Below the pieces are notes generated by a model. The model ran no database searches, was not told the origin of the DNA, and worked only from the letters and a program-made list of their open reading frames with translations. This document shows positions 1-64,000 of a DNA stretch of 64,000 nucleotides, one piece after another. How positions within the stretch are numbered: the stretch's first letter is position 1; every line of letters starts with the position of its first letter. The stretch is taken from contig LWTM01000069.1 of assembly GCA_002101205.1 (NCBI GenBank), forward strand, positions 9,851 through 73,850, in the 5' to 3' direction. This stretch comes from Cycloclasticus sp. symbiont of Poecilosclerida sp. N. Its GTDB lineage: Bacteria; Pseudomonadota; Gammaproteobacteria; Methylococcales; Cycloclasticaceae. The position numbers and the translations under genes are program-made.

Positions 1-10
1 CAGCAACAGA

Positions 11-1316
11 GAGACTGTAAATATTTCTGTGTAACTGCCAGAATTAAATATAATCCTTCAAGCGCTCTTCAAACTCAATACTAAAGCGGTTGAGGGCAGG
101 TTTCCAGTTTCTTATCGGCATCGTCCATTTTTTTGATGCCTGTTGAATTGCCAAGTATACAACCTTTTGTGCGGACTCATCACTTGGAAAAAGCTTGCGC
201 TTCTTGATAGCCTTACGAATAACGCTATTCAGTGATTCAATGGCATTGGTGGTATAGATGGCCTTACGGATATCCTGAGGATACATAAATAAAGTATTCA
301 AATTTTCCCAGTGCTTATGCCATGAGCGACTAATTTGAGGGTATTTATCATCCCAGTCTTCCGCAAACTGGCACAGCGCCTGTTGAGCCTCTTGTTCGGT
401 GTTAGACTGGTAGATACGCTTAAGGTCTGTGGAAACGGCCTTGTAATCTTTGTAAGGGACATATTTCATGCTATTGCGCACCATGTGTACGATACAAAGT
501 TGAATTTGGGTGTTTGGGTAGACGCTGCTTATGGCATCAGGGAAGCCTATTAAGCCATCAACGCAGGCAATTAGAATATCTTTTACCCCGCGATTTTGAA
601 GCTCAGTTAGGACATTGAGCCAAAACTTTGCACCCTCGTTTTCTGATATCCACATACCCAGTAACTCTTTATGCCCTTCCATATTGACCCCTAAAGCCAG
701 GTAAATAGCCTTATTGATGACGCGTTTATCCTGGCGGATTTTGACGACAATACAATCGAGATAAACAATCGGATACACTGCATCCAAAGGGCGAGACTGC
801 CATTCAACAACCTCTTCAATGACGGCATCTGTCACCCTGGAGATTAAAGTCGGTGACGCATCCGCGCCGTAAAGCTCTTTGAACGTGGTGACAATCTCCC
901 GCGTACTCATGCCTTGGGCATAGAGAAAAAGAATCTTGTCATCCATAGAGGTGAAACGGCGCTGGTGCTTTTTCACCAATTGGGGTTCAAAGCGCCCGCC
1001 ACGATCACGTGGCGTATCAACTTCAAATTGACCTATCTCTGTTTGCAGCCTCTTGCGTGTATAGCCATTACGACTATTTTGGAGGGCAGGAACGCGCTCT
1101 GTTTCAAGGCCAAGATGTTCATCAAGTTCTACATTTAACGCAGCTTCCACCGTGATTCGAGTGAGTATCTGTTGAAACTCGTTGAGATCTTCTGGTGTCT
1201 TGATATTTTTCGCGGCCACTTGGGCTATCGCTTGTAATTCTTCTCTGTTCATTTCTACTTATCCTTCTATTTAGGGGGTTAATGATAAGCAATTACACAG
1301 AATTCAGTACACTCTC
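11..1316 (-). mobile_element. IS256-family insertion sequence
   Basis: The element contains one transposase gene on the minus strand and is bounded by imperfect terminal inverted repeats. The left end (11-36) and the reverse complement of the right end (1291-1316) agree at 20 of 26 positions, sharing GAGA, TGTA and CTGTGTAA blocks. I see no convincing 8-9 bp target duplication outside the ends, so the copy may have recombined with another, or one end may be slightly misplaced. It forms the left edge of the visible defence island. The transposase is full length, so the element may still be active. Confidence 0.85.
44..1252 (-). CDS. IS256/mutator-family transposase
   Basis: A full-length 402-residue DDE transposase of the IS256 (mutator) family, which moves the surrounding element by a cut/copy reaction at its inverted repeats. 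Family landmarks in order are the N-terminal NSRNGY(T)RK segment, the GGRFEPQLVKK segment followed by a helical region, an acidic residue in VYLDCIVVKI, a second in IACVDGLIGFPDAI, and the C-terminal YTTNAIESLNSVIRK block that carries the last acidic residue. Length is normal for the family (about 400). The ATG start at 1252 is preceded by an A/T-rich leader ending at the inverted repeat. No frameshift or stop is seen. Confidence 0.95.
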   Translation of the reverse strand: MNREELQAIAQVAAKNIKTPEDLNEFQQILTRITVEAALNVELDEHLGLETERVPALQNSRNGYTRKRLQTEIGQFEVDTPRDRGGRFEPQLVKKHQRRFTSMDDKILFLYAQGMSTREIVTTFKELYGADASPTLISRVTDAVIEEVVEWQSRPLDAVYPIVYLDCIVVKIRQDKRVINKAIYLALGVNMEGHKELLGMWISENEGAKFWLNVLTELQNRGVKDILIACVDGLIGFPDAISSVYPNTQIQLCIVHMVRNSMKYVPYKDYKAVSTDLKRIYQSNTEQEAQQALCQFAEDWDDKYPQISRSWHKHWENLNTLFMYPQDIRKAIYTTNAIESLNSVIRKAIKKRKLFPSDESAQKVVYLAIQQASKKWTMPIRNWKPALNRFSIEFEERLKDYI

Positions 1317-1367
1317 GAACTTTGTACAAATATCCCTTTCAGATAAATCTTTTTTAGATGTCATTAA

Positions 1368-2291
1368 TTATTTTTCCCTATTAATTAAGCAACGCTCTAG
1401 CTTTTGATATGCGCTTTTATGTTTGTCCTTAGACATTTTTTGCAGATTTATCATTTTCCATTTTACTGCGGGCAGGTTCTCAACTCCATCAAGCCCGAGC
1501 AAACCCCATTTTGGTTCTCTAGCCTTAAATGAAAGCAAAAACTCTCTCTCATCATCTAGTAATGTCGTTCTAACTAATTCAGTTAGTTGTTCTCGCGTTG
1601 ACTCTAACTCTGCTAAAGCGACTGGGGCTTCTGCCATATTGAGAAACTCACCTTGATAAAGCTGCTCAATATCCTTGTATCGAATATCAAATAACTCAAC
1701 TATCGGTGAAGGGTGACTAATGATGTAAACAATAAGCGCTTTTCTAATGTCATCGGTAAAACCTTCATTATCTAGCAAGCCCATAACATCGAATAAATCA
1801 CGAGGGTGTTGTCGGTCAAGCGCTGCACAAATTTTCCCCGCATAAAGGTCGGCTAATGAAACTACTTTAATTTCTGCATAACCAAATTCATTCTCTGCTT
1901 TTGTGCAAACACTCATTATTTGAGGCTCAAACACTGTTCCACGCAGCACAGGAGATAACTCTATCTTTACTTGCACGTTGTTGTGCGACACGACTAGACG
2001 CATAGCATCAGGCTTATTTTTGTAAGCTTCGACTATCTTAGCCTTTGGTAAGGCCTGAAGAATACGCTGCTTGATTCGTACTAGTGCAGCTGTGATCCCA
2101 GTAAGCGCCCCCTTACGGTCTTGCATGGGCAAGTAGACTAAATCAATATCGACTGACAAACGCGGTAACTCGCGTATAAATAAGTTTATGGCTGTACCGC
2201 CTTTTAAAGCAAAACAGTCTTCTTCCGCGACCAGTGGCAATAACTGAACAAGTAACTGGACTTGTTTATAATAAATATTACCGCTATCCAT
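1368..2291 (-). CDS. abiEii: AbiEii toxin, nucleotidyltransferase (type IV TA)
   Basis: A 307-residue protein of the AbiEii/AbiGii (DUF1814) family, the toxin half of the AbiE abortive-infection system. Family members are nucleotidyltransferases that block growth when the antitoxin no longer restrains them. The GG-x-D/E-D motif region is visible near residues 30-52: FALKGGTAINL followed by LSVDIDLVYL, giving GGT and DID. A later DLYAGKICAALDRQHPRDLFDV block (about residues 150-172) is typical of the family. The gene starts 8 bp inside the end of abiEi, so the pair is translationally coupled, antitoxin first. Length matches intact relatives. Confidence 0.92.
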   Translation of the reverse strand: MDSGNIYYKQVQLLVQLLPLVAEEDCFALKGGTAINLFIRELPRLSVDIDLVYLPMQDRKGALTGITAALVRIKQRILQALPKAKIVEAYKNKPDAMRLVVSHNNVQVKIELSPVLRGTVFEPQIMSVCTKAENEFGYAEIKVVSLADLYAGKICAALDRQHPRDLFDVMGLLDNEGFTDDIRKALIVYIISHPSPIVELFDIRYKDIEQLYQGEFLNMAEAPVALAELESTREQLTELVRTTLLDDEREFLLSFKAREPKWGLLGLDGVENLPAVKWKMINLQKMSKDKHKSAYQKLERCLINREK

Positions 2292-3063
2292 ACAAATGTT
2301 CCGGCACAGTTATTAAATATTTATTATCAAGTTTCCCCTTCTTCGCAATAACGCGTTTCCCCGACCCTAAATCAACCCCTGAAAGATCCAGTTTATTAAA
2401 CCAGGCATACCCTAGCTTTGCAGCAAACCATAAAAACAGCCTCTTACACTTTATACTGCGGCATGTTTTAAGAAGTTCCTCTAGTTTGTTCGGAGACAAG
2501 CTTGTCATTCCTTGCATTATTTCATTCGCATGGTCAAAACTGACGCTCTTAGGTACATCCACCATCATTTCCATAAACGCTTTTTCTGGGCAAGATACCT
2601 TTAACGCTGGCAAGCCTTGCTGCCACTCTATTTCTCTATAGAGTGCATCCGTTGGTAACAAGTTTTCTCCCCACAGGGTTTTAGTGCCATGCCATATAAA
2701 ATTTGTATTGCTATCAATTTTTTTTAGCCAAGACGGAGGTAGTCCTTCAGAATAAAGGTGAACTGTATTGGCTGGCGCTGTACTTAAGTAATGAGCAAAC
2801 CCTTGCTGATTCAGTGCTGTTAAGCCCCCAACACATATTGTGAGGTCTGCCATCGACTGTAACGAACATACTATGCTCTGCCAAGATAACCTTGACTCTA
2901 AGCGAGAATAAACACCTACTGCTAGTGATTTTAATTTACCACTTTTAAGCGAGTTGTCTATTGCATGTCTCGTCATTCCCTTTGATGCTAACCACTGCCT
3001 TGTAGCAATCGAGTTGTAAGGTAGAAGCTTATCCAGTTGTTTTTTAGGTGTTAACGCGGACAT
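2284..3063 (-). CDS. abiEi: AbiEi antitoxin / transcriptional repressor
   Basis: A 259-residue AbiEi-family protein. The N-terminal winged-helix part (residues about 20-70, with RQWLASKGMTRHAIDNSLKSG and VGVYSR) is the DNA-binding domain. The rest is the antitoxin domain (KAFMEMM, LFLWFAAKLGYAWF). Known AbiEi proteins neutralise AbiEii without direct binding and repress their own promoter by binding inverted repeats. Two such palindromes lie directly upstream here (3084-3102 and 3159-3177). The ATG at 3063 is the first in frame. It overlaps abiEii by 8 bp. Confidence 0.9.
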   Translation of the reverse strand: MSALTPKKQLDKLLPYNSIATRQWLASKGMTRHAIDNSLKSGKLKSLAVGVYSRLESRLSWQSIVCSLQSMADLTICVGGLTALNQQGFAHYLSTAPANTVHLYSEGLPPSWLKKIDSNTNFIWHGTKTLWGENLLPTDALYREIEWQQGLPALKVSCPEKAFMEMMVDVPKSVSFDHANEIMQGMTSLSPNKLEELLKTCRSIKCKRLFLWFAAKLGYAWFNKLDLSGVDLGSGKRVIAKKGKLDNKYLITVPEHLYG

Positions 3064-3083
3064 GGTTTTCCTCTAAGCTTATA

Positions 3084-3177
3084 TGCGGCAGTTTTCGCCG
3101 CATTTCATACATGAGCTTAAACTAACACGCATTTTGATTGTTTACCACATTTATTTTTTGCGGCGATTTTCGCCGCA
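3084..3177 (-). promoter_or_regulatory. Paired palindromic operators upstream of abiE
   Basis: Two 19-bp sites, 3084-3102 and 3159-3177, differ at only two positions and lie 56 bp apart in the abiEi promoter region. The distal site is a perfect palindrome (arms TGCGGCGA/TCGCCGCA around TTT). The proximal one has an imperfect arm. Autorepression of abiE operons through two inverted repeats is established for studied AbiEi proteins, so these are the likely AbiEi operators. The promoter itself presumably lies between or over them. I do not see a strong consensus -35 box. Confidence 0.7.
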
Positions 3178-3196
3178 CTTGTCACCCCAAGATAAA

Positions 3197-4308
3197 CTAA
3201 GCCCCTGGGATTGGAACCCTAACCCATATTGGCATATGGTCAGAAATATCAGCTTTAACATTTTTCAATAAAACCTTTCTTTTGAATGGCGATAACAAAT
3301 GAAAATTTGTCTCATATATTGCTTGAGCACAGAGTTCAACAAAATCAAAAACACCGTAGTCATAACCATTAATACTAACTTTCCCTGTACCCTTGTTCAA
3401 ACTTCCAATTGGTAAGCCCTTTTCCTTACGATCAATAAAAAAAGCAATATGGTCAAATGTTTGGTTTTTCCTAGCGTTGGTATGAAATAACGCAACCTCA
3501 TCAGGGTGAACCTCAAGAAAGGGGAAATTAACCCTTGCCGCATTTTGACCCGCTAGTAAATTACTCTCAAGCTGGTGTAACCGCTGCAAAATATCAGAAT
3601 ATTTGTTTTCCGCATCATCGAACTCCATATTCAAGTCAGCCATCAAAATCATATTTTTAAAATACATTCTTTTTGAAGCTTTAGCTCTTTGAGCAATCCA
3701 GTCCAATAATGCAAAGAATTCGCGATTTCGCTCTTCTTTACTATTTCCATACAATGTATGTGCATTCACTCCTAGAAACTCAATTGGGTCTGCACCATTC
3801 TTTCCACGAATTGAAAAAGAAGCACAGTACGGTGTACGAATAAACGTTAAAAATGTAGGGTGAGGAAAATCACCAAGTGATTTAGCTTTTTTACCTTGCT
3901 CTTTTCTACGTTCATTTTACGATCAAGGTCATCAAAAAAGTCTTTCCAAAGATCTATGTTTTTACGTAATGAAGCCGTTACGACAGAGCGATCATAGGTA
4001 ATATCGGACACTAACTCCTTTAGTTCAATCCGAGAAGGTCGATATACAAAAGCTAATCGCTCACGTAGCCCCCTTGCACCAGGAAAAGCACCTGTAGTAT
4101 CAGAGACAATAAGTTTAAAGCTTCTCCCAAGAGATTCATGTAAACGGCGAATACCAGAAAGTTCATCCATTACTTCCTGTACTGCCAACAAATCACATCG
4201 AGAAGAAAACCGCTCTAAAAGCCCCCAACATTTGGCTCTGTCTGTTCCACGGCCAAGTTTAAGAGCATTAAAAGAAGCAATTATTACTGAGCCTCTACAA
4301 CAAGCCAA
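3197..4308 (-). pseudogene. Endonuclease/exonuclease/phosphatase-fold protein, frameshifted
   Basis: Two adjacent minus-strand reading frames together make one protein of the endonuclease/exonuclease/phosphatase (DNase I-like) superfamily. The first part (4308 to about 3890) carries IIASFNALKLG and LLAVQEVMDE, where the Q-E is the metal-binding Glu. The second (3197-3890) carries ILMADLNMEF, TFDHIAFF and the C-terminal SDHMPIWVRV, with the catalytic D-x-N and the S-D-H. The frames meet in a six-base T run at 3887-3892 (A run on the coding strand), where adding one base restores continuity into a segment ending GVNAHTLYG. All catalytic blocks are present. It could be a recent mutation, a sequencing error or a slippage-tolerant gene. 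The 5' end uses a TTG and lies at a junction with the truncated neighbour, so the true N-terminus may be missing. Confidence 0.75.
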
Positions 4309-5193
4309 CTGGAGACGAGGAAATTCCTAATCTTAGAAAGCAAAAAGGATTTGGAACAAGAGGTAACGGTGGTTGATAATGAAAAAATTGCAAGTTTTTA
4401 TAAAAAAGCAAAATCACTGATTCCTAATTTACAAAAGTCATTTGAAGATATAGTCGGCTTTCATAATAGGATGATTAAGGAAAAAATAATATACATCACC
4501 AAAGAACTACCAGACTTAGACTCTAAATTAAAGGGATTACAGAATAAGAGTTCCGCATTATTAAATGATGAAAAAAACTATTCCGAAAAACTAAAAAAAT
4601 CAAATACGATAGATGACCTACAGGAAATTAGCTCTAAATTACATACACTCCATGAGGCCAAAGGCGCTGTTGAAGAGAAAAAAAGAATATTACAGGATTC
4701 TGCCAGTAAGCTAAAAAACATTACAAGGGAACTAGGTGTAATCAATCAAAAGATCAGTGAAAAAGGTGCACTGATTGAAGAGCGAATAGCGAATTTCAAT
4801 TTGTATTTTACGGAAATGTCTAATCAACTATATGCTGAAAAATTCATACTTAGCTCGAATAAAACAGATAAAGGCTATTTGTTAGATATTAGTAGTATTG
4901 CTGGTAACTTAGGTACTGGAAAGAAAAAGGGGCAGATCGCTGCATTTGATTTAGCTTATATTCAATTTGCGGATAATAATGGCATCCACATTCCACATTT
5001 TATTTTGCATGACCAAATTGAAAATATTCACGATAATCAAATATCACAACTGCTTACTGAAATGGTTGCCAATATCAATTGCCAATATATAGTGCCAGTT
5101 CTGCAAGATAAACTACCTGAAAGCATTGATATTGAAAAATATAAAATATTATCCCTTTCTCAGCAAAATAAGTTGTTTAAAGTGGAAGGTTAG
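4291..5193 (+). pseudogene. DUF2326 domain protein, 5'-truncated
   Basis: The C-terminal part (at least 280 residues) of a DUF2326 protein. These are coiled-coil proteins related to SMC/ABC-type ATPases and found in ABC-three-component-like systems. Visible parts are a long helical region (KKAKSLIPNLQKSFEDIVGF, then charged heptads to about residue 150) and a C-terminal ATPase-like half with GTGKKKGQIAAFDLAY and the HFILHDQIENIHDNQ segment, which resembles a Walker B/signature end. There is no Walker A region, so the N-terminal half is gone. The frame is open back to 4291 with only a TTG at 4351 as a possible start. The cut coincides with the start of the divergent endonuclease gene, marking a recombination junction. 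Probably non-functional. Confidence 0.7.
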
Positions 5194-5222
5194 CATCGAT
5201 TAATCCAAAATCACCCCCTGTA

Positions 5223-5810
5223 GTGGCTAAGCATCCTAAAAAGCCACATTACTATCAAGGTGGTAAGCAAAACCCTAACATTCCGAACTTACTGAAAAGA
5301 CAGTTCAATCAGCAGCAAGCTAACACGCATTGGGTTGGTGATATCACCTACATAAGAAACTATCAAGGCTGGAGTTACCTTGCCACTGTGCTTGATTTAG
5401 GGACACGAGAAACCGTGGGTTATGCCTTATCACAAACGCCAGATGCCGCGCTTGGCAAGCAAGCATTAATGAATGCTGTAGCATTAAAGCAACCGAACAC
5501 GAAAGCCTTGCTGTTTCACTCAGATCAAGGTGTACAGTACGATGCGAGTGTATTTAAGCAAACGCTTGCGCTTCATGGCGTTACTCAAAGTATGAGCCGA
5601 CGAGGAAACTGCTGAGATAATGCTGTTCAAGAACGGTTTTTTAGAACCTTAAAAAGTGAATATTTGAATGGGTTATCGTTTATCAATCATCACGCAGTTG
5701 TAGCAACCGTTGAGCATTACATACGATACTACAATAACAAAAGAATCAATTCTGCCATTGGCTATATAACGCCAGCACAAAAAAGACAGAATTTACTAAA
5801 AGTGGCTTAG
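5223..5810 (+). pseudogene. IS3-family transposase (orfB), truncated and interrupted
   Basis: The C-terminal integrase-core part of an IS3-family OrfB. All three catalytic acids can be read: D in WVGDITYI, D in LFHSDQGVQY and E in VQERFFRTLKSE. A TGA stop at 5613-5615 sits where the family has a variable residue after RRGNC, and the frame then continues through YYNNKRINSAIGYITPAQ to a TAG at 5808-5810. The N-terminus and orfA are absent and the first codon (GTG at 5223) is mid-protein, so this is a dead fragment. It separates the truncated DUF2326 gene from the Zorya operon. Confidence 0.85.
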
Positions 5811-5854
5811 AAACCTTACAGGTTTAGTTGACCATTGCAAGCCTTGCGATTAAC

Positions 5855-6168
5855 ATGACACCATTATTAAAGCAGTACTTTGCAGCAACCGAAGAAGCTG
5901 AGAAAGAGAAGATTAAAGAGGCGATGCTTCTACTGCTAAATGGTCAACTGTTAGAACTACTTCGTTTATTACAGCCCTTCAAGTATCTAGGTTAGTACCT
6001 GTTTTCACAACGTGGCTTGTGGCTAAAACCTTATTTGTTGTCGCGAGGGCTTATGGTTCTGGGCTTGTAAGCAGTGCGAGTAGTTCTGTTACAGAGAAGG
6101 CTAGAGAAGCTATTTATAAAGCCGCTTGGAACCTGTCTGGTAAGTTTAAAGGCTTCGGGTTTTCTTAA
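5855..6168 (+). other. Small unrecognised open frames upstream of zorA
   Basis: Two overlapping frames fill the gap between the IS3 fragment and zorA. The first (5855-5995, 46 residues, starting MTPLLKQYFAATEEAEKEK) is a highly helical peptide. The second is open from 5917 to 6168 in another frame and reads as a hydrophobic stretch (VFTTWLVAKTLFVVARAYGS) followed by SSASSSVTEKAREAIYKAAW. They may be two pieces of one small gene broken by a frameshift, or the first may be a genuine small protein. I do not recognise either, and no other evidence supports coding. Confidence 0.25.
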
Positions 6169-6216
6169 CTTTTTCACCATTAAAAAACCAACTTAAAATA
6201 ATTTTGGAGACATAGA

Positions 6217-8055
6217 ATGTCAGAGTCATTCACCCGTTTTTTAATCCAGTTTCGTGCTGAGCAAATAACTGATTTTTTTGTAATTTCAATAATTGTTATT
6301 GCTGTTGTTACTGTTGTGTTGGCCCGTATGGGACGTTCTAAAGCTTTTGTAAGATATGCTCCGAGCTTACTTACTTCGTTAGGGATATTGGGAACATTTA
6401 CAGGTATCGTTATTGGGTTATATTTTTTTAATCCAGCAAACATTGATGAAAGCATACCGAAGCTCTTGAATGGCTTAAAAACGGCCTTTATGACCAGTCT
6501 TGTAGGTATTGGCGTAGCATTGATTGTAAAAGTGATGCTAACTCACCCATTTGAGACGGCTAATGCCAGTGAGGGCGTGGAGGATGTAGATGCTTCAGAT
6601 TTACTAAAAGCAATAAATTCACAAAGTGAACATTTAGTCAACTTACATGCAGCTATTGCCGGTGATGAAACTTCAAGTTTGACAGGCCAAATAAAACTTC
6701 TTAGATCGGACTCAAATGAAAACGCAAAAACACTAATCAATGAGCAACGATCTTCCTTGGAGGCATTGTCTAAGATCGAAACCTTATCGAGCGAGCAAAA
6801 AGATTCATTCAACCGTTTTAGTGAGAAGCTTTGGGTCCAAATGCAGGACTTCGCTGACATGTTATCAAGAAGCGCGACTGAAACAGTAATTGAAGCATTA
6901 AAAGAAGTGATTTCGGATTTCAATAAGAATTTAACAGAGCAATTTGGGGAAAACTTCAAAGAGCTAAATAGCGCAGTGCTAAAACTAGTTGAGTGGCAGG
7001 AGGGTTACAGAATTCAACTTGAACAAATGGCCGCTCAATATGCGCAAGGTGTTGAAGCGATTACTAAAACAGAGGTTTCGGTCGAACATATCAGCCGAGA
7101 GTCTGAGAAAATCCCTGCAACAATGTCGGAGTTGAAAACAATAATTGAAGTTAATCAACATCAACTAAGCGAATTATCAAGCCACTTGGAAGCCTTTAAG
7201 GCAGTTCGTGATAAGGCTGTCGAAGCTGTTCCTGAAATCCATGCGCAAATTGATAAGACCGTTACTGATTTGAATAGTGCAGTAGAAGGAGCTAGTGAGC
7301 ACTATAAAGTGATGTTAGATAAGTCTAGTGATTATTTGAATTCGCATAATGAGAGGTCAGAGGCTCTTCTGAAAAGACTCTCTGTTACCTCAGAGCAAGG
7401 CTTGGATAGACTTAAAGAAGGGTTCGATGAAGGTGCCAATAGTGTCGCGGCTGGACTTGCAGATAGTGCAGACTCAGTGCGGAAAGTGATTCAAGAAGGA
7501 GCGGCTGAATTTGAAGATAAAGTATCAGGTGTTCACGCTAATTTAATTACTGCCTCTGATCATTTAGCTGTAAACAGTGAAAATATAAGAGTTGCATTGA
7601 GCGAAAGTGTAGATGATATTCAATCAAAACTGAGCGTTACCTTGTCTGATATGGATGAGCGATCCAAATCAATTATAGGAAGCTTTGAAGAAACAGGTAA
7701 AAGCTTATTGCAACAAAATAGTCTAGTGCTTCAAGAAACCACGCAAGGAATTGAAGAGATGCGAAAGCAGCTTCAATCGAGTATTGAAAATACATTAGGC
7801 CAGCAAGCAGGCGTCACTGAGTCAGTTGTTCAAGGGATGGCGGAACAGATGACCATGTCTTTACAAAGGACAGAGGATCATATTAATAAGCAACTTACCG
7901 CAATGGATGAAGCGCTTGAAAAAGAGTTAGGACAAGTTTTGAGTGTTATGGGTCAGCATTTAACATCCATTACTCAGAAGTTCACTTCAGATTACAAAGT
8001 GTTGACTGATAATATGCATCAAGTTGTTGGTGAATCTGGTAGGTTTGATAATTGA
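6217..8055 (+). CDS. zorA: ZorA, MotA/ExbB-like proton channel of type II Zorya
   Basis: A 612-residue inner-membrane protein of the MotA/TolQ/ExbB superfamily. It has three hydrophobic segments (about residues 18-36, 46-70 with TSLGILGTFTGIVIGLYFF, and 88-108 with KTAFMTSLVGIGVALIV) followed by about 500 residues of mostly coiled-coil, low-complexity helical tail. In Zorya systems ZorA pentamers surround a ZorB dimer to form a proton-driven motor, and the long tail projects into the cytoplasm and links phage sensing to the nuclease. The ATG at 6217 has a GGAG ribosome site at 6206-6209. The stop overlaps the zorB start (TTGA). No truncation is seen. Confidence 0.93.
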   Translation: MSESFTRFLIQFRAEQITDFFVISIIVIAVVTVVLARMGRSKAFVRYAPSLLTSLGILGTFTGIVIGLYFFNPANIDESIPKLLNGLKTAFMTSLVGIGVALIVKVMLTHPFETANASEGVEDVDASDLLKAINSQSEHLVNLHAAIAGDETSSLTGQIKLLRSDSNENAKTLINEQRSSLEALSKIETLSSEQKDSFNRFSEKLWVQMQDFADMLSRSATETVIEALKEVISDFNKNLTEQFGENFKELNSAVLKLVEWQEGYRIQLEQMAAQYAQGVEAITKTEVSVEHISRESEKIPATMSELKTIIEVNQHQLSELSSHLEAFKAVRDKAVEAVPEIHAQIDKTVTDLNSAVEGASEHYKVMLDKSSDYLNSHNERSEALLKRLSVTSEQGLDRLKEGFDEGANSVAAGLADSADSVRKVIQEGAAEFEDKVSGVHANLITASDHLAVNSENIRVALSESVDDIQSKLSVTLSDMDERSKSIIGSFEETGKSLLQQNSLVLQETTQGIEEMRKQLQSSIENTLGQQAGVTESVVQGMAEQMTMSLQRTEDHINKQLTAMDEALEKELGQVLSVMGQHLTSITQKFTSDYKVLTDNMHQVVGESGRFDN

Positions 8056-8771
8056 GCGCCAAACAAAACTTTCTGAGAAGTAGGTCTAGTGACCAAAGCG
8101 GTCATGATGAATCTCAGTGGATGTCTGTATCAGATTTGATGGCGGGCTTAATGATGGTTTTTTTATTTATTGCTATTGCTTTAATGCGTAACGCTCTCAT
8201 TGAGAAGAATCAAATAAAAGAAGTGGCTGTTGCCTATCAACAAAATCAAGTGGCTATTTATGAAGCATTGAATAATGAGTTTAAAGATGAACTAGCCAAG
8301 TGGGATGCGACAATTGATAAGGATACGTTGTCCTTTAATTTTCAGTCACCTGATGTGTTGTTTGACAGAGGAAAGGTGGATGTCAAGCCAAGGTTTAAAG
8401 AAATACTGAATGATTTTTACCCTCGTTACCATGAAGTCATTACTAACTTTAAGTCAAGCATTAATGAAGTTGTTATTGAAGGGCATACGAGTAGTGTATG
8501 GAATAAAGGTACAAGTTCGGATGAAGCTTATTTCAAGAATATGCGTTTATCACAAGGGCGAACGCGTTCGGTACTACGGTATGTACATGAACTACCAGAA
8601 ATAGCAAACGATAAAAAGTGGGCAAAAAGGCATTTGGCTGCTGTTGGGTATTCTTCTTCTCGATTAATAGAAAATAAATCTGGGGAAGAAGATGTGAAAA
8701 GATCACGACGTGTAAGCTTTAGAATACAGACAAACGCCGAAATACAGATTCGCAAGATTCTTAAATTTTAG
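8052..8771 (+). CDS. zorB: ZorB, MotB/OmpA-like peptidoglycan-binding motor subunit
   Basis: A 239-residue MotB-like protein. One transmembrane helix lies near residues 26-46 (SDLMAGLMMVFLFIAIALM), with Asp28 at its start as the expected proton-carrying residue. A C-terminal OmpA-like peptidoglycan-binding domain follows (VVIEGHTSSVW, then MRLSQGRTRSVLRYV and a final RRVSFRI). This is the standard ZorB layout: the channel core in the inner membrane, the OmpA domain anchoring the motor to the cell wall. The start is a TTG whose last two bases begin the zorA stop, so translation is coupled. The gene ends two bases before zorE. Confidence 0.93.
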   Translation: MSAKQNFLRSRSSDQSGHDESQWMSVSDLMAGLMMVFLFIAIALMRNALIEKNQIKEVAVAYQQNQVAIYEALNNEFKDELAKWDATIDKDTLSFNFQSPDVLFDRGKVDVKPRFKEILNDFYPRYHEVITNFKSSINEVVIEGHTSSVWNKGTSSDEAYFKNMRLSQGRTRSVLRYVHELPEIANDKKWAKRHLAAVGYSSSRLIENKSGEEDVKRSRRVSFRIQTNAEIQIRKILKF

Positions 8772-8773
8772 GT

Positions 8774-9892
8774 ATGCGTTTAGAGATTGATCTTTCTGGG
8801 TTAGAAGATGCACGTAAAAGAATGGGCGCTGAACTGGTTGCTTTAGAATCTATCTTTATAAAGCCTATCGATCCAATTGATGTTGCCTTAGATGGGGGTT
8901 ATGAGCTTCCATTAGATGAGGTCGTTACTACCAATGGTCTGTTGGAGTATGAAGGTAGGCAGATTCTGTTGTATATTCAAGATCATGGTTGGCGTTGTAA
9001 TGAAGCGATTGAAGATGGTTCTTTAGGTAAGAAATTTCATATTTCAGAGTGTATAACATTAACTGTAATGCGGCAAAAAAACAGATTTGAGCGTTATGTT
9101 GCGACACATAACATTGGTGGTTTTTTTAAAATTCACGGCGTAGATAAAGATACTGGTGAGAACCTGAAAGGAGAGGCTGAATTATCTGTCTGTAAAAACT
9201 GTTTGGCAAATATAAGGTATCAAGGGTATTCGTCGAGAGGTAACTGGACTATTAAGAACAAGGTTTTTTCTTCATTTTCATTAACAAAGTTTTTTACAAC
9301 GTATAGTTCGTTTTTTTCTCATATGCCTCAACGTATGGCAGAGACTGCATCGTCTAGTTACTCAGCAGATTGGGTTGAGTTGAGTAAAAAGATACGGCGT
9401 GACTGTGGGTACAAATGTAATTCATGCGGAGTGGTTTTAGAAACAGAAAAATCTTTGCTACATGTGCATCATAAAAATGGCGTAAAAAGTGATAATGCAA
9501 TAAGTAACTTAGAGCCATTATGTAAGGACTGTCATCGTAAACAGGTGGACCACAGCCATATGTTTGTTTGGCATAAAGAAATGGCATTGATAACCCGTTT
9601 GAGACGAGAGCAAGGGGTTTCACCAGGGCAGTCATGGGATAGAGTCTTTGCGCTTGCTGATGAAGCGACGCATGGACTTCTGTCAATCTATAAAGAAAAT
9701 TCGCTTGAAATTCCTGATGTGGGATACGAATACACTAGTGTAATGAATAGTGTAGTTGTTGTGCTAGATTTAGCCTGGAAACGGAACAAAGAGTGTGTTC
9801 TGATTTCAGATGATATAAGTGATAAAAAGCTATTAACAGAAAGTGGTTGGGCTGTATATGGTGTACAAGAGCTGATTGATAAGAATCAGTAG
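8774..9892 (+). CDS. zorE: ZorE, HNH endonuclease effector of type II Zorya
   Basis: A 372-residue protein with a C-proximal HNH nuclease domain at about residues 211-256. It shows CxxC (C215, C218), HVHHKNG (H232, H233), SNLEPLCKDCH with the second CxxC (C250, C253) and H254. An additional CxxC (VCKNC, residues 140-143) lies in the N-terminal region, which I cannot assign. The gene order zorA-zorB-HNH defines type II Zorya (type I has ZorC/ZorD, type III ZorF/ZorG). The length agrees with known ZorE. It starts two bases after zorB, so the three genes form one tight operon. The nuclease is expected to cut or nick invading DNA once the motor is triggered. Confidence 0.93.
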   Translation: MRLEIDLSGLEDARKRMGAELVALESIFIKPIDPIDVALDGGYELPLDEVVTTNGLLEYEGRQILLYIQDHGWRCNEAIEDGSLGKKFHISECITLTVMRQKNRFERYVATHNIGGFFKIHGVDKDTGENLKGEAELSVCKNCLANIRYQGYSSRGNWTIKNKVFSSFSLTKFFTTYSSFFSHMPQRMAETASSSYSADWVELSKKIRRDCGYKCNSCGVVLETEKSLLHVHHKNGVKSDNAISNLEPLCKDCHRKQVDHSHMFVWHKEMALITRLRREQGVSPGQSWDRVFALADEATHGLLSIYKENSLEIPDVGYEYTSVMNSVVVVLDLAWKRNKECVLISDDISDKKLLTESGWAVYGVQELIDKNQ

Positions 9893-10064
9893 TTTTTTTG
9901 CTTACAGTTATCTGGATGACAGATGCTTTTTTGGAAAGTAAGGCTGGTTGACTTGATGATGCCGAGCGTGTTCATCTAATTCCGCCATATCAGGCAGCGG
10001 AGAAAATATTCATGGGTTCATTGTTATAAATCAAATGGTTGAGTAGTTTTTAAGGGTTGACTAA
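9893..10064. other. Intergenic tail of the Zorya operon
   Basis: No open frame, hairpin terminator or RNA gene is evident in these 172 bases after zorE. The sequence runs directly into the first IS30 fragment, so the original downstream context of the Zorya operon may have been lost there. Confidence 0.5.
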
Positions 10065-10190
10065 GCACAGCGTCCAAAGGCCCATGGACAAACTAAATGT
10101 TCGCCCAAAGAAAATGTCCGGACTTTAAAACACGCAATCAAGTGTTGGTTGGGATTAACCCAACAATTGCACTAGCGAGTTGAATCCGCG
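10065..10190 (+). repeat. IS30-family 3'-end fragment, direct-repeat copy 1
   Basis: This 126-bp block recurs in the same orientation at 11388-11513 with only a handful of differences. It encodes the last about 40 residues of an IS30-family transposase, broken by the same one-base shift in both copies. One frame reads AMDKLN..PKKMSGL-stop (RPMDKLN here), and the next frame gives PDFKTRNQVLVGINPTIALAS-stop, the usual IS30 ending. The two copies flank the lipoprotein gene at 10239-10832. Because the frameshift is shared, the fragment was already broken when it was duplicated, unless the two copies have been homogenised since. Confidence 0.85.
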
Positions 10191-10238
10191 CTCATAAGCA
10201 ATTGTTTTTACTTAAAAAGTACCCCACTGTTCCATTAT

Positions 10239-10832
10239 TTACAATTTATTAATTTTTGTTAATAGATTTCTAAGAGCGTGTTTTGCTGTGTTTCCTTGCT
10301 GGGTGTAATCATAATGAAAGTCACCGACACTGTAGCGATTAAATGTTGTATATCTTATTTTGGCGTCTTTTGAATTTAACAGTGTTTTAATAAAAGCAAT
10401 ATCCACCTTAAACCACTTAGAAGATGAATAATATCCTCCAGTTTTTTGTATATCAGTAAATGAGCTTGTGAATTGATCAAATATTGTTTTTGTTCCGTCA
10501 ATATTAAAATCTACAGATTGTATGGCTTTTATATCATCTATTTTTATACCTAAATGAATATGATTGTTCATATTTTTAGTGTAAATCGCTTCCAATGAAA
10601 ATACTGGAGGATTAAAACCTAAAAACCCAGGTTCTTTGTCTTTAGTTGGATAAACATAACCAGTAGTGCTATATTTTTCCACGCCATCAAATGCAGATTT
10701 TTCGACTGTAACGTCACTTGGGAAAATTGCTCTTTTCCAATTTTTTACAGCGGTGTTATAACCACATCCCGATAAAAAACTCGCAATTATAAATGTAATA
10801 GTTGAGACCTTTACATAATCTACAAATTTCAT
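10239..10832 (-). CDS. Hypothetical lipoprotein
   Basis: A 197-residue protein with a type II signal peptide: positive start (MKFVDYVK), hydrophobic core (STITFIIASF) and lipobox LSGC with the acylated Cys at residue 23. The mature part has no family I recognise. It is rich in aromatic and polar residues (TTGYVYP, GGYYSSSKWFKVD), consistent with a periplasmic or outer-membrane-anchored beta protein. A run of nine G (coding strand) sits six bases before the ATG, where it may affect ribosome binding. The gene lies alone between two copies of an IS30 remnant, so it is probably an accessory cargo gene. Confidence 0.75.
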   Translation of the reverse strand: MKFVDYVKVSTITFIIASFLSGCGYNTAVKNWKRAIFPSDVTVEKSAFDGVEKYSTTGYVYPTKDKEPGFLGFNPPVFSLEAIYTKNMNNHIHLGIKIDDIKAIQSVDFNIDGTKTIFDQFTSSFTDIQKTGGYYSSSKWFKVDIAFIKTLLNSKDAKIRYTTFNRYSVGDFHYDYTQQGNTAKHALRNLLTKINKL

Positions 10833-10838
10833 CCTAAT

Positions 10839-10847
10839 CCCCCCCCC
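10839..10847 (-). promoter_or_regulatory. G9 homopolymer at the lipoprotein ribosome-binding site
   Basis: On the coding strand nine consecutive G lie just before ATTAGG-ATG of the lipoprotein gene. The tract occupies the ribosome-binding region. Length changes by slipped-strand mispairing could alter the spacing between promoter or Shine-Dalgarno and start. Phase variation by such tracts is well known in other surface proteins, but its occurrence here is inferred. Confidence 0.4.
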
Positions 10848-10939
10848 ACTTTTTATATTTTTTTAAAAGTATTCCTGTATTTTACCATAAAAACACCTTG
10901 TTTTTATTCTTAGATTCAGTTCGTAAGTGCAGTTTTTAC

Positions 10940-11513
10940 AGAGGTGGGCACCGAGTATCATTCGAGCCATTTTCTCGCCAAAGGAGATTGCTAATCAATT
11001 ACACTCAGAAGCCACGTGGTAGCAAATTGTTATGCTACTCAAAAAAGGCTGGAGGAATCCTATGCCGCCACTTGCGCTGCCAGAAAAAGAGAAAAAGAGA
11101 AAAAGACGTTACAGTCGGCCTGATAATCGCGGCCAGATTAAACACCGTGTCAGTATCGATGAGCCCCTGCATTGTTGACGCGATGAAGCCGTGGCCGCTC
11201 TAGTCAAAACCTAAACGTATGATAATGGTAAGGAGTTCGCTTTTCACGAGGCTGCCGCGTACGAACTCGACGCTGAGCGTTATTTTGCGCATCCATATCA
11301 TTCATGGGAGCGCGAATTAAATGAAAACACAAATAGTTTAATTCGTCAGTACGCTCCAAAGGGTTCCAGTTTTGACGGTATGACAGCGCACAGCGTCCAA
11401 AGGGCCATGGACAAACTAAATGATTGCCCAAAGAAAATGTCCGGACTTTAAAACACGCAATCAAGTGTTAGTTGGGATTAACCCAACAATTGCACTAGCG
11501 AGTTGAGTCCGCG
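10940..11513 (+). pseudogene. IS30-family transposase remnant (copy 2 of 3' end)
   Basis: Pieces of an IS30 transposase can be read in several frames. An early helical part has KKAGGILCRHLRCQKKRK, then DNRGQIKHRVSIDE. After a loss of roughly 100 codons of the catalytic core comes TYDNGKEFAFHEAAA, RYFAHPYHSWERELNENTN and IRQYAPKGSSFDGMT, and then the shared 126-bp end. Internal stops, at least one frameshift and the missing core make it inactive. No start or terminal inverted repeat is seen. Confidence 0.85.
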
Positions 11514-11517
11514 GCAC

Positions 11518-11569
11518 AAAAAAGCCCGCAGATAAAAATAAGCTAATCAGGTTCACTCTTACGGGCTTT
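11518..11569 (-). terminator. Stem-loop terminator after tRNA-Leu
   Basis: An 8-bp stem (AAAGCCCG/CGGGCTTT) with a loop of about 33 bases. Reading on the minus strand it is followed by further T residues. It lies about 210 bases past the tRNA-Leu 3' end and is the first plausible stop for that transcript. The long loop makes it less typical than a compact hairpin, and it could also serve the opposite strand. Confidence 0.4.
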
Positions 11570-11776
11570 AATTTGCTCTTTCCACCTGTCGTTGACTTAA
11601 GCTATGATTTAGAGCTTTTAACTTTCTCGATATATCTCGTTGAGCTTGTTAGTTCATAGTTCCTGACCCCTATGTATGGTAATAACAGTATAGGTTACCT
11701 ACCAAAGTCAGGGTATTCACAAAGTTAGATGTTTTTGAGGGGTGAGCCTTTAAAGATATAGGTTCTGTCTTAAATT

Positions 11777-11861
11777 TGGTACCGAGGGCCGGAATCGAAC
11801 CGGCACTTCCGAAGAAACCGGATTTTGAATCCGGCGCGTCTACCAGTTCCGCCACCCCGGC
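11777..11861 (-). tRNA. tRNA-Leu(CAA)
   Basis: The reverse complement folds as a leucine tRNA with a long variable arm. The acceptor is GCCGGGG with CCTCGGT. The anticodon stem CCGGA/TCCGG carries loop TTCAAAA, giving anticodon CAA for UUG codons. The variable arm is TTTCTTCGGAAG-like, the T loop is GGTTCGATTCC, and the 3' CCA is encoded. Its 3' end points at the accessory region (lower coordinates), the usual geometry for tRNA-targeted islands. Confidence 0.95.
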
Positions 11862-11999
11862 CAAATTAAGTATGGGCATTATAGACAGTTTCATATTGAA
11901 ACTCTATGGAATTATTTATCCCAGGACATATCCGTTCTATTCAGCTAATACTGCTTTTACGCTCGCTGATGTTCGGGCTTCCTGTTAATATCCATCGCC

Positions 12000-14145
<2,146 letters not shown>

Positions 14146-14184
14146 TACCCGATTGAATTTACACGAACCATTTAAGGAGAGTAC

Positions 14185-14547
14185 ATGTTAGATTTTTTAG
14201 TATCAAACGCGATAGCCGCAGAAGAAGCAACAGCCGCAACACAAGGAGCAAGTGAGCTAGGTTTTGAGGGTTTAATTTTCCCCGTAGCTTTGATTGCTAT
14301 TTTTTACTTTCTTTTAATTCGTCCGCAACAAAAACGCAATAAAGATCATAAAGTGATGGTTGAGGGCGCGAAAAAAGGTGACGAAATCGTAACGAGTGGC
14401 GGCGTTTTAGGAAAAATCACGGACGTTGAAGATCATTTCATTACGCTTGAAATAGGCCCAGGCATGTCAGTACAAGTGATGAAATCGTCTATTTCATCCG
14501 TTATGCCTAAAGGCACGTATAAGTCAGTTACTAAAAGTAAAAAATAA
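14185..14547 (+). CDS. yajC: Preprotein translocase subunit YajC
   Basis: A 120-residue membrane protein. One transmembrane helix lies at about residues 30-48 (LIFPVALIAIFYFLLIRPQ), followed by the typical cytoplasmic RPQQKRNKDHK segment, GDEIVTSGGVLGKI and a short basic tail. It associates with SecDF and YidC at the Sec translocon. A GGAG ribosome site precedes the ATG at 14185. It lies between tgt and secD in the conserved order. Confidence 0.96.
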   Translation: MLDFLVSNAIAAEEATAATQGASELGFEGLIFPVALIAIFYFLLIRPQQKRNKDHKVMVEGAKKGDEIVTSGGVLGKITDVEDHFITLEIGPGMSVQVMKSSISSVMPKGTYKSVTKSKK

Positions 14548-14568
14548 ACTATTAAACGAGTTGTTCGT

Positions 14569-16428
14569 ATGAAAAATCATTTTCCTGTTTGGAAAAACTT
14601 GCTGATAGTCATCGTGCTGGTCATTGCCTGTATTTATGCATTGCCTAACTTATATGGCGACGACCCATCCGTTCAAATTTCACCGCTACGTGGCGCGGTT
14701 ATCAATAATGGGCTACTCTCGGATGTGAAAAAAGAGTTATCAGGGGAACAGATTGAGCCGTTGAAAGATGAATTAACTGAAAGCCAGATTCTTTTGCGCT
14801 TTAGCAATACAGAGGAGCAGTTAAAAGCATCGGATATTATTAAAGCCAAATTAGGCAATAGCTATATAGTGGCGCTGAACCTGGCGCCGGCAACGCCAAT
14901 GTGGTTACGTTCGCTCTATGCGGCGCCTATGTATCTAGGTTTGGATTTACGCGGTGGTGTGCATTTCTTACTGGAAGTTGATATGGCGGCGGCGGAAAAA
15001 CAAGCTGTTTCTAGAGCGTCGACTGATATCCGTCAACACTTGCGAGAAAACAAGCTCAGATACCTCAGTGTTGTTATCGATAAAGGGAATATACGCATCA
15101 AGTTCCGCGATCAACAGGTCCATGACGCGGCGCTTAGTCAATTAGACGATAAGTTTGAGACCTGGGAGTTTGTGGCAGAGGGCAATACCTCTGCAACACC
15201 GACTCTTATCGCCAATATGTCTGATAAGGAGCGAAAGGTCGTAAGAAAATACGCACTGCAGCAAAACATCATCACGTTGAAAAACCGCGTTAATGAGCTC
15301 GGCGTTGCAGAACCTATTGTACAACAGCAAGGTGATAGCCGCATTGTTGTTGAACTTCCTGGTGTGCAAGACACGGCGCGTGCAAAAGAAATTCTAGGCG
15401 CAACAGCAACGCTTGAATACCATCTAGTTGATGGTGAGCACAGCGTGTCGTCTGCTATTGCAGGTCGTGTTCCCTTAGGCTCAAAACTTTACCGCAATAG
15501 ACAGGGCGGGCAGGTGCTTCTTAAGAAGCAAATTATTGTGACGGGTGATGAAATCATTGGCGCATCGTCTGGCATCGAAGGTGAGACAGGTTCAGCGATG
15601 GTCTCTGTGACATTGGACGGCCCTGGCGGCAAGAAAATGAGTAAAACGACGCGCGAGAACATTGGTAAACCGATGGCGGTTGTTTTTATTGAAAATAGAA
15701 CAGAGATAGAAATGGTTGATGGAAAGCCTGTTCGCTATAAAACAGTGGTCGAAGAGGTCATCAATGTGGCGACTATTCGTGGACATTTCAGTAATCGTTT
15801 CCAAACAACGGGTCTAGACAATTCAGCAGAGGCGCGCGATTTGGCGCTGTTGCTACGAGCGGGTGCTTTAGCGGCGCCGGTTGACATTGTTGAGGAACGG
15901 ACCGTCGGTCCAAGTTTAGGTCAGGATAATATCGACATGGGCTTTAACTCCGTGATGATTGGCTTTGTCTTAGTGTTGATATTTATGGCGGTGTATTACA
16001 AAACGTTCGGCTTATTCGCTGATATGGCGTTGGCAACCAATTTGGTTTTTATTATTGCTGTTTTATCGATGTTGCAAGCGACTTTAACGCTACCAGGTAT
16101 CGCCGGCATCGTATTGACAGTCGGTATGGCCGTCGATGCTAATGTATTGATTTTTGAGCGTATAAAAGAAGAGCTTAAAAATGGTAATTCGCCACAAGCG
16201 AGCATTCAAGCGGGCTATGAAAAAGCTTTTGCAACGATTGCCGATGCAAATATCACCACGCTAATTGCCGCGCTTATTCTGTTCGGTTTTGGCACAGGGC
16301 CAATTAAAGGCTTTGCCATCACACTGAGCATTGGTGTTTTAACCTCCATGTTTACCGCCATTGTCGGCACACGTGCTTTAGTGAATTTAACCTACGGTAA
16401 CCGTCAAATAAACAGACTGAGAATTTAA
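14569..16428 (+). CDS. secD: Protein translocase subunit SecD
   Basis: A 619-residue RND-type membrane protein that, with SecF, uses the proton gradient to drive late steps of protein export. It has an N-terminal transmembrane segment (residues 10-27), LGLDLRGGVHFLLEVD at the start of the first periplasmic domain, a long periplasmic region, and a C-terminal five-helix bundle beginning near GQDNIDMGFNSVMIGFVLV. Conserved AVDANVLIFERIKEE and GFGTGPIKGFAITL motifs are present. The gene ends two bases before the secF ATG region. Confidence 0.97.
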   Translation: MKNHFPVWKNLLIVIVLVIACIYALPNLYGDDPSVQISPLRGAVINNGLLSDVKKELSGEQIEPLKDELTESQILLRFSNTEEQLKASDIIKAKLGNSYIVALNLAPATPMWLRSLYAAPMYLGLDLRGGVHFLLEVDMAAAEKQAVSRASTDIRQHLRENKLRYLSVVIDKGNIRIKFRDQQVHDAALSQLDDKFETWEFVAEGNTSATPTLIANMSDKERKVVRKYALQQNIITLKNRVNELGVAEPIVQQQGDSRIVVELPGVQDTARAKEILGATATLEYHLVDGEHSVSSAIAGRVPLGSKLYRNRQGGQVLLKKQIIVTGDEIIGASSGIEGETGSAMVSVTLDGPGGKKMSKTTRENIGKPMAVVFIENRTEIEMVDGKPVRYKTVVEEVINVATIRGHFSNRFQTTGLDNSAEARDLALLLRAGALAAPVDIVEERTVGPSLGQDNIDMGFNSVMIGFVLVLIFMAVYYKTFGLFADMALATNLVFIIAVLSMLQATLTLPGIAGIVLTVGMAVDANVLIFERIKEELKNGNSPQASIQAGYEKAFATIADANITTLIAALILFGFGTGPIKGFAITLSIGVLTSMFTAIVGTRALVNLTYGNRQINRLRI

Positions 16429-16430
16429 TC

Positions 16431-17366
16431 ATGAGTGAGCAAAACACAATAAAAATAGACTTTTTAAGCAAGCGCGCTATCGCGGCGGTTTTATCGGCGC
16501 TATTACTGGTTATTGCAATTGGGTCTTTGGCAACGCAAGGGCTAAAAAAAGGAATTGACTTTACCGGCGGCACATTAGTTGAGCTGAGTTTCCCAGAACC
16601 TGTGGAACTAAAGAGTCTAAGAGCCGCGCTAACAAGCGCTAACTTTGAAGGTACTGTTGTTCAACATTTCGGCTCCTCAAAAGAAGTGCTAATACGTTTA
16701 TTACCCGATGATAGCTTAAATGCAGCGGCGTTGAGCAATAAAGTATTGGAGGCTGTGAACGCAGGTTTCTCTCAACACGGTGAACTGCGACGCGCAGAGT
16801 TTGTCGGTCCACAAGTAGGAGAAGAGTTAACCGAAGACGGTGGTTTAGCGCTATTATACGCTCTCATTTGTATTCTTATTTACGTCACCTTCCGTTTTGA
16901 ATATCGCTTTGCCTTAGCCTCTGTAGCGGCATTAGGACATGACGTTATTCTTACGCTTGGATTTTTCTCGGTGTTTCAATTTGAGTTTGACTTGACCGTT
17001 TTAGCTGCTCTTTTGGCCGTGATTGGTTATTCTTTGAATGATACGATTGTGGTGTTTGATCGTGTGAGAGAGAATTTCAGAAAATTACGCAAAGGCTCAC
17101 CAACAGACGTTGTTAATATCTCACTGAATCAAACGCTTAATAGAACGATTATAACGTCATTAACGACGCTATTGGTTTTAGTGGCATTGTTCTTCTTAGG
17201 CGGCGAAATAATCCATGATTTCGCGCTCGCGTTGATTGTTGGCGTAGTGATTGGAACGTATTCGTCTATCTACGTCGCAAGTCCAATTACTTTAGCATTA
17301 GGCATTACTAAAGCGGATATGATCGTTGTTAAGGTGGACCAAGACGAATTAGATAAGATTCCTTAA
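16431..17366 (+). CDS. secF: Protein translocase subunit SecF
   Basis: A 311-residue partner of SecD. Features are the N-terminal transmembrane segment (about 15-35), KGIDFTGGTLVELSF at the start of the periplasmic domain, VGPQVGEEL, then five transmembrane helices with ALGHDVILTLGFF, YSLNDTIVVFDRVREN and the late GGEIIHDFALALIVGVVIGTYSS split over two helices. It starts two bases after the secD stop, so the two are co-translated. It is followed by convergent suhB with a 20-bp gap and no clear hairpin. Confidence 0.97.
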   Translation: MSEQNTIKIDFLSKRAIAAVLSALLLVIAIGSLATQGLKKGIDFTGGTLVELSFPEPVELKSLRAALTSANFEGTVVQHFGSSKEVLIRLLPDDSLNAAALSNKVLEAVNAGFSQHGELRRAEFVGPQVGEELTEDGGLALLYALICILIYVTFRFEYRFALASVAALGHDVILTLGFFSVFQFEFDLTVLAALLAVIGYSLNDTIVVFDRVRENFRKLRKGSPTDVVNISLNQTLNRTIITSLTTLLVLVALFFLGGEIIHDFALALIVGVVIGTYSSIYVASPITLALGITKADMIVVKVDQDELDKIP

Positions 17367-17386
17367 GTCATGTTTTAGCTTTTTAG

Positions 17387-18184
17387 CTAGCCGATTACTT
17401 TTAAAACGTGGGATTCTATTTTATCCAGTAATGCGGCGTGCATTTTAGGATTACCGCAAACAATATTGCCTGTTTCAAAATAGCCGTGTTCACCAAAAAA
17501 ATCCGTCACTACGCCACCGGCTTCTTGAATGAGAAGGAGTCCTGCTGCGAAATCCCAAGGCTTCAAACCAATTTCGAAAAAACCATCTAGCTTGCCTGCG
17601 GCAACGTAGGCTAAATCTAAAGAGGCGGCGCCTGCGCGTCTAACGCCAGACGTAGATGAGAAAATGTCTCGGAAGATATCCAGGTACGGTTCGATATTTT
17701 TGCTATTTTTAAAGGGGAACCCGGTGCCTAAAAAAGCCCCGTCTATTCTTCTTTGCCCGCTCACACGGAGGCGGCGGTTGTTCAGTGAAGCGCCTTTGCC
17801 ACGGGTTGCGGTAAATAAATCTTGCCGAACAGGGTCATAAATAACCGCTTGCTCGATGACGTTGCCTTTTTTTAAAGCGATAGAGACGGCGTAGTGTGGA
17901 AAGCCGTGCATGTAATTAGCTGTTCCATCTAATGGGTCAATAATCCACACATATTCTGCATCGTCATTGAAAGAGCCTGACTCTTCAGCTAAATAGCCGT
18001 GTTCGGGATAGGCCTTTGATAGGACGCTGATAATCTCTTCTTCTGCACGCCGGTCAACATCCGTGGTGTAATCATTTTTACTCTTAACGGTAATCTTAAG
18101 AACATCAATAGAATCAGCAGAACGTATTATAATATCGCCTGCTTGCCTTGCTGCTCTAATGGCGATGTTTAACATTGGATGCAT
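17387..18184 (-). CDS. suhB: Inositol-1-monophosphatase family protein SuhB
   Basis: About 265 residues. SuhB is a Mg-dependent inositol monophosphatase fold protein that in enterobacteria also acts as an rRNA transcription factor. I place the start at ATG 18184 (MHPMLNIAIRAARQAG), which matches the family. A longer frame extends to 18262 but would run into trmJ's upstream region. Metal-site motifs are present: LAEESG, WIIDPLDGTANYMHGFPH, and the late KPWDFAAGLLLIQEAGG. It is divergent from trmJ (58-bp gap). Confidence 0.95.
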   Translation of the reverse strand: MHPMLNIAIRAARQAGDIIIRSADSIDVLKITVKSKNDYTTDVDRRAEEEIISVLSKAYPEHGYLAEESGSFNDDAEYVWIIDPLDGTANYMHGFPHYAVSIALKKGNVIEQAVIYDPVRQDLFTATRGKGASLNNRRLRVSGQRRIDGAFLGTGFPFKNSKNIEPYLDIFRDIFSSTSGVRRAGAASLDLAYVAAGKLDGFFEIGLKPWDFAAGLLLIQEAGGVVTDFFGEHGYFETGNIVCGNPKMHAALLDKIESHVLKVIG

Positions 18185-18242
18185 GATTTTGCCCAGATCT
18201 TGAGTTAGCGTAAGGATAACAGATACAGCAGGAGAATGTCTT

Positions 18243-19001
18243 TTGAATGTCGACGTAAACAACGCGATACTGTCAAATATAAGGATAGTATTAGTGCAAA
18301 CCTCTCACCCCGGCAACATAGGGGCCACAGCCCGCGCGATGAAAAATATGGGCTTATCTGATTTAGCATTGGTTCAGCCGAAAATATTCCCCAGTGCACA
18401 GGCGACGTCTCGCGCCTCTGGGGCCGATAATATATTAGCGACAGCCAGCGTTTATTCTACGTTAGAAAGTGCTCTGGAGCCCTGTGAACTTGTGTTAGGC
18501 GCAAGCGCCAGGATAAGACATTTGGGTTGGTCTGAAGTGGGACCGAAAAGGGGCTGTGAATTATTGATTGCAGCCGCTAAGACGGCCCGTGTTGCGTTGG
18601 TTTTCGGGCGTGAGAACTCTGGTTTAACGAACGAGGAATTAGAGCTATGCCATCATTTATTACATATCCCAACGAACCCTGATTTTAGTTCTTTAAATGT
18701 TGCCTCTGCGGTGCAAGTGCTCAGTTATGAAATATATTTAGCCGTTATGGGTGAACAGCTCATTGAGTCGCCTAAAATGGAAGATAGGCCGTCTACTAGC
18801 CAAGAATTCGAAGGTTTTTTTAATCATTTATTGAAGACACTAGAAAAAACAGATTTCCTTCAATTGTATAAAACAAAAAGGTTGCAGCAACGTATCCGAC
18901 GTATTTTTTACCGCTCAGAGCTTAACCGTACAGAGGTGAATATTTTAAGAGGCATTCTAACGGCGGTTAATAATAAGATTGATGGTATTAAGAGGCGATA
19001 G
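18243..19001 (+). CDS. trmJ: tRNA (cytidine/uridine-2'-O-)-methyltransferase TrmJ
   Basis: A SPOUT-fold methyltransferase that 2'-O-methylates residue 32 of tRNAs. Motifs are VLVQTSHPGNIGATARAMKN at the N-terminus, VALVFGRENSGLTNEEL in the middle and IPTNPDFSSLNVASAVQVL at the trefoil knot. The C-terminal extension (from about residue 165) is typical of TrmJ. The start codon appears to be TTG at 18243, and no ATG lies close to the conserved N-terminus. It heads trmJ-cysE-iscS-like. Confidence 0.94.
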   Translation: MNVDVNNAILSNIRIVLVQTSHPGNIGATARAMKNMGLSDLALVQPKIFPSAQATSRASGADNILATASVYSTLESALEPCELVLGASARIRHLGWSEVGPKRGCELLIAAAKTARVALVFGRENSGLTNEELELCHHLLHIPTNPDFSSLNVASAVQVLSYEIYLAVMGEQLIESPKMEDRPSTSQEFEGFFNHLLKTLEKTDFLQLYKTKRLQQRIRRIFYRSELNRTEVNILRGILTAVNNKIDGIKRR

Positions 19002-19074
19002 GTGGAAATAAAAGATCCCTGTCTTTATGCCACTGCGTTAGAATGTGTTTAGCCTTTAAAATTAGTCATTGCGT

Positions 19075-19854
19075 ATGTTTAATCAAATAAAAGAAGATAT
19101 CAATATTGTTTTTGACCGAGATCCCGCGGCTCGAAATAAACTTGAAGTCATAACCACGTACCCTGGTTTTCACGCGATTTTGTTGCACCGGTTTAATCAT
19201 TGCTTATGGCGCAATAATCTAAAATTCCTTTCACGGTTTTTCGCTTATTTCTCACGTTGGCTAACCGGTATAGAAATTCATCCAGGTGCGGTGATCGGTA
19301 AGCGTTTTTTTATTGACCACGGAATGGGCATCGTTGTTGGTGAAACAGCCATTATTGGTGATGATTGCACCTTATATCAGGGCGTTACCTTAGGCGGTAC
19401 GAGCTGGCAAAAAGGTAAGCGACACCCAACATTAGGTAACCGTGTTGTGGTTGGCGCTGGCGCAAAAATATTGGGGCCTATTGATATTGGCTATAATGCG
19501 CGGATTGGGTCGAATGCGGTTGTTATAAGAGATGTGCCTGAGGCTGCCACGATTGTTGGCATACCTGGCCGCGTCGTGAGCACTGATTCTACGCAACCAA
19601 GCGCTGAGCAAGAAGCGATGGCTAAGAAAATCGGTTTCGACGCGTATGGCACCTCTCAAGGAATGCCAGACCCTATCGCTGTCGCAATCAATGGCATGTT
19701 GGGGCACATCCATAGCGTGGATAAAGAAATGGAAAAAATGCGTCGTGAAATAAAAGCATTAGGCGGCGGTGTAGGCGGCGGCTTTGAAGAAATAAGCAGC
19801 GAGCCCGTTGATGATGGAACCGGTTCAACGTGCGTAGAGAAGAAAGCTGAATAA
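19075..19854 (+). CDS. cysE: Serine O-acetyltransferase
   Basis: Makes O-acetylserine for cysteine synthesis. I place the start at ATG 19075 (MFNQIKEDINIVFDRDPA); a TTG two codons earlier is also in frame. The N-terminal helical domain is followed by a left-handed beta-helix of hexapeptide repeats with HPGAVIGKRFFIDHGMGIV, GETAIIGDDCTLYQGVTLG and VVVGAGAKILGPIDIG. The active-site histidines in FIDHG and in GKRHPTLGNR are present. A glycine-rich, acidic tail makes it about 259 residues, near normal. Confidence 0.95.
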   Translation: MFNQIKEDINIVFDRDPAARNKLEVITTYPGFHAILLHRFNHCLWRNNLKFLSRFFAYFSRWLTGIEIHPGAVIGKRFFIDHGMGIVVGETAIIGDDCTLYQGVTLGGTSWQKGKRHPTLGNRVVVGAGAKILGPIDIGYNARIGSNAVVIRDVPEAATIVGIPGRVVSTDSTQPSAEQEAMAKKIGFDAYGTSQGMPDPIAVAINGMLGHIHSVDKEMEKMRREIKALGGGVGGGFEEISSEPVDDGTGSTCVEKKAE

Positions 19855-19878
19855 TTAAGTAAAGCCAGTGAATATGTC

Positions 19879-20955
19879 ATGATTTACTTTGACCACAATG
19901 CAGCAACACCCCTTGACCCCCGGGTACTCGAGGCGATGATGCCCTTTTTAACGACTTTTTACGGGAACCCATCCAGTTTGCATCGGCACGGAAGGGCGGT
20001 TAAAACGGCGATTGAACAAGCAAGGGAACAGGTCGCGCGGCTTGTTAATGCTAATGCAGAGCAAGTGATTTTCACCAGCGGCGGCACAGAGTCTAATAAC
20101 TTGGCCTGCCTTATGGCGGCGGATAAGAAAAATGTGTTTATCGGCGCAACAGAGCACCCCTCAGTTATAGAGGCCTTACGTGCATTAAAGATAATACCCG
20201 TTGACCCATCAGGTCTAATAAAATCGGATAGCTTGCCGCTAGAAAACGGCTTTGTGTCCATTATGTACGCGAATAATGAGACCGGCGTGGTTCAAAATAT
20301 CCGTCAGTTAACTCACGCGCTCGCTGGAAAAGACGTCATTTTCCATACCGACGCCGTACAGGCAGCAGGGAAAATACCGCTCGATTTCGCGTTAAGTGGC
20401 TCGAACCTAATGTCCTTATCTGCGCATAAAATGTATGGGCCCAAAGGGACAGGTGCATTGATACATGACGGAAAAACCAACCTAAACCCTATATTCAAAG
20501 GCGGCAGTCAAGAAAGCGGCTATAGAGCCGGGACTGAGAATATCGCTGGAATTGTTGGCTTCGGTAAAGCCGCAGAACTTGCCATGCTCGAACTGGACCT
20601 GCGGCGCGAACATCTGCTGATGCTACAAAGTACGCTTGAAGAAGGTTTGGAAAAAATAACGGGGCTAAGCATTGTTGCCCAAGCGGCGCAACGGCTACGC
20701 AATACCAGTCAAATAGTCATCGAGAACATAGACGGCGAAATGCTACTGATGCAACTCGATCAACAATCTATCGCCGTATCTAGCGGTTCTGCTTGTTCAA
20801 GTAACAGCAAAGAACCCTCACCTGTGCTTAAAGCTATGGGCTATGAAGATAAATTAGCGCTAAGCGCCATACGGATTAGCTTAGGGCAACAAAATACCCT
20901 AGAAGAGGTTGAGCGGTTTATCGAAGTTTTGAGAACAATTGCGGGTGCCAGGTAG
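19879..20955 (+). CDS. Cysteine desulfurase (IscS/NifS-like)
   Basis: A 358-residue PLP-dependent cysteine desulfurase that supplies sulfur from cysteine. Visible are YFDHNAATPLDPRV, the GGTESNN loop, the ATEHPSV His, HTDAVQAAGKI, the PLP lysine in SLSAHKMYGPKG and the catalytic Cys in SSGSACSSNSKEPSPVL. It is shorter than classical IscS (about 400) and belongs with the smaller NifS-like group. No iscR, iscU or hscAB follows, so it is not part of a full isc operon here. Its position behind cysE links it to cysteine use. Confidence 0.92.
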   Translation: MIYFDHNAATPLDPRVLEAMMPFLTTFYGNPSSLHRHGRAVKTAIEQAREQVARLVNANAEQVIFTSGGTESNNLACLMAADKKNVFIGATEHPSVIEALRALKIIPVDPSGLIKSDSLPLENGFVSIMYANNETGVVQNIRQLTHALAGKDVIFHTDAVQAAGKIPLDFALSGSNLMSLSAHKMYGPKGTGALIHDGKTNLNPIFKGGSQESGYRAGTENIAGIVGFGKAAELAMLELDLRREHLLMLQSTLEEGLEKITGLSIVAQAAQRLRNTSQIVIENIDGEMLLMQLDQQSIAVSSGSACSSNSKEPSPVLKAMGYEDKLALSAIRISLGQQNTLEEVERFIEVLRTIAGAR

Positions 20956-21138
20956 TGCCATTAATCATGCAGCTAAGCTTTTTTTGATGATTTAATCGCG
21001 CTTAAAATAGGGGAGTCGTCGCTTTTGTGTCTGTTACGGGGCCCATAATAGACCATTGCACAAGAGCGTTATGCGTTTACAATAAGTTAGACGCTGTACG
21101 GCACAAGCCTGGCAGTTAGATACAATGGTTCATATTTA

Positions 21139-21900
21139 TTAAGGCTGAAAAGCAAAGCATTGCCCGGATTGTCTGCTGGCGATAACACGTAATAGGCGTT
21201 TTGCTACCTGTTTTGCGGAACAAAGGCCGGTGTTTTCTTCGCCAGGGTGGGTTTTCTTTCTGATGGGCAAAACACTTGCGCCTGGAATAAAGACATTGCT
21301 GACAATCGAGGTACCTTCAAATTCATCGGCGAGTATGCTCGATAAACTTTCAAGCGCGATTTTCGATACACCGTAAGCGCCCCAATAAGCTTTGCTTTGT
21401 CGCGCGGAAGAATCTGAGACAAAGGTGATCGAGGGCCTTGGAGCTTGCTGTAAAAGTGGCAGGCAAGCTTTGCTCAGCGTCATCGCTGCGTTGACGTTTA
21501 TTTGCTGTGTTTTTTGCCATGAAGCACTGTCTTGGCTGGCAAGAGGGCCTATGACTCCTGAATAACAAGCCAAATGAACTATACCGTCTAACCTTTTGAA
21601 TTTATTATAAATTGAATGAATAAGTTTTTCGTATTCTTCGTCGTCTTTTTGTTCTAAATTAAAAGGAATAATGATGGGACAGGGCCCGCGTGCTTGTACA
21701 ATTTCATCGTATAGCTTGTCGAGTTTTTCGTTATTTTGCCCGGTTAGAATGACCGTCGCGCCGTGTTGAGCTAGCTGCAAGGATAACGCCTTTCCAAGGC
21801 CACCTGTAGCGCCGGTAATAAGATATACGCAATGTTCAAACGGGTGATTTGTGGGAACCGTCGCAGGTATATCCACTGTTTTATTCATGCTTTTTAACAT
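21139..21900 (-). CDS. Short-chain dehydrogenase, YciK-like
   Basis: A 253-residue SDR oxidoreductase with the NAD(P)-binding TGATGGLGKA motif near residue 30, the active-site serine in FVSDSSA and the YGVSK Tyr/Lys pair. It is the last gene of the minus-strand operon mtaD-ubiG-gph-rmuC-SDR, where gammaproteobacteria commonly carry yciK. Its ATG lies inside the end of rmuC (20-bp overlap), implying coupling. The substrate is unknown. Confidence 0.85.
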   Translation of the reverse strand: MLKSMNKTVDIPATVPTNHPFEHCVYLITGATGGLGKALSLQLAQHGATVILTGQNNEKLDKLYDEIVQARGPCPIIIPFNLEQKDDEEYEKLIHSIYNKFKRLDGIVHLACYSGVIGPLASQDSASWQKTQQINVNAAMTLSKACLPLLQQAPRPSITFVSDSSARQSKAYWGAYGVSKIALESLSSILADEFEGTSIVSNVFIPGASVLPIRKKTHPGEENTGLCSAKQVAKRLLRVIASRQSGQCFAFQP

Positions 21901-23140
21901 CGATGCTTGTGTGTTGGCGCGTTAGTTTTTCAATGGAGTCTACATGAGGTAATGTTTTACGTGTTTCAATGCCTAAGTCTTTAAATTTACGAGCATTAGG
22001 AAATACCTGCCTTTCCAAAGAACCAATGGCTTTATTGTAATGATCAACACTTTTATCCAAAGAGCTGCCGACTTTACCTAAATGTCCAACAAAGGTTGCT
22101 AAACGCGAGTACATTTCTTCGCCCAGCTTTCGGATGACCTCAGCGTTCTCAGTGGTTGCTTGCTGGCGCCAACCAAAGGCTATGGCGCGTAGTAGAGCGA
22201 CTAAACTGGTCGGTGTAGCGAGAATAACGTGTTGCGCTAGCGCATCTTCTAATAACGAATGATCTTGTTCTAAAGCCGCGCTAAGGAACTGATCGCCGGG
22301 TATAAACAGGACAACAAAGTCGGGCGTGTTTTTAAATTGTGCCCAATAGGCTTTTTTTGATAATTCTTTAACTCGACCGCGTACTTGCTTGGCGTGTTGG
22401 ACTAAAAAAATCTTACGTTCTTTGTCGTCGGTTTGTTCGGTTGCCGTTAAATAAGCGTCTAAAGGCGTTTTAGCATCGACAACAATTTCACGTTGATCAG
22501 GCATTCGAATAACCATATCCGGCCTCATAGCGCCGTCACTTGTGTTTAAGTGTTCTTGTTCAAAAAAATCACATCGCTCAACTAAACCGGCCAGTTCCGC
22601 GAGGCGCCTTAAAGTTAACTCACCCCATCGTCCACGCACCTCAGGGCGACGTAACGCTTGTACAAGGTTTCGAGTTTCACCTTGAAGTTGGTTCTGGGTT
22701 TCCGTCATATTTTGTAAAAATTGACTGATGGAACCGTAAGTTTGCTGCCGGTCGCTTTCGAGCTTTTTAAGCTGTGTGTCGGTTTTTTTAAGGATCTCTT
22801 TAATGGGCGAGACAATCTCGTCAAAGGCTTTTTCTTTCTCGTTTAGGCGCGATTCGGCCGTGTTTTGCTGTTTACTGAAGTTTTCACGCGCGAGTTTTAA
22901 AAACTCTTCGTTGTTTTCTCTAAGCGCTCGGCTTGAAAGGGCAGAAAAGCTGTCATGAAAGCTTGCTGTCAAGGCTTTCTCACTGCTTTTTGCTTTTTCA
23001 CTTAACTCTTTTTCTATTGATAAGCGTGTTTCGAGCTCTGTTAAGCTGTTTTTGAGACGGGCATTGGCTCGCTGCAGAAATAAATAAGTGGCGATAAAAC
23101 CAGCCATTAGCCCACCTAAAATTAATAAAATATCGTTCAT
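21881..23140 (-). CDS. rmuC: DNA recombination protein RmuC
   Basis: A 419-residue RmuC, implicated in limiting DNA inversion at short inverted repeats. It has an N-terminal transmembrane anchor (residues 3-20), then about 130 residues of coiled coil (SIEKELSEKAKSSEKALT and onward). The PD-(D/E)XK-like nuclease core contains VRGRWGELTLRRLAELAGL, MRPDMVIRMPDQREIVVDAKTPL split across two strands and FVVLFIPGDQFLSAAL. The gene overlaps both neighbours by a few bases. Confidence 0.93.
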   Translation of the reverse strand: MNDILLILGGLMAGFIATYLFLQRANARLKNSLTELETRLSIEKELSEKAKSSEKALTASFHDSFSALSSRALRENNEEFLKLARENFSKQQNTAESRLNEKEKAFDEIVSPIKEILKKTDTQLKKLESDRQQTYGSISQFLQNMTETQNQLQGETRNLVQALRRPEVRGRWGELTLRRLAELAGLVERCDFFEQEHLNTSDGAMRPDMVIRMPDQREIVVDAKTPLDAYLTATEQTDDKERKIFLVQHAKQVRGRVKELSKKAYWAQFKNTPDFVVLFIPGDQFLSAALEQDHSLLEDALAQHVILATPTSLVALLRAIAFGWRQQATTENAEVIRKLGEEMYSRLATFVGHLGKVGSSLDKSVDHYNKAIGSLERQVFPNARKFKDLGIETRKTLPHVDSIEKLTRQHTSIDVKKHE

Positions 23141-23838
23141 ATTGACTGTCCTTTTAAGCGGATGGATGTGAGTAATGCTAATAGTTCTTGTGGTGTTTCA
23201 ACGAGGGTATTGGCCTGCCACGCATTTATATCTTCTGTATCAGGGATATACCCATAAGCGCAGGCAATGGTTTTCAACCCAGCAAGTCGTCCTGCGCGTA
23301 TATCGCGTTCAGCATCGCCGATATAAAGAGTATTTTCTGGCATAACGTCTAACTGTTTGCAGGCTAAAAAAATGGGTTCTGGGTGCGGTTTAGAGTTAGC
23401 TACTTGGTCACCACAGACGACGCAGCTGGATTTATCAAGCAAAGATAATTTTTTAAGTAGCGGCCGCGTCAAGTATTCAGGCTTATTGGTCACAATGCCC
23501 CAAGGTATGTTGTTACGCTCTAAGTGCAAAAGAGCGCTATCTAAGCCTTCAAATAAACGGGATTTATCTGCAATATGTTGTTGATAATAGGCGATGAGGT
23601 CGGCTTTGATTTTTTCGTGTTGTTCAGAACTGAGACTATCGCCAAACCCCAGCTTTATTAACCCATTAGCACCGTTTGAAACGGTAGGGCGAATAGCCGA
23701 ATAGGGCAAAGTGCTACGATTATTTTTTTTAAGTACCGCGTTTAATGCAGCGGCTAAATCTGGAGCAGTATCGATTAATGCGCCATCTAGGTCGAACAAA
23801 ACGGCGTCTACACGCGATAGGCTAATCTCAAGCATCAA
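23137..23838 (-). CDS. gph: Phosphoglycolate phosphatase, HAD family
   Basis: A 233-residue HAD hydrolase that dephosphorylates 2-phosphoglycolate. Motif I reads VLFDLDGALIDTAPD: the catalytic D-x-D is intact but the usual Thr after Gly is Ala. Motif II/III is GIVTNKPEYLTRPLLKKL, and motif IV is YIGDAERDIRAGRLAGL. The IDTAPDLAAALNAVL cap entry is typical of Gph. It sits between ubiG and rmuC, the common order ubiG-gph. Two adjacent ATGs are possible starts. Confidence 0.9.
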   Translation of the reverse strand: MMLEISLSRVDAVLFDLDGALIDTAPDLAAALNAVLKKNNRSTLPYSAIRPTVSNGANGLIKLGFGDSLSSEQHEKIKADLIAYYQQHIADKSRLFEGLDSALLHLERNNIPWGIVTNKPEYLTRPLLKKLSLLDKSSCVVCGDQVANSKPHPEPIFLACKQLDVMPENTLYIGDAERDIRAGRLAGLKTIACAYGYIPDTEDINAWQANTLVETPQELLALLTSIRLKGQSI

Positions 23839-23843
23839 AAAAG

Positions 23844-24563
23844 TTAACGGTGCTGACTAGGTTTCTTAAAAACACAAATATAATTAACGCTGATGTCATG
23901 CGTCATAGAAAAGGACCGCTTAATGGGGTTGTACTCAATGCCACGGCTATCGATAAGCTCCAGGCCCGCTTGTCTAGCCCATAAAGCCAGTTCAGAGGGT
24001 TTGATAAAGCTAGCGTAATCATGCGTGCCTTTAGGTAACATACCCAAAACATATTCTGCGCCAATGATAGATAACAGATACGATTTTGGATTTCTGTTTA
24101 GGGTTGATAAGAACACATAGCCATCCTGCTTCACAAGCGCGGCGCAGGCTTTAATAATTGAACCAGGATCCGGCACGTGTTCCAGCAATTCCATGCAGGT
24201 GACGCAATCAAAACTATTCGCTTTTTGTTCTGCAAAGTCCTCAACGCTGGTGAGCTGATAATTCACGGATACACCGCTATCTAAGCGATGAAGGTCGGCC
24301 ACGTCTAGAAGGTCTTTTCCTAGATCGATACCCGTAACAGTCGCGCCTTTTACCGCCATCGATTCAGACAAAATACCACCACCACAACCAACATCTAAAA
24401 TCTCTTTGCCGTTAAGTGATACGGTTTTATCAATTAAGCTAAGGCGAAGCGGGTTGATTTGGTGAAGTGTTTTAAGGTCGCCTTCAGGGTCCCACCAATG
24501 GGAGGCCATAGAGCTAAACTTTTCTATTTCTGATGGCGTTGCGTTTTTTCGAGCTTGAGTCAT
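23844..24563 (-). CDS. ubiG: 3-demethylubiquinol / polyprenyldihydroxybenzoate methyltransferase UbiG
   Basis: A class I SAM methyltransferase that carries out both O-methylations of ubiquinone synthesis. It opens with EIEKFSSMASHWWDPEGDLK, followed by motif I ILDVGCGGGILSESMA. Later come CMELLEHVPDPGSII and FLSTLNRNPKSYL, and the membrane-binding GTHDYASFIKPSEL stretch typical of UbiG. It is 239 residues, normal. Five bases separate it from mtaD upstream. Confidence 0.96.
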   Translation of the reverse strand: MTQARKNATPSEIEKFSSMASHWWDPEGDLKTLHQINPLRLSLIDKTVSLNGKEILDVGCGGGILSESMAVKGATVTGIDLGKDLLDVADLHRLDSGVSVNYQLTSVEDFAEQKANSFDCVTCMELLEHVPDPGSIIKACAALVKQDGYVFLSTLNRNPKSYLLSIIGAEYVLGMLPKGTHDYASFIKPSELALWARQAGLELIDSRGIEYNPIKRSFSMTHDISVNYICVFKKPSQHR

Positions 24564-24567
24564 CTGC

Positions 24568-25908
24568 TTATTTTACACCGTTTTTACTAACGAAATGATG
24601 AAACGGCGCAATCTTCTGATGCCATTGTTTTGTCCTTTCAAGCACGCTTAGTTCGTCTATTGTCGTTAGCACGTGATCGTGCATAAGTCTTTTGCCATCG
24701 ACCCAAACGTCGCTAATTTGCGAGCGATTAGCGGAATAAACCAGGCTAGAGATGACGTCGTAAATGGGCTGCGTTTCAATGCAATTTAAATTAATCGCAA
24801 ACAGATCGGCTTGTTTGCCAATTTCAAGCGAGCCTATCGCCTCACTTAGCCCTAGTGCTTTTGCACCGTTTATCGTCGCCATACGAAGGGCTTCATGAGC
24901 TGAAAGGCAGTCGGCTTTCCCGCTTACCCCTTTAGCTAACAAGGCAGCGCTGCGCATTTCACCGAGCATATCAATATCATTATTACTAGCTGAGCCATCT
25001 GTGCCTAAAGCGACATTAATACCGGCGTCAAGCAAGTCAGAAACCGGACAAAAACCGCTGGCGAGCTTTAAGTTTGACTCAGGACAATGTATGACATGAA
25101 CGGCATTTTTAGCGAGCAATTGAATGTCTTCGCCGTTTAAGGCGGTCATGTGTACCATCATTAAGTTAGGGCCAAGTAGCGTTAAATCATTGAGCCTATT
25201 CAATGGGCTTTTACCGTACACTTCAAAGGAGTCGGTAACCTCGCTGGCCGTTTCATGTGCGTGGATATGCATAGAAAGCCCCAGCTCGTTCATGAGCGGT
25301 TGTATTCGTTGAAAAGACTCGTCTGACACCGTGTAGGGCGCGTGCGGTGAGAATGAGAAATTAACCAGCGCATCGTGACGAAACTGGTCTTTGACCAATA
25401 AGCCTTTAGAGATGTATTCATCTAAGTCTTTTGCCCAACGCGTTGGGAAGTCTATAATTGGAATACCAATATTGACCCGTATTCCAGCGCGCGAAGCCGC
25501 AGATGCGGTTTCATCGATAAAGAAATACATATCGTTAAAGCAGGTCGTACCGCCTTTAATCATTTCGGCAATAGCGAGTTCAGAGCCGGCGCGTACAAAA
25601 TTCTGGTCCACCAACGCGGACTCAGCAGGCCAGATATGCTCACTAAGCCATTCATCCAAGGCTAAATCGTCAGCCAAGCCTTTTAACAAGCTCATGGCGG
25701 CGTGCGTATGGGCATTGATAAAACCCGGTGCTAAGGCGTGATCGTCTAGAGTAATAACCTCGGCGGCGTCATATTTAAGCGCCTCATCTTGTGGCAAAAT
25801 ATCGATAATTTTGTCATCCAAAATAATCATGGCATGATGATGCAATACCCTATCGTTAGCATCTACCGTTATAATCCAACGGGCATTAATTTGAAGGCTT
25901 GCTGACAT
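24568..25908 (-). CDS. mtaD: 5-methylthioadenosine/S-adenosylhomocysteine deaminase
   Basis: A 446-residue amidohydrolase of the TRZ/ATZ type. Metal ligands are visible in PGFINAHTHAAMSLL (H-x-H), in MHIHAHET (His), in IHCPESNLKLASG and in ALGTDGSASNNDIDML (Asp). A LKGLADDLALDEWLSEHIWP segment is characteristic. It deaminates methylthioadenosine or SAH formed by SAM-dependent enzymes, which suits its place as first gene before ubiG. The upstream region (25909-25990) should hold the operon promoter. Confidence 0.92.
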   Translation of the reverse strand: MSASLQINARWIITVDANDRVLHHHAMIILDDKIIDILPQDEALKYDAAEVITLDDHALAPGFINAHTHAAMSLLKGLADDLALDEWLSEHIWPAESALVDQNFVRAGSELAIAEMIKGGTTCFNDMYFFIDETASAASRAGIRVNIGIPIIDFPTRWAKDLDEYISKGLLVKDQFRHDALVNFSFSPHAPYTVSDESFQRIQPLMNELGLSMHIHAHETASEVTDSFEVYGKSPLNRLNDLTLLGPNLMMVHMTALNGEDIQLLAKNAVHVIHCPESNLKLASGFCPVSDLLDAGINVALGTDGSASNNDIDMLGEMRSAALLAKGVSGKADCLSAHEALRMATINGAKALGLSEAIGSLEIGKQADLFAINLNCIETQPIYDVISSLVYSANRSQISDVWVDGKRLMHDHVLTTIDELSVLERTKQWHQKIAPFHHFVSKNGVK

Positions 25909-26494
25909 AAATTATAAAAAAACGTTGTTATATGACACTCTTTAGCCGGTCACTTAGCATGATAACGGCGCGCGTTCACAAGCACCAGTGACAGCTACCT
26001 GAACAGGAAGTATATATACATATAGACAGTACGCAAGGGTTGTATCTCACAATAAAAAGACATGGCTGTACGTGGCGTACTCGCCGCTTTAATTACTGAC
26101 AGTGTTTTGCCGCATCGCTTATGCAAAAGGGCGTGCCGGTTACGTCGTCGTCGATGCAGGCAATATTTGTATGAACCTTGATATAACCAAGAAAATAGGC
26201 ACGTACTCATTAGCTGTTTTAACGAATGACCGTGGTGCGAAGTTGATGGCGCCGCGCCAACGACAACACTTGATGTTAAGGTAAAGTCAGGCTACGGTAT
26301 TATGATTGAACACCGTTATCATACGGAAATATTGCCCGCAAACCACAGCAAATCGTGGGTTGATGCGCTTAACTTCGTTTTTGATGTGACGTCCGTATCG
26401 CTTATAACGGAGATTGTTACGGGAAAAAGGGTGATTGAATCCCCAGATGCCCGTAAAATACAGGCTTTAATCGAACAAATTTAGTAACTATGTT
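25909..26494. other. Gap between mtaD and crcB with small unrecognised frames
   Basis: Two plus-strand frames of about 60 residues each (26102-26284 and 26302-26484) lie in this 586-bp gap. The second (MIEHRYHTEILPANHSKSW to SPDARKIQALIEQI) ends 10 bp before crcB and has protein-like composition. The first contains GYVVVDAGNICMNLDITKK. They may be remains of one gene broken by frameshift, or chance frames. I recognise no family. The divergent promoter of mtaD should lie near 25910-26000. Confidence 0.3.
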
Positions 26495-26869
26495 ATGACG
26501 CAACTTCTAGCGATTGCCGCAGGTGGCTCAATAGGCGCACTAATGCGATACCTTGTGTCGAGTGGAATTCACACGTGGTTAGGCCGCGGATTCCCGTACG
26601 GGACGCTCGTGGTTAACATTGTTGGCTCACTTTTTATGGGCCTGTTGTATGAACTGTTTTTACAGAGACTGTCTGTTTCACCTGACGTTAAAGCGATTTT
26701 ATTGGTTGGTTTTTTAGGTGCGTTCACCACTTTTTCCACTTTTTCAATAGAAACGGTTCAATTGATGGAACAGGGCGATTTGTTCAAAGCCATTATTAAT
26801 ATACTTGCTAGCGTTATTTTGTGCGTATTAGCAGCATGGTGCGGGCTACAAATAGCGCGCGCATTGTAA
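26495..26869 (+). CDS. crcB: Fluoride ion channel CrcB/Fluc
   Basis: A 124-residue four-helix membrane protein. It shows GGSIGALMRYLVS, FPYGTLVVNIVGSLFMGLL with the Asn characteristic of Fluc pores, and VGFLGAFTTFSTFSIE with the Phe-box. It exports fluoride as an antiparallel dimer. No fluoride riboswitch is evident upstream. It lies directly before serS, a frequent neighbour in gammaproteobacteria. Confidence 0.94.
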   Translation: MTQLLAIAAGGSIGALMRYLVSSGIHTWLGRGFPYGTLVVNIVGSLFMGLLYELFLQRLSVSPDVKAILLVGFLGAFTTFSTFSIETVQLMEQGDLFKAIINILASVILCVLAAWCGLQIARAL

Positions 26870-26965
26870 TTGTTTCATGCCCAAAGAGCATCAGTTTTAT
26901 TGAAGCGGAAAACAAAGCGGTTCCGTTCAATTCAGCTCTAAAATCAATAAAAATAGGAAAGCACC

Positions 26966-28243
26966 ATGCTAGACCCCCAACTTTTAAGAAACGACCCCAA
27001 CGAGATTAAAAAAGCCATGCAGCGACACGGCGCCGATTTAGACGTTGATGCATTGAACATTCTTGAAACGAAGCGCAAAGAGATTCAAGTTAAAACGCAA
27101 ACGCTACAAAGTGAGCGTAATAAAAGCGCTAAGGCCATTGGTCTAGCCAAAGCGAAGGGCGAGGACATACAACCCCTGCTCGATAATGTTTCACAGCTAG
27201 GCGATGATTTAAAGACGGCTGAGGCCGAACTAAATGACGTCCAAGCGAAATTGCTAAGCATTCAAGCGTCACTGCCCAATATCTTGTCTGACGACGTACC
27301 TACAGGCAAAGATGAAGAGCAAAATATCGAACTTAAAAAATGGGGCGCAATCCCCGAATTTTCATACCAAGCCAAAGACCATGTGGATTTAGGCCAATCA
27401 CTGAGCGGTATTGATTTTGAGGCAGGCGCAAAAATAGCCGGTTCACGTTTTGTCACACTGTCCGGCCCTTTAGCAAGACTACAACGTGCTTTAACCCAGT
27501 TCATGTTGGATACGCATATAGATAAACATGGCTATCGTGAAACGTATGTGCCTTATTTAGTCAACGAAGAAAGCTTACGGGGAACAGGGCAGCTGCCTAA
27601 GTTTGAAGAAGATTTATTTAAAATTGGGAATGATTCGCCTTACTACTTAATACCCACCGCCGAAGTACCAGTGACGAACTTAGTGCGTGATGAAATTATT
27701 AGTGATAAAGACATGCCGCTTAAATTTGTCGCCCATACACCGTGTTTTAGAAGCGAGGCGGGCGCCTATGGGCGCGATGTTCGTGGCATGATTCGTCAGC
27801 ATCAGTTCGAAAAAGTTGAGCTAGTGCAAATTGTTAAAGCAAATGAATCAGCGCAAGCGCTTGAAGAGTTAACTCAACACGCAGAAGAAATTCTTCAAGC
27901 CTTAAAGCTACCGTATAAGCTTATGTTACTTTGTTCTGGCGACACAGGGTTTTCCTCCACAAAAACGTATGACCTTGAAGTATGGCTACCGGGTCAATCT
28001 GCGTACCGTGAAATTTCCTCGTGTAGTAATTTTGTTGATTTTCAAGCGCGTCGCCTAAAAGCGCGTTGGAGAAACCCAGAAACAGGCAAGCCTGAACTTG
28101 TTCACACGGTTAATGGATCAGGCTTAGCCGTAGGACGTACATTGATTGCGGTGATGGAAAACTACCAACAGGCCGACGGGTCTATTAAAGTGCCAGAAGT
28201 GCTTGTGCCTTACATGGGTGGCTTGGAAATAATCACTGCCTAA
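26966..28243 (+). CDS. serS: Seryl-tRNA synthetase
   Basis: A 425-residue class II aminoacyl-tRNA synthetase. The N-terminal tRNA-binding coiled coil (about residues 25-105) is followed by the catalytic core with motif 2 [21 protein letters not shown] and motif 3 [31 protein letters not shown] is also present. The ATG at 26966 follows a GGAAAG ribosome site. A strong hairpin terminator follows at 28258. Confidence 0.97.
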
Positions 28244-28257
28244 AGCAGACATAAAAA

Positions 28258-28280
28258 AAGCCCCGAGAAGGGGCTTCTTT
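28258..28280 (+). terminator. Rho-independent terminator between serS and BI-1 gene
   Basis: A 7-bp stem AAGCCCC/GGGGCTT with loop GAGAA, preceded by a run of A and followed by CTTT, so it can serve both convergent genes: serS (plus) and the BI-1 gene (minus, with a TTTTTT tail). Confidence 0.85.
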
Positions 28281-28298
28281 ATGTGTCACTAATGGCTA

Positions 28299-28970
28299 CT
28301 AATCGCGGCCGCTCACTGCGCCAAGAATATGCAGCAAGCTTGTAAATAAGTTAAACAAACTGATATACAAACAAACCGTCGCCATAATGTAGTTTGTTTC
28401 GCCACCGTGAATAATGGCGCTTGTTTGATACAGAATCAAGCCAGACATCAACATGATGAACATAGCAGAAACGCCCAATGATAAAGCGGGGATGCTAAAG
28501 ACCATTGCGCCAATACCGGCAAGGAAAGCCACTAAAATCCCAACCATTAAAAAGCCAGAGATAAAGCTAAAATCTTTCTTTGTTGTTAATGCGTAGCCTG
28601 AAAGCCCAAGGAAAATAACGCCAGTACCGCCCAACGAAGTCATAATCAATTGATGGCCATTAGAATAAGCATCTAGATACATATTTAGAATAGGGCCTAA
28701 TGTCATGCCCATAAAACCAGTTAAAGCAAAGACACAAACAATGCCCATGCCGCTGTTTCTAAATTTGGTTGTTAGCCACAATAAACCGAAATAACCCACA
28801 AGCGTTATAATTATGCCTGGGTGTGGGAGATTCATGCGCATTGATAGGGCGGCGGCTCCTGCACTGAAGATTAACGTCATCGCTAACAGCGTATACGTAT
28901 TTTTTAAGACTTTATTAGTTGCTAGTATGCTCGCTTCACTGCGCGCCATAGATTGATTAAATTGATTCAA
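28299..28970 (-). CDS. Bax inhibitor-1/YccA-family membrane protein
   Basis: A 223-residue protein with seven hydrophobic segments and family motifs: NTYTLLAMTLIFSAGAAAL, then ALTGFMGMTLGPILNMYL, and the C-terminal ICLYISLFNLF-type segment (VCLYISLFNLFTSLL). Bacterial members are membrane proteins (some are FtsH-interacting, some pH-sensitive Ca2+ leak channels). The exact role here is unknown. The N-terminus MNQFNQSMARSEASILATNK fits a YccA/BI-1 cytoplasmic tail. It is transcribed toward serS. Confidence 0.9.
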   Translation of the reverse strand: MNQFNQSMARSEASILATNKVLKNTYTLLAMTLIFSAGAAALSMRMNLPHPGIIITLVGYFGLLWLTTKFRNSGMGIVCVFALTGFMGMTLGPILNMYLDAYSNGHQLIMTSLGGTGVIFLGLSGYALTTKKDFSFISGFLMVGILVAFLAGIGAMVFSIPALSLGVSAMFIMLMSGLILYQTSAIIHGGETNYIMATVCLYISLFNLFTSLLHILGAVSGRD

Positions 28971-29163
28971 CTTTACACCTCATTAAAATTAACATGCCTG
29001 CCACATGGGATTACCGTAGGCAGATTTAGTTCAATCGTACTTAAGTTTAATAATTATTCAAGTCCTTTAGTAAATATGCTGGAAAAGATGGTCATATGTA
29101 AGTAACATGCTCGGCTTGAAAGTAAATGTTTAATCGTTATTTTCTATAACCGCTTACTATTTT

Positions 29164-29253
29164 GGAGAGATGGCAGAGCGGTTGAATGCACCGGTCTTGA
29201 AAACCGGCATAGGTTTATCCCTATCCAGGGTTCGAATCCCTGTCTCTCCGCCA
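29164..29253 (+). tRNA. tRNA-Ser(TGA)
   Basis: It folds as a serine tRNA. Acceptor GGAGAGA pairs with TCTCTCC. The anticodon stem ACCGG/CCGGC-type carries loop CTTGAAA, giving anticodon TGA for UCA codons. The variable arm is long (around TAGGTTTATCCCTA). The T loop is GGTTCGAATCC and CCA is encoded. It borders an accessory region carrying an integrase fossil, consistent with use as an attachment site. Confidence 0.95.
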
Positions 29254-29347
29254 ATCAGCCTTATGAATAAAGGGGTTACGTGCTTTTTTCTGCTCTACCC
29301 CTCGTTCTACCTCACAATCTTAAAGTGATGCTTTTTATCCTTACATA

Positions 29348-29620
29348 TTTTTAATATCTAGTGAAGCAGTTGCTTGCTTGGTGTTAGTAATCGATATGAA
29401 AGCCATTTATATGCAGCTGTCTTTGCCACTTTTGGCGATGAGTAATGCTTTTCAAACCATTTCCAGTTCGCTTATTCAATAATTGGCATATGTGATGGGT
29501 GAATGCTATTTTCACTGAAAAAATTAGCGATGCTTTTATTAATGATAGCGGGGTCGTGTTCAGCACTTGGTTTCTCAACAGTTACGATATCTAGTCGACT
29601 TAATGATGCATCAGGCATTT
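29348..29620. repeat. 273-bp direct repeat, copy 1
   Basis: The segment is repeated at 30554-30825 in the same orientation with roughly 90% identity by eye. Copy 1 encodes on the minus strand an uninterrupted 48-residue peptide (29472-29618, MPDASLSRLDIVTVEKPSAE to SHMPIIE). In copy 2 the frame is broken by loss of one A in an A run. The two copies bracket the yhcG and integrase fossils and the 10-bp tandem repeat. They could come from duplication, from two related integrations, or be parts of an unrecognised mobile element. Confidence 0.85.
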
Positions 29621-30137
29621 GATGATATTACTGCGACTATTCGTAACACCCGTATTCGTGTTGCTCAATCGACCAATTCAGAACTGATTAAGCTCTCTTG
29701 GGCGTTGGGAAAAAGCATTGTAGAGAAGCAGGCCTCTCAAGATTGGGGCAAGTCGGTGGTCGAGCAACTATCGACGGACCTTAAACAGCTATTTGATGGA
29801 CGTAGTGGCTTTTCTGCCCGTAATCTTTGGAAAATGCGCCAGTTTCACCTTGAATATCAAGAGTATGAAAACTGCCACAGGCTGTGGCAGAAATTCCTTG
29901 GGGCACCACCTTGAGCTAATGGCTAAGGTGAAAGACTCGGCAGAGCGTAAATATTATCTGCGTGTAACAGCGGAAATGGGCTGGGGCCGTAATGTGCTGA
30001 TTCATCAAATAAAATCACAAGCGTACCAGCGACACAGCTTGTCGAGTAAACAGCATAACTTCGAAAAAGCCCTGCCAGAACATTTAGCTGAACAGGCTGT
30101 TGAACAGGGTCAATGCCTGACAAAATCAACTCTTTAA
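29603..30137 (+). pseudogene. YhcG-like (DUF1016) PDDEXK nuclease, N-terminal remnant
   Basis: The first part reads MMHQAFDDITATIRNTRIRV, SWALGKSIVEKQASQDWGKS and SARNLWKMRQFHLEY, the DUF1016 N-terminal domain. A middle frame gives PQAVAEIPW. A third gives GHHLELMAKVKDSAERKYYL and GWGRNVLIHQIKSQAYQR. Two one-base shifts near 29865-29905 separate the frames. The PD-(D/E)XK nuclease half is missing altogether, and the sequence stops at the junction with the integrase fossil. Full-length relatives are about 350 residues. Non-functional. Confidence 0.8.
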
Positions 30138-30360
30138 AGTGACGGGCTTTTATACGAGCATCGGTTAATGGGATGTTTGGAAAGCTCCCTAAGCCGATAT
30201 CGCGTCTTTTTTCGCCAATAACCGCTCGAAGAACCTAAGGCTTTCCCGCAGGTGGTCTAACTTGTAAATATAAGCCCGAAACCCCACCGACTAGATAACG
30301 ACCTTTGTCGCTAAGAGTTCTAATTGCCACCGGTGTTAACTCTCGCACCTTTTTAACCAT
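30137..30360 (-). pseudogene. P4-type tyrosine integrase, N-terminal remnant
   Basis: On the minus strand from ATG 30360: MVKKVRELTPVAIRTLSDKG, YLVGGVSGLYLQVRPPAGKP, a TAG stop (30235-30237), then VLRAVIGEKRRDIGLGSF and PLTDARIKAR. This is the arm-type DNA-binding (DUF4102) domain of integrases that target tRNA genes. The catalytic domain is absent. It explains how the region next to tRNA-Ser was acquired. Confidence 0.85.
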
Positions 30361-30470
30361 TGTCCTACCCCTCATCCTACCCCACATTTGGGTTACGATT
30401 ACATTTTACAGGATAAGGCGGTTTTCGCGAATTTTTGAAATTAATAACTAATAAAATCAAATGATTAGCG

Positions 30471-30549
30471 TTACTTTGCGTTACTTTGTGTTACTTTGCG
30501 TTACTTTGCGTTACTTTGCGTTACTTTGTGTTACTTTGCGTTACTTTGT
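30471..30549. repeat. Eight tandem copies of a 10-bp unit
   Basis: The unit TTACTTTGYG occurs eight times head to tail, the Y alternating between C and T in only a few copies. It lies between the integrase start and the second copy of the 273-bp repeat. Its period near one helical turn would place a bound protein on one face of the DNA. It could be an integrase arm-site array, a replication or partition site, or slippage-expanded junk. Confidence 0.9.
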
Positions 30550-30553
30550 AATG

Positions 30554-30825
30554 TTTTTAATATCTAGTGAAGCAGTTGCTTGCTTGGTGTTAGTAGTCGA
30601 TATGAAAGCCATTTATATGCGGCTGTCTTTGCCACTTTTGGCGATGAGTAATGCTTTTCAAACCATTTCCAGTTCGCTTATTCAATAATTGGCATATGTG
30701 ATGGGTGAGTACTATTTTCACTGAAAAATTAGCGATGCTTTTATTAATGATAGCCGAGTGGTGTTCAGCTTTTGGTTTATCAACATTCACAATATCTAAC
30801 CGGCTCAATAATGTATTTGGCATTA
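30554..30825. repeat. 273-bp direct repeat, copy 2
   Basis: Second copy of the segment at 29348-29620. Differences include the A-run length that shifts the minus-strand small frame, and scattered substitutions. It starts immediately after the 10-bp tandem array. Confidence 0.85.
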
Positions 30826-31020
30826 ACTGTACAGAGTTTGCTGTGCATATCTAGCTGATGGTTCATGGACTCCGGTTAACGAACCTGATAGCAAGGTCTT
30901 GGCTGCTTTCAACTTGTATTGAAACCCTAAATTTTAAGAGCTAGCCCTGCAAAATTTGAAATTTTAATTAATTGGTACTATAATTATCAATATATATTTG
31001 TCTGTGATTTATAGTGACCT

Positions 31021-31338
31021 ATGATTAAGATAGATAAAAAACGTAGCGCTGTTGTTTTCCCTAAAAACCAGAAGGTTTTAGAGCAGCTTGGCGAGAACAT
31101 AAAGCTTGCCTGTAAAAGGCGTGGTTTCACACAAGTTTTAATCTCTGAACGAACGGGGCTAAGCCGCTTGACCATTCGTAGAGTATTGCAAGGTAATTCT
31201 GGCGTTTCTATAGGTCACTATCTGGGGGTACTCGCGGTACTTGGCCTCACTGAAGGTTTTACTAAGGTAGCTAGTGATGATGATCTGGGGCGTAAGCTTC
31301 AGGACATTAAGCTGCTGAATAAACGAGGAGGGCGTTAG
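31021..31338 (+). CDS. hipB: HipB-like antitoxin, XRE-family repressor
   Basis: A 105-residue helix-turn-helix protein: LGENIKLACKRRGFTQVLIS, then ERTGLSRLTIRRVLQGNSGV and SIGHYLGVLAVLGL form an XRE-type HTH at about residues 25-80, with a basic C-terminal tail. It ends one base before hipA, as in HipBA operons where HipB sequesters the HipA kinase and represses the operon. An AT-rich promoter region precedes it (30960-31015). Confidence 0.88.
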   Translation: MIKIDKKRSAVVFPKNQKVLEQLGENIKLACKRRGFTQVLISERTGLSRLTIRRVLQGNSGVSIGHYLGVLAVLGLTEGFTKVASDDDLGRKLQDIKLLNKRGGR

Positions 31339-31339
31339 C

Positions 31340-32581
31340 ATGAATACGGAAGTTTATGTTTTTGCTGGTTGGGAAACATTTGATGAGCCTGCTCTTGTTG
31401 GTACTTTGCGATCTTCAGTCATTAAAAATAAAGAGCATTTTAGCTTTAGCTACGCCGCGGGTTGGTTGCAGTCTCCCTATGCACAAAAGATAGACCCAAG
31501 CCTAAATCTGTATTCTGGTGAGCAACACTGTGAGGGATCTAATGATTTTCGAACCTTTTTGGACTCTTGCCCTGATCGGTGGGGGAGGTTGTTAATGAAA
31601 CGGCGCGAGGCGGTAATTGCTCGTCAAGAGGGTCTCCGTCCGAAAGTGCTTAATGAGGTGGACTATTTACTGGGCGTGCATGACTTGTATCGTTTGGGCG
31701 CATTGCGGTTTAAACGTGATTTGAACGGTGTGTTTTTAGATAATGATGAAAAGTTAGCTGCTTCGCCTATGTATTCTATAAGGGCTTTGGAATATGCAGT
31801 ACAGCAGGTTGAAGAAAATGTTGATATTGATAACCCTGAATATTGGAAGTGGTTAAACATGTTGATGTCGCCAGGGTCGTCTTTAGGGGGTGCGCGACCA
31901 AAAGCCAATGTGGTTGATGAGGATAACGGGCTATGGATTGCCAAGTTCCCCAGCCGAGGTGATGAACATGATATTGCTGCATGGGAGTTTGTGACATACA
32001 AACTGGCAATGGATGCAGAGGTAAATATGTCTGAATGCCGAGTGGAAAAATTTAATAGCCATCACCATACTTTTTTAACCAAACGATTTGACAGAAGGCC
32101 TGATAGCCGGTTGCATTTCACATCGGCTATGACGCAGTTAGGTTATTACGATGGGGGTTATGAGGCGAGTTATTTGGAGTTAGCACAGTTTCTTACCGAA
32201 CACGGTGCTAATACGAGGGCCGACCTAGCTCAACTATGGCGACGTATTGTTTTTAATATTGCGGTATCAAATACGGATGACCATTTAAGAAATCATGGTT
32301 TTATCTACAGCAATGGCGGCTGGTTGCTTTCACCTGCGTACGATATTAACCCTGTTACACCGGCGAATGGTCTGTACTTGAATATTAGTGATGATGACAA
32401 TAGCCTCAGTTATGAGCTGGCGATGGAGGTTATCGCCTTTTTTCAACTTAGCAAATCGCAAGCAGAGCAGATTAAAGAAGAGGTGCTGATGAGTGTTGCC
32501 CAGTGGGAATCTGTGGCAAACAGACTAAAAATTAGTCGTAGTGAGCAACAACTAATGGCTGATGCGTTTAATGTTGAGTAG
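31340..32581 (+). CDS. hipA: HipA-family serine/threonine kinase toxin
   Basis: A 413-residue HipA-like kinase. Motifs are the N-terminal HipA_N-like barrel (residues about 5-100), the nucleotide-binding GSSLGGARPKANV loop near residue 175, WIAKFPS with the ATP-binding lysine, the catalytic SNTDDHLRNHGF segment near residue 315 and the metal-site Asp in SPAYDINP. All expected catalytic residues are visible, so it may be active. Family members phosphorylate translation targets such as glutamyl-tRNA synthetase and induce dormancy. It is the only evidently intact operon in this island. Confidence 0.9.
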   Translation: MNTEVYVFAGWETFDEPALVGTLRSSVIKNKEHFSFSYAAGWLQSPYAQKIDPSLNLYSGEQHCEGSNDFRTFLDSCPDRWGRLLMKRREAVIARQEGLRPKVLNEVDYLLGVHDLYRLGALRFKRDLNGVFLDNDEKLAASPMYSIRALEYAVQQVEENVDIDNPEYWKWLNMLMSPGSSLGGARPKANVVDEDNGLWIAKFPSRGDEHDIAAWEFVTYKLAMDAEVNMSECRVEKFNSHHHTFLTKRFDRRPDSRLHFTSAMTQLGYYDGGYEASYLELAQFLTEHGANTRADLAQLWRRIVFNIAVSNTDDHLRNHGFIYSNGGWLLSPAYDINPVTPANGLYLNISDDDNSLSYELAMEVIAFFQLSKSQAEQIKEEVLMSVAQWESVANRLKISRSEQQLMADAFNVE

Positions 32582-32679
32582 GGATGCTTAATTGAAATAT
32601 TGAGGGTTAGCGTGGTTTGACGTTACCTTTTCAAAGCTTGGTTTTTCTATCAAACGTCAACTAGCTTGTCCGGTCTGCG

Positions 32680-33283
32680 TCAATTAGCTTGGTCGATTTT
32701 GGGATTCGGTTTTAAAGCGTGTTTTTTGCGGTAACGGCCTCCTACTATTTTATAAATATCAGCATGGTGGCCTAGACGATCTATTGCGGCAACGGTCATC
32801 ATGTTGTCACCAACATATGCTGCCCCATTCGCTGAATGCCTGGTTTGTTGTGATCAATAGGCAGCTTCGCTCATAGCGGTGGGCTATTAGTTCAAATAGC
32901 ACCTGACTTTCACGATCAGTTTTCTTGACATAGCCGATTGCATATTCCGGCTCAAAGTGAACGCCGATATCGTCTAAAATCAATCATTCATATTTATCTA
33001 GCTTTTTAAGCTCTGATTCAAGGCCAAGGCCAAGCCCTTCGTGTGCTTTTTGCAGTTGCTGGGCTAACGCCGTACTACTTGTGAACTTAACCCGTATTGA
33101 TTTTGCGATAAGGGCGTGCCCAATAGCGGCGGCTATATGTGTCTTTCCAAGCCCACTCGCGCCGAAAATCAGAAGGTTGTGCCCTTTTCTAAGCCAATCA
33201 AGGTGATTAATTTTTTGCTGCACTTGTTGCGCTGTTATGCCTTGTATTTCATTGAAATCATATTGGCTAAGCTGTTTTCCCAC
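32680..33283 (-). pseudogene. IstB-like ATPase of IS21 family, broken
   Basis: Reads QGITAQQVQQKINHLDWLRK, then the Walker A LLIFGASGLGKTHIAAAIG, a stop at 32984, LILDDIG (Walker B), YVKKTDRESQVLFELIAHRY, LLITTNQAFSEWG and, after a frameshift, MTVAAIDRLGHHADIYKI to a stop at 32680. About 70 N-terminal residues and the partner istA are missing, so the element cannot transpose. Confidence 0.85.
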
Positions 33284-33664
33284 AGCTAACAGGCTGTCTT
33301 ATTAGACGACAGTATTTACATATGGTATTTCTTGAAAGACGGGCTTGTTTTGCTACAGATTGAACACTTGCATTATTGACTAAAAGTTCAGTTTTATTTG
33401 CGTGTTTAATATAATGATAAGCGTATTTTAAGCGTTGATTACCGATATATTTTAGGGCCTAATTATAACGCTTGGGTGAGGCGTTTATGGGTGCTTAAAT
33501 TAAGTCAATAAAATAGCAAAAGTGGTTGTTATTTTGCTATCGTTTTATTATCGCTTTGTTATCGTATTTTGGTAAGGTTTACCTGCCAAAGTTACCTGCG
33601 GTTACTATGAAATGTTGTAACGCTTTGATATACATTGTTGTGAGGACTGCCAGTAATAGCACGA
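33284..33664. other. Non-coding AT-rich stretch before the iteron array
   Basis: No open frame of note. It contains short A/T-rich runs (around 33500-33560, with GTTATTTTGCTATCG followed by GTTATCG-like repeats), of the kind often found as a melting region next to replication iterons. Confidence 0.4.
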
Positions 33665-34022
33665 ATACCATAACGGGGGTTTGCCCGTTATGGTGAAAAT
33701 ACCATAACGGGGGTTTTTGGGGTTTTGCCCGTTATGGTGAAAATACCATAACGGGGTGTTTTGGATGATTTAGCTCAGTTTTGCTCGTTATATACGAATA
33801 CCATAACGGGCGTTTTGGGGCTTTTCCTGCTAATAGTACGAATACCATAACGGGGGGTTTCGCGTTATGGTGAAAATACCATAACGGGGTGTTTTGGCTG
33901 ATTTAGCTCAGTTTTTGCTCGTTATATACGAATACCATAACGGGCGTTTTGGGGCTTTTCCTGCTAATAGTACGAATACCATAACGGGGGTTTTCACGTT
34001 ATGGTACGAATACCAAAAACGG
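33665..34022. repeat. Iteron-like array of ATACCATAACGGG
   Basis: Eight exact direct copies start at 33665, 33699, 33743, 33798, 33842, 33876, 33932 and 33976. Inverted partners (CCCGTTATGGT or one-base variants) lie at 33684, 33728, 33863 and 33997, giving several hairpins. The segment 33743-33875 is duplicated as 33876-34009. Degenerate ATACCAAAAACG copies continue to about 34130. Spacings cluster at 34, 44 and 55 bp. This looks like initiator-protein binding sites of a plasmid or satellite replicon, or a binding array for a repressor. Confidence 0.8.
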
Positions 34023-34309
34023 GGCTTATCGTGTCAATAATGAAAAATCTTAACGGGCATTTTTGGTATGTCGACTTTAGCATACCAAAAACGCCAAAAA
34101 CGCCATTTTTGGTATGTCGTTTTAATATACCAATAACATGGGGATAGACGGCTAAACTAAAAAAAAAGTAGGTAAATCAAGCAAAACAGCAAAAAAAAAC
34201 TGGATAAACTTGCACTATATTTAGTTTTATATTAACATCAACTCACAATAAAATGAATGAAAATATCGAATAACTGGATACCTAAATAGGAAATACATAA
34301 AAATTAAGA

Positions 34310-34607
34310 ATTGGGACGAGAGAAAAAAACACTCAATTAAACAAACCTAATCATTGCGATGACCTCTATAATCAACTTCCAGATTATTATGAGTATTCTA
34401 AACTCTCAGATAAAAACAAATCTCAGCTCAACGTGCTATGCAAACTCGCAAGAAAAATGGGGAACATACTTCCGTACGACGGTAAATGGTTAGCGCGCGG
34501 CGCAGACGTAAAAAAATGATATTGATGAACTAATGAAAAAAGGATTTCTCATTGCGGAAACCCCAAGCAATTCAAACACGATATGCCAGAAATTTATAAC
34601 AGTCTAA
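34310..34607 (+). pseudogene. Replication-protein-like winged-helix fragment, frameshifted
   Basis: One frame gives YYEYSKLSDKNKSQLNVLCK followed by ARKMGNILPYDGKWLARGAD. After an A-run frameshift comes NDIDELMKKGFLIAETPSNS and a stop. The pattern (residues that read like helix, PYD, then ELxxKGFLI) resembles the DNA-binding domain of phage/plasmid replication proteins, but the match is by eye only. Its place just after the iteron array supports a replication role for the ancestor. Confidence 0.35.
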
Positions 34608-35205
34608 ATGGCGTTAATCACCCACACGAATCCAACGCGATAACGTAATAAAAAATCAAACAGTAAAACCGGCGGTAGCATTGCGAAAGCGCACCATTAT
34701 GAGAATATGAAGTTTATCTTCCATTCTAGGAAAGCCAGACCCCTGGCCAAACGCTCTTAGCCGCCTCTTTTATCTCTAGTAAGGCCAATGGCTTAGAAAT
34801 TAGTTATTGTCGCCCTGAGCGGCTCTAAGGACGCAATTAGGCCGCGAGTCGAGGCCTCCTGGCCGCTAACTCTCGACAGATCAATACGCGAACAGGTGAA
34901 GCGAGTCAAACAAATCAGGGTCCGAATTAAAGGGTCGGCTAAATCAGCCGCCAGTGGCTCAAAAAAAACACGACCTGCGAGAAGGTAAACAGCCGTCTTA
35001 TATCGATGCTAATCGGAGCTATGAGAATAGCATGATCATTGCCCCGCTCACCGGCAACGCAAACCAGCGTTAGCGGCTGAGCGTGCTTGTGATTGTTTAG
35101 GGTTCTTACGATAAGACATATGTAAATTAACCTGTTCTGGGGTTATGAGGGTTCCAGCCATAAAAAATTTCTTGATGATTAAACACGCCTGAAGTTTACC
35201 CGAAC
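34608..35205. other. Degenerate sequence left of tonB fragment
   Basis: Short protein-like phrases appear in several frames (for example INTRTGEASQ and a stretch near 35030 reading MIIAPLTGNANQR), but stops are frequent and no family can be named. I regard it as decayed mobile DNA. Confidence 0.4.
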
Positions 35206-35251
35206 CAGCCATGCTAGTTGTCGCGAATCGGCCAAGCTAATTGTCGTCTAA

Positions 35252-35421
35252 TAATTAATCGCAGTTCAGAACATCAAATTATTGATGACGCAGCAACCAA
35301 TATTGTTAAACTAGCCGCACCCTTTGCTCCGTTGTCTATCAACTTGCAAAAAAAAAGGGGTGTTTTAGTGGTGACGAGAACCTGGCAGTTTTTAAATGAG
35401 GGTGCTTTACGAATGAGATAA
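35252..35421 (+). pseudogene. TonB C-terminal fragment
   Basis: Reads RSSEHQIIDDAATNIVKLAA, then APLSINLQKKRGVLVVTRTW and QFLNEGAL to a stop at 35421. This is the last about 55 residues of an energy transducer TonB, whose C-terminus typically has SSGHxxLDDAA and ITRTWxF. In gammaproteobacteria tonB commonly precedes yqgE, which starts 13 bases later here. The rest of the gene, with its membrane anchor and proline-rich region, is missing and is replaced by the IS21-like end. Non-functional. Confidence 0.8.
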
Positions 35422-35434
35422 CACTCGGAAATAG

Positions 35435-36004
35435 ATGAATATGACAGTAAAAAACTATTTAAAAAACAATTTCTTAATTGCTATGCCGAGTATGCAAGGT
35501 GATGGTTTTTCTAAGACGGTCACGTACTTGTGCCAACACGATAAATACGGTGCATTGGGGCTTGTTATCAATAAGCAACATTCGATGAAAATGAGCGCGA
35601 TTTTTGATCAGTTATCCATTAAAGCATTGAGCCTTGAGGTGGCGGAAACGGCGTTATTTGTTGGTGGCCCGGTTCAACCTGAGCGCGGTTTTGTGTTGCA
35701 CTCGCCCGTGGGGAATTGGAACTCAACGCTGAAAGTAAATGAAGAATTTGCCTTGACCAGTTCGAAAGATATTCTAGAGGCGATTGCAGAAAATCGCGGC
35801 CCAGAAAAATGGTTGGTTGCATTGGGTTATGCTGGCTGGGAAGCAGGACAGTTAGAAAAAGAAATTCAACGTAATGCCTGGCTGCATAGCGAAGCCGAAG
35901 CACACATTATTTTTGAAGAACCGTTGACTCAACGCTGGGAACTGGCAGGGCATAGAGTAGGTGTTGATATTAGTTTAATGAGTACCGATGCGGGGCACTG
36001 TTAA
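35435..36004 (+). CDS. yqgE: YqgE/AlgH-family protein
   Basis: A 189-residue UPF0301 protein: FLIAMPSMQGDGFSKTVTYL, GALGLVINKQ, FVGGPVQPERGFVLH and a YAGWEAGQLEKEI segment. Function is not firmly known (AlgH was named from alginate regulation). Its stop overlaps the yqgF ATG by one base. It opens the yqgE-yqgF-pyrR-pyrB-pyrC'-pyrK run. Confidence 0.95.
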   Translation: MNMTVKNYLKNNFLIAMPSMQGDGFSKTVTYLCQHDKYGALGLVINKQHSMKMSAIFDQLSIKALSLEVAETALFVGGPVQPERGFVLHSPVGNWNSTLKVNEEFALTSSKDILEAIAENRGPEKWLVALGYAGWEAGQLEKEIQRNAWLHSEAEAHIIFEEPLTQRWELAGHRVGVDISLMSTDAGHC

Positions 36005-36429
36005 TGGCCGTTTGCCTTGGATTTGATTACGGTGTTAAAAAAATAGGCGTCGCTGTTGGTGATACTGAAACAAACTTGGCCAATCCATTAACAACGGTAT
36101 GCGCGGTTAAGCAAAAAATCGGCTGGGATGAAATTAGCAAGCTAATAGAGGAATGGAAGCCTGCGAAAATGGTGGTGGGCATTTCGCGCAAAGACGATGG
36201 CGAAGACAACGAGGTAACGCCGAAAATGGTTCGTTTCTCACGCCAATTAGAGGGGCGCTACCACTGCCCCGTCGAATTGTTTGATGAAGCGTTAACAACC
36301 TTTGAAGCCAAACAGTTGTTATTTGATGAAGTGCACGTGAGCGCGAATAAGCTCTGGCAAGTGCAAGACCAATTAGCGGCTAAGCTTATCTTACAAAGTT
36401 GGTTAAATACCAAACAACAGGAAAAATAA
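36004..36429 (+). CDS. yqgF: RNase H-fold Holliday-junction resolvase-like protein YqgF/RuvX
   Basis: A 141-residue YqgF. Motifs are GFDYGVKKIGVAVGD (first catalytic Asp), VVGISRKDDG and the DEALTTFEAK block (second acidic site). It is implicated in pre-16S rRNA 5' processing in E. coli. It overlaps yqgE and is followed two bases later by pyrR. Confidence 0.95.
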   Translation: MAVCLGFDYGVKKIGVAVGDTETNLANPLTTVCAVKQKIGWDEISKLIEEWKPAKMVVGISRKDDGEDNEVTPKMVRFSRQLEGRYHCPVELFDEALTTFEAKQLLFDEVHVSANKLWQVQDQLAAKLILQSWLNTKQQEK

Positions 36430-36431
36430 GT

Positions 36432-36947
36432 ATGCAAACAGACCTAGTATCTATTGATATAAACGCGATTGTTGACGCAATGGCGGATGACTTAGCATCA
36501 CAAATGAAACAAAAGGGTGTCGACAAACCGTTAATGATCGGCGTACATACGGGCGGTTTGTGGATTGCAGAAAAATTGCATCAGAAATTAGCGCTGTCGA
36601 AACCGTTGGGCGAAATTGATATTTCATTTTACCGAGACGACTTTACACGCATTGGGCTCAATCCGAAAGTTAAGCCGAGTAGAATGCCGTGCGACGTTGA
36701 AGGCGAGCATATTATCTTGGTGGATGATGTGTTATTTACGGGGCGAACAGTTCGAGCAGCGTTGAATGAGATATTCGATTATGGCCGTCCTGACAGTGTT
36801 ACATTGGTCGTTTTAGTCGATAGAGGTGCGCGAGAATTACCGTTGCACGCAGACATTGTCGGCTTAAAACTGGATTTATCACCCAAAAAACAGGTAAAAT
36901 TGACAGGACCCGTGCCTTTAGCGCTCGAAACTAACCGGATTGACTGA
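36432..36947 (+). CDS. pyrR: PyrR bifunctional regulator / uracil phosphoribosyltransferase
   Basis: About 171 residues. The PRPP-binding motif [18 protein letters not shown] is complete. [13 protein letters not shown] and [10 protein letters not shown] match PyrR. I place the start at ATG 36432 ([10 protein letters not shown]), after a GGAAAAATAAGT leader. A longer frame from 36399 overlaps yqgF. In gammaproteobacteria PyrR genes next to pyrB are thought to regulate pyrimidine genes or act as salvage enzymes. No attenuator is visible here. Confidence 0.93.
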
Positions 36948-36948
36948 T

Positions 36949-37974
36949 ATGAGCCCTAGCAAGCAACCTGCTAGTACGTCCTTCAAAGCCCCAGATAGTT
37001 CCCGTTTACAACTTGATGAACAGGGACGGCTCCGCCATTTTCTAACTACCGAAGGCCTATCAAAAGACACCCTAATTGAGATCATGGATGCAGCAGAATC
37101 CTTCTCTAGTGTTGGCAATCAGGCTGTAAAAAAAGTACCCGTATTGCGTGGAAAGACGATTGTTAATTTGTTTTTCGAGAACAGCACGCGCACAAGAACA
37201 ACCTTTGAGCTCGCGGCTAAGCGGCTATCTGCGGATGTCATTAATTTAAATATAGCGACGTCAGCTGCTGCAAAAGGCGAGAGTATACTTGATACCATTC
37301 GTAATTTAGAGGCCATGCACGCGGATATGTTTGTTGTACGCCATAGCGACAGCGGTGCAGCGCATTTTATCGCACGGCACGTTGCGCCGCACGTCAGCGT
37401 TATCAATGCAGGCGACGGGCAACACGCGCACCCAACCCAGGCGATGTTAGATATGTTCACAATTCGACGTGTTAAAAAACAATTCACGAATCTCAAAGTA
37501 GCGATTATTGGCGATATTTTGCACTCACGCGTGGCGCGTTCACAAATTCATGCGCTCAACACCTTAGGGGCAAAAGAAGTGCGGGTTATTGCGCCTAAAA
37601 CGTTATTGCCAAGCGATACAAACTCTTTGGGTGTTCATGTTTATGGTGATTTAAAAACGGGCCTCAAAGGTGTCGACGTGATTGTCATGCTACGCTTGCA
37701 ACGCGAACGCATGAGCGGAGCGTTGTTACCTAGTGAGCATGAGTACTTCCAATGCTTTGGTTTAACAGAGGAAAAACTAGCCTATGCAAAACCAGATGTG
37801 ATGGTGATGCACCCAGGTCCGATTAACCGTGGCGTTGAAATGGACGCGGCTGTTGCCGACGGCAAGCTCTCCGTTATTTTGCAACAAGTCGCGAATGGAA
37901 TTGCTGTTCGAATGGCAGTGATGACGTTGACATTAGGGCCGAATAGGACGGTGATTGATGCAGATAATTATTAA
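36949..37974 (+). CDS. pyrB: Aspartate carbamoyltransferase catalytic subunit
   Basis: A 341-residue PyrB. The carbamoyl-phosphate loop [47 protein letters not shown] and [14 protein letters not shown] are all present. An N-terminal extension of about 30 residues, with a downstream overlapping pyrC', is typical of the Pseudomonas-type ATCase that needs the inactive dihydroorotase for assembly. ATG 36949 follows the pyrR stop by one base. An upstream TTG is less likely. Confidence 0.96.
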
Positions 37975-39226
37975 AAACGGGCGCGTTATCGACCCCAAAA
38001 ACGAATGCGACGGCGTACAAAACGTTTATATCGCAGGCGGTAAAATCCAACAAGTCGGTGAACAGCCCAAAGGCTTTATGGCGGATGTTACCGTGGATGC
38101 GACAAACAAATTGGTCATGCCGGGCTTTGTCGATTTAAACGCCAGTTTAAGAGAGCCAGGCTATGAGCATAAAGCTACCATTAGCAGCGAAATGAAAGCG
38201 GCGGTGGCGGCCGGTTATACCTCACTGTGTTGTTTGCCAGATACGTCACCTATTTTAGATACGCCATCGGTTGTCCAGCTTATTTTAGATAAAGCGGAAG
38301 CCGCAGGATTTGCGAAAGTATTACCATTAGGCGCCCTAACCGTTGGGCTAAAAGGTGAGACACTCAGCGAAATGTACGCGCTTAAAAAATCAGGCTGTGT
38401 TGCGCTAAGCCAAGCACCTAAGAGCAATATCAACAGTCAGGTTTTAAGGCGTGCTTTACAATATGCCAGTACGCATGATTTATTGGTGATACTCAAGCCT
38501 GAAGACCTCGCCATTAAAGATGATGGTTGTATCCATGATGGCGCCATCAGTGCAAAGCTAGGCTTGCAGGGTATTCCCGTGTCAGCAGAGACGGTGGCTA
38601 TTTCACAGATTATAGAGTTAGTGCAAGAAACCGGCGCGCGGGTCCATCTAACCGGCGTATCATCCGCTCGATCAGTGGCTATGCTTGGCCGCAAACAAAG
38701 CAATCATACTATCAGTGCCGACGTTCACGCGCATCAGTTACACCTAACGGAATTAGATGTTGGGACATTCGATGCGAATTATCATACTTCGCCACCTTTA
38801 CGCACAGTTAAAGACAAAGATGCGCTAATAGCCGGTGTAGCGAAAAGAGTATTTTGTGTTAGCTCTGGGCATCAACCGCATGAGCTTGAAGCGAAACAAG
38901 CCCCCTTCCCTTCAACACAAACGGGTATTTCAAGTCTGGAAACGGTGTTGCCACTTATGCTGAAACTGGTTGCAGATGGTTTAATCGACTTGTCGCAATT
39001 GGTGAACAGATTGTCGTATGACCCGTCAAAAATACTTGGTTTACAGACGGGTTGTTTATCAAAAGGGGCGCCAGCAGACGTTTGTATTATTGACCCAGAA
39101 AAACAGTGGTTGGTCAGCGAAGACAGTTTATATAGCCGTGGAAAAAACACGCCGTATTTAGGGCATCAAATGAAAGGAAGAGTAACGCACACATTGGTTA
39201 ATGGCCGTTTAGTTTTCGGAAAGTAA
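37958..39226 (+). CDS. Dihydroorotase-like protein PyrC' (catalytically dead)
   Basis: A 422-residue amidohydrolase-fold protein homologous to dihydroorotase. Where active enzymes have D-x-H-x-H it reads [17 protein letters not shown], so both metal-binding His are lost. The later segment [13 protein letters not shown] is kept only partly. Such inactive copies overlapping pyrB are known in Pseudomonas, where they hold the aspartate carbamoyltransferase dodecamer together. The ATG lies inside the end of pyrB (17-bp overlap). A true dihydroorotase must be elsewhere in the genome. Confidence 0.9.
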
Positions 39227-40104
39227 TGCAAGAAAATAGCAGAAATACCATATTCATCGAAGATGGAGAGATTTTACAGCGGCAAGCTTTTGATGAAGAA
39301 CAGTTTATCTTACGTGTTTATGCGCCTAAATGTGCGAGGGACGCTTTGCCTGGGCAATTTGTACATATTCAATGTGACCCGCAGCGCCTAATGCGCAGAC
39401 CACTATCTATTATGCGTGTGTCGCTGGTGGAGGGCTGGGTGGAGCTTCTATACAAAGCAGTGGGTGATGGTACAGCGCTTTTAGCTAAACGTAAGGTGGG
39501 GGAAAGCGTTAATCTGATGGGCCCTATTGGTCGCCCGTTTGAGTTGAATAAAAAAAGGCCCAAAGCGCTTTTATTGGGTGGGGGTGTGGGGATCCCCCCG
39601 ATGATTTGTTTAGCGGAACTGATAAAGAATCAAAAAAGTGGTATTGAAGCGACCGTTTTTATGGGCTCCGAAGTTCCCTTTCCCTTTAAGCGAGAAAAAT
39701 CAGCTTTGCCCGTGCTAGGTGTTTCTAATGAGGTAAGTAGTAGCTTAGCATTACTTGAACAATGGAGGGTTCCTAGCAGATTGGCGAGCTTACAAGGCTA
39801 CAGCGGCGTGTACCAAGGGTATATCACCGACCTTGCACGCGATTGGCTAAGGGCGTTAAATGAAGACGAAAAACAACAAGTTGCAATATATTCATGTGGT
39901 CCGACACCTATGTTAAAGGCTGTGGCGTTACTGGCGAAACAGTTCGGTATTCCGTGTCAGGTATCACTCGAAGAATACATGGCCTGTGCTGTAGGTGGTT
40001 GCGCGGGGTGTGTGGTTAAAGTAATAACACAGACAGGCGAAGCGATGAAGCGCGTGTGTGTCGATGGCCCCGTGTTTGATGCGCAAACGGTTTTTACTGA
40101 GTAG
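39226..40104 (+). CDS. pyrK: Dihydroorotate dehydrogenase electron-transfer subunit-like protein
   Basis: A 292-residue ferredoxin-reductase-type flavoprotein. It has an FAD-binding RRPLSIMRVS segment, NAD-binding LLGGGVGIPPMICLAE, IYSCGPTPMLKAVALL and a C-terminal [2Fe-2S] cysteine set (EEYMACAVGGCAGCVVKV and a later RVCVDGP). Overlaps the pyrC' stop (TAATG). In Firmicutes PyrK partners PyrD1B. No pyrD lies here, so its electron partner is either a distant gene or another enzyme. Confidence 0.88.
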   Translation: MQENSRNTIFIEDGEILQRQAFDEEQFILRVYAPKCARDALPGQFVHIQCDPQRLMRRPLSIMRVSLVEGWVELLYKAVGDGTALLAKRKVGESVNLMGPIGRPFELNKKRPKALLLGGGVGIPPMICLAELIKNQKSGIEATVFMGSEVPFPFKREKSALPVLGVSNEVSSSLALLEQWRVPSRLASLQGYSGVYQGYITDLARDWLRALNEDEKQQVAIYSCGPTPMLKAVALLAKQFGIPCQVSLEEYMACAVGGCAGCVVKVITQTGEAMKRVCVDGPVFDAQTVFTE

Positions 40105-40208
40105 ACAAATTAAGTTCGCTGTTTGCGCTGAGCCTTATTGCTGCGCATATGCTTTTTATACCTTTCGCCAACGCCCATTATGTTAAACGGGGATTTTAAC
40201 TAAACTGA

Positions 40209-40448
40209 TTACGATGGATTATTCCAAATGCTATTTTGAGTAGCGATATATAAAGTTTCGACTTTCTTTCTTGCCCACGGTGTTTTACGCAAAAACTTCA
40301 GGCTTGATTTAACACAAGGATCGCTGGTAAAGCAGCGAATATTGATTTGCTCCCCTAAGCGCTCCCAGCCATAATGTTCAACAAGGCTTAGAACTATTTT
40401 TTCTAGCGTTAAGCCGTGTAAAGGGTCTTTTTGATTTTGTGTTGTCAT
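40209..40448 (-). CDS. VF530 (DUF2132) family protein
   Basis: A 79-residue VF530/DUF2132 protein: [33 protein letters not shown] and [20 protein letters not shown]. The structure of the family resembles a small DNA-binding fold. The function is unproven. Start ATG 40448 is chosen because the family begins close to KDPLHG. It follows yheS with a five-base gap, so it is the second gene of that operon. Confidence 0.88.
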
Positions 40449-40453
40449 ATCAG

Positions 40454-42331
40454 TTATCCCTCGAGTGCGTCTTGCGCTTCTAGCCAAGTTTCTTCAGCGG
40501 CTTCTAACGTGTTATCCAGCCGTCTTTTTTCCTCTAATAAGGTGTTGAGCGTTGTTTTTTGTTCTGCGCTATAGATCTCATTATCGGCCAACCTTTCTTC
40601 TAGCAATAACTGCTCGGCAGAGAGCTTATCCATTTGTTTTTCGGCTTTTTTTAGTGCATCACGTAAGGGCTTTTGTTGTTGCCTTTTTTTAGCGTCTTGC
40701 TGCTTTCGTTCTTTATTTGAACAGGTGCTTTGGTTTGTTAAGAGGTTTTGTTCGCTCACTTTTGCTTGGTTTTTAACCCAGTCAGCATAATCATCTAAAT
40801 CGCCATCAAACGGCGTCGCTTTGCCGTTTGCGAGCAATAAGAATTGGTCAGTGATGGTGCGCAGCAAATGCCGGTCGTGGGAAACAATCAGCATTGCACC
40901 TGTAAACTCTTGTAATGCAGCGCTAAGCGCATAGCGCATTTCAATATCTAAGTGGTTAGTCGGTTCATCGAGCAATAAGAGATTGGGCTTTTGATATACC
41001 AAAATGGCGAGCGCTAAACGGGCTTTTTCGCCACCTGAAAAAGGCGCAACGGTATCTAATGCCTTGTCACCATGGAAACCAAAACCACCGAGAAAGTTTC
41101 TTAGGTCACGTTCAGTCGCTCTTTTATCAAGCCTCTGTAAATGCAATAGAGGTGTTGCTGAGCTATCTAACTGTTCAAGCTGATGCTGGGCGAAGTAGCC
41201 AACCTTTAGGCTTTCTGCAGCCTCTAAAGTGCCGCTACACGCCTTGCTTTCCCCTGCTAACAATTTAATCAGTGTGGATTTACCGGCACCATTAGGGCCA
41301 AGTAAACAGAGCCTGTCGCCTGGTTTTATAGACAGTGATACACCATCTAAAATGATATTGTCGCCGTAAGCGAGGGTCGCTTTTTCAACTTTAAGCAGCG
41401 GATTTGAAACACGCTGCGGCTTAAAAAACTCAAAATGAAATGGTGAGTCGATATGTGCAGCAGAAATAAGCTCCATACGTTCTAGTGCTTTTAGCCGACT
41501 TTGTGCTTGCTTTGCTTTGGTGGCTTTTGCTTTAAAGCGATCAACAAAACTTTGCATATGTGCGCGCTCTTTTTGTTGTCGCTCAAAGTTTGATTGTTGC
41601 TGGGCTAAGCGTTCCGCACGTGCGCGTTCAAATTGTGAGTAATTACCGGTATATAAGGCGATACTTTTTTGCTCGAAATGCAGGACATTGTCCACAACAG
41701 CGTCTAAAAAGTCTCTATCGTGTGAAATAAGTAACAAAGTGCCTGCGTAACTTTGTAGCCAGTCTTGCAGCCACATTACCGCATCTAAATCCAAGTGATT
41801 GGTGGGCTCATCTAGCAGCAAAATGTCGGACCTGCACATTAACGCTTTAGCAAGATTTAAGCGCACGCGCCAACCACCCGAAAAACTGGCAACACGGTGA
41901 GTTAACTCGGCTGTTTTAAAACCCAAGCCACTGAGCAAAATGGCCGCGCGTGATTGTGCCGCATAGCCCTGAATCGTTTCTAGTTCGGCATAAAGTTCCG
42001 CGCTGCGGTGTCCGTCGTTTTGTAGCTCAGCCATGACTAATTTAGCTTGAATATCGCGCAGTTCAGCATCGCCATCAATCACAAACTCAATGGCCGCTTT
42101 CTCGGTCACCGAGAGTTCTTGTGCAACGTGTGCAATAACAACGCCGGCTTGGATAGAAAAGTCACCGGTATCAGCCTGTAGTTTGCCCAACACCATCGCA
42201 AATAAACTGGATTTTCCACAACCGTTTGCGCCACTAATGCCTACCCGCTGCCCGTTATGTACCGTGAGGGATACGTTTTCAAATAATAAGTTAGCACTAC
42301 GGCGTAGTGATACATTGGTTAATTTCAGCAT
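40454..42331 (-). CDS. yheS: ABC-F family ATPase YheS
   Basis: A 625-residue tandem-ABC protein without membrane domains. ATPase 1: [49 protein letters not shown]. ATPase 2: [46 protein letters not shown]. The linker has the basic [21 protein letters not shown]-site tRNA interaction motif. The C-terminus is a coiled coil. ABC-F proteins act on ribosomes, and the match is closer to YheS than to Uup by the AKQAQSR linker and length. Start ATG 42331. Confidence 0.93.
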
Positions 42332-42434
42332 GGGCAGAAAATAAATCAATAGGTGATTTACAAGACATTATACCGTTTCATCAATTAACGGCCGCTTTAT
42401 GCGATAATTACTTTTTTTGAAGGGCATTATTTCC

Positions 42435-44549
42435 GTGACATCAGCACAAGAAATTTTACAAACAACCTTTGGTTACGATGCATTTCGTTCGCCACAAGAT
42501 GAGATTATTAACGTACTTTCCAATGGGGGTGACGCGTTTGTGCTTATGCCAACGGGCGGTGGTAAGTCTTTGTGCTATCAAATCCCTGCACTGCTGCGTG
42601 AGGGGACCGCGATAGTTGTTTCGCCGTTGATAGCTTTAATGCAAGATCAAGTTGATGCTTTACAAGAGTTAGGCATTAAAGCGGCATTTTTAAATTCAAC
42701 GCTTAAAGTTACACAGGCGCGCGCGGTTGAGCTGCAACTATTAAATGGTGAGCTTGATTTATTGTATGTTGCGCCAGAGCGCTTACTCAATAAAGGGATG
42801 TTGTTGCTACTAGACCGTTGCCATATTGCCTTGTTTGCTATTGACGAGGCGCATTGTGTATCGCAATGGGGGCATGATTTTCGCCCCGAATATCAACAAT
42901 TGCGGCTGTTGCATGAACGCTTCCCAAAAATACCGCGTATTGCACTAACGGCAACAGCTGACGCGCGAACTCGGGCAGAAATTATTGCGCAATTACAATT
43001 AGAAAATGCGCGTGTTTTTGTTAACAGCTTTGATCGGCCGAATATCCATTATGCGATTTCTGAAGGCAATAACCCAAAGCTACGTATGTGGCGCTTTATA
43101 CAAGAGAACCATGCAACTGATGCAGGGATTGTGTACTGCCTTTCACGTAAAAAAGTAGAGACAACGGCCCAGTGGCTGAGTGAACAGGGACGAATAGCCT
43201 TGCCTTACCACGCTGGTCTGTCGCAGGAGGTTCGGCAAAAGCACCAACAGCGCTTTCTGCGTGAAGACGGTGTGATTATTGTTGCTACTATTGCTTTTGG
43301 TATGGGCATCGATAAGCCAGATGTGCGTTTTGTGGCGCATTTGAGCTTGCCCAAAAGCGTAGAGGCATATTACCAAGAAACCGGCCGTGCGGGGCGTGAT
43401 GGTGAGCCCGCTAATGCATGGATGGCGTATGGTTTACAAGACGTGCTGACATTACGTCAGTTTTTACAAAACTCCAAAGCCGATGAGGTGCATAAACGGG
43501 TTGAGCACTCTAAATTAGAGTCCATGTTAGGGTTGTGCGAATTGATTGCCTGTCGGCGACAAGCCTTGTTGGGATATTTCGATGAAGCTTTAGATAAACC
43601 TTGTGGTGCTTGTGATAATTGCGTTTCACCGCCAGAAAAGTGGGATGGCAGCGAGGCGGCGCAAAAAGTTTTATCCACCATTTACCGTACAGGGCAGCGC
43701 TTTGGCGTGAATTACATTATTGATGTACTGCGCGGCAAGGAGGACGGACGTATTCAGCAAAACAGCCACGACCAACTGAGCACCTTTGGTATAGGTAAAG
43801 AATTATCAGTGACAGAATGGCGAACAGTTTTTAGACAATTGATTGCCTTAGGTTATATCAGTGTGGAGGCTGAAAGCCACGGTTCACTCAAACTAACCAA
43901 GCAGAGTCGTCCTGTATTACGGGGTGAGAAAAAATTAGAGCTAAGGAAACAGAGAAAAGAAGAAAGTCTTAGTAAAGAAAAAAGCAAAAAAAAACCTGCT
44001 CGCCCACAAGACGAACCGTTGTGGGAAGCTTTGCGCGCTTTACGTCTACAGTTAGCAGAAGAGGCAGGTGTGCCACCCTATGTTATTTTTCACGATACCA
44101 CTTTGCAGGAAATGATAAAGAAGCGTCCGATAATTCTTGCCGATATGCGCTATATCAGCGGCGTGGGTGAGCAAAAAATTAAACGTTATGGGAAAAGGTT
44201 TCTTGCTGAAATCGCTAAATACCCGTTAGATGAACTATTCAATAATCACCTGAGTGCCACGGTGAATGAAACATTGATATTGTATCAAACGGGCATGACA
44301 ATTGAGGACATTGCGAAGCAACGTGAACTGAAACAAAACAATGTGTACGGTCATTTAGCCGATGCGATTGAAGCGGGTTTGCTCGATGTAAAAGACGTGC
44401 TGGACTTAGAATATAGCGAGTATCAAGAAATCATCATGACGATCGAATCGCTAGAGGATGAATCCAAAGGGCGCCTCAAACTCATTTATGAGGCATTAGA
44501 CAAAGAGTACGACTACGGTATCATTAAGTGCGTACAGGCATCGTTTTAA
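42435..44549 (+). CDS. recQ: ATP-dependent DNA helicase RecQ
   Basis: A 704-residue RecQ. Helicase motifs run from [44 protein letters not shown] to the [12 protein letters not shown] motif VI. The zinc site has [10 protein letters not shown] and CGACDNC. The winged helix (RQC), the HRDC domain near residue 530 ([20 protein letters not shown]) and an extra HTH-like C-terminal segment ([20 protein letters not shown]) follow. It is longer than the E. coli protein (about 610) because of that extension. I use GTG 42435. A TTG at 42417 is in frame. Confidence 0.94.
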
Positions 44550-44552
44550 CGT

Positions 44553-46112
44553 TTAAGAGTCCAGTTCATCATCGGCAATCGCGTACTTAGGGTCTTCTAT
44601 TACATTTACTTCAATCAGCTTTCTTGCTTGATGTAACAGCTTGATACACTCAGGGCTTAAGTGACGTAAGTGTAATGCTTTGCCTCGTTTCATATAACGT
44701 TCGGCGAGTGCATCGATGGCTTGAATGCCTGAATGATCAGAGACGCGAGAGCGTGCAAAATCAATGATAACTTCTTGTGGGTCATTCGCAGGTGTGAAGT
44801 GTTCCCGGAAATTATGGATAGAAGCAAAAAACAAAGGGCCGATTGGTTTGTATATTTTAACGCCATCACTTTCTTTAATGTCAAAATGCATGTTCTTGGC
44901 ATGTTTCCAGGCAAAAACCAGCGTGGATATGATGACGCCAACCACCACGGCAATCGCTAAATCGGTTAGCACCGTGACCACGGCAACGGTAATGCCGACT
45001 AGGGTGTCAGACATTGGTATACGGCCGAGTAGACGGAAACTCGCCCATTCAAATGTGCCTAAAACGACCATAAACATAACGCCAACCAACGCAGCAACAG
45101 GGATCATTTCAATGAGGGATGAGCCGACTAGAATAAAGGCTAACAAGAAGAGTGCAGCGGCAATACCGGATGTGCGCCCACGACCGCCTGAGTTAATATT
45201 GATCATACTTTGACCAATCATTGCGCAACCGCCCATGCCACCAAAAAAGCCAGTGGCTACGTTGGCAACGCCTTGACCGATACACTCCTTGTTGCCCTTA
45301 CCGCGTGTTTCCGTCATTTCATCAATTAATGTGAGTGTTAATAGCGATTCAATTAAACCAATCGCCGCAAGAATAAGCGCATAAGGGAAAATTATTTTCA
45401 ACATCTCTAGATCAAATGGAACGCTGGGGATGTGGAATTGCGGTAAGCCGCCGGCAATAGTAGCCAGAGGGTTGCCGGTCATATCTTGAAGAACATCTTG
45501 CACAGTGCGTAAATCTATATCCAAACCAATAGACAGCACAACGATGGTTACAATGGCAGCCAATGATGAAGGGATGGCTTTAGTTAGTTTAGGTAAGAAG
45601 TAAATAATGCCCATGGTCAGTGCAACCATGCCGAGCATTTTGGCCATTTGCTGGCCTTGTAGCCAGGCGAGCTCGCCTGTTGTTGGGTCTAAAAATTGGA
45701 ATTGCTGTAATTGAGCTAAGAAGATAACAATCGCCAGCCCGTTTACAAAGCCAAGCATCACAGGGTGCGGGACAAGGCGAATAAACTTACCCAGCTTAAA
45801 GAGGCCCGCTGCCACTTGTAAAATTCCCATTAACACAACGGTAGCAAATAAATATTGAACACCGTGAGTGGCAACTAAGCTAACCATAACAATGGCTAAT
45901 GCCCCGGTCGCACCAGAAATCATACCGGGACGGCCACCAATAGCGGCGGTAATAAGCCCAACCATAAAGGCAGCATATAAACCGACAAGTGGCTCAACGC
46001 CGGCAACGAAGGCAAAGGCTACTGCTTCTGGAATAAGCGCAAGAGCCACAGTAAGGCCTGAAAGAAGGTCGTTTTTTAAGCTTTGCGTGCGAGAAAGAAT
46101 TAATTGAAACAT
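44553..46112 (-). CDS. SulP-family anion transporter
   Basis: A 519-residue SulP/SLC26-like carrier with 10-12 hydrophobic segments. The opening GLTVALALIPEAVAFAFVAG and VGLYAAFMVGLITAAIGG motif are typical, and a STAS domain closes the protein (EVIIDFARSRVSDHSGIQAI). Likely substrates are sulfate or bicarbonate. The sequence alone does not decide. It is convergent with recQ with three bases between stops. No terminator is visible. Confidence 0.9.
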   Translation of the reverse strand: MFQLILSRTQSLKNDLLSGLTVALALIPEAVAFAFVAGVEPLVGLYAAFMVGLITAAIGGRPGMISGATGALAIVMVSLVATHGVQYLFATVVLMGILQVAAGLFKLGKFIRLVPHPVMLGFVNGLAIVIFLAQLQQFQFLDPTTGELAWLQGQQMAKMLGMVALTMGIIYFLPKLTKAIPSSLAAIVTIVVLSIGLDIDLRTVQDVLQDMTGNPLATIAGGLPQFHIPSVPFDLEMLKIIFPYALILAAIGLIESLLTLTLIDEMTETRGKGNKECIGQGVANVATGFFGGMGGCAMIGQSMININSGGRGRTSGIAAALFLLAFILVGSSLIEMIPVAALVGVMFMVVLGTFEWASFRLLGRIPMSDTLVGITVAVVTVLTDLAIAVVVGVIISTLVFAWKHAKNMHFDIKESDGVKIYKPIGPLFFASIHNFREHFTPANDPQEVIIDFARSRVSDHSGIQAIDALAERYMKRGKALHLRHLSPECIKLLHQARKLIEVNVIEDPKYAIADDELDS

Positions 46113-46218
46113 AAGAATATAGGACTAAAAGTTGTTGGGTATCAAGAGTCGTTCGCCAGTTATCCCCCCATTATAACAGGAAAATGTGCATCCGCAGCAT
46201 AGGGTGTGACTCTTGTGT

Positions 46219-47601
46219 TTAACGAACCTTGCGGGCTTTTCGTGGTCGGCCTTTTACTTTGCCATTAGCTAAATAATTAAGCGCCTGCCGAACGGCTTCG
46301 TGCTCAAGAGCTACATAGCTTGAACGGTCAAAAATATCTATTTTGCCGATTTGCGCGCCTTGCAAGCCAGCATCACCGGTCAGTGCGCCTAAAATATCGC
46401 CGGGGCGAATTTTATCCTTACGGCCACCGTCTATTTGAATGGTGGCCATGGGGGGGTAAAGCTTATAACTAGTATCCAAATCAAGCGAGACCGGGCTATC
46501 GATTAAACAAGGCTTGCCTTGATATTGTTCAATAGCGTCAACACGAATTTGTTCGTGTTCAACAAACAGGCTCATTGCGATGCCTTTTTCACCCGCGCGC
46601 CCTGTTCGCCCGATGCGGTGCACATAAATTTCTGGGTTGCGTGGTAGTTCATAGTTAATCACTAAGCCGATGGATTTGATATCTAAACCACGGGCGGCAA
46701 CATCAGTAGCAACTAACACAGAGCAACTGTTGTTAGCAAAACGTACGAGTACCTGGTCGCGTTCACGCTGGTCTAAGTCACCGTGAATGGCAAGTGACTC
46801 AATGTTATTTTTTTGCAATAACTCGGCAACATCACGGCATTGCGCTTTGGTGTGGCAAAAAACAACGGCGGTATTGGGTCGATAGTGTTGAAATAAGCCT
46901 AATAGCGTATTATTACGCTCGTGTTTTTTCACTTGATAAAAAAGCTGTTCGATAATATTTTGTTCGTGATTTGACTCAACAGTTACCGTGATTGGATCGC
47001 GCTGAATAGAGCGACACATTTGTTTAATTTCATCTGGGTATGTTGCTGAAAACAATAAAGTTTGGCGCGATTTAGGTGTCTTGCCGATAATCTCTTCCAT
47101 CACATCACTAAAGCCCATGTCCAACATTCTATCGGCTTCATCTAGAACCAGAGTCTTTAGTTGGTCTATTTTTAGCGTGCGTTTTTTCAAGTGATCTTGA
47201 ACGCGCCCAGGTGTGCCAACAATAATATGTGCGCCATGCTCAAGCGAGCCGACTTGCGGACCAAAGGGTTTGCCGCCGCACAATAGCACCAGTTTAATAT
47301 TGGGCACGCTACGCGCCAGTTTACGAATCTCTTTACCCACTTGGTCTGCAAGTTCACGTGTGGGGCAAAGAACTAAGGCTTGTATGCCGAAAAAACGCGG
47401 GTTAACTTTATTCAACAAACCAATACCAAAGGCTGCTGTTTTACCACTGCCTGTTTTGGCTTGGGCAATAATGTCTTTGCCTTTTAGAATGTACGGTAAA
47501 CTTTGTGCCTGTACGGGCGTCATGGTTTTATACCCCAAAGAGGCTAGGTTTTTAACTTGCTCTAGTGATATGGACAGTGATTTAAAGGATAAGTCGGTCA
47601 C
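46219..47601 (-). CDS. dbpA: DEAD-box RNA helicase DbpA
   Basis: A 460-residue helicase with Q motif MTPVQAQSLPYILKGKDII, motif I AQAKTGSGKTAAFG, DEAD in VLDEADRMLDMGFSDV, SAT in LLFSATYP and HRIGRTGRAGEKGIA. The C-terminal domain (DKIRPGDILGALTGDAGLQG and onward) is the DbpA RNA-binding domain that recognises hairpin 92 of 23S rRNA, so it acts in 50S assembly. Start is GTG 47601, overlapping the end of the hopJ fossil. Confidence 0.94.
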   Translation of the reverse strand: MTDLSFKSLSISLEQVKNLASLGYKTMTPVQAQSLPYILKGKDIIAQAKTGSGKTAAFGIGLLNKVNPRFFGIQALVLCPTRELADQVGKEIRKLARSVPNIKLVLLCGGKPFGPQVGSLEHGAHIIVGTPGRVQDHLKKRTLKIDQLKTLVLDEADRMLDMGFSDVMEEIIGKTPKSRQTLLFSATYPDEIKQMCRSIQRDPITVTVESNHEQNIIEQLFYQVKKHERNNTLLGLFQHYRPNTAVVFCHTKAQCRDVAELLQKNNIESLAIHGDLDQRERDQVLVRFANNSCSVLVATDVAARGLDIKSIGLVINYELPRNPEIYVHRIGRTGRAGEKGIAMSLFVEHEQIRVDAIEQYQGKPCLIDSPVSLDLDTSYKLYPPMATIQIDGGRKDKIRPGDILGALTGDAGLQGAQIGKIDIFDRSSYVALEHEAVRQALNYLANGKVKGRPRKARKVR

Positions 47602-47900
47602 AGATTTACTCTCTTTCGGTTTGTTGTCAAATTGAAACCAGCCCAGCCCACTTGCATAAAGTTACGGGTGTTTTGATGCTCATTACCTACAGGCGTTGCT
47701 AATACAGCACGGCAAAATTCACCAAATAAAGCCAGCGTTTGTGGCTCGGTAAACTTATTTAACTGAGCACATGTAAATAACTTGCACGATCCGTTATTTT
47801 CGCCTGCTTCGTTACGTGTGCGGCCATTATTAAAACCTGTAGGGGTAAAATAGAAAACGCGTCGATAACACCCGCGGTGTCTCTAAATTGTAATGTTATT
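47598..47900 (-). pseudogene. HopJ-family protein remnant
   Basis: On the minus strand one frame reads ITLQFRDTAGVIDAF, then a one-base shift gives FYFTPTGFNNGRTRNEAGEN, NGSCKLFTCAQLNKFTEPQT, LFGEFCRAVLATPVG and HQNTRNFMQVGWAG to a TGA overlapping the dbpA start. This is the conserved body of HopJ-type proteins (about 110 residues). The initiator region is lost behind an in-frame stop near 47910. hopJ-like genes are common next to helicase genes in marine gammaproteobacteria. Here it is dead. Confidence 0.7.
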
Positions 47901-47936
47901 AATGCTTAGCGAAACTGTTTTATTTGTTTCATGTTA

Positions 47937-48455
47937 TTACAGGAGAGGGCTTGCTTTTATGCTGTAAAGGGCCTTAATTGAAATTCCTTTACTTACTAGA
48001 AAATTATCAAAATCTGTTTTTCTTGACCAAAGTTTTTTATGGTCAAAATTATTGGCTACTAGTTTTCCGTCGAGGCTATTTTCCTTAATGAATTTTTTTT
48101 TGAAGCCTTTAGCGCCTGTTTCAGGATAAAAGTCATTATATAAGGCACGGTTACTTTTTTTACCGCAGGCAAAACAAAGCTCATCCTCAAAGGTTTTATG
48201 TTGAACCATAAGGCAAATATTGTAAGGCTCTAGGCTAACTATATTTTTTGTAAATATAGATAAACAGGTGGTTTTATCTGTGTCAATAAAAAAGAATAAA
48301 TGGTCGTTTGTATTGATAACTCTTCTTAAATTGAACTTAGTCTCCCACAGGTTATATTTTCTTAAACGCCCAGGTTTTAAATGTTTTTTGCTTTGTAAGT
48401 GTCGTAGGAGTTTTTCTTCAGTTTCTCCTTCGTAAAAATAATGTGCCTTTTTCAT
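47937..48455 (-). CDS. Small TOPRIM-like protein, partner of the AAA ATPase
   Basis: A 172-residue protein that begins KKAHYFYEGETEEKLLRHL. The E-G pair at residues 9-10 and the hydrophobic strand HLFFFIDTDKT with Asp58 and Asp60 match the TOPRIM pattern (conserved Glu then D-x-D), and a further acidic KTFEDELC lies at 87-94. A TOPRIM metal-dependent nuclease fold is therefore likely, though shorter than OLD, PARIS AriB or RNase M5 proteins. Its ATG shares one base with the stop of the upstream ATPase (TAATG), so the two are co-translated. The family cannot be named. Confidence 0.6.
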   Translation of the reverse strand: MKKAHYFYEGETEEKLLRHLQSKKHLKPGRLRKYNLWETKFNLRRVINTNDHLFFFIDTDKTTCLSIFTKNIVSLEPYNICLMVQHKTFEDELCFACGKKSNRALYNDFYPETGAKGFKKKFIKENSLDGKLVANNFDHKKLWSRKTDFDNFLVSKGISIKALYSIKASPLL

Positions 48456-49579
48456 TACAATAAGGTTTCAATTTTTGTTGTATCAGGAAGCGTATTGAAA
48501 ACATCATTTTTCACATAACCCAGTAGATTTCGGTCGTTTTTGGTGTAGCCCATTTTTTCAGGGTGGGCTACTTTTACAAAAGGGTCTTTTCGCAAAAACA
48601 TATAGCTATGCGAAGGAAGGTTCATTTCTAGGATGTCATAATTGTGTGTTGTATAAAATAATTGAGCGTTCGAGCTTAACGCTTGAATCATTAAATTAAG
48701 AATGGCTACTTCCATTTCAGAATGTGAATATGCCATTTTTTCATCCAAAAAAAATGTTCCGTCACCTTGCGATATCATAAAGTGAATAAGTTGAGCAATA
48801 TCAATAGACTCTATAGTGCCTCTAGATAACCGTTGGGGAGTATTTATTTTTCCATCTTCAATGATAATTTCGTCATCGTTAACAAATTTAACAATGAAAG
48901 AGTTTTTGATGCTCCCTTTGATTTTATTGACGCGTGTTATTGATGGGTCGAATGTTTTGAAAATAGCTTCTAATAGCTTAATGTTTGGTGCTCGTTGAAC
49001 AAGTCTTATTGAGGTATTAAACTCACTGTATGTATAATTCCAAACGCTCTCACCATCTAATTCGTGGCCTAACATGCGTGCAACAGATTTAAACCCAGGG
49101 TTTTCAATACCATGCATTTCTTCTTGGTTATAGGTAAACGTAGGGGGCGAGTTTTCTATTTCGGCTAATGTTTGTTCAAGCGTATAACTCTTCTTTAATT
49201 TGCATACACTGTAGTTTTCAGAAACCAATTTATCGTGATCAAACTCAACTATTAGTTTATAAATTTTGTGCGCGCTTGGGGAAACATAGGTTACTTCAAC
49301 GCTGGCATTCCTTTCTTTATCGCATATTGTTTCGGGAACCCCTTTAAGGTCTCTACCGAGTAAATAATTGTTGATAAAGCACATTACTTTTCCAAGCGAT
49401 GTTTTACCTGAGGCATTTGCCCCCATAAGAATGCAGACTTTTTTGAATTTTATATTTGGGAAGTCATCTAAAAACTCACCCTCTAAGGTTGAGTCTTTTA
49501 TTTTTTTAGGATAGGTGAAATCAAACGCCGTATCCTTAAACATATAAAAATTATCTATTTTTAGCTTAAGGAAAATCAT
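48455..49579 (-). CDS. AAA/ABC-type ATPase of a two-gene module
   Basis: A 374-residue SMC/OLD-like ATPase without a long coiled coil. Walker A GANASGKTS at residues 53-61, signature-like RLSRGTIES around 250-258, Walker B GTFFLDEK with D279/E280, and the H-loop YTTHNYDILE with H312. Such AAA_15/AAA_21 proteins act as phage sensors or switches in OLD, Septu, PARIS and retron-associated systems. The partner downstream is a TOPRIM-like protein, resembling a split OLD nuclease or PARIS pair but with a smaller effector. Low-GC composition and isolated location suggest acquisition by transfer. Confidence 0.75.
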   Translation of the reverse strand: MIFLKLKIDNFYMFKDTAFDFTYPKKIKDSTLEGEFLDDFPNIKFKKVCILMGANASGKTSLGKVMCFINNYLLGRDLKGVPETICDKERNASVEVTYVSPSAHKIYKLIVEFDHDKLVSENYSVCKLKKSYTLEQTLAEIENSPPTFTYNQEEMHGIENPGFKSVARMLGHELDGESVWNYTYSEFNTSIRLVQRAPNIKLLEAIFKTFDPSITRVNKIKGSIKNSFIVKFVNDDEIIIEDGKINTPQRLSRGTIESIDIAQLIHFMISQGDGTFFLDEKMAYSHSEMEVAILNLMIQALSSNAQLFYTTHNYDILEMNLPSHSYMFLRKDPFVKVAHPEKMGYTKNDRNLLGYVKNDVFNTLPDTTKIETLL

Positions 49580-49859
49580 TGTTTTTTCCGATATTTGGAT
49601 TTAAACCAACTGTATTATAGGTGCTATTCAAGAAGAATAACAAGAAGCCTTTAATTTAGTGTGTATTAAGCTGGGTACTAACTTGGTGATTTAACTTTAA
49701 TCGATAAGTTGCGCAGTGCTCAAACAAGTATTTCACTGGTTCAAATAATAAGGAATCTCTGCATAACATCTCAATTTTATCGTTAAACACGTGTCTTTGT
49801 CTTATGTTCTATATTTTCTGCATGAATACGCAGTTATGTCCTTAATTCAAGCTGATTTT
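49580..49859. other. Upstream region of the ATPase-TOPRIM module
   Basis: AT-rich non-coding sequence that should hold the promoter of the minus-strand module. A TATTATAGG-like -10 candidate (coding strand CTATAATA) lies near 49612-49620. No open frame. Confidence 0.35.
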
Positions 49860-50092
49860 AATCGTTTCTTAGATTTTCGTTGAAGCAGTTCAGTTTACCC
49901 TGCGTTTCTTCTGAGCAGTTGTACGCAGCATCCGCAGATAAAGTGCTCTCATCATCTAACAATAGTGTATCTCACTCCTAACTATCATGGACATTGCCTA
50001 GAGTGACGCTTTAGCGATGAATAAACCGTCTTCATCAACACCGGTATGAACAGAAAAACCATAGGTGGCCTTCTTGTTAGCTATATGGTTTC
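49860..50092 (-). pseudogene. IS5-like transposase remnant
   Basis: On the minus strand: NKKATYGFSVHTGVDEDGLF, then frames reading GNVHDS, LLLDDESTLSADAAYNCSEE. This is the middle of an IS5/IS1182-type DDE transposase (YGxxxHxGVDxDG and later xxLxADxAY). Several stops and shifts occur. Only about 75 codons remain. Confidence 0.7.
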
Positions 50093-50428
50093 TTATAATA
50101 AGTCGCTAGTTTTGGCAGCCATAATAAAGTCATTTTTGTGTAGTCCATCAATTTTATGACTCCACCATTCAACTGTAACAGTCGAATACTCTACGATGAT
50201 AAGTGGATGATGGTTTGCCGTTTCAGCTAGTTGAGCTATTGCATTAGTAAAGGCAATGGATTTTGCATAATTATGTGTATGAAATACACGTTGTAATTTT
50301 TGTTTGCCAGAATCTTGAATAAGACTCCACTCCCCCACTTCCTGCATGAATGACTCGATTTTACTTGGCGAAAGTGGTTTAGCACTTGCATCACAAGCTT
50401 CACATTTCATTTGATTTAACTTTGTCAT
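50093..50428 (-). CDS. phhB: Pterin-4a-carbinolamine dehydratase
   Basis: A 111-residue PhhB/PCD protein that dehydrates 4a-hydroxytetrahydropterin during phenylalanine hydroxylation. Motifs include CEACDASAKPLS at the N-terminus, FTNAIAQLAETANHHPLIIV with the catalytic His pair and TVEWWSHKIDGLHKNDFIMA. No phhA is next to it. It may also act alone in pterin recycling. Confidence 0.93.
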   Translation of the reverse strand: MTKLNQMKCEACDASAKPLSPSKIESFMQEVGEWSLIQDSGKQKLQRVFHTHNYAKSIAFTNAIAQLAETANHHPLIIVEYSTVTVEWWSHKIDGLHKNDFIMAAKTSDLL

Positions 50429-50670
50429 ATGTTTTTTATGTAATATTGCTAACGGCAGTCCGAGTGCACGTGATGGTTATAACTATGAATTAAACACTTT
50501 TTCGTTGTGATATGAAATACTTTTTTTTGAGGCCTCATGACCCGCTTGCTTTTTAATAGCGCCCTTTGCATAAATCAACCCAAAACCACCAATCAGGTGT
50601 CTTACATGAGTTCGTTGATAGTGCCCCGTTTCCAATTATGTGCCGTCGCAGCGAAGCGTGGGAACAAGAC

Positions 50671-50705
50671 AAAAAAAATGAGGACGCTTTGTCCTCATTT
50701 TTCCT
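50671..50705 (-). terminator. Rho-independent terminator of the autotransporter gene
   Basis: An 11-bp stem AAAATGAGGAC/GTCCTCATTTT with a 5-base loop, followed on the minus strand by eight T. It lies 20 bases after the autotransporter stop. Confidence 0.85.
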
Positions 50706-50725
50706 CGGGTTTTGTTATCTACTGA

Positions 50726-53700
50726 CTAAAACTTAAGGTCGACACGTAACTGTATGCTGTCGTCCGTTTGTTTATGCTCGCCTATTAAGTCTAGGTTCAA
50801 TCTGGAATCTATTGCCCAGCGCGCGCCTATATTATAGCCTTGCGTGTCGTTTGTCATATTTAAGCCCGCGTAAGGGGTCAATAAGCCACGGCCAAAGAAC
50901 CCAGGTAGTCCGTAACCTAGCTCGGTGTTTAACTGTAGGCTTCTACTGTCGTTGCTATCCTCATCGTTTGCGTAGTCAGTGACGGCTGCTGGCTGCCATA
51001 TTCTATCGGCAACATTGCTTGGGGTGTCGCCCCAGGCTGGTTGTAGGCTTAACCACAGACCTTGACCGCTGCTGCTAGCTTGGTATTTGACCAGACCGCT
51101 GAGCCCCCATTCTTTGTAATTTGACTCGTGTGCCAGTAAACCGTGCGCACGTAGTTCCATTTCCAGCCCCTGTGGGTTGCTGTAACGGTAGCTACCTGCT
51201 AACTCTACGCCACCACCTGTCTCGCCACTGCCGTCGTCATAGCGTATTCCCAGTTCTACAGATGGGCTGATGCTAGCACCGCTGGCTAGGGTGTGGTTAT
51301 GGCTACCTTCTAACGCCATACGGTAACGATGAGCATCTATGGACAATGCTTTGGCATTAGCTAGGTTGCCCTTGTCCACCTTAATATTAGACAGTGAGAC
51401 CTCGCCTTTAAGGCGCAAGGTGGTGGTGCCAGACAGATTTAGCCAGCTATTACTGGATAATAAATCACCACTACCGCCAAAGGTTAGACTGTATAACTCG
51501 GTGTCACGGCTGCTTTTGGTTTCGACGGTATTGATTTTATCGCTAATTTCTACCTCGCCTTGACCATAGCCGAATGTGCCCCATATCCGTCCGCTTTGTG
51601 ATAAGTCATAACCAAGATAGGGATGGATGCTGGTTAGCGTATTGGTCAAAGTGCCTTTGCTATTATTTGCACTATCATTCTCATCATCGCGTTTATAGTC
51701 AATATCGCCTTCGCTGTAAGACACAGCGGCGCCTGCGACTAGGTTTCGGCTTAGACGGGCATCAATACCCACGCTACCACCGACTATCTCACCTTCCCAG
51801 TCAACACCAGAGGTATCATCCGAAAGATTAAGGTAATCACCACTGCCCCATAGCGTCATGTTATTAGCACCGTAATTATTATCCCCCGCCACGTTCAGCG
51901 GTATGAGGAAAGAGGAATTACTAAGCATTTGCTTAATATCCAAGCCGTCTTGTAACGCGGTGCGAGCATTATTACTGATGAGCTCTTGCAAGGTTGAGCT
52001 GCCGCCTAGATTAAGGCTAGTGTCTGTGCTTGCAGAGGCGTCTAATGCTTGGTCAATACGGTTGCTGATATTGTCCACTGTTATTTTTGTTGTTGCTCTG
52101 AGCAGTTGTGGTAAGACCGCGTTTAATACTTGTGTTTCGGCAGTCGTATCGGCGATGGTGATGGTGAAAGTCGCTCTGCTGCTTGCGTCTGCACCGTCCG
52201 TTACGGTATAGGTTAAGGTTACCGCTGCTGCCGTGCTGGTTGGGGTGCCTGATAGGGTGCGGGTGCCTGAGGCAAACGAGAATCCGGTCGGCAAAGTGCC
52301 CGTTAGGCGGTACGTGTAACTGCCATCACCACCCGTTGCCGCTGGTAGTATCACGTTGGTTGCTGCGCCCACTACGTAAACCTGATCCGCTGGCTTCGGC
52401 AGGGCTAAGGCGGTAGCGACGGTGACGGTGACGGTGAAAGTCTCAGGGATGCTTGCGCCTGCACCGTCCGTTACGGTATAGGTTAAGGTTACCGCTGCTG
52501 CCGTGCTGTCTGGGGTGCCTGATAGGGTGCGGGTCCTAGGGTCTCGGTCAAACATTAATCCATTCACCGTCGTACTAACATAGTCGTTTGTCCCGTCCAC
52601 TAGAGTGTACGTGTAACTGCCATCACCACCCGTTGCCGCGGGTAGTATCAGGCGGTGATTGCCATACCCTCTGTGTAAACCTGATTCGCTGGCTCTGGCT
52701 CCGGCAGGGCTAAGGCGGTAGGTGCATTGCTAATTACGGCGAAAGGTGAAAAACTATCTGCATTGCCACAGACGAGGGTGCCCTCAACCCGCTGGGATGG
52801 TAACAATTCCCAAGCAGCTTCAGTGCCAGTCCCAGCGGCGTGATACAAACCTGGGTTGGCTATGCCGCCGTGAGGTAGGCAGATGGCTACAGGGTTGCTA
52901 TTACTGATACCAGTCACATCAATATCCACTAGGCTACGTAGGGTGCCCGCGACTGTCTCATCGGGTTGAGCGTCTGGCACGTCTGGCGCGTCCCTTTCAG
53001 CCCTAAGGACGGTAACCGTAGCGCCACTCAGTCCCCTTGGTAGAGTGATGGTTCCACCTGTGGCTTCAATATCAACAGCAGTATCACCAACCGTTCGCCC
53101 TAAGGTGATTTCTGCCAAGCCGTCTGTGTTAGTAGCGGAAGTCGCCGTTACTACTCTCTGAGCATTGTAAGTGTTTGGCACACTCACGGTGAAAGTCGCA
53201 CTGCTGCTTGCTCCTGTACGGTCCGTTACGGTATAGGTTAAGGTTGCCTCTTCTGCCGTGCTGTCTGGGGTGCCTGTTAGGCTTAGGCTGTATCGGGTAA
53301 ACAGTAATCTGGTCGGCAAAGTGCCCGTTAGGCTGTACTCGCGACTGGCGACATCACCACCACCCGTTGCCTCGGGTAGTGTTAACCTGGTGATTCCTAT
53401 ACCCGCTACGTAAACCTGATTGGCTGGTGCGGTTAGTGTCAATGGCGCTGCTACGCTTGGGTCAACAGCGAGGACGACAATATTCACTGTAGCAGGTGCT
53501 GATCTGACATCAGCAGCATTAAAGGCGACTAAACTAAAGGTTAGCGTGGTATCTACGCTAATATCGAGCGGCGCCGTGAAGGTTGGACTCAGTCCCGTGT
53601 CACCGCTCAAGCTTACCCTCGGCGCACCATCATTTACCTGCGTCCACAGAAATTTCACGCCGTCTGCGGAGCTACCAGTCCCGTCTAAGCTTACTGTGGC

Positions 53701-54471
53701 ACCTTTGACAATCCCGGTCTGTTCAATACCCGCATTAGCCTCGGGTGGTGCTCCTATGCTGGGATTACCGACTGTAACCATTACGCTATCAGGTTCCGAA
53801 ATCGCACCTGTTTCGTCGGTAACTATCAAGTTGAACGTGTAAATGATGTTAGTAGTGCCACTTCCCGGCGGTGCAGTGAAAGTTGGGTTTACAACAGAAG
53901 TAGAAAATGATACAGACTCACCGTTGATAATAACACTCCACGCATAAGTAAGATCCTCGCCTTCGGGGTCGCTACTGGCGCTACCGTCCAAAGTAACGGT
54001 TGCACCTTGGGGATAAATGCCGTCATGATCGGCGCCCGCACGGGCAATCGGGGCATCATTATCTGCTGTTACGTCAATGGTTACGGCCTGGGGTATGGAA
54101 AAGTTCCCATCACTATCTATGGCATTAAAAGTAAACCCTATCCTGGCGTCAGCAAGCAATTCTGGTACTATAAAAGTTGCCGTATCGCCGCTCTCACTCA
54201 AGGTCAAGGGAATGTTTGCTGCCAGGTCAAAACCTTGGCTCTGCCGCCATTGGTAAGTTAGAACGCCGCCGTCAGAGTCGCTACTGCCACTGCCGTCTAA
54301 GATTACTGTATCACCCTCGTTAGCAGTCGTCGGTGCTACGAGAACAGCGATTGCGGTTGCCTGTGCGCTAGTGCTGAATAAAAAAACCGATAGCAGTAAC
54401 GCAGTAGCGGCAATAAGACCGTGAGCTGCGTGTGGGGTAGATATTTGTTGAGATAATGGTTGTGCAGACAT
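50726..54471 (-). pseudogene. Large Ig-repeat autotransporter, split by a one-base deletion
   Basis: Two frames make one protein of about 1,240 residues. Frame 1 (54471-52648) begins with a signal peptide (AALLLSV-type core near residues 20-38), PKD-like and Ig-like domains with TANEGDTVILDGSGSSDSDG and repeated TLTYTVTD modules. Frame 2 (52640-50726) holds more Ig-like modules (GTLPTGFSFASGTRTLSGTP), a helical linker (VDNISNRIDQALDASAS) and the C-terminal autotransporter beta-barrel ending in Phe. At 52651-52656 the coding strand reads ATCACCGCCTGATA. One more C would give ITRLILP, matching the paralogous repeat. The deletion makes it null unless the deletion is reversible or a read error. 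Confidence 0.8.
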
Positions 54472-54749
54472 TTTCTTAAACTCCGTAATTTGACTGTTGG
54501 GTGATTCAATTTTTCGTAAGAATACGAACCATAGTTGCGATTAGTATGCAGTAAAACACCACACACAAATTAAATCAACCCCAAAATCTCAGATAGGGCT
54601 TAAGTCAGCATTTCAAAAGTACCTATAAGCTTTTTTAAGCCTCATTTTTTAACCGATGCAGCGAATATGACAAAGAGATTGAGCCAAAAATCTGTTCCTC
54701 TGCGTCTTATCGTCGGCAATCAGTGCTTAACTGAGTTATTCTGCTACAA
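54472..54749. other. Leader of the autotransporter gene
   Basis: About 280 bases of non-coding sequence upstream of the minus-strand autotransporter. No recognisable gene. A promoter is expected here, but I do not see a convincing consensus. Confidence 0.35.
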
Positions 54750-55380
54750 ATCCGTTATTTTTGTTCGCCTTTGGGTTAAATAGGCGGTGGTTAAAACTCC
54801 TTCTGTGCAACAAGACTTGCTCCAGTAATGTTCGATGTTTTTCTCTGCGTTTTACAAATAGTTGCCGTTCTGTTTAGACCACTTTTGCCGCCATCGAATA
54901 GAGTCGCCCGCGCATGGTCTCAGCTCGATATTGCGCCAACTATTCTGGTAATAATTGACGCATTAGGGCAAACAAGTTAAAAGAAAGTGAGCTGATTAAA
55001 AAGTACACTGCGCTGGTGTTACAGTCTGAGCATAGCAAAACATCGCCACCAAAATCCAATTTTAGCTCTTTGATGCGGTTCTCGCTACTCTCGCCCGTTG
55101 GTTATACCAATGAATAAGCTGACTATCATTGAGCGTGTCCCCGCCAGTGGCAATCGCACGGTAAATATAACCGCCATAGCTCACCTTTGTGAGTTGTTTT
55201 GTGATGATAAGTCAGACCTATCTGCCCTTTAAGGCCTTTTCTTTTAATCACCGAGCGAAAGGCTTTCTCATCATCTTCAATACAAAAGAGTGTACGGAAA
55301 CGCCGAGGGCCACACACACGGTTGTTTTTAGGTTGTGGAAAGTATGCGTCAATGCGCTCTGCGACGCTCTGCGGCTCCAT
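54750..55380 (-). pseudogene. IS1380-like transposase remnant
   Basis: Minus-strand frames read NRVCGPRRFRTLFCIEDDEK, then RKGLKGQIGLTYHHKTTHKG, then LIHWYNQR, RIKELKLDFGGDVLLCSDCN, LSFNLFALMRQLLPE and MRGRLYSMAAKVV. The last blocks (NRIKELKxDFG, NLFALMRQLLP) are the C-terminal part of IS1380-family DDE transposases. Multiple stops make it dead. The 5' fragment (55126-55380) is in a different frame. Confidence 0.65.
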
Positions 55381-55660
55381 ATAATGGGCCTATGGCCAAA
55401 TAAACCTGCGCGAGAGAGCAATCGATCGTTCGTTGTACCGCGTTTATAAGGTAAGATAGTCGTAAGCCTTGAGTTATTGCACCGAATGGATGATGGGGGT
55501 TTTTGTTGCTAACCATTATACGGCCAAGGCTTTGTTCGTTTTAGAGGTTTCTATCTAGGATTGGGATAAGTTTAGATTATTGCACAGCTATCACCTAATA
55601 CTATAATATTGACTTTACAATGCACTGTTATTTTATCAACCGACTTTAAGGATTTCCAGT
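55381..55660. other. Region between IS1380 fossil and nhaD
   Basis: No gene. A/T-rich sequence at 55580-55655 precedes nhaD and should include its promoter. A ribosome site AAGGA (55648-55652) lies before ATG 55661. Confidence 0.4.
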
Positions 55661-57109
55661 ATGAACTTCATCGCTCGATTCACCAGCTTTTTGTTTATTA
55701 TCTTTTTACCAACGCTGGCTTTTTCTGCCGCTACTGGTGAACAAGAACTGCTTGATTTAACCAGCCATACCGTTGGTTATCTCGCACTGGCTGTTTTTGC
55801 TGCAGCTTATATCTTGGTCATTTTTGAGGAACAATTACATCTACGAAAATCCAAGCCTGTTCTTTTAGCCGCTGGGATTATTTGGATTTTAATTGCTATT
55901 GTCTATCAGCAGCACGGTTACGATCATGCTGCTGAAGTCGCTGTCAGGCATAATTTCCTTGAGTACGCTGAGTTATTCTTCTTCTTACTTGTTGCTATGA
56001 CGTACATCAACGCCATGATCGAACGCGGTGTATTTGACGTACTTAGAGGCTGGTTAGTTGAAAAAGGTTTTAGTTACAAAGTTTTATTTTGGTTACTTGG
56101 TATTCTTGCTTTTTTCATCTCACCGATTGCCGACAACTTAACAACCGCTTTGATTATGTGTACCGTTGCTTTAACTGTGGGCGTGAAAGAACCTAAATTT
56201 GTTGCTATTTCTTGCGTTGCCATTGTGGTTGGTGCCAACGCTGGTGGCGCATTTAGCCCATTTGGGGACATTACAACCCTCATGGTCTGGCAAAAGGGCA
56301 TCGTTCAATTCTCTGAGTTCTTCGTGCTATTCTTACCGTCTGTTGTTAACTATGTTATTCCTGCCGCTATCATGCACTTTTTCATCCCTGCCGGCTCACC
56401 CGACCCTGTTGATGGCGAAAAATTAAAAATGAAACGTGGCGGTGTCGTTATCGTTGTTTTGTTTTTATTGACTATCATCACGGCTGTTAGCTTCCACAAC
56501 TTTCTACATTTACCACCCGCTATCGGCATGATGACGGGCTTGGCGTATTTGAAATTCTTTGGTTACTACCTAAAAAGAACTGTGCACAAGGAGGCTGACT
56601 ACTCCGAAGATCGTTTCGGTCAAGGTGTGGACTTTGAAGCGACTCACCCGCATAGTAATAACCCTGAAGGCTTCGATGTATTCGCCAAAGTTGCTGGCGC
56701 AGAGTGGGACACCTTATTCTTCTTCTACGGTGTCATTCTTGCGGTTGGCGGGCTTGGCTTTATGGGCTACTTAGGCCTGGTTTCAGAAGCCATGTACGGC
56801 CAACTCGGTCCAACAACCGCCAATGTTATCGTCGGCATTTTATCGGCTATCGTTGATAACATTCCGGTGATGTTTGCCGTGTTAACGATGCAGCCTGAAA
56901 TGTCTCACGGACAATGGTTACTTGTGACACTAACGGCCGGCGTTGGCGGTAGTTTATTATCCGTTGGTTCTGCTGCGGGTGTCGCTTTAATGGGCCAAGC
57001 ACGAGGCATTTACACCTTCGCTTCACACCTTAAATGGACGCCCGTTATTGCATTAGGTTATGTAGCGAGTATTTACGTTCATTTATGGGTTAACGCTTCG
57101 CACTTTTAA
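55661..57109 (+). CDS. nhaD: NhaD-type Na+/H+ antiporter
   Basis: A 482-residue membrane protein of the NhaD family (IT superfamily). It has an N-terminal signal-like segment, about 12 hydrophobic helices and conserved FISPIADNLTTALIMCTVAL, VGANAGGAFSPFGDITTLMV and ILSAIVDNIPVMFAVLTM with acidic residues of the ion path. It exports Na+/Li+ in exchange for H+ and indicates a salt-adapted lifestyle. Confidence 0.94.
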   Translation: MNFIARFTSFLFIIFLPTLAFSAATGEQELLDLTSHTVGYLALAVFAAAYILVIFEEQLHLRKSKPVLLAAGIIWILIAIVYQQHGYDHAAEVAVRHNFLEYAELFFFLLVAMTYINAMIERGVFDVLRGWLVEKGFSYKVLFWLLGILAFFISPIADNLTTALIMCTVALTVGVKEPKFVAISCVAIVVGANAGGAFSPFGDITTLMVWQKGIVQFSEFFVLFLPSVVNYVIPAAIMHFFIPAGSPDPVDGEKLKMKRGGVVIVVLFLLTIITAVSFHNFLHLPPAIGMMTGLAYLKFFGYYLKRTVHKEADYSEDRFGQGVDFEATHPHSNNPEGFDVFAKVAGAEWDTLFFFYGVILAVGGLGFMGYLGLVSEAMYGQLGPTTANVIVGILSAIVDNIPVMFAVLTMQPEMSHGQWLLVTLTAGVGGSLLSVGSAAGVALMGQARGIYTFASHLKWTPVIALGYVASIYVHLWVNASHF

Positions 57110-57130
57110 TCGACTTGGGTACTCAACTCA

Positions 57131-57646
57131 GTGAGTGATGTTTTCTCGCCACCCGTTCTTGGCTTTGCTGCGAATAGCGGCACGGGCAAAACCACTTTAT
57201 TAAGCCGTCTGATTCCCATTTTGAATGAGCGCGGCCTTAAAGTTGGCCTGGTCAAACACAGTCACCACAACTTCGATGTAGACCAGCCAGGCAAAGATAG
57301 CTATCGCTTGAGAAAAGCTGGAGCATCGCCTGTTGTACTGGTATCCAGTCACCGCCGCGCCATAATCTGTGAACTATCATCTAGCGAGCCCACGTTAGCC
57401 GAACAATTGCATTGCTTTCCAGAGGGCTCCGTTGACCTCATTATTGTAGAGGGCTTTAAGCAAGAGCGGTTTCCAAAAATTGAGCTGCATAGAACTGAAT
57501 TAAGCGCACCTTTTTTACACGTTAACGATAGCTCTATTATCGCCATTGCCAGCAATAGCGAACCATCCACTCACCTACCCCTTCTCGACATCAACAATCC
57601 AGAGCAAGTTGCTAACTTTGTTATCAACAATTTCCTAGCGGCTTAA
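57131..57646 (+). CDS. mobB: Molybdopterin-guanine dinucleotide biosynthesis adapter MobB
   Basis: A 171-residue GTP-binding protein with P-loop GFAANSGTGKTTLLSRLIPI, the early HSHHNFDVDQPGKDSYRLRKAG and VDLIIVEGFKQERFPKIELH. It assists insertion of guanosine into molybdopterin. Start is GTG 57131. moeA begins two bases after its stop. Confidence 0.92.
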   Translation: MSDVFSPPVLGFAANSGTGKTTLLSRLIPILNERGLKVGLVKHSHHNFDVDQPGKDSYRLRKAGASPVVLVSSHRRAIICELSSSEPTLAEQLHCFPEGSVDLIIVEGFKQERFPKIELHRTELSAPFLHVNDSSIIAIASNSEPSTHLPLLDINNPEQVANFVINNFLAA

Positions 57647-57648
57647 CC

Positions 57649-58878
57649 GTGGCTGACTTTCGCACAACAGATAGATTGTTAACGCTTGAAGAAGCCCTTG
57701 TTCAGATACAAGACGCTTTATCAAAACAAGACAGTTACGAACGTTTGCCGCTTAAAAAAGCACTCCATCGTGTTGTATACCAAGACATCATTTCAACCGT
57801 TGACGTACCTGGTTTTAGAAATTCTTCAATGGATGGTTATGCCTTACGGTTTTCCGACCTTGCACAGAGCTCACTCAATGTTATTGCAACATCTTGGGCT
57901 GGAAAACCCTACACAGGATTCGTCGGGCAAGGCGAATGTGTGCGAATTTTCACCGGCGCTTATGTGCCCGCAGATTGCGATTGTGTCGTGATGCAAGAAA
58001 ATATTTCCCAGTGTGAAGATACCATCAACGTCAAACATTGGCCAAAACACGAAGAAAACATCAGAAACATGGGTGATGACACTAAAAGGGGTCAAACTTT
58101 ATTCGCTAAGGGCAAGGCTTTAGGCCCTGCTGATATAGGTTTACTTGCCTCATGCGGTATAGCTGATATCGCAGTTTTCAAGTCGTTGACCGTTGGCTTT
58201 TTTTCGACCGGTGATGAGCTCGCCTCCATTGGCTCTGCATTAAAGCTCGGTCAAATTTATGACAGCAACCGCTATACCTTGCACGCGCTACTTGAAGAAA
58301 CCGGCGTTACAGCTATCGATATGGGCGTTATTCCAGATAACGCAAAAGCCGTTGAAGTGGCGCTTCATTCAGCCTCTAAACAATGTGACGTCATTATCAC
58401 CACCGGCGGTGTTTCTGTTGGAGGCGCCGATTTTATAACGAATGTACTCGATAAAATCGGCAACGTTAATCTTTGGAAAATCGCTATAAAACCCGGAAAG
58501 CCTTTGCTTTTTGGCTGCATTAATAACACCCATTTTTTTGGCCTTCCGGGTAACCCTGTCTCCGTTATGGTGACCTTTCAACAAGTCGTTTCACCTGCTT
58601 TAAAAAAGCTTATGGGGCACTCAACAACTCAAGCCGGTCTCATATTACAGGCGACGACGACTGAAACTATCACAAAACACCCTGGACGGGTGGAGTTCCA
58701 ACGAGGGTTTGCCGAGAACATCGATGGAAAAATTATCGTTAAACCCACTGGCAGACAAGGCTCACATATATTAAGTTCTATGTCTAAGGCCAATTGCTTT
58801 ATTGTGCTAGAACAAAACAGTGGCGACATAAAGAAAGGTCAAACGGTTAGCATTCAATTACTAGGTAATAGTTTATGA
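57649..58878 (+). CDS. moeA: Molybdopterin molybdotransferase MoeA
   Basis: A 409-residue MoeA that inserts molybdate into adenylylated molybdopterin. FRNSSMDGYALRFSDL, VRIFTGAYVPADCDCVVMQE, VGFFSTGDELASIG, YDSNRYTLHALLEETG, TTGGVSVGGADF and FGLPGNPVSVMVTF are all in order. Start is GTG 57649. The final TGA overlaps the galE ATG. Confidence 0.95.
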   Translation: MADFRTTDRLLTLEEALVQIQDALSKQDSYERLPLKKALHRVVYQDIISTVDVPGFRNSSMDGYALRFSDLAQSSLNVIATSWAGKPYTGFVGQGECVRIFTGAYVPADCDCVVMQENISQCEDTINVKHWPKHEENIRNMGDDTKRGQTLFAKGKALGPADIGLLASCGIADIAVFKSLTVGFFSTGDELASIGSALKLGQIYDSNRYTLHALLEETGVTAIDMGVIPDNAKAVEVALHSASKQCDVIITTGGVSVGGADFITNVLDKIGNVNLWKIAIKPGKPLLFGCINNTHFFGLPGNPVSVMVTFQQVVSPALKKLMGHSTTQAGLILQATTTETITKHPGRVEFQRGFAENIDGKIIVKPTGRQGSHILSSMSKANCFIVLEQNSGDIKKGQTVSIQLLGNSL

Positions 58879-59858
58879 CAAAAGCATCTATTTTAGTGAC
58901 CGGTGGCGCGGGTTATATTGGCAGCCATGTTGTTAAATTGCTCGGTGAGCGTAGTGAAAACATTATCATCTTAGATGATTTATCCACCGGCCTCGAGTCA
59001 TCTGTTTTACACGGAAAGTTTATCGAAGGTAATACCGGTGATAAAAAACTTGTTCTGGATGTTTTAGAAAAATACAATGTTGAATCCGTTCTTCACTTTG
59101 CCGCGCACACCATTGTTGCGGAATCTGTAGAAAACCCACTCAAGTATTACCAAAACAACACCGGTTGCACACGTAACTTACTCGAATGTTGTTCTGATGC
59201 CGGTATTAAACATTTTATATTCAGTTCAACCGCTGCTGTGTACGGTGAACTTGAAACGGGCTTTGCTTCTGAACAAACGCCAAAAGCCCCTATCAATCCT
59301 TACGGCAATTCCAAGCTGATGAGCGAACAAATGATTCGCGACTTATCAAAAGCCACCGACCTTAATCACGTCATTTTACGGTATTTCAATGTTGCAGGAT
59401 CAGACCCTGATGGACAAATTGGCCAATCCACTAAAAACGCCACTTTATTAATAAAAGTAGCCGCTGAGGTTGCTGTCGGCAAGCGCGAAAAGCTATTCGT
59501 ATTTGGAACCGACTACCCTACGCCTGATGGTACAGGTATTCGAGACTACATTCACGTATCCGACCTTGCGTGTGCACATATAAACGCTTTGGATTACCTC
59601 AGAAACTCTGGAAAATCTACAACGCTTAATTGTGGCTACGGCCATGGCTTTAGTGTCAAAGAAGTCATCAATGCCATTAATCAAGAAAGTAGCGCACCTA
59701 TAACAATAAAAGAAATGCCTCGTCGCGCGGGCGACCCACCAAAACTTATTGCTATTGCCGAAAAAATACGCGATACCCTTGGCTGGGAGCCAAAATTTGA
59801 CGACTTAAACCTGATTGTTAAATCATCACTTGCTTGGGAAAAGAAACTGGCTAAATGA
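58875..59858 (+). CDS. galE: UDP-glucose 4-epimerase
   Basis: A 327-residue extended SDR. NAD motif VTGGAGYIGSHVVKLL at the N-terminus, FSSTAAVYGELETG with the catalytic Ser/Thr, Tyr/Lys in NPYGNSKLMSEQM, DYIHVSDLACAHINAL and RRAGDPPKLIA. It interconverts UDP-Glc and UDP-Gal for envelope polysaccharides. Its ATG overlaps moeA by four bases, an unusual functional pairing. Confidence 0.93.
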   Translation: MTKASILVTGGAGYIGSHVVKLLGERSENIIILDDLSTGLESSVLHGKFIEGNTGDKKLVLDVLEKYNVESVLHFAAHTIVAESVENPLKYYQNNTGCTRNLLECCSDAGIKHFIFSSTAAVYGELETGFASEQTPKAPINPYGNSKLMSEQMIRDLSKATDLNHVILRYFNVAGSDPDGQIGQSTKNATLLIKVAAEVAVGKREKLFVFGTDYPTPDGTGIRDYIHVSDLACAHINALDYLRNSGKSTTLNCGYGHGFSVKEVINAINQESSAPITIKEMPRRAGDPPKLIAIAEKIRDTLGWEPKFDDLNLIVKSSLAWEKKLAK

Positions 59859-59863
59859 AAAAC

Positions 59864-60022
59864 TCAGTCATCATCTGGTATGGCCGCATCAACAACAGCA
59901 ACACCCGCTTTTACAGGCAAAAGAGCAACATCAACCACCGTATCTACCACCGAAACAACTGAGCAAGCGCTTAAAATAGTGATTAAAGCTAACAATGCCC
60001 ACTTTTCATCGTGTCTTTTCAT
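59864..60022 (-). CDS. Very small lipoprotein (NF038104-like)
   Basis: A 52-residue minus-strand frame: MKRHDEKWALLALITILSAC with a lipobox LSAC (Cys20), then SVVSVVDTVVDVALLPVKAG and VAVVDAAIPDDD. The pattern of a lipobox followed by VVxVxxTxVDVA and a terminal IPDDD resembles a known small-lipoprotein family of gammaproteobacteria. It is convergent with galE, five bases from its stop. A 13-bp duplication (TTTTCATCGTGTC) at the start gives two nearby ATGs, only one of which is in frame. Confidence 0.65.
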   Translation of the reverse strand: MKRHDEKWALLALITILSACSVVSVVDTVVDVALLPVKAGVAVVDAAIPDDD

Positions 60023-60062
60023 CGTGTCTTTTCATGCACAAAATTATAGCGAAGTAAAATAG

Positions 60063-60466
60063 AAAATCACCGTACTTTAAGGTGTTTTTTTAAACCCTGC
60101 AAAAAGAATCTGTGTGTGTCGCTGAAATTTATCACAACGCTGGCATAATAGAACTCGTGTGTTGTTATCAAAAGCGGCTAAATATGCGTCTTGACAATAT
60201 AGCTGCTGAAATATATCCGTTTTACAACAAGCGATCAGGGCTTAGAAAATCAGGCTCTCACTTGCCTATGTATAATATTCCCGTTTATTCGAGTGCTTTA
60301 GCTTTGACCCTCGCCATAATATCCATAACATAGAAAAACGATACACCTTCAACACGCTTAGAAGCTTTTCTAATATTCATTTAAAAAAACCTTTGTAGAA
60401 ATCGTCAATAAGGTCTATATTTTAAAGTAAGACTTGTGTGCAAGAACAATGAGGTAACGAAAAATA
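60063..60466. other. Gap upstream of dksA
   Basis: About 400 bases with only short frames, none supported by family resemblance. A 73-residue frame at 60112-60333 has a hydrophobic tail but no family resemblance and no ribosome site that I can see. Confidence 0.35.
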
Positions 60467-60495
60467 TTGCACATTCACTGGATAAATGATATTTA
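60467..60495 (+). promoter_or_regulatory. Putative dksA promoter
   Basis: TTGCAC (60467-60472) and TATTTA (60490-60495) are spaced 17 bp, a fair sigma-70 arrangement 40 bases upstream of the dksA start at 60537. Confidence 0.4.
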
Positions 60496-60536
60496 TGCGC
60501 GTTGAAATTTTTTAATCTTTGGTAACACATAAAATA

Positions 60537-60977
60537 ATGGCTACAAAACAAAACAAAAGCTTAGACGGCAGTCACCTAGAGTTCAAACCATACAAAGCAA
60601 AAAAAGGTGAAGAGCATATGTCTGCACCTCAAGTAGAACACTTCAAATCCATTCTTATGCAGTGGAAAGATGACTTGATGACCGAGGTTGACCGTACAGT
60701 ACATCATATGCAAGACGAAGCATCTAACTTCCCTGATCCATCAGACAGAGCTTCTCAAGAAGCTGACTTTAGTCTTGAATTAAGAACCCGCGACCGTGAG
60801 CGGAAATTAGTTAAAAAAATTGATGAGTCCCTTAGCATGTTAGACACTGGCGATTACGGCTTTTGCGAGTCATGTGGCGTTAACATTACCATTAAACGCC
60901 TTGAGGCACGCCCTACTGCTTCACAATGTATCGACTGCAAGTCTCTTGATGAAATAAGAGAAAAACAAAAAGGTTAA
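60537..60977 (+). CDS. dksA: RNA polymerase-binding transcription factor DksA
   Basis: A 146-residue DksA. The coiled-coil tip has FPDPSDRASQEADF with the D-x-x-D-x-A needed with ppGpp. The C4 zinc finger is CESC and CIDC. It modulates rRNA and amino-acid promoters during stringent response. I place the start at ATG 60537 (MATKQNK). An upstream in-frame TTG at 60519 is less likely. gluQ follows, as is common. Confidence 0.94.
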   Translation: MATKQNKSLDGSHLEFKPYKAKKGEEHMSAPQVEHFKSILMQWKDDLMTEVDRTVHHMQDEASNFPDPSDRASQEADFSLELRTRDRERKLVKKIDESLSMLDTGDYGFCESCGVNITIKRLEARPTASQCIDCKSLDEIREKQKG

Positions 60978-61009
60978 GTGCTAAACCCCGTCAACGTCTT
61001 TTAAAACGT

Positions 61010-61945
61010 TTGCTTTCAAAAGATTCAACATACCGAGGACGATTTGCCCCGTCACCGACCGGGCCTTTACATTTTGGTTCTTTATACACAGCTGTTGCAA
61101 GCTATCTACAAGCTAAAGCAAACGATGGAAAATGGCTGTTGCGCATTGACGACTTAGACTCTTTTCGTTGTAAAGCTGAGTACACCAACAAAATACTTCA
61201 CACCCTTGAGCAGTATCAACTTGAGTGGGATGAAAGCGTTTTTTACCAGCGGTCCCGTTATGACGCCTACCAACAGGCACTAAACACCTTAGAACAGCAA
61301 AACATTCTTTACCCTTGCCAATGCTCGCGTAAAGACTTATCTGAACGACACGTGCGCAACGGCATTTACGATGGGTATTGTCTGAATCATCCAATCATTC
61401 CCAACAAAGCTTATTCAGTGCGGCTAAAACTACCACAAACAAATATCTCATTTACAGATGCTGTGCAAGGGACCACTCAACAAAGGCTACAAGCTCAGGT
61501 CGGCGACTTTATCATGTTTCGCAAAGATGAAATTCATGCCTACCATCTTGCCGTCGTCTTAGATGATCACGAACAGAACATTACTCAAGTTTTAAGAGGT
61601 TATGACCTATTACACAGCACCTATCGGCAAATATTCTTGCAGCAGCTTCTCAATATACCTACGCCTGATTACGCGCACATTCCCGTCGTTAACGGCCCTG
61701 GTGGCGCAAAACTAAGCAAACAAACCTTCGCCGAAGACGTTTCTTTATCGCCTGTTAGGCAAACGCTGATAAGCGTTTTAACGCACCTGTCACTCAAACC
61801 GCCTAAAGAGTTGCTAACATATAGGCCGCATGAGATATTAAAGTGGGCCGTTAGACATTGGTCGCTTAAAAACATTTCGCCAGAAACGGCCATTCCCTTT
61901 AATCACTCACTCATTGGACTGTACGTTATTACCCTATTTCAATAG
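61010..61945 (+). CDS. gluQ: Glutamyl-Q tRNA(Asp) synthetase
   Basis: A 311-residue truncated GluRS paralogue that glutamylates queuosine on tRNA-Asp. HIGH-like motif RFAPSPTGPLHFGSLYTAV, LRIDDLDSFRC, zinc ligands in YPCQCSRKDL and GYC, and GGAKLSKQ in the KMSKS position. No anticodon-binding domain is present, as expected. Start appears to be TTG 61010. It fits with queA-tgt elsewhere in the window, all acting on queuosine. Confidence 0.94.
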   Translation: MLSKDSTYRGRFAPSPTGPLHFGSLYTAVASYLQAKANDGKWLLRIDDLDSFRCKAEYTNKILHTLEQYQLEWDESVFYQRSRYDAYQQALNTLEQQNILYPCQCSRKDLSERHVRNGIYDGYCLNHPIIPNKAYSVRLKLPQTNISFTDAVQGTTQQRLQAQVGDFIMFRKDEIHAYHLAVVLDDHEQNITQVLRGYDLLHSTYRQIFLQQLLNIPTPDYAHIPVVNGPGGAKLSKQTFAEDVSLSPVRQTLISVLTHLSLKPPKELLTYRPHEILKWAVRHWSLKNISPETAIPFNHSLIGLYVITLFQ

Positions 61946-61977
61946 AATCTATCCACAGACCACGACAAGTAGCTCAG

Positions 61978-62697
61978 ATGACCTCCAAAACGAATGATAT
62001 TTTTGAACAGTTTAATACTTTAATCGGTAGCAATTTACCCGATGAATACAAAAATATTCTAAAAAACTTCCAAGAACAAGGTGTTTTTTACCAACAATTA
62101 CTGCAAAGCATTAATAATAAAAATGAAGACTTGTCGGAATTTTGGACCTTGCCCAATACGCTGGGCTTTAACACCGACAATGCAGCTCAACCTGATGGGC
62201 TAAAATCAATTATTGGTATGGGCTACCATTTAGCATCAAACGAACAGCTTTCCCTTTTTAGTCAGGCGCCCCAACAAATACAAGACAGTTTTAAACGCTT
62301 ACAAAAAAGCTTATCTAGCTTAGACGCACTGCATAGCGAACTTAGCGAACTAGCAATGAAACGCTTCCAAGTTTTACAAGACGAATCTAACGACACATCT
62401 AACGAACAAATGTGCGCGCATTGGTTGAACGCTGGAGAGGCTGCGTTCAATGAGATCAGGCGGCAAGAAGGTTACATTCAGGCCCAACAAACTTTTTTTG
62501 AATCACTGGATGAACTCAAAAATAAGCAAAAGGCTGCCGGTGAGCAGTTGTCTAACTTATTCGGCACACCCTCCCAACAATCAATCCAAGATTTACAGAA
62601 AGGTTTACATCAGCTACGCATTGAGTTTGCACAATACAAAGAACACACTGATGCGACAATCCACGACTTAACATTGAAACTGTCGAAACATAAATAG
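61978..62697 (+). CDS. phaE: Class III polyhydroxyalkanoate synthase subunit PhaE
   Basis: A 239-residue mostly helical protein (KNFQEQGVFYQQLLQSINN, AHWLNAGEAAFNEIRRQ and a C-terminal coiled coil LRIEFAQYKEHTDATIHDL) of the PhaE type. PhaE pairs with PhaC to form the active class III synthase that polymerises (R)-3-hydroxyacyl-CoA into storage granules. phaC begins 12 bases downstream. Confidence 0.88.
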   Translation: MTSKTNDIFEQFNTLIGSNLPDEYKNILKNFQEQGVFYQQLLQSINNKNEDLSEFWTLPNTLGFNTDNAAQPDGLKSIIGMGYHLASNEQLSLFSQAPQQIQDSFKRLQKSLSSLDALHSELSELAMKRFQVLQDESNDTSNEQMCAHWLNAGEAAFNEIRRQEGYIQAQQTFFESLDELKNKQKAAGEQLSNLFGTPSQQSIQDLQKGLHQLRIEFAQYKEHTDATIHDLTLKLSKHK

Positions 62698-62709
62698 CGA
62701 TACCCCATC

Positions 62710-63756
62710 ATGCTAACCCTACACACAGAATTTGACGATGTTTGGCAAAATGATTTTGTCATGTTGATGGATAACCTGAGTAAAATCGGCAAGAGCCCCC
62801 CCCCGAGCGTTGGCGAAACCTCTAAAGAGCTTATATACAGCGAAAACAAGTTGAGACTTTTTCGCTACTTTCCTTTGGATGTTAAGCAAAAAAAGACGCC
62901 CCTTTTAATCACCTACGCCTTAGTAAACAGACCTTTTATTGTTGATTTAGAGCCTAAACGTTCTTTGATTCTACGTCTGCTAGAGCAAGGCCAACCCGTC
63001 TATCTTATTGACTGGGGGTACCCCGATAGCAGTGACTGTTTCACCAGCCTAAATGACTACATTAACGGCTATATGGAACGCTGCATTCAACGCATTAAAA
63101 GAAAAACAACACGTACAAGAATTGATCTTATGGGTATCTGCCAAGGTGGCGTTTTTTCACTGTGTTATACGGCTTTGCACCCTAAAAACATTCGTAAATT
63201 AGTGACATTGGTAACCCCCATAGACTTTCATACTAAAGATAACTCTTTGGGGCTTTGGACTAACGGTATACACAACCATACATTATCGGGGCCGTCCGCT
63301 AATGTGCCTGGCGAATTAATTGCTCAGCTATTTAAAACACTCAAACCTTTTTTACTCAATCGCGACAAATACAGAAAAATCAAACATCTCGTCAGTAAAA
63401 AAGAGAACCTAGATACTTTTTTGCGCATGGAAAAATGGCTAAACAACGGGCCTGATTTAGCAGGACTTGCCGCCGGTGAGTTTCTAGCTGATTTTTATCA
63501 ACAAAACCGACTACACAACAACACACTATCAATCAATGGGGAGTCTGTGTGCTTAAAAAAGATCAGTTGCCCTGTCTTTAATTTATACGCAACACAAGAT
63601 CATATCGTCCCGCCTGATTCGGCTCGCGCACTTTGTCAACATATCAAGGCAAAACTGTATGAAGAGGCGCCATTAAATGGCGGTCATATTGGTGCCTTTA
63701 TCAGCCCAAAGACCCAGCGTACTCTTGTTAGTAAACTGATGAACTGGCTAGATTAA
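62710..63756 (+). CDS. phaC: Class III polyhydroxyalkanoate synthase subunit PhaC
   Basis: A 348-residue alpha/beta hydrolase. The lipase-like box MGICQGGVFS carries the catalytic Cys. The Asp is in ATQDHIVPPDS and the His in GGHIGAF. Opening TPLLITYALVNRPFIVDL and VYLIDWGYPDSSD are typical of class III. A run of eight C (codons around 27-30) is a possible slippage site. It overlaps the stop of the convergent DUF6489 gene. Confidence 0.95.
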   Translation: MLTLHTEFDDVWQNDFVMLMDNLSKIGKSPPPSVGETSKELIYSENKLRLFRYFPLDVKQKKTPLLITYALVNRPFIVDLEPKRSLILRLLEQGQPVYLIDWGYPDSSDCFTSLNDYINGYMERCIQRIKRKTTRTRIDLMGICQGGVFSLCYTALHPKNIRKLVTLVTPIDFHTKDNSLGLWTNGIHNHTLSGPSANVPGELIAQLFKTLKPFLLNRDKYRKIKHLVSKKENLDTFLRMEKWLNNGPDLAGLAAGEFLADFYQQNRLHNNTLSINGESVCLKKISCPVFNLYATQDHIVPPDSARALCQHIKAKLYEEAPLNGGHIGAFISPKTQRTLVSKLMNWLD

Positions 63757-64000
63757 GTCTTTTTGCTAGGCTTATTTGATACAGGCATACTCTGCGTCAT
63801 CGCATCCCACATGGTTTTCTGAAACCCCTCCATCGCCGACATTTGTTCAGGCATTGGCATATAAAGTTTCATTAATTCAGACATGTCATTCGACTCAATG
63901 CCCGCCAGCATTTTATCTCGAATTTTTTCCATCGCCTCTTTTTGCAAGCTTTGCACATCTGGCAACCCCAATAGCTCTCTCATTTCTTGAGGTGTAGCAT
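63753..64000 (-). CDS. DUF6489-family protein (5' end outside the window)
   Basis: The visible 82 residues read ATPQEMRELLGLPDVQSLQK, then MPEQMSAMEGFQKTMWDAM and a short basic tail KPSKKT. The RRFLGLPDVxxLQ-like opening and the FQKxxW end match DUF6489, a small helical family often near PHA genes. Its initiator lies beyond 64000, because the frame stays open to the edge. Convergent with phaC. Confidence 0.75.
   Translation of the reverse strand, partial: ATPQEMRELLGLPDVQSLQKEAMEKIRDKMLAGIESNDMSELMKLYMPMPEQMSAMEGFQKTMWDAMTQSMPVSNKPSKKT

Follow-up and report, generated by a model that had tools for sequence, protein, structure and literature searches.

A mobile gene pair of an OLD/Rad50-type ABC ATPase and a 172-residue predicted TOPRIM nuclease: a candidate split OLD-type anti-phage system

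The closest described relatives of the gene pair reported here couple an ABC ATPase to a TOPRIM effector, and are introduced as far as the available excerpts of the cited papers describe them. In PARIS, the two proteins are encoded by separate adjacent genes, where AriA retains AriB and releases it in response to phage proteins, after which AriB cuts tRNA (PMC12409363). Because its domains lie on separate genes, PARIS was proposed as class 4 OLD (PMC10568477). In AbiL, an ATPase gene is followed by that of a small TOPRIM-type effector; AbiLii is the toxic part of the system, and RloB is related to the OLD TOPRIM (PMC10440598). A survey of BREX presents OLD-ABC plus nuclease pairs as widespread (PMC12839542). 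In class 1/2 OLD proteins and in GajA of Gabija, the ATPase and the TOPRIM domain are fused. The OLD TOPRIM domains cleave DNA, with an active site organized like that of RNase M5, again according to excerpts of the literature.

The window, which is the whole stretch of 64,000 nucleotides analyzed here, contains a pair of this general type with the following features:

48455..49579, minus strand: OLD/Rad50-like ABC ATPase, 374 amino acids, ATG start, upstream gene
47937..48455, minus strand: small TOPRIM-like partner, 172 amino acids, ATG start, downstream gene
48455, minus strand: base common to the stop of the ATPase gene (TAA) and the start of the partner gene (ATG), within TAATG
47640..47930 (approximate), minus strand: remnant of a broken hopJ-like gene, recognized by eye against the sister loci L127, L128, and L129; it marks the insertion site and lies outside the module
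46219..47601, minus strand: dbpA (DEAD-box helicase; Pfam DbpA, 86.7 bits), conserved flank of the insertion site

The pair fits none of the named defense families tested, which supports the proposal of an earlier note on this DNA that it is a candidate unnamed defense module, the defensive role being suggested by architecture, mobility, and context. With a probability of roughly 0.7, we consider it a split OLD-type system that aborts phage infection, formed by an OLD/Rad50-type ABC ATPase and a predicted TOPRIM nuclease. It is best read as a novel form of split OLD-type immunity whose TOPRIM effector is minimal; what is novel is the family of the effector and the lineage of the ATPase, and not the principle. 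If this is true, the range of effector families built into ATPase-TOPRIM immunity exceeds that of the named systems tested by at least one. It would also provide a minimal effector of 170 residues, with little beyond the catalytic core, for studying the release of a TOPRIM protein from its ATPase and its target. The single shared base noted earlier is read directly in the sequence. The ATPase and the partner are on separate open reading frames (ORFs) in the window, and likewise in those viral loci that contain the two, which agrees with the earlier note that the ATPase has no fused TOPRIM. Membership of class 1/2 OLD or Gabija was rejected on these separate ORFs, the TOPRIM protein of the window being a free protein of 172 amino acids. 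Furthermore, no UvrD-like partner as in Gabija was recognized beside the pair, and dbpA, which flanks it, is part of the chromosomal site.

The ATPase displays the motifs of an ABC/Rad50-like head. Walker A (GANASGKT, residues 53 to 60), the signature (LSRGT, residues 251 to 255), Walker B (FLDE, with D279 and E280), and the H-loop (TTHN, with H312) had all been pointed out in the earlier note, and 37 aligned rows show no variation at G53, N55, G58, K59, S252, G254, T255, D279, E280, and H312. The structural matches of its AF2 model (pLDDT 89.0) agree with this assignment, the best match in a Foldseek search of the PDB being Rad50 (7e−11), with chains from retrons and Septu PtuA starting at about 2e−9. 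A sequence search of the PDB led nowhere (best E of 0.082), and the family profiles of the ATPase and of the partner found no match there. Septu was rejected, given that the partner lacks the HNH Pfam match that PtuB would show, and has a TOPRIM topology in its predicted model. A role in housekeeping or in phage DNA processing, as a pair resembling Rad50-Mre11/SbcCD, is very improbable. Among the PADLOC models, AbiLi (PDLC02335) matched the ATPase at 106 bits over nearly the whole model length, and those of AriA, PtuA, MAD3, and NsnB matched at 13 to 35 bits. Both proteins match phage protein families, phrog_5836 for the ATPase (197 bits) and phrog_10204 for the partner (67 bits), which are labeled as of unknown function, with no mechanism attached.

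For the partner, the earlier note had read the glutamate and D-x-D pattern of TOPRIM nucleases in only 172 residues. E9, G10, D58, D60, N71, Q85, E90, E92, and K119 are invariant over 33 aligned rows and E13 is nearly so, a conservation that, judged from the aligned sequences, is far beyond chance. The order of E9/E13, D58-x-D60, E90/E92, and K119 is that of the two-metal-plus-lysine active site of OLD (Bp OLD), with the E-x3-E, DxD, and K order shared by class 1/2 OLD and GajA, so that, in sequence order, the conserved glutamate, the DxD, the second acidic set, and the lysine of an OLD-type TOPRIM nuclease are all present. The two checks named in the earlier note, structure prediction and profile comparison, point the same way. 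AF2 models the partner on its own (pLDDT 91.7, pTM of 0.87) in a TOPRIM topology, with its acidic residues where they would be expected. These features suggest that the partner is a metal-dependent nuclease effector. It has no match at an E of ≤1 in Pfam, PADLOC, or NCBIfam, and a sequence search of the PDB gave a best E of 0.47, to an unrelated protein. Foldseek searches of the PDB and of viral models with the predicted structure returned nothing at an E of ≤1e−3, a result that leaves room for families not listed there. A weak structural match to OLD TOPRIM domains was observed, and the absence of AriB among the structural matches listed proves nothing.

Profile comparisons with hhalign linked the partner best to the OLD TOPRIM domains (profile built from 11 of the 15 loci fetched), with a score of 40.6 and an E of 1.4e−5 against a maximum of 15.5 in 20 shuffles. 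RloB followed at 31.1 to 38.5, above all shuffles. The score against DUF4276 (33.9) covers 20 columns only, and that against DUF3226 (22.5; shuffle maximum, 19.7) is weak. The comparison with a set of three AriB proteins is not convincing (21.5; shuffle maximum, 21.0), although such a low score leaves kinship possible, because the TOPRIM-like reference families hardly find each other by this method (OLD-RloB, 16.3; DUF4276-RloB, 23.9; DUF3226-RloB, 17.1). Given that the closest profile and the weak structural match are those of OLD domains, which cleave DNA in the published excerpts, the effector of this same architecture could be a DNA nuclease like OLD and not an RNase, a reading that we regard as a real possibility, although short of an even chance. 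The same literature describes, however, an OLD active site that is also organized like that of RNase M5, and a split effector, AriB, that is a tRNase. By analogy with AriB, which is the one split TOPRIM effector whose substrate we found described, RNA, and probably tRNA, is slightly favored over DNA.

The lineage of the ATPase was explored with a tree of 32 ATPases for which the partner was seen in each case. Those paired with small TOPRIM proteins (branch supports of 100/99), RloB (99/97), DUF4276 (97/94), and AriB (100/99) each fall on one side of a branch, and the lineage of an ATPase therefore corresponds to the type of its effector. The clade with small TOPRIM partners has a long stem, and its members make up, on these sequences, a lineage of their own among those sampled. 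An earlier tree of 33 ATPases agrees (98/97 for this clade); the tree of 32 is preferred because the earlier one contains 10 proteins labeled as of the small TOPRIM type whose neighbors were unseen. Both trees carry a midpoint root for drawing and a warning that long branches may meet, and the ATPases of OLD, GajA, and PtuA are in neither.

The earlier note had likened the logic of the pair to that of OLD and PARIS. The link to the OLD TOPRIM holds, but the closest named model of the ATPase is AbiLi and not AriA, and AbiL is therefore the nearest named relative. The two share the gene order, the preference of the ATPase for the AbiLi model, and an effector profile that aligns with RloB above shuffles. 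This raises the alternative of a far-diverged AbiL, with an AbiLi ATPase and a shrunken AbiLii (RloB-type) effector, for which the nearly full-length match to AbiLi, the hhalign score of the ATPase profiles (104 versus 51 for AriA), and the matches of two kin of the partner to AbiLii (L023, 19.5 bits; L016, 15.9 bits) can be adduced. The AbiLi model is, however, unspecific. It matches in 145 of 299 genomes, a search in which the ATPase of the window scored 112.5 bits, and reaches 91 to 103 bits in eight ATPases next to DUF4276 proteins, chosen because the AbiLi and DUF4276 matches adjoin. Of the 20 loci fetched with the strongest AbiLi matches, the partners of seven (L049 to L053, L055, and L067) were compared with Pfam, and all seven are RloB (PF13707, 127 to 144 bits); several proteins among the other 13 start unlike RloB. 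Two RloB partners compared with AbiLii score 91.8 and 97.4 bits on it. The partner of the window, in contrast, matches neither PF13707 nor AbiLii at an E of ≤1. It has 172 amino acids versus 214 to 226 in the seven RloB proteins, lacks by eye their PCFExWLLLHF block, and matches the OLD TOPRIM better than RloB (40.6 versus 31.1). The ATPases also stand apart, in a clade separate from those paired with RloB, on a tree with long branches and a midpoint root. Membership of AbiL was rejected on the effector and on this tree, and the far-diverged form is, in our judgment, unlikely. A second OLD-ABC ATPase of 396 amino acids is present in the assembly of the window itself (L069, contig G000:C49, positions 1273 to 2996), with 235 to 242 bits on AbiLi. 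Its gene overlaps that of an RloB-like partner of 177 amino acids, a shortened RloB with 31.0 bits on PF13707, just under the cut-off.

Assignment to PARIS, which the earlier note had named as an outcome that would speak against an unnamed module, did not result from the comparison. The effector has no DUF4435 (PF14491), nor any Pfam family at an E of ≤1, and the AriA models score 19 to 22 bits on the ATPase versus 106 for AbiLi. Three AriB-type proteins have 282 to 335 amino acids versus 172, in line with the much shorter effector remarked on earlier, and their ATPases are in a separate clade. On the missing DUF4435, the low AriA scores, and the tree, PARIS was ruled out. Pairs of an OLD-ABC ATPase with a DUF4276 protein, for which we know of no name, resemble the pair of the window in having two genes, with an ATPase in a similar band of AbiLi scores and a small VEG-motif effector; they differ in the effector family and in the clade of their ATPases. 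Such ATPase genes next to DUF4276 recur in the phylum (L168 to L175), where DUF4276 was found in 30 of 120 genomes.

The pair is a real, conserved, and mobile two-gene module. A single-sequence search found 16 relatives of the partner, itself included, and a profile search found 74, nearly all the full-length ones having 164 to 184 amino acids. For the ATPase, 366 relatives were found. Among 31 viral contigs fetched with the ATPase profile alone, several of which are near-copies of each other, 30 have a partner homologue directly downstream on the same strand, and the remaining one (L021) ends right after the ATPase gene. It is this adjacency of ORFs, and not the score of the partner profile, that gives independent evidence for the pairing, because some of the partners used to build that profile come from these very loci. 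Phage and plasmid copies were reached through the ATPase; a single-sequence search of the phage and plasmid collections with the partner of the window, and a viral scan with its close relatives, gave no match. Two phage records carry the pair, annotated in both as hypothetical proteins: Acinetobacter phage Ab105-3phi and gut phage NatCom_17901, where it lies on the strand opposite to the portal and terminase genes that flank it. An Acinetobacter piscicola plasmid carries it as an ATP-binding protein and a hypothetical protein. One phage-borne copy among the 30 (L017, 6088 to 6354) has an intact ATPase and an internally deleted partner of 88 amino acids, which would fit a partner that is the harmful half. 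No description of the pair was found in the open-licence literature searched, and no mention of TOPRIM was found in a report on functional selection in Escherichia coli (PMC9519451). The carriage on phage contigs makes the pair a likely player in phage-phage competition, and it is unnamed in the defense library used (PADLOC).

The presence of the pair in phages, on viral contigs, and on a plasmid, with the ATPase gene preceding that of the partner, is also compatible with a toxin-antitoxin or addiction module that stabilizes prophages and plasmids, in which the ATPase neutralizes a TOPRIM toxin and senses no specific phage; pairs of a TOPRIM_OLD neutralized by an AAA protein are reported from a toxin-antitoxin network screen (PMC10440598, in excerpt). 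This explanation is improbable in view of the chromosomal copies, which occupy one site in the genus with no mobile genes recognized among the ORFs listed there, a minority of which were searched, of an adjoining MmeI restriction-modification gene that suggests defense, and of the cost that so large an ATPase, complete in its ABC motifs, would have as a plain antitoxin.

The split OLD-type defense that we favor would likely follow a cycle modeled by analogy on PARIS. Since split ATPase-TOPRIM systems such as PARIS and AbiL are known, the ATPase is likely the infection sensor and the restraint of the minimal TOPRIM effector, and the partner would do the cutting. The ATPase would be made first, oligomerize on ATP, and hold in a complex the effector, whose translation would be coupled to its own through the shared base of TAATG. 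A phage product, or a change caused by the phage, would then alter the ATPase and free or switch on the TOPRIM protein. In its active site, E9/D58/D60 and E13/E90/E92 would bind two metal ions, and K119 would act as the catalytic lysine. The freed protein would cut nucleic acid and thereby halt translation or replication, with the result that phage are no longer produced. A more far-reaching version, to which we give a little less than even odds, is a distinct, unnamed split-OLD class spread over widely differing hosts, in their chromosomes, on plasmids, and in phages. Among all known ATPase-TOPRIM defenses, its effector would be the smallest TOPRIM nuclease to occur as a separate protein, a bare catalytic core locked by the ATPase and released on infection to cut tRNA.

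The chromosomal copies share their insertion site. In the genus, dbpA was found in 17 of 18 genomes and the partner in 4 (G000, G006, G011, and G010, the contig of the last ending inside the partner gene), and in all four the pair is just upstream of the hopJ-like gene (the remnant in the window) and dbpA. Three of these loci appear to be the same contigs listed twice (L008/L127, L009/L129, and L012/L128, of 144523, 5318, and 8167 nucleotides). In the sister genomes, an intact hopJ-like gene separates the pair from dbpA (L127 copy, 152.7 bits on PF08888). In the 11 genomes inspected out of the 14 without a partner match, an EF-P-like gene, the hopJ-like gene, and dbpA are consecutive without the pair; these genes are named by likeness, Pfam having been run on the G011 copies only. 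In G011, a gene for an MmeI-type restriction-modification protein of 917 amino acids (PF20473 at 309 bits, plus four further MmeI domains) separates the EF-P-like gene from the pair (L127, contig G011:C14, 1359 to 4112), and the site may be a small defense hot spot of the genus. Across the class, the pair is rare, with the partner in 3 of 369 genomes and the ATPase in 2. In one of the three (G169, L014), both genes are decayed, the partner with stop codons.

Upstream of the pair, the window differs from the site of the sister genomes. The earlier note had described surroundings of transposase and pseudogene fossils, which broadly holds, the hopJ-like remnant and the transposase-like ORFs being recognized by eye. 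Cargo of a transposon was rejected, as repeats and remnants were seen nearby, with neither a transposase gene nor terminal repeats of the pair demonstrated. An intergenic repeat (49757 to 49879) has nine further copies of more than 110 bases in the same assembly, at 82 to 89% identity, and a search of the remaining 17 genomes of the genus gave no match to it at an E of ≤0.001. The adjacent stretch (49902 to 50080) matches stretches in four sister genomes and in the same assembly, and short ORFs there read like an IS transposase; from these sequences, it is likely an IS fossil. Further upstream (50726 to 54471), two consecutive ORFs on the minus strand, of 624 and 607 amino acids and of similar repeat-rich sequence, may be one large surface protein gene that was interrupted.
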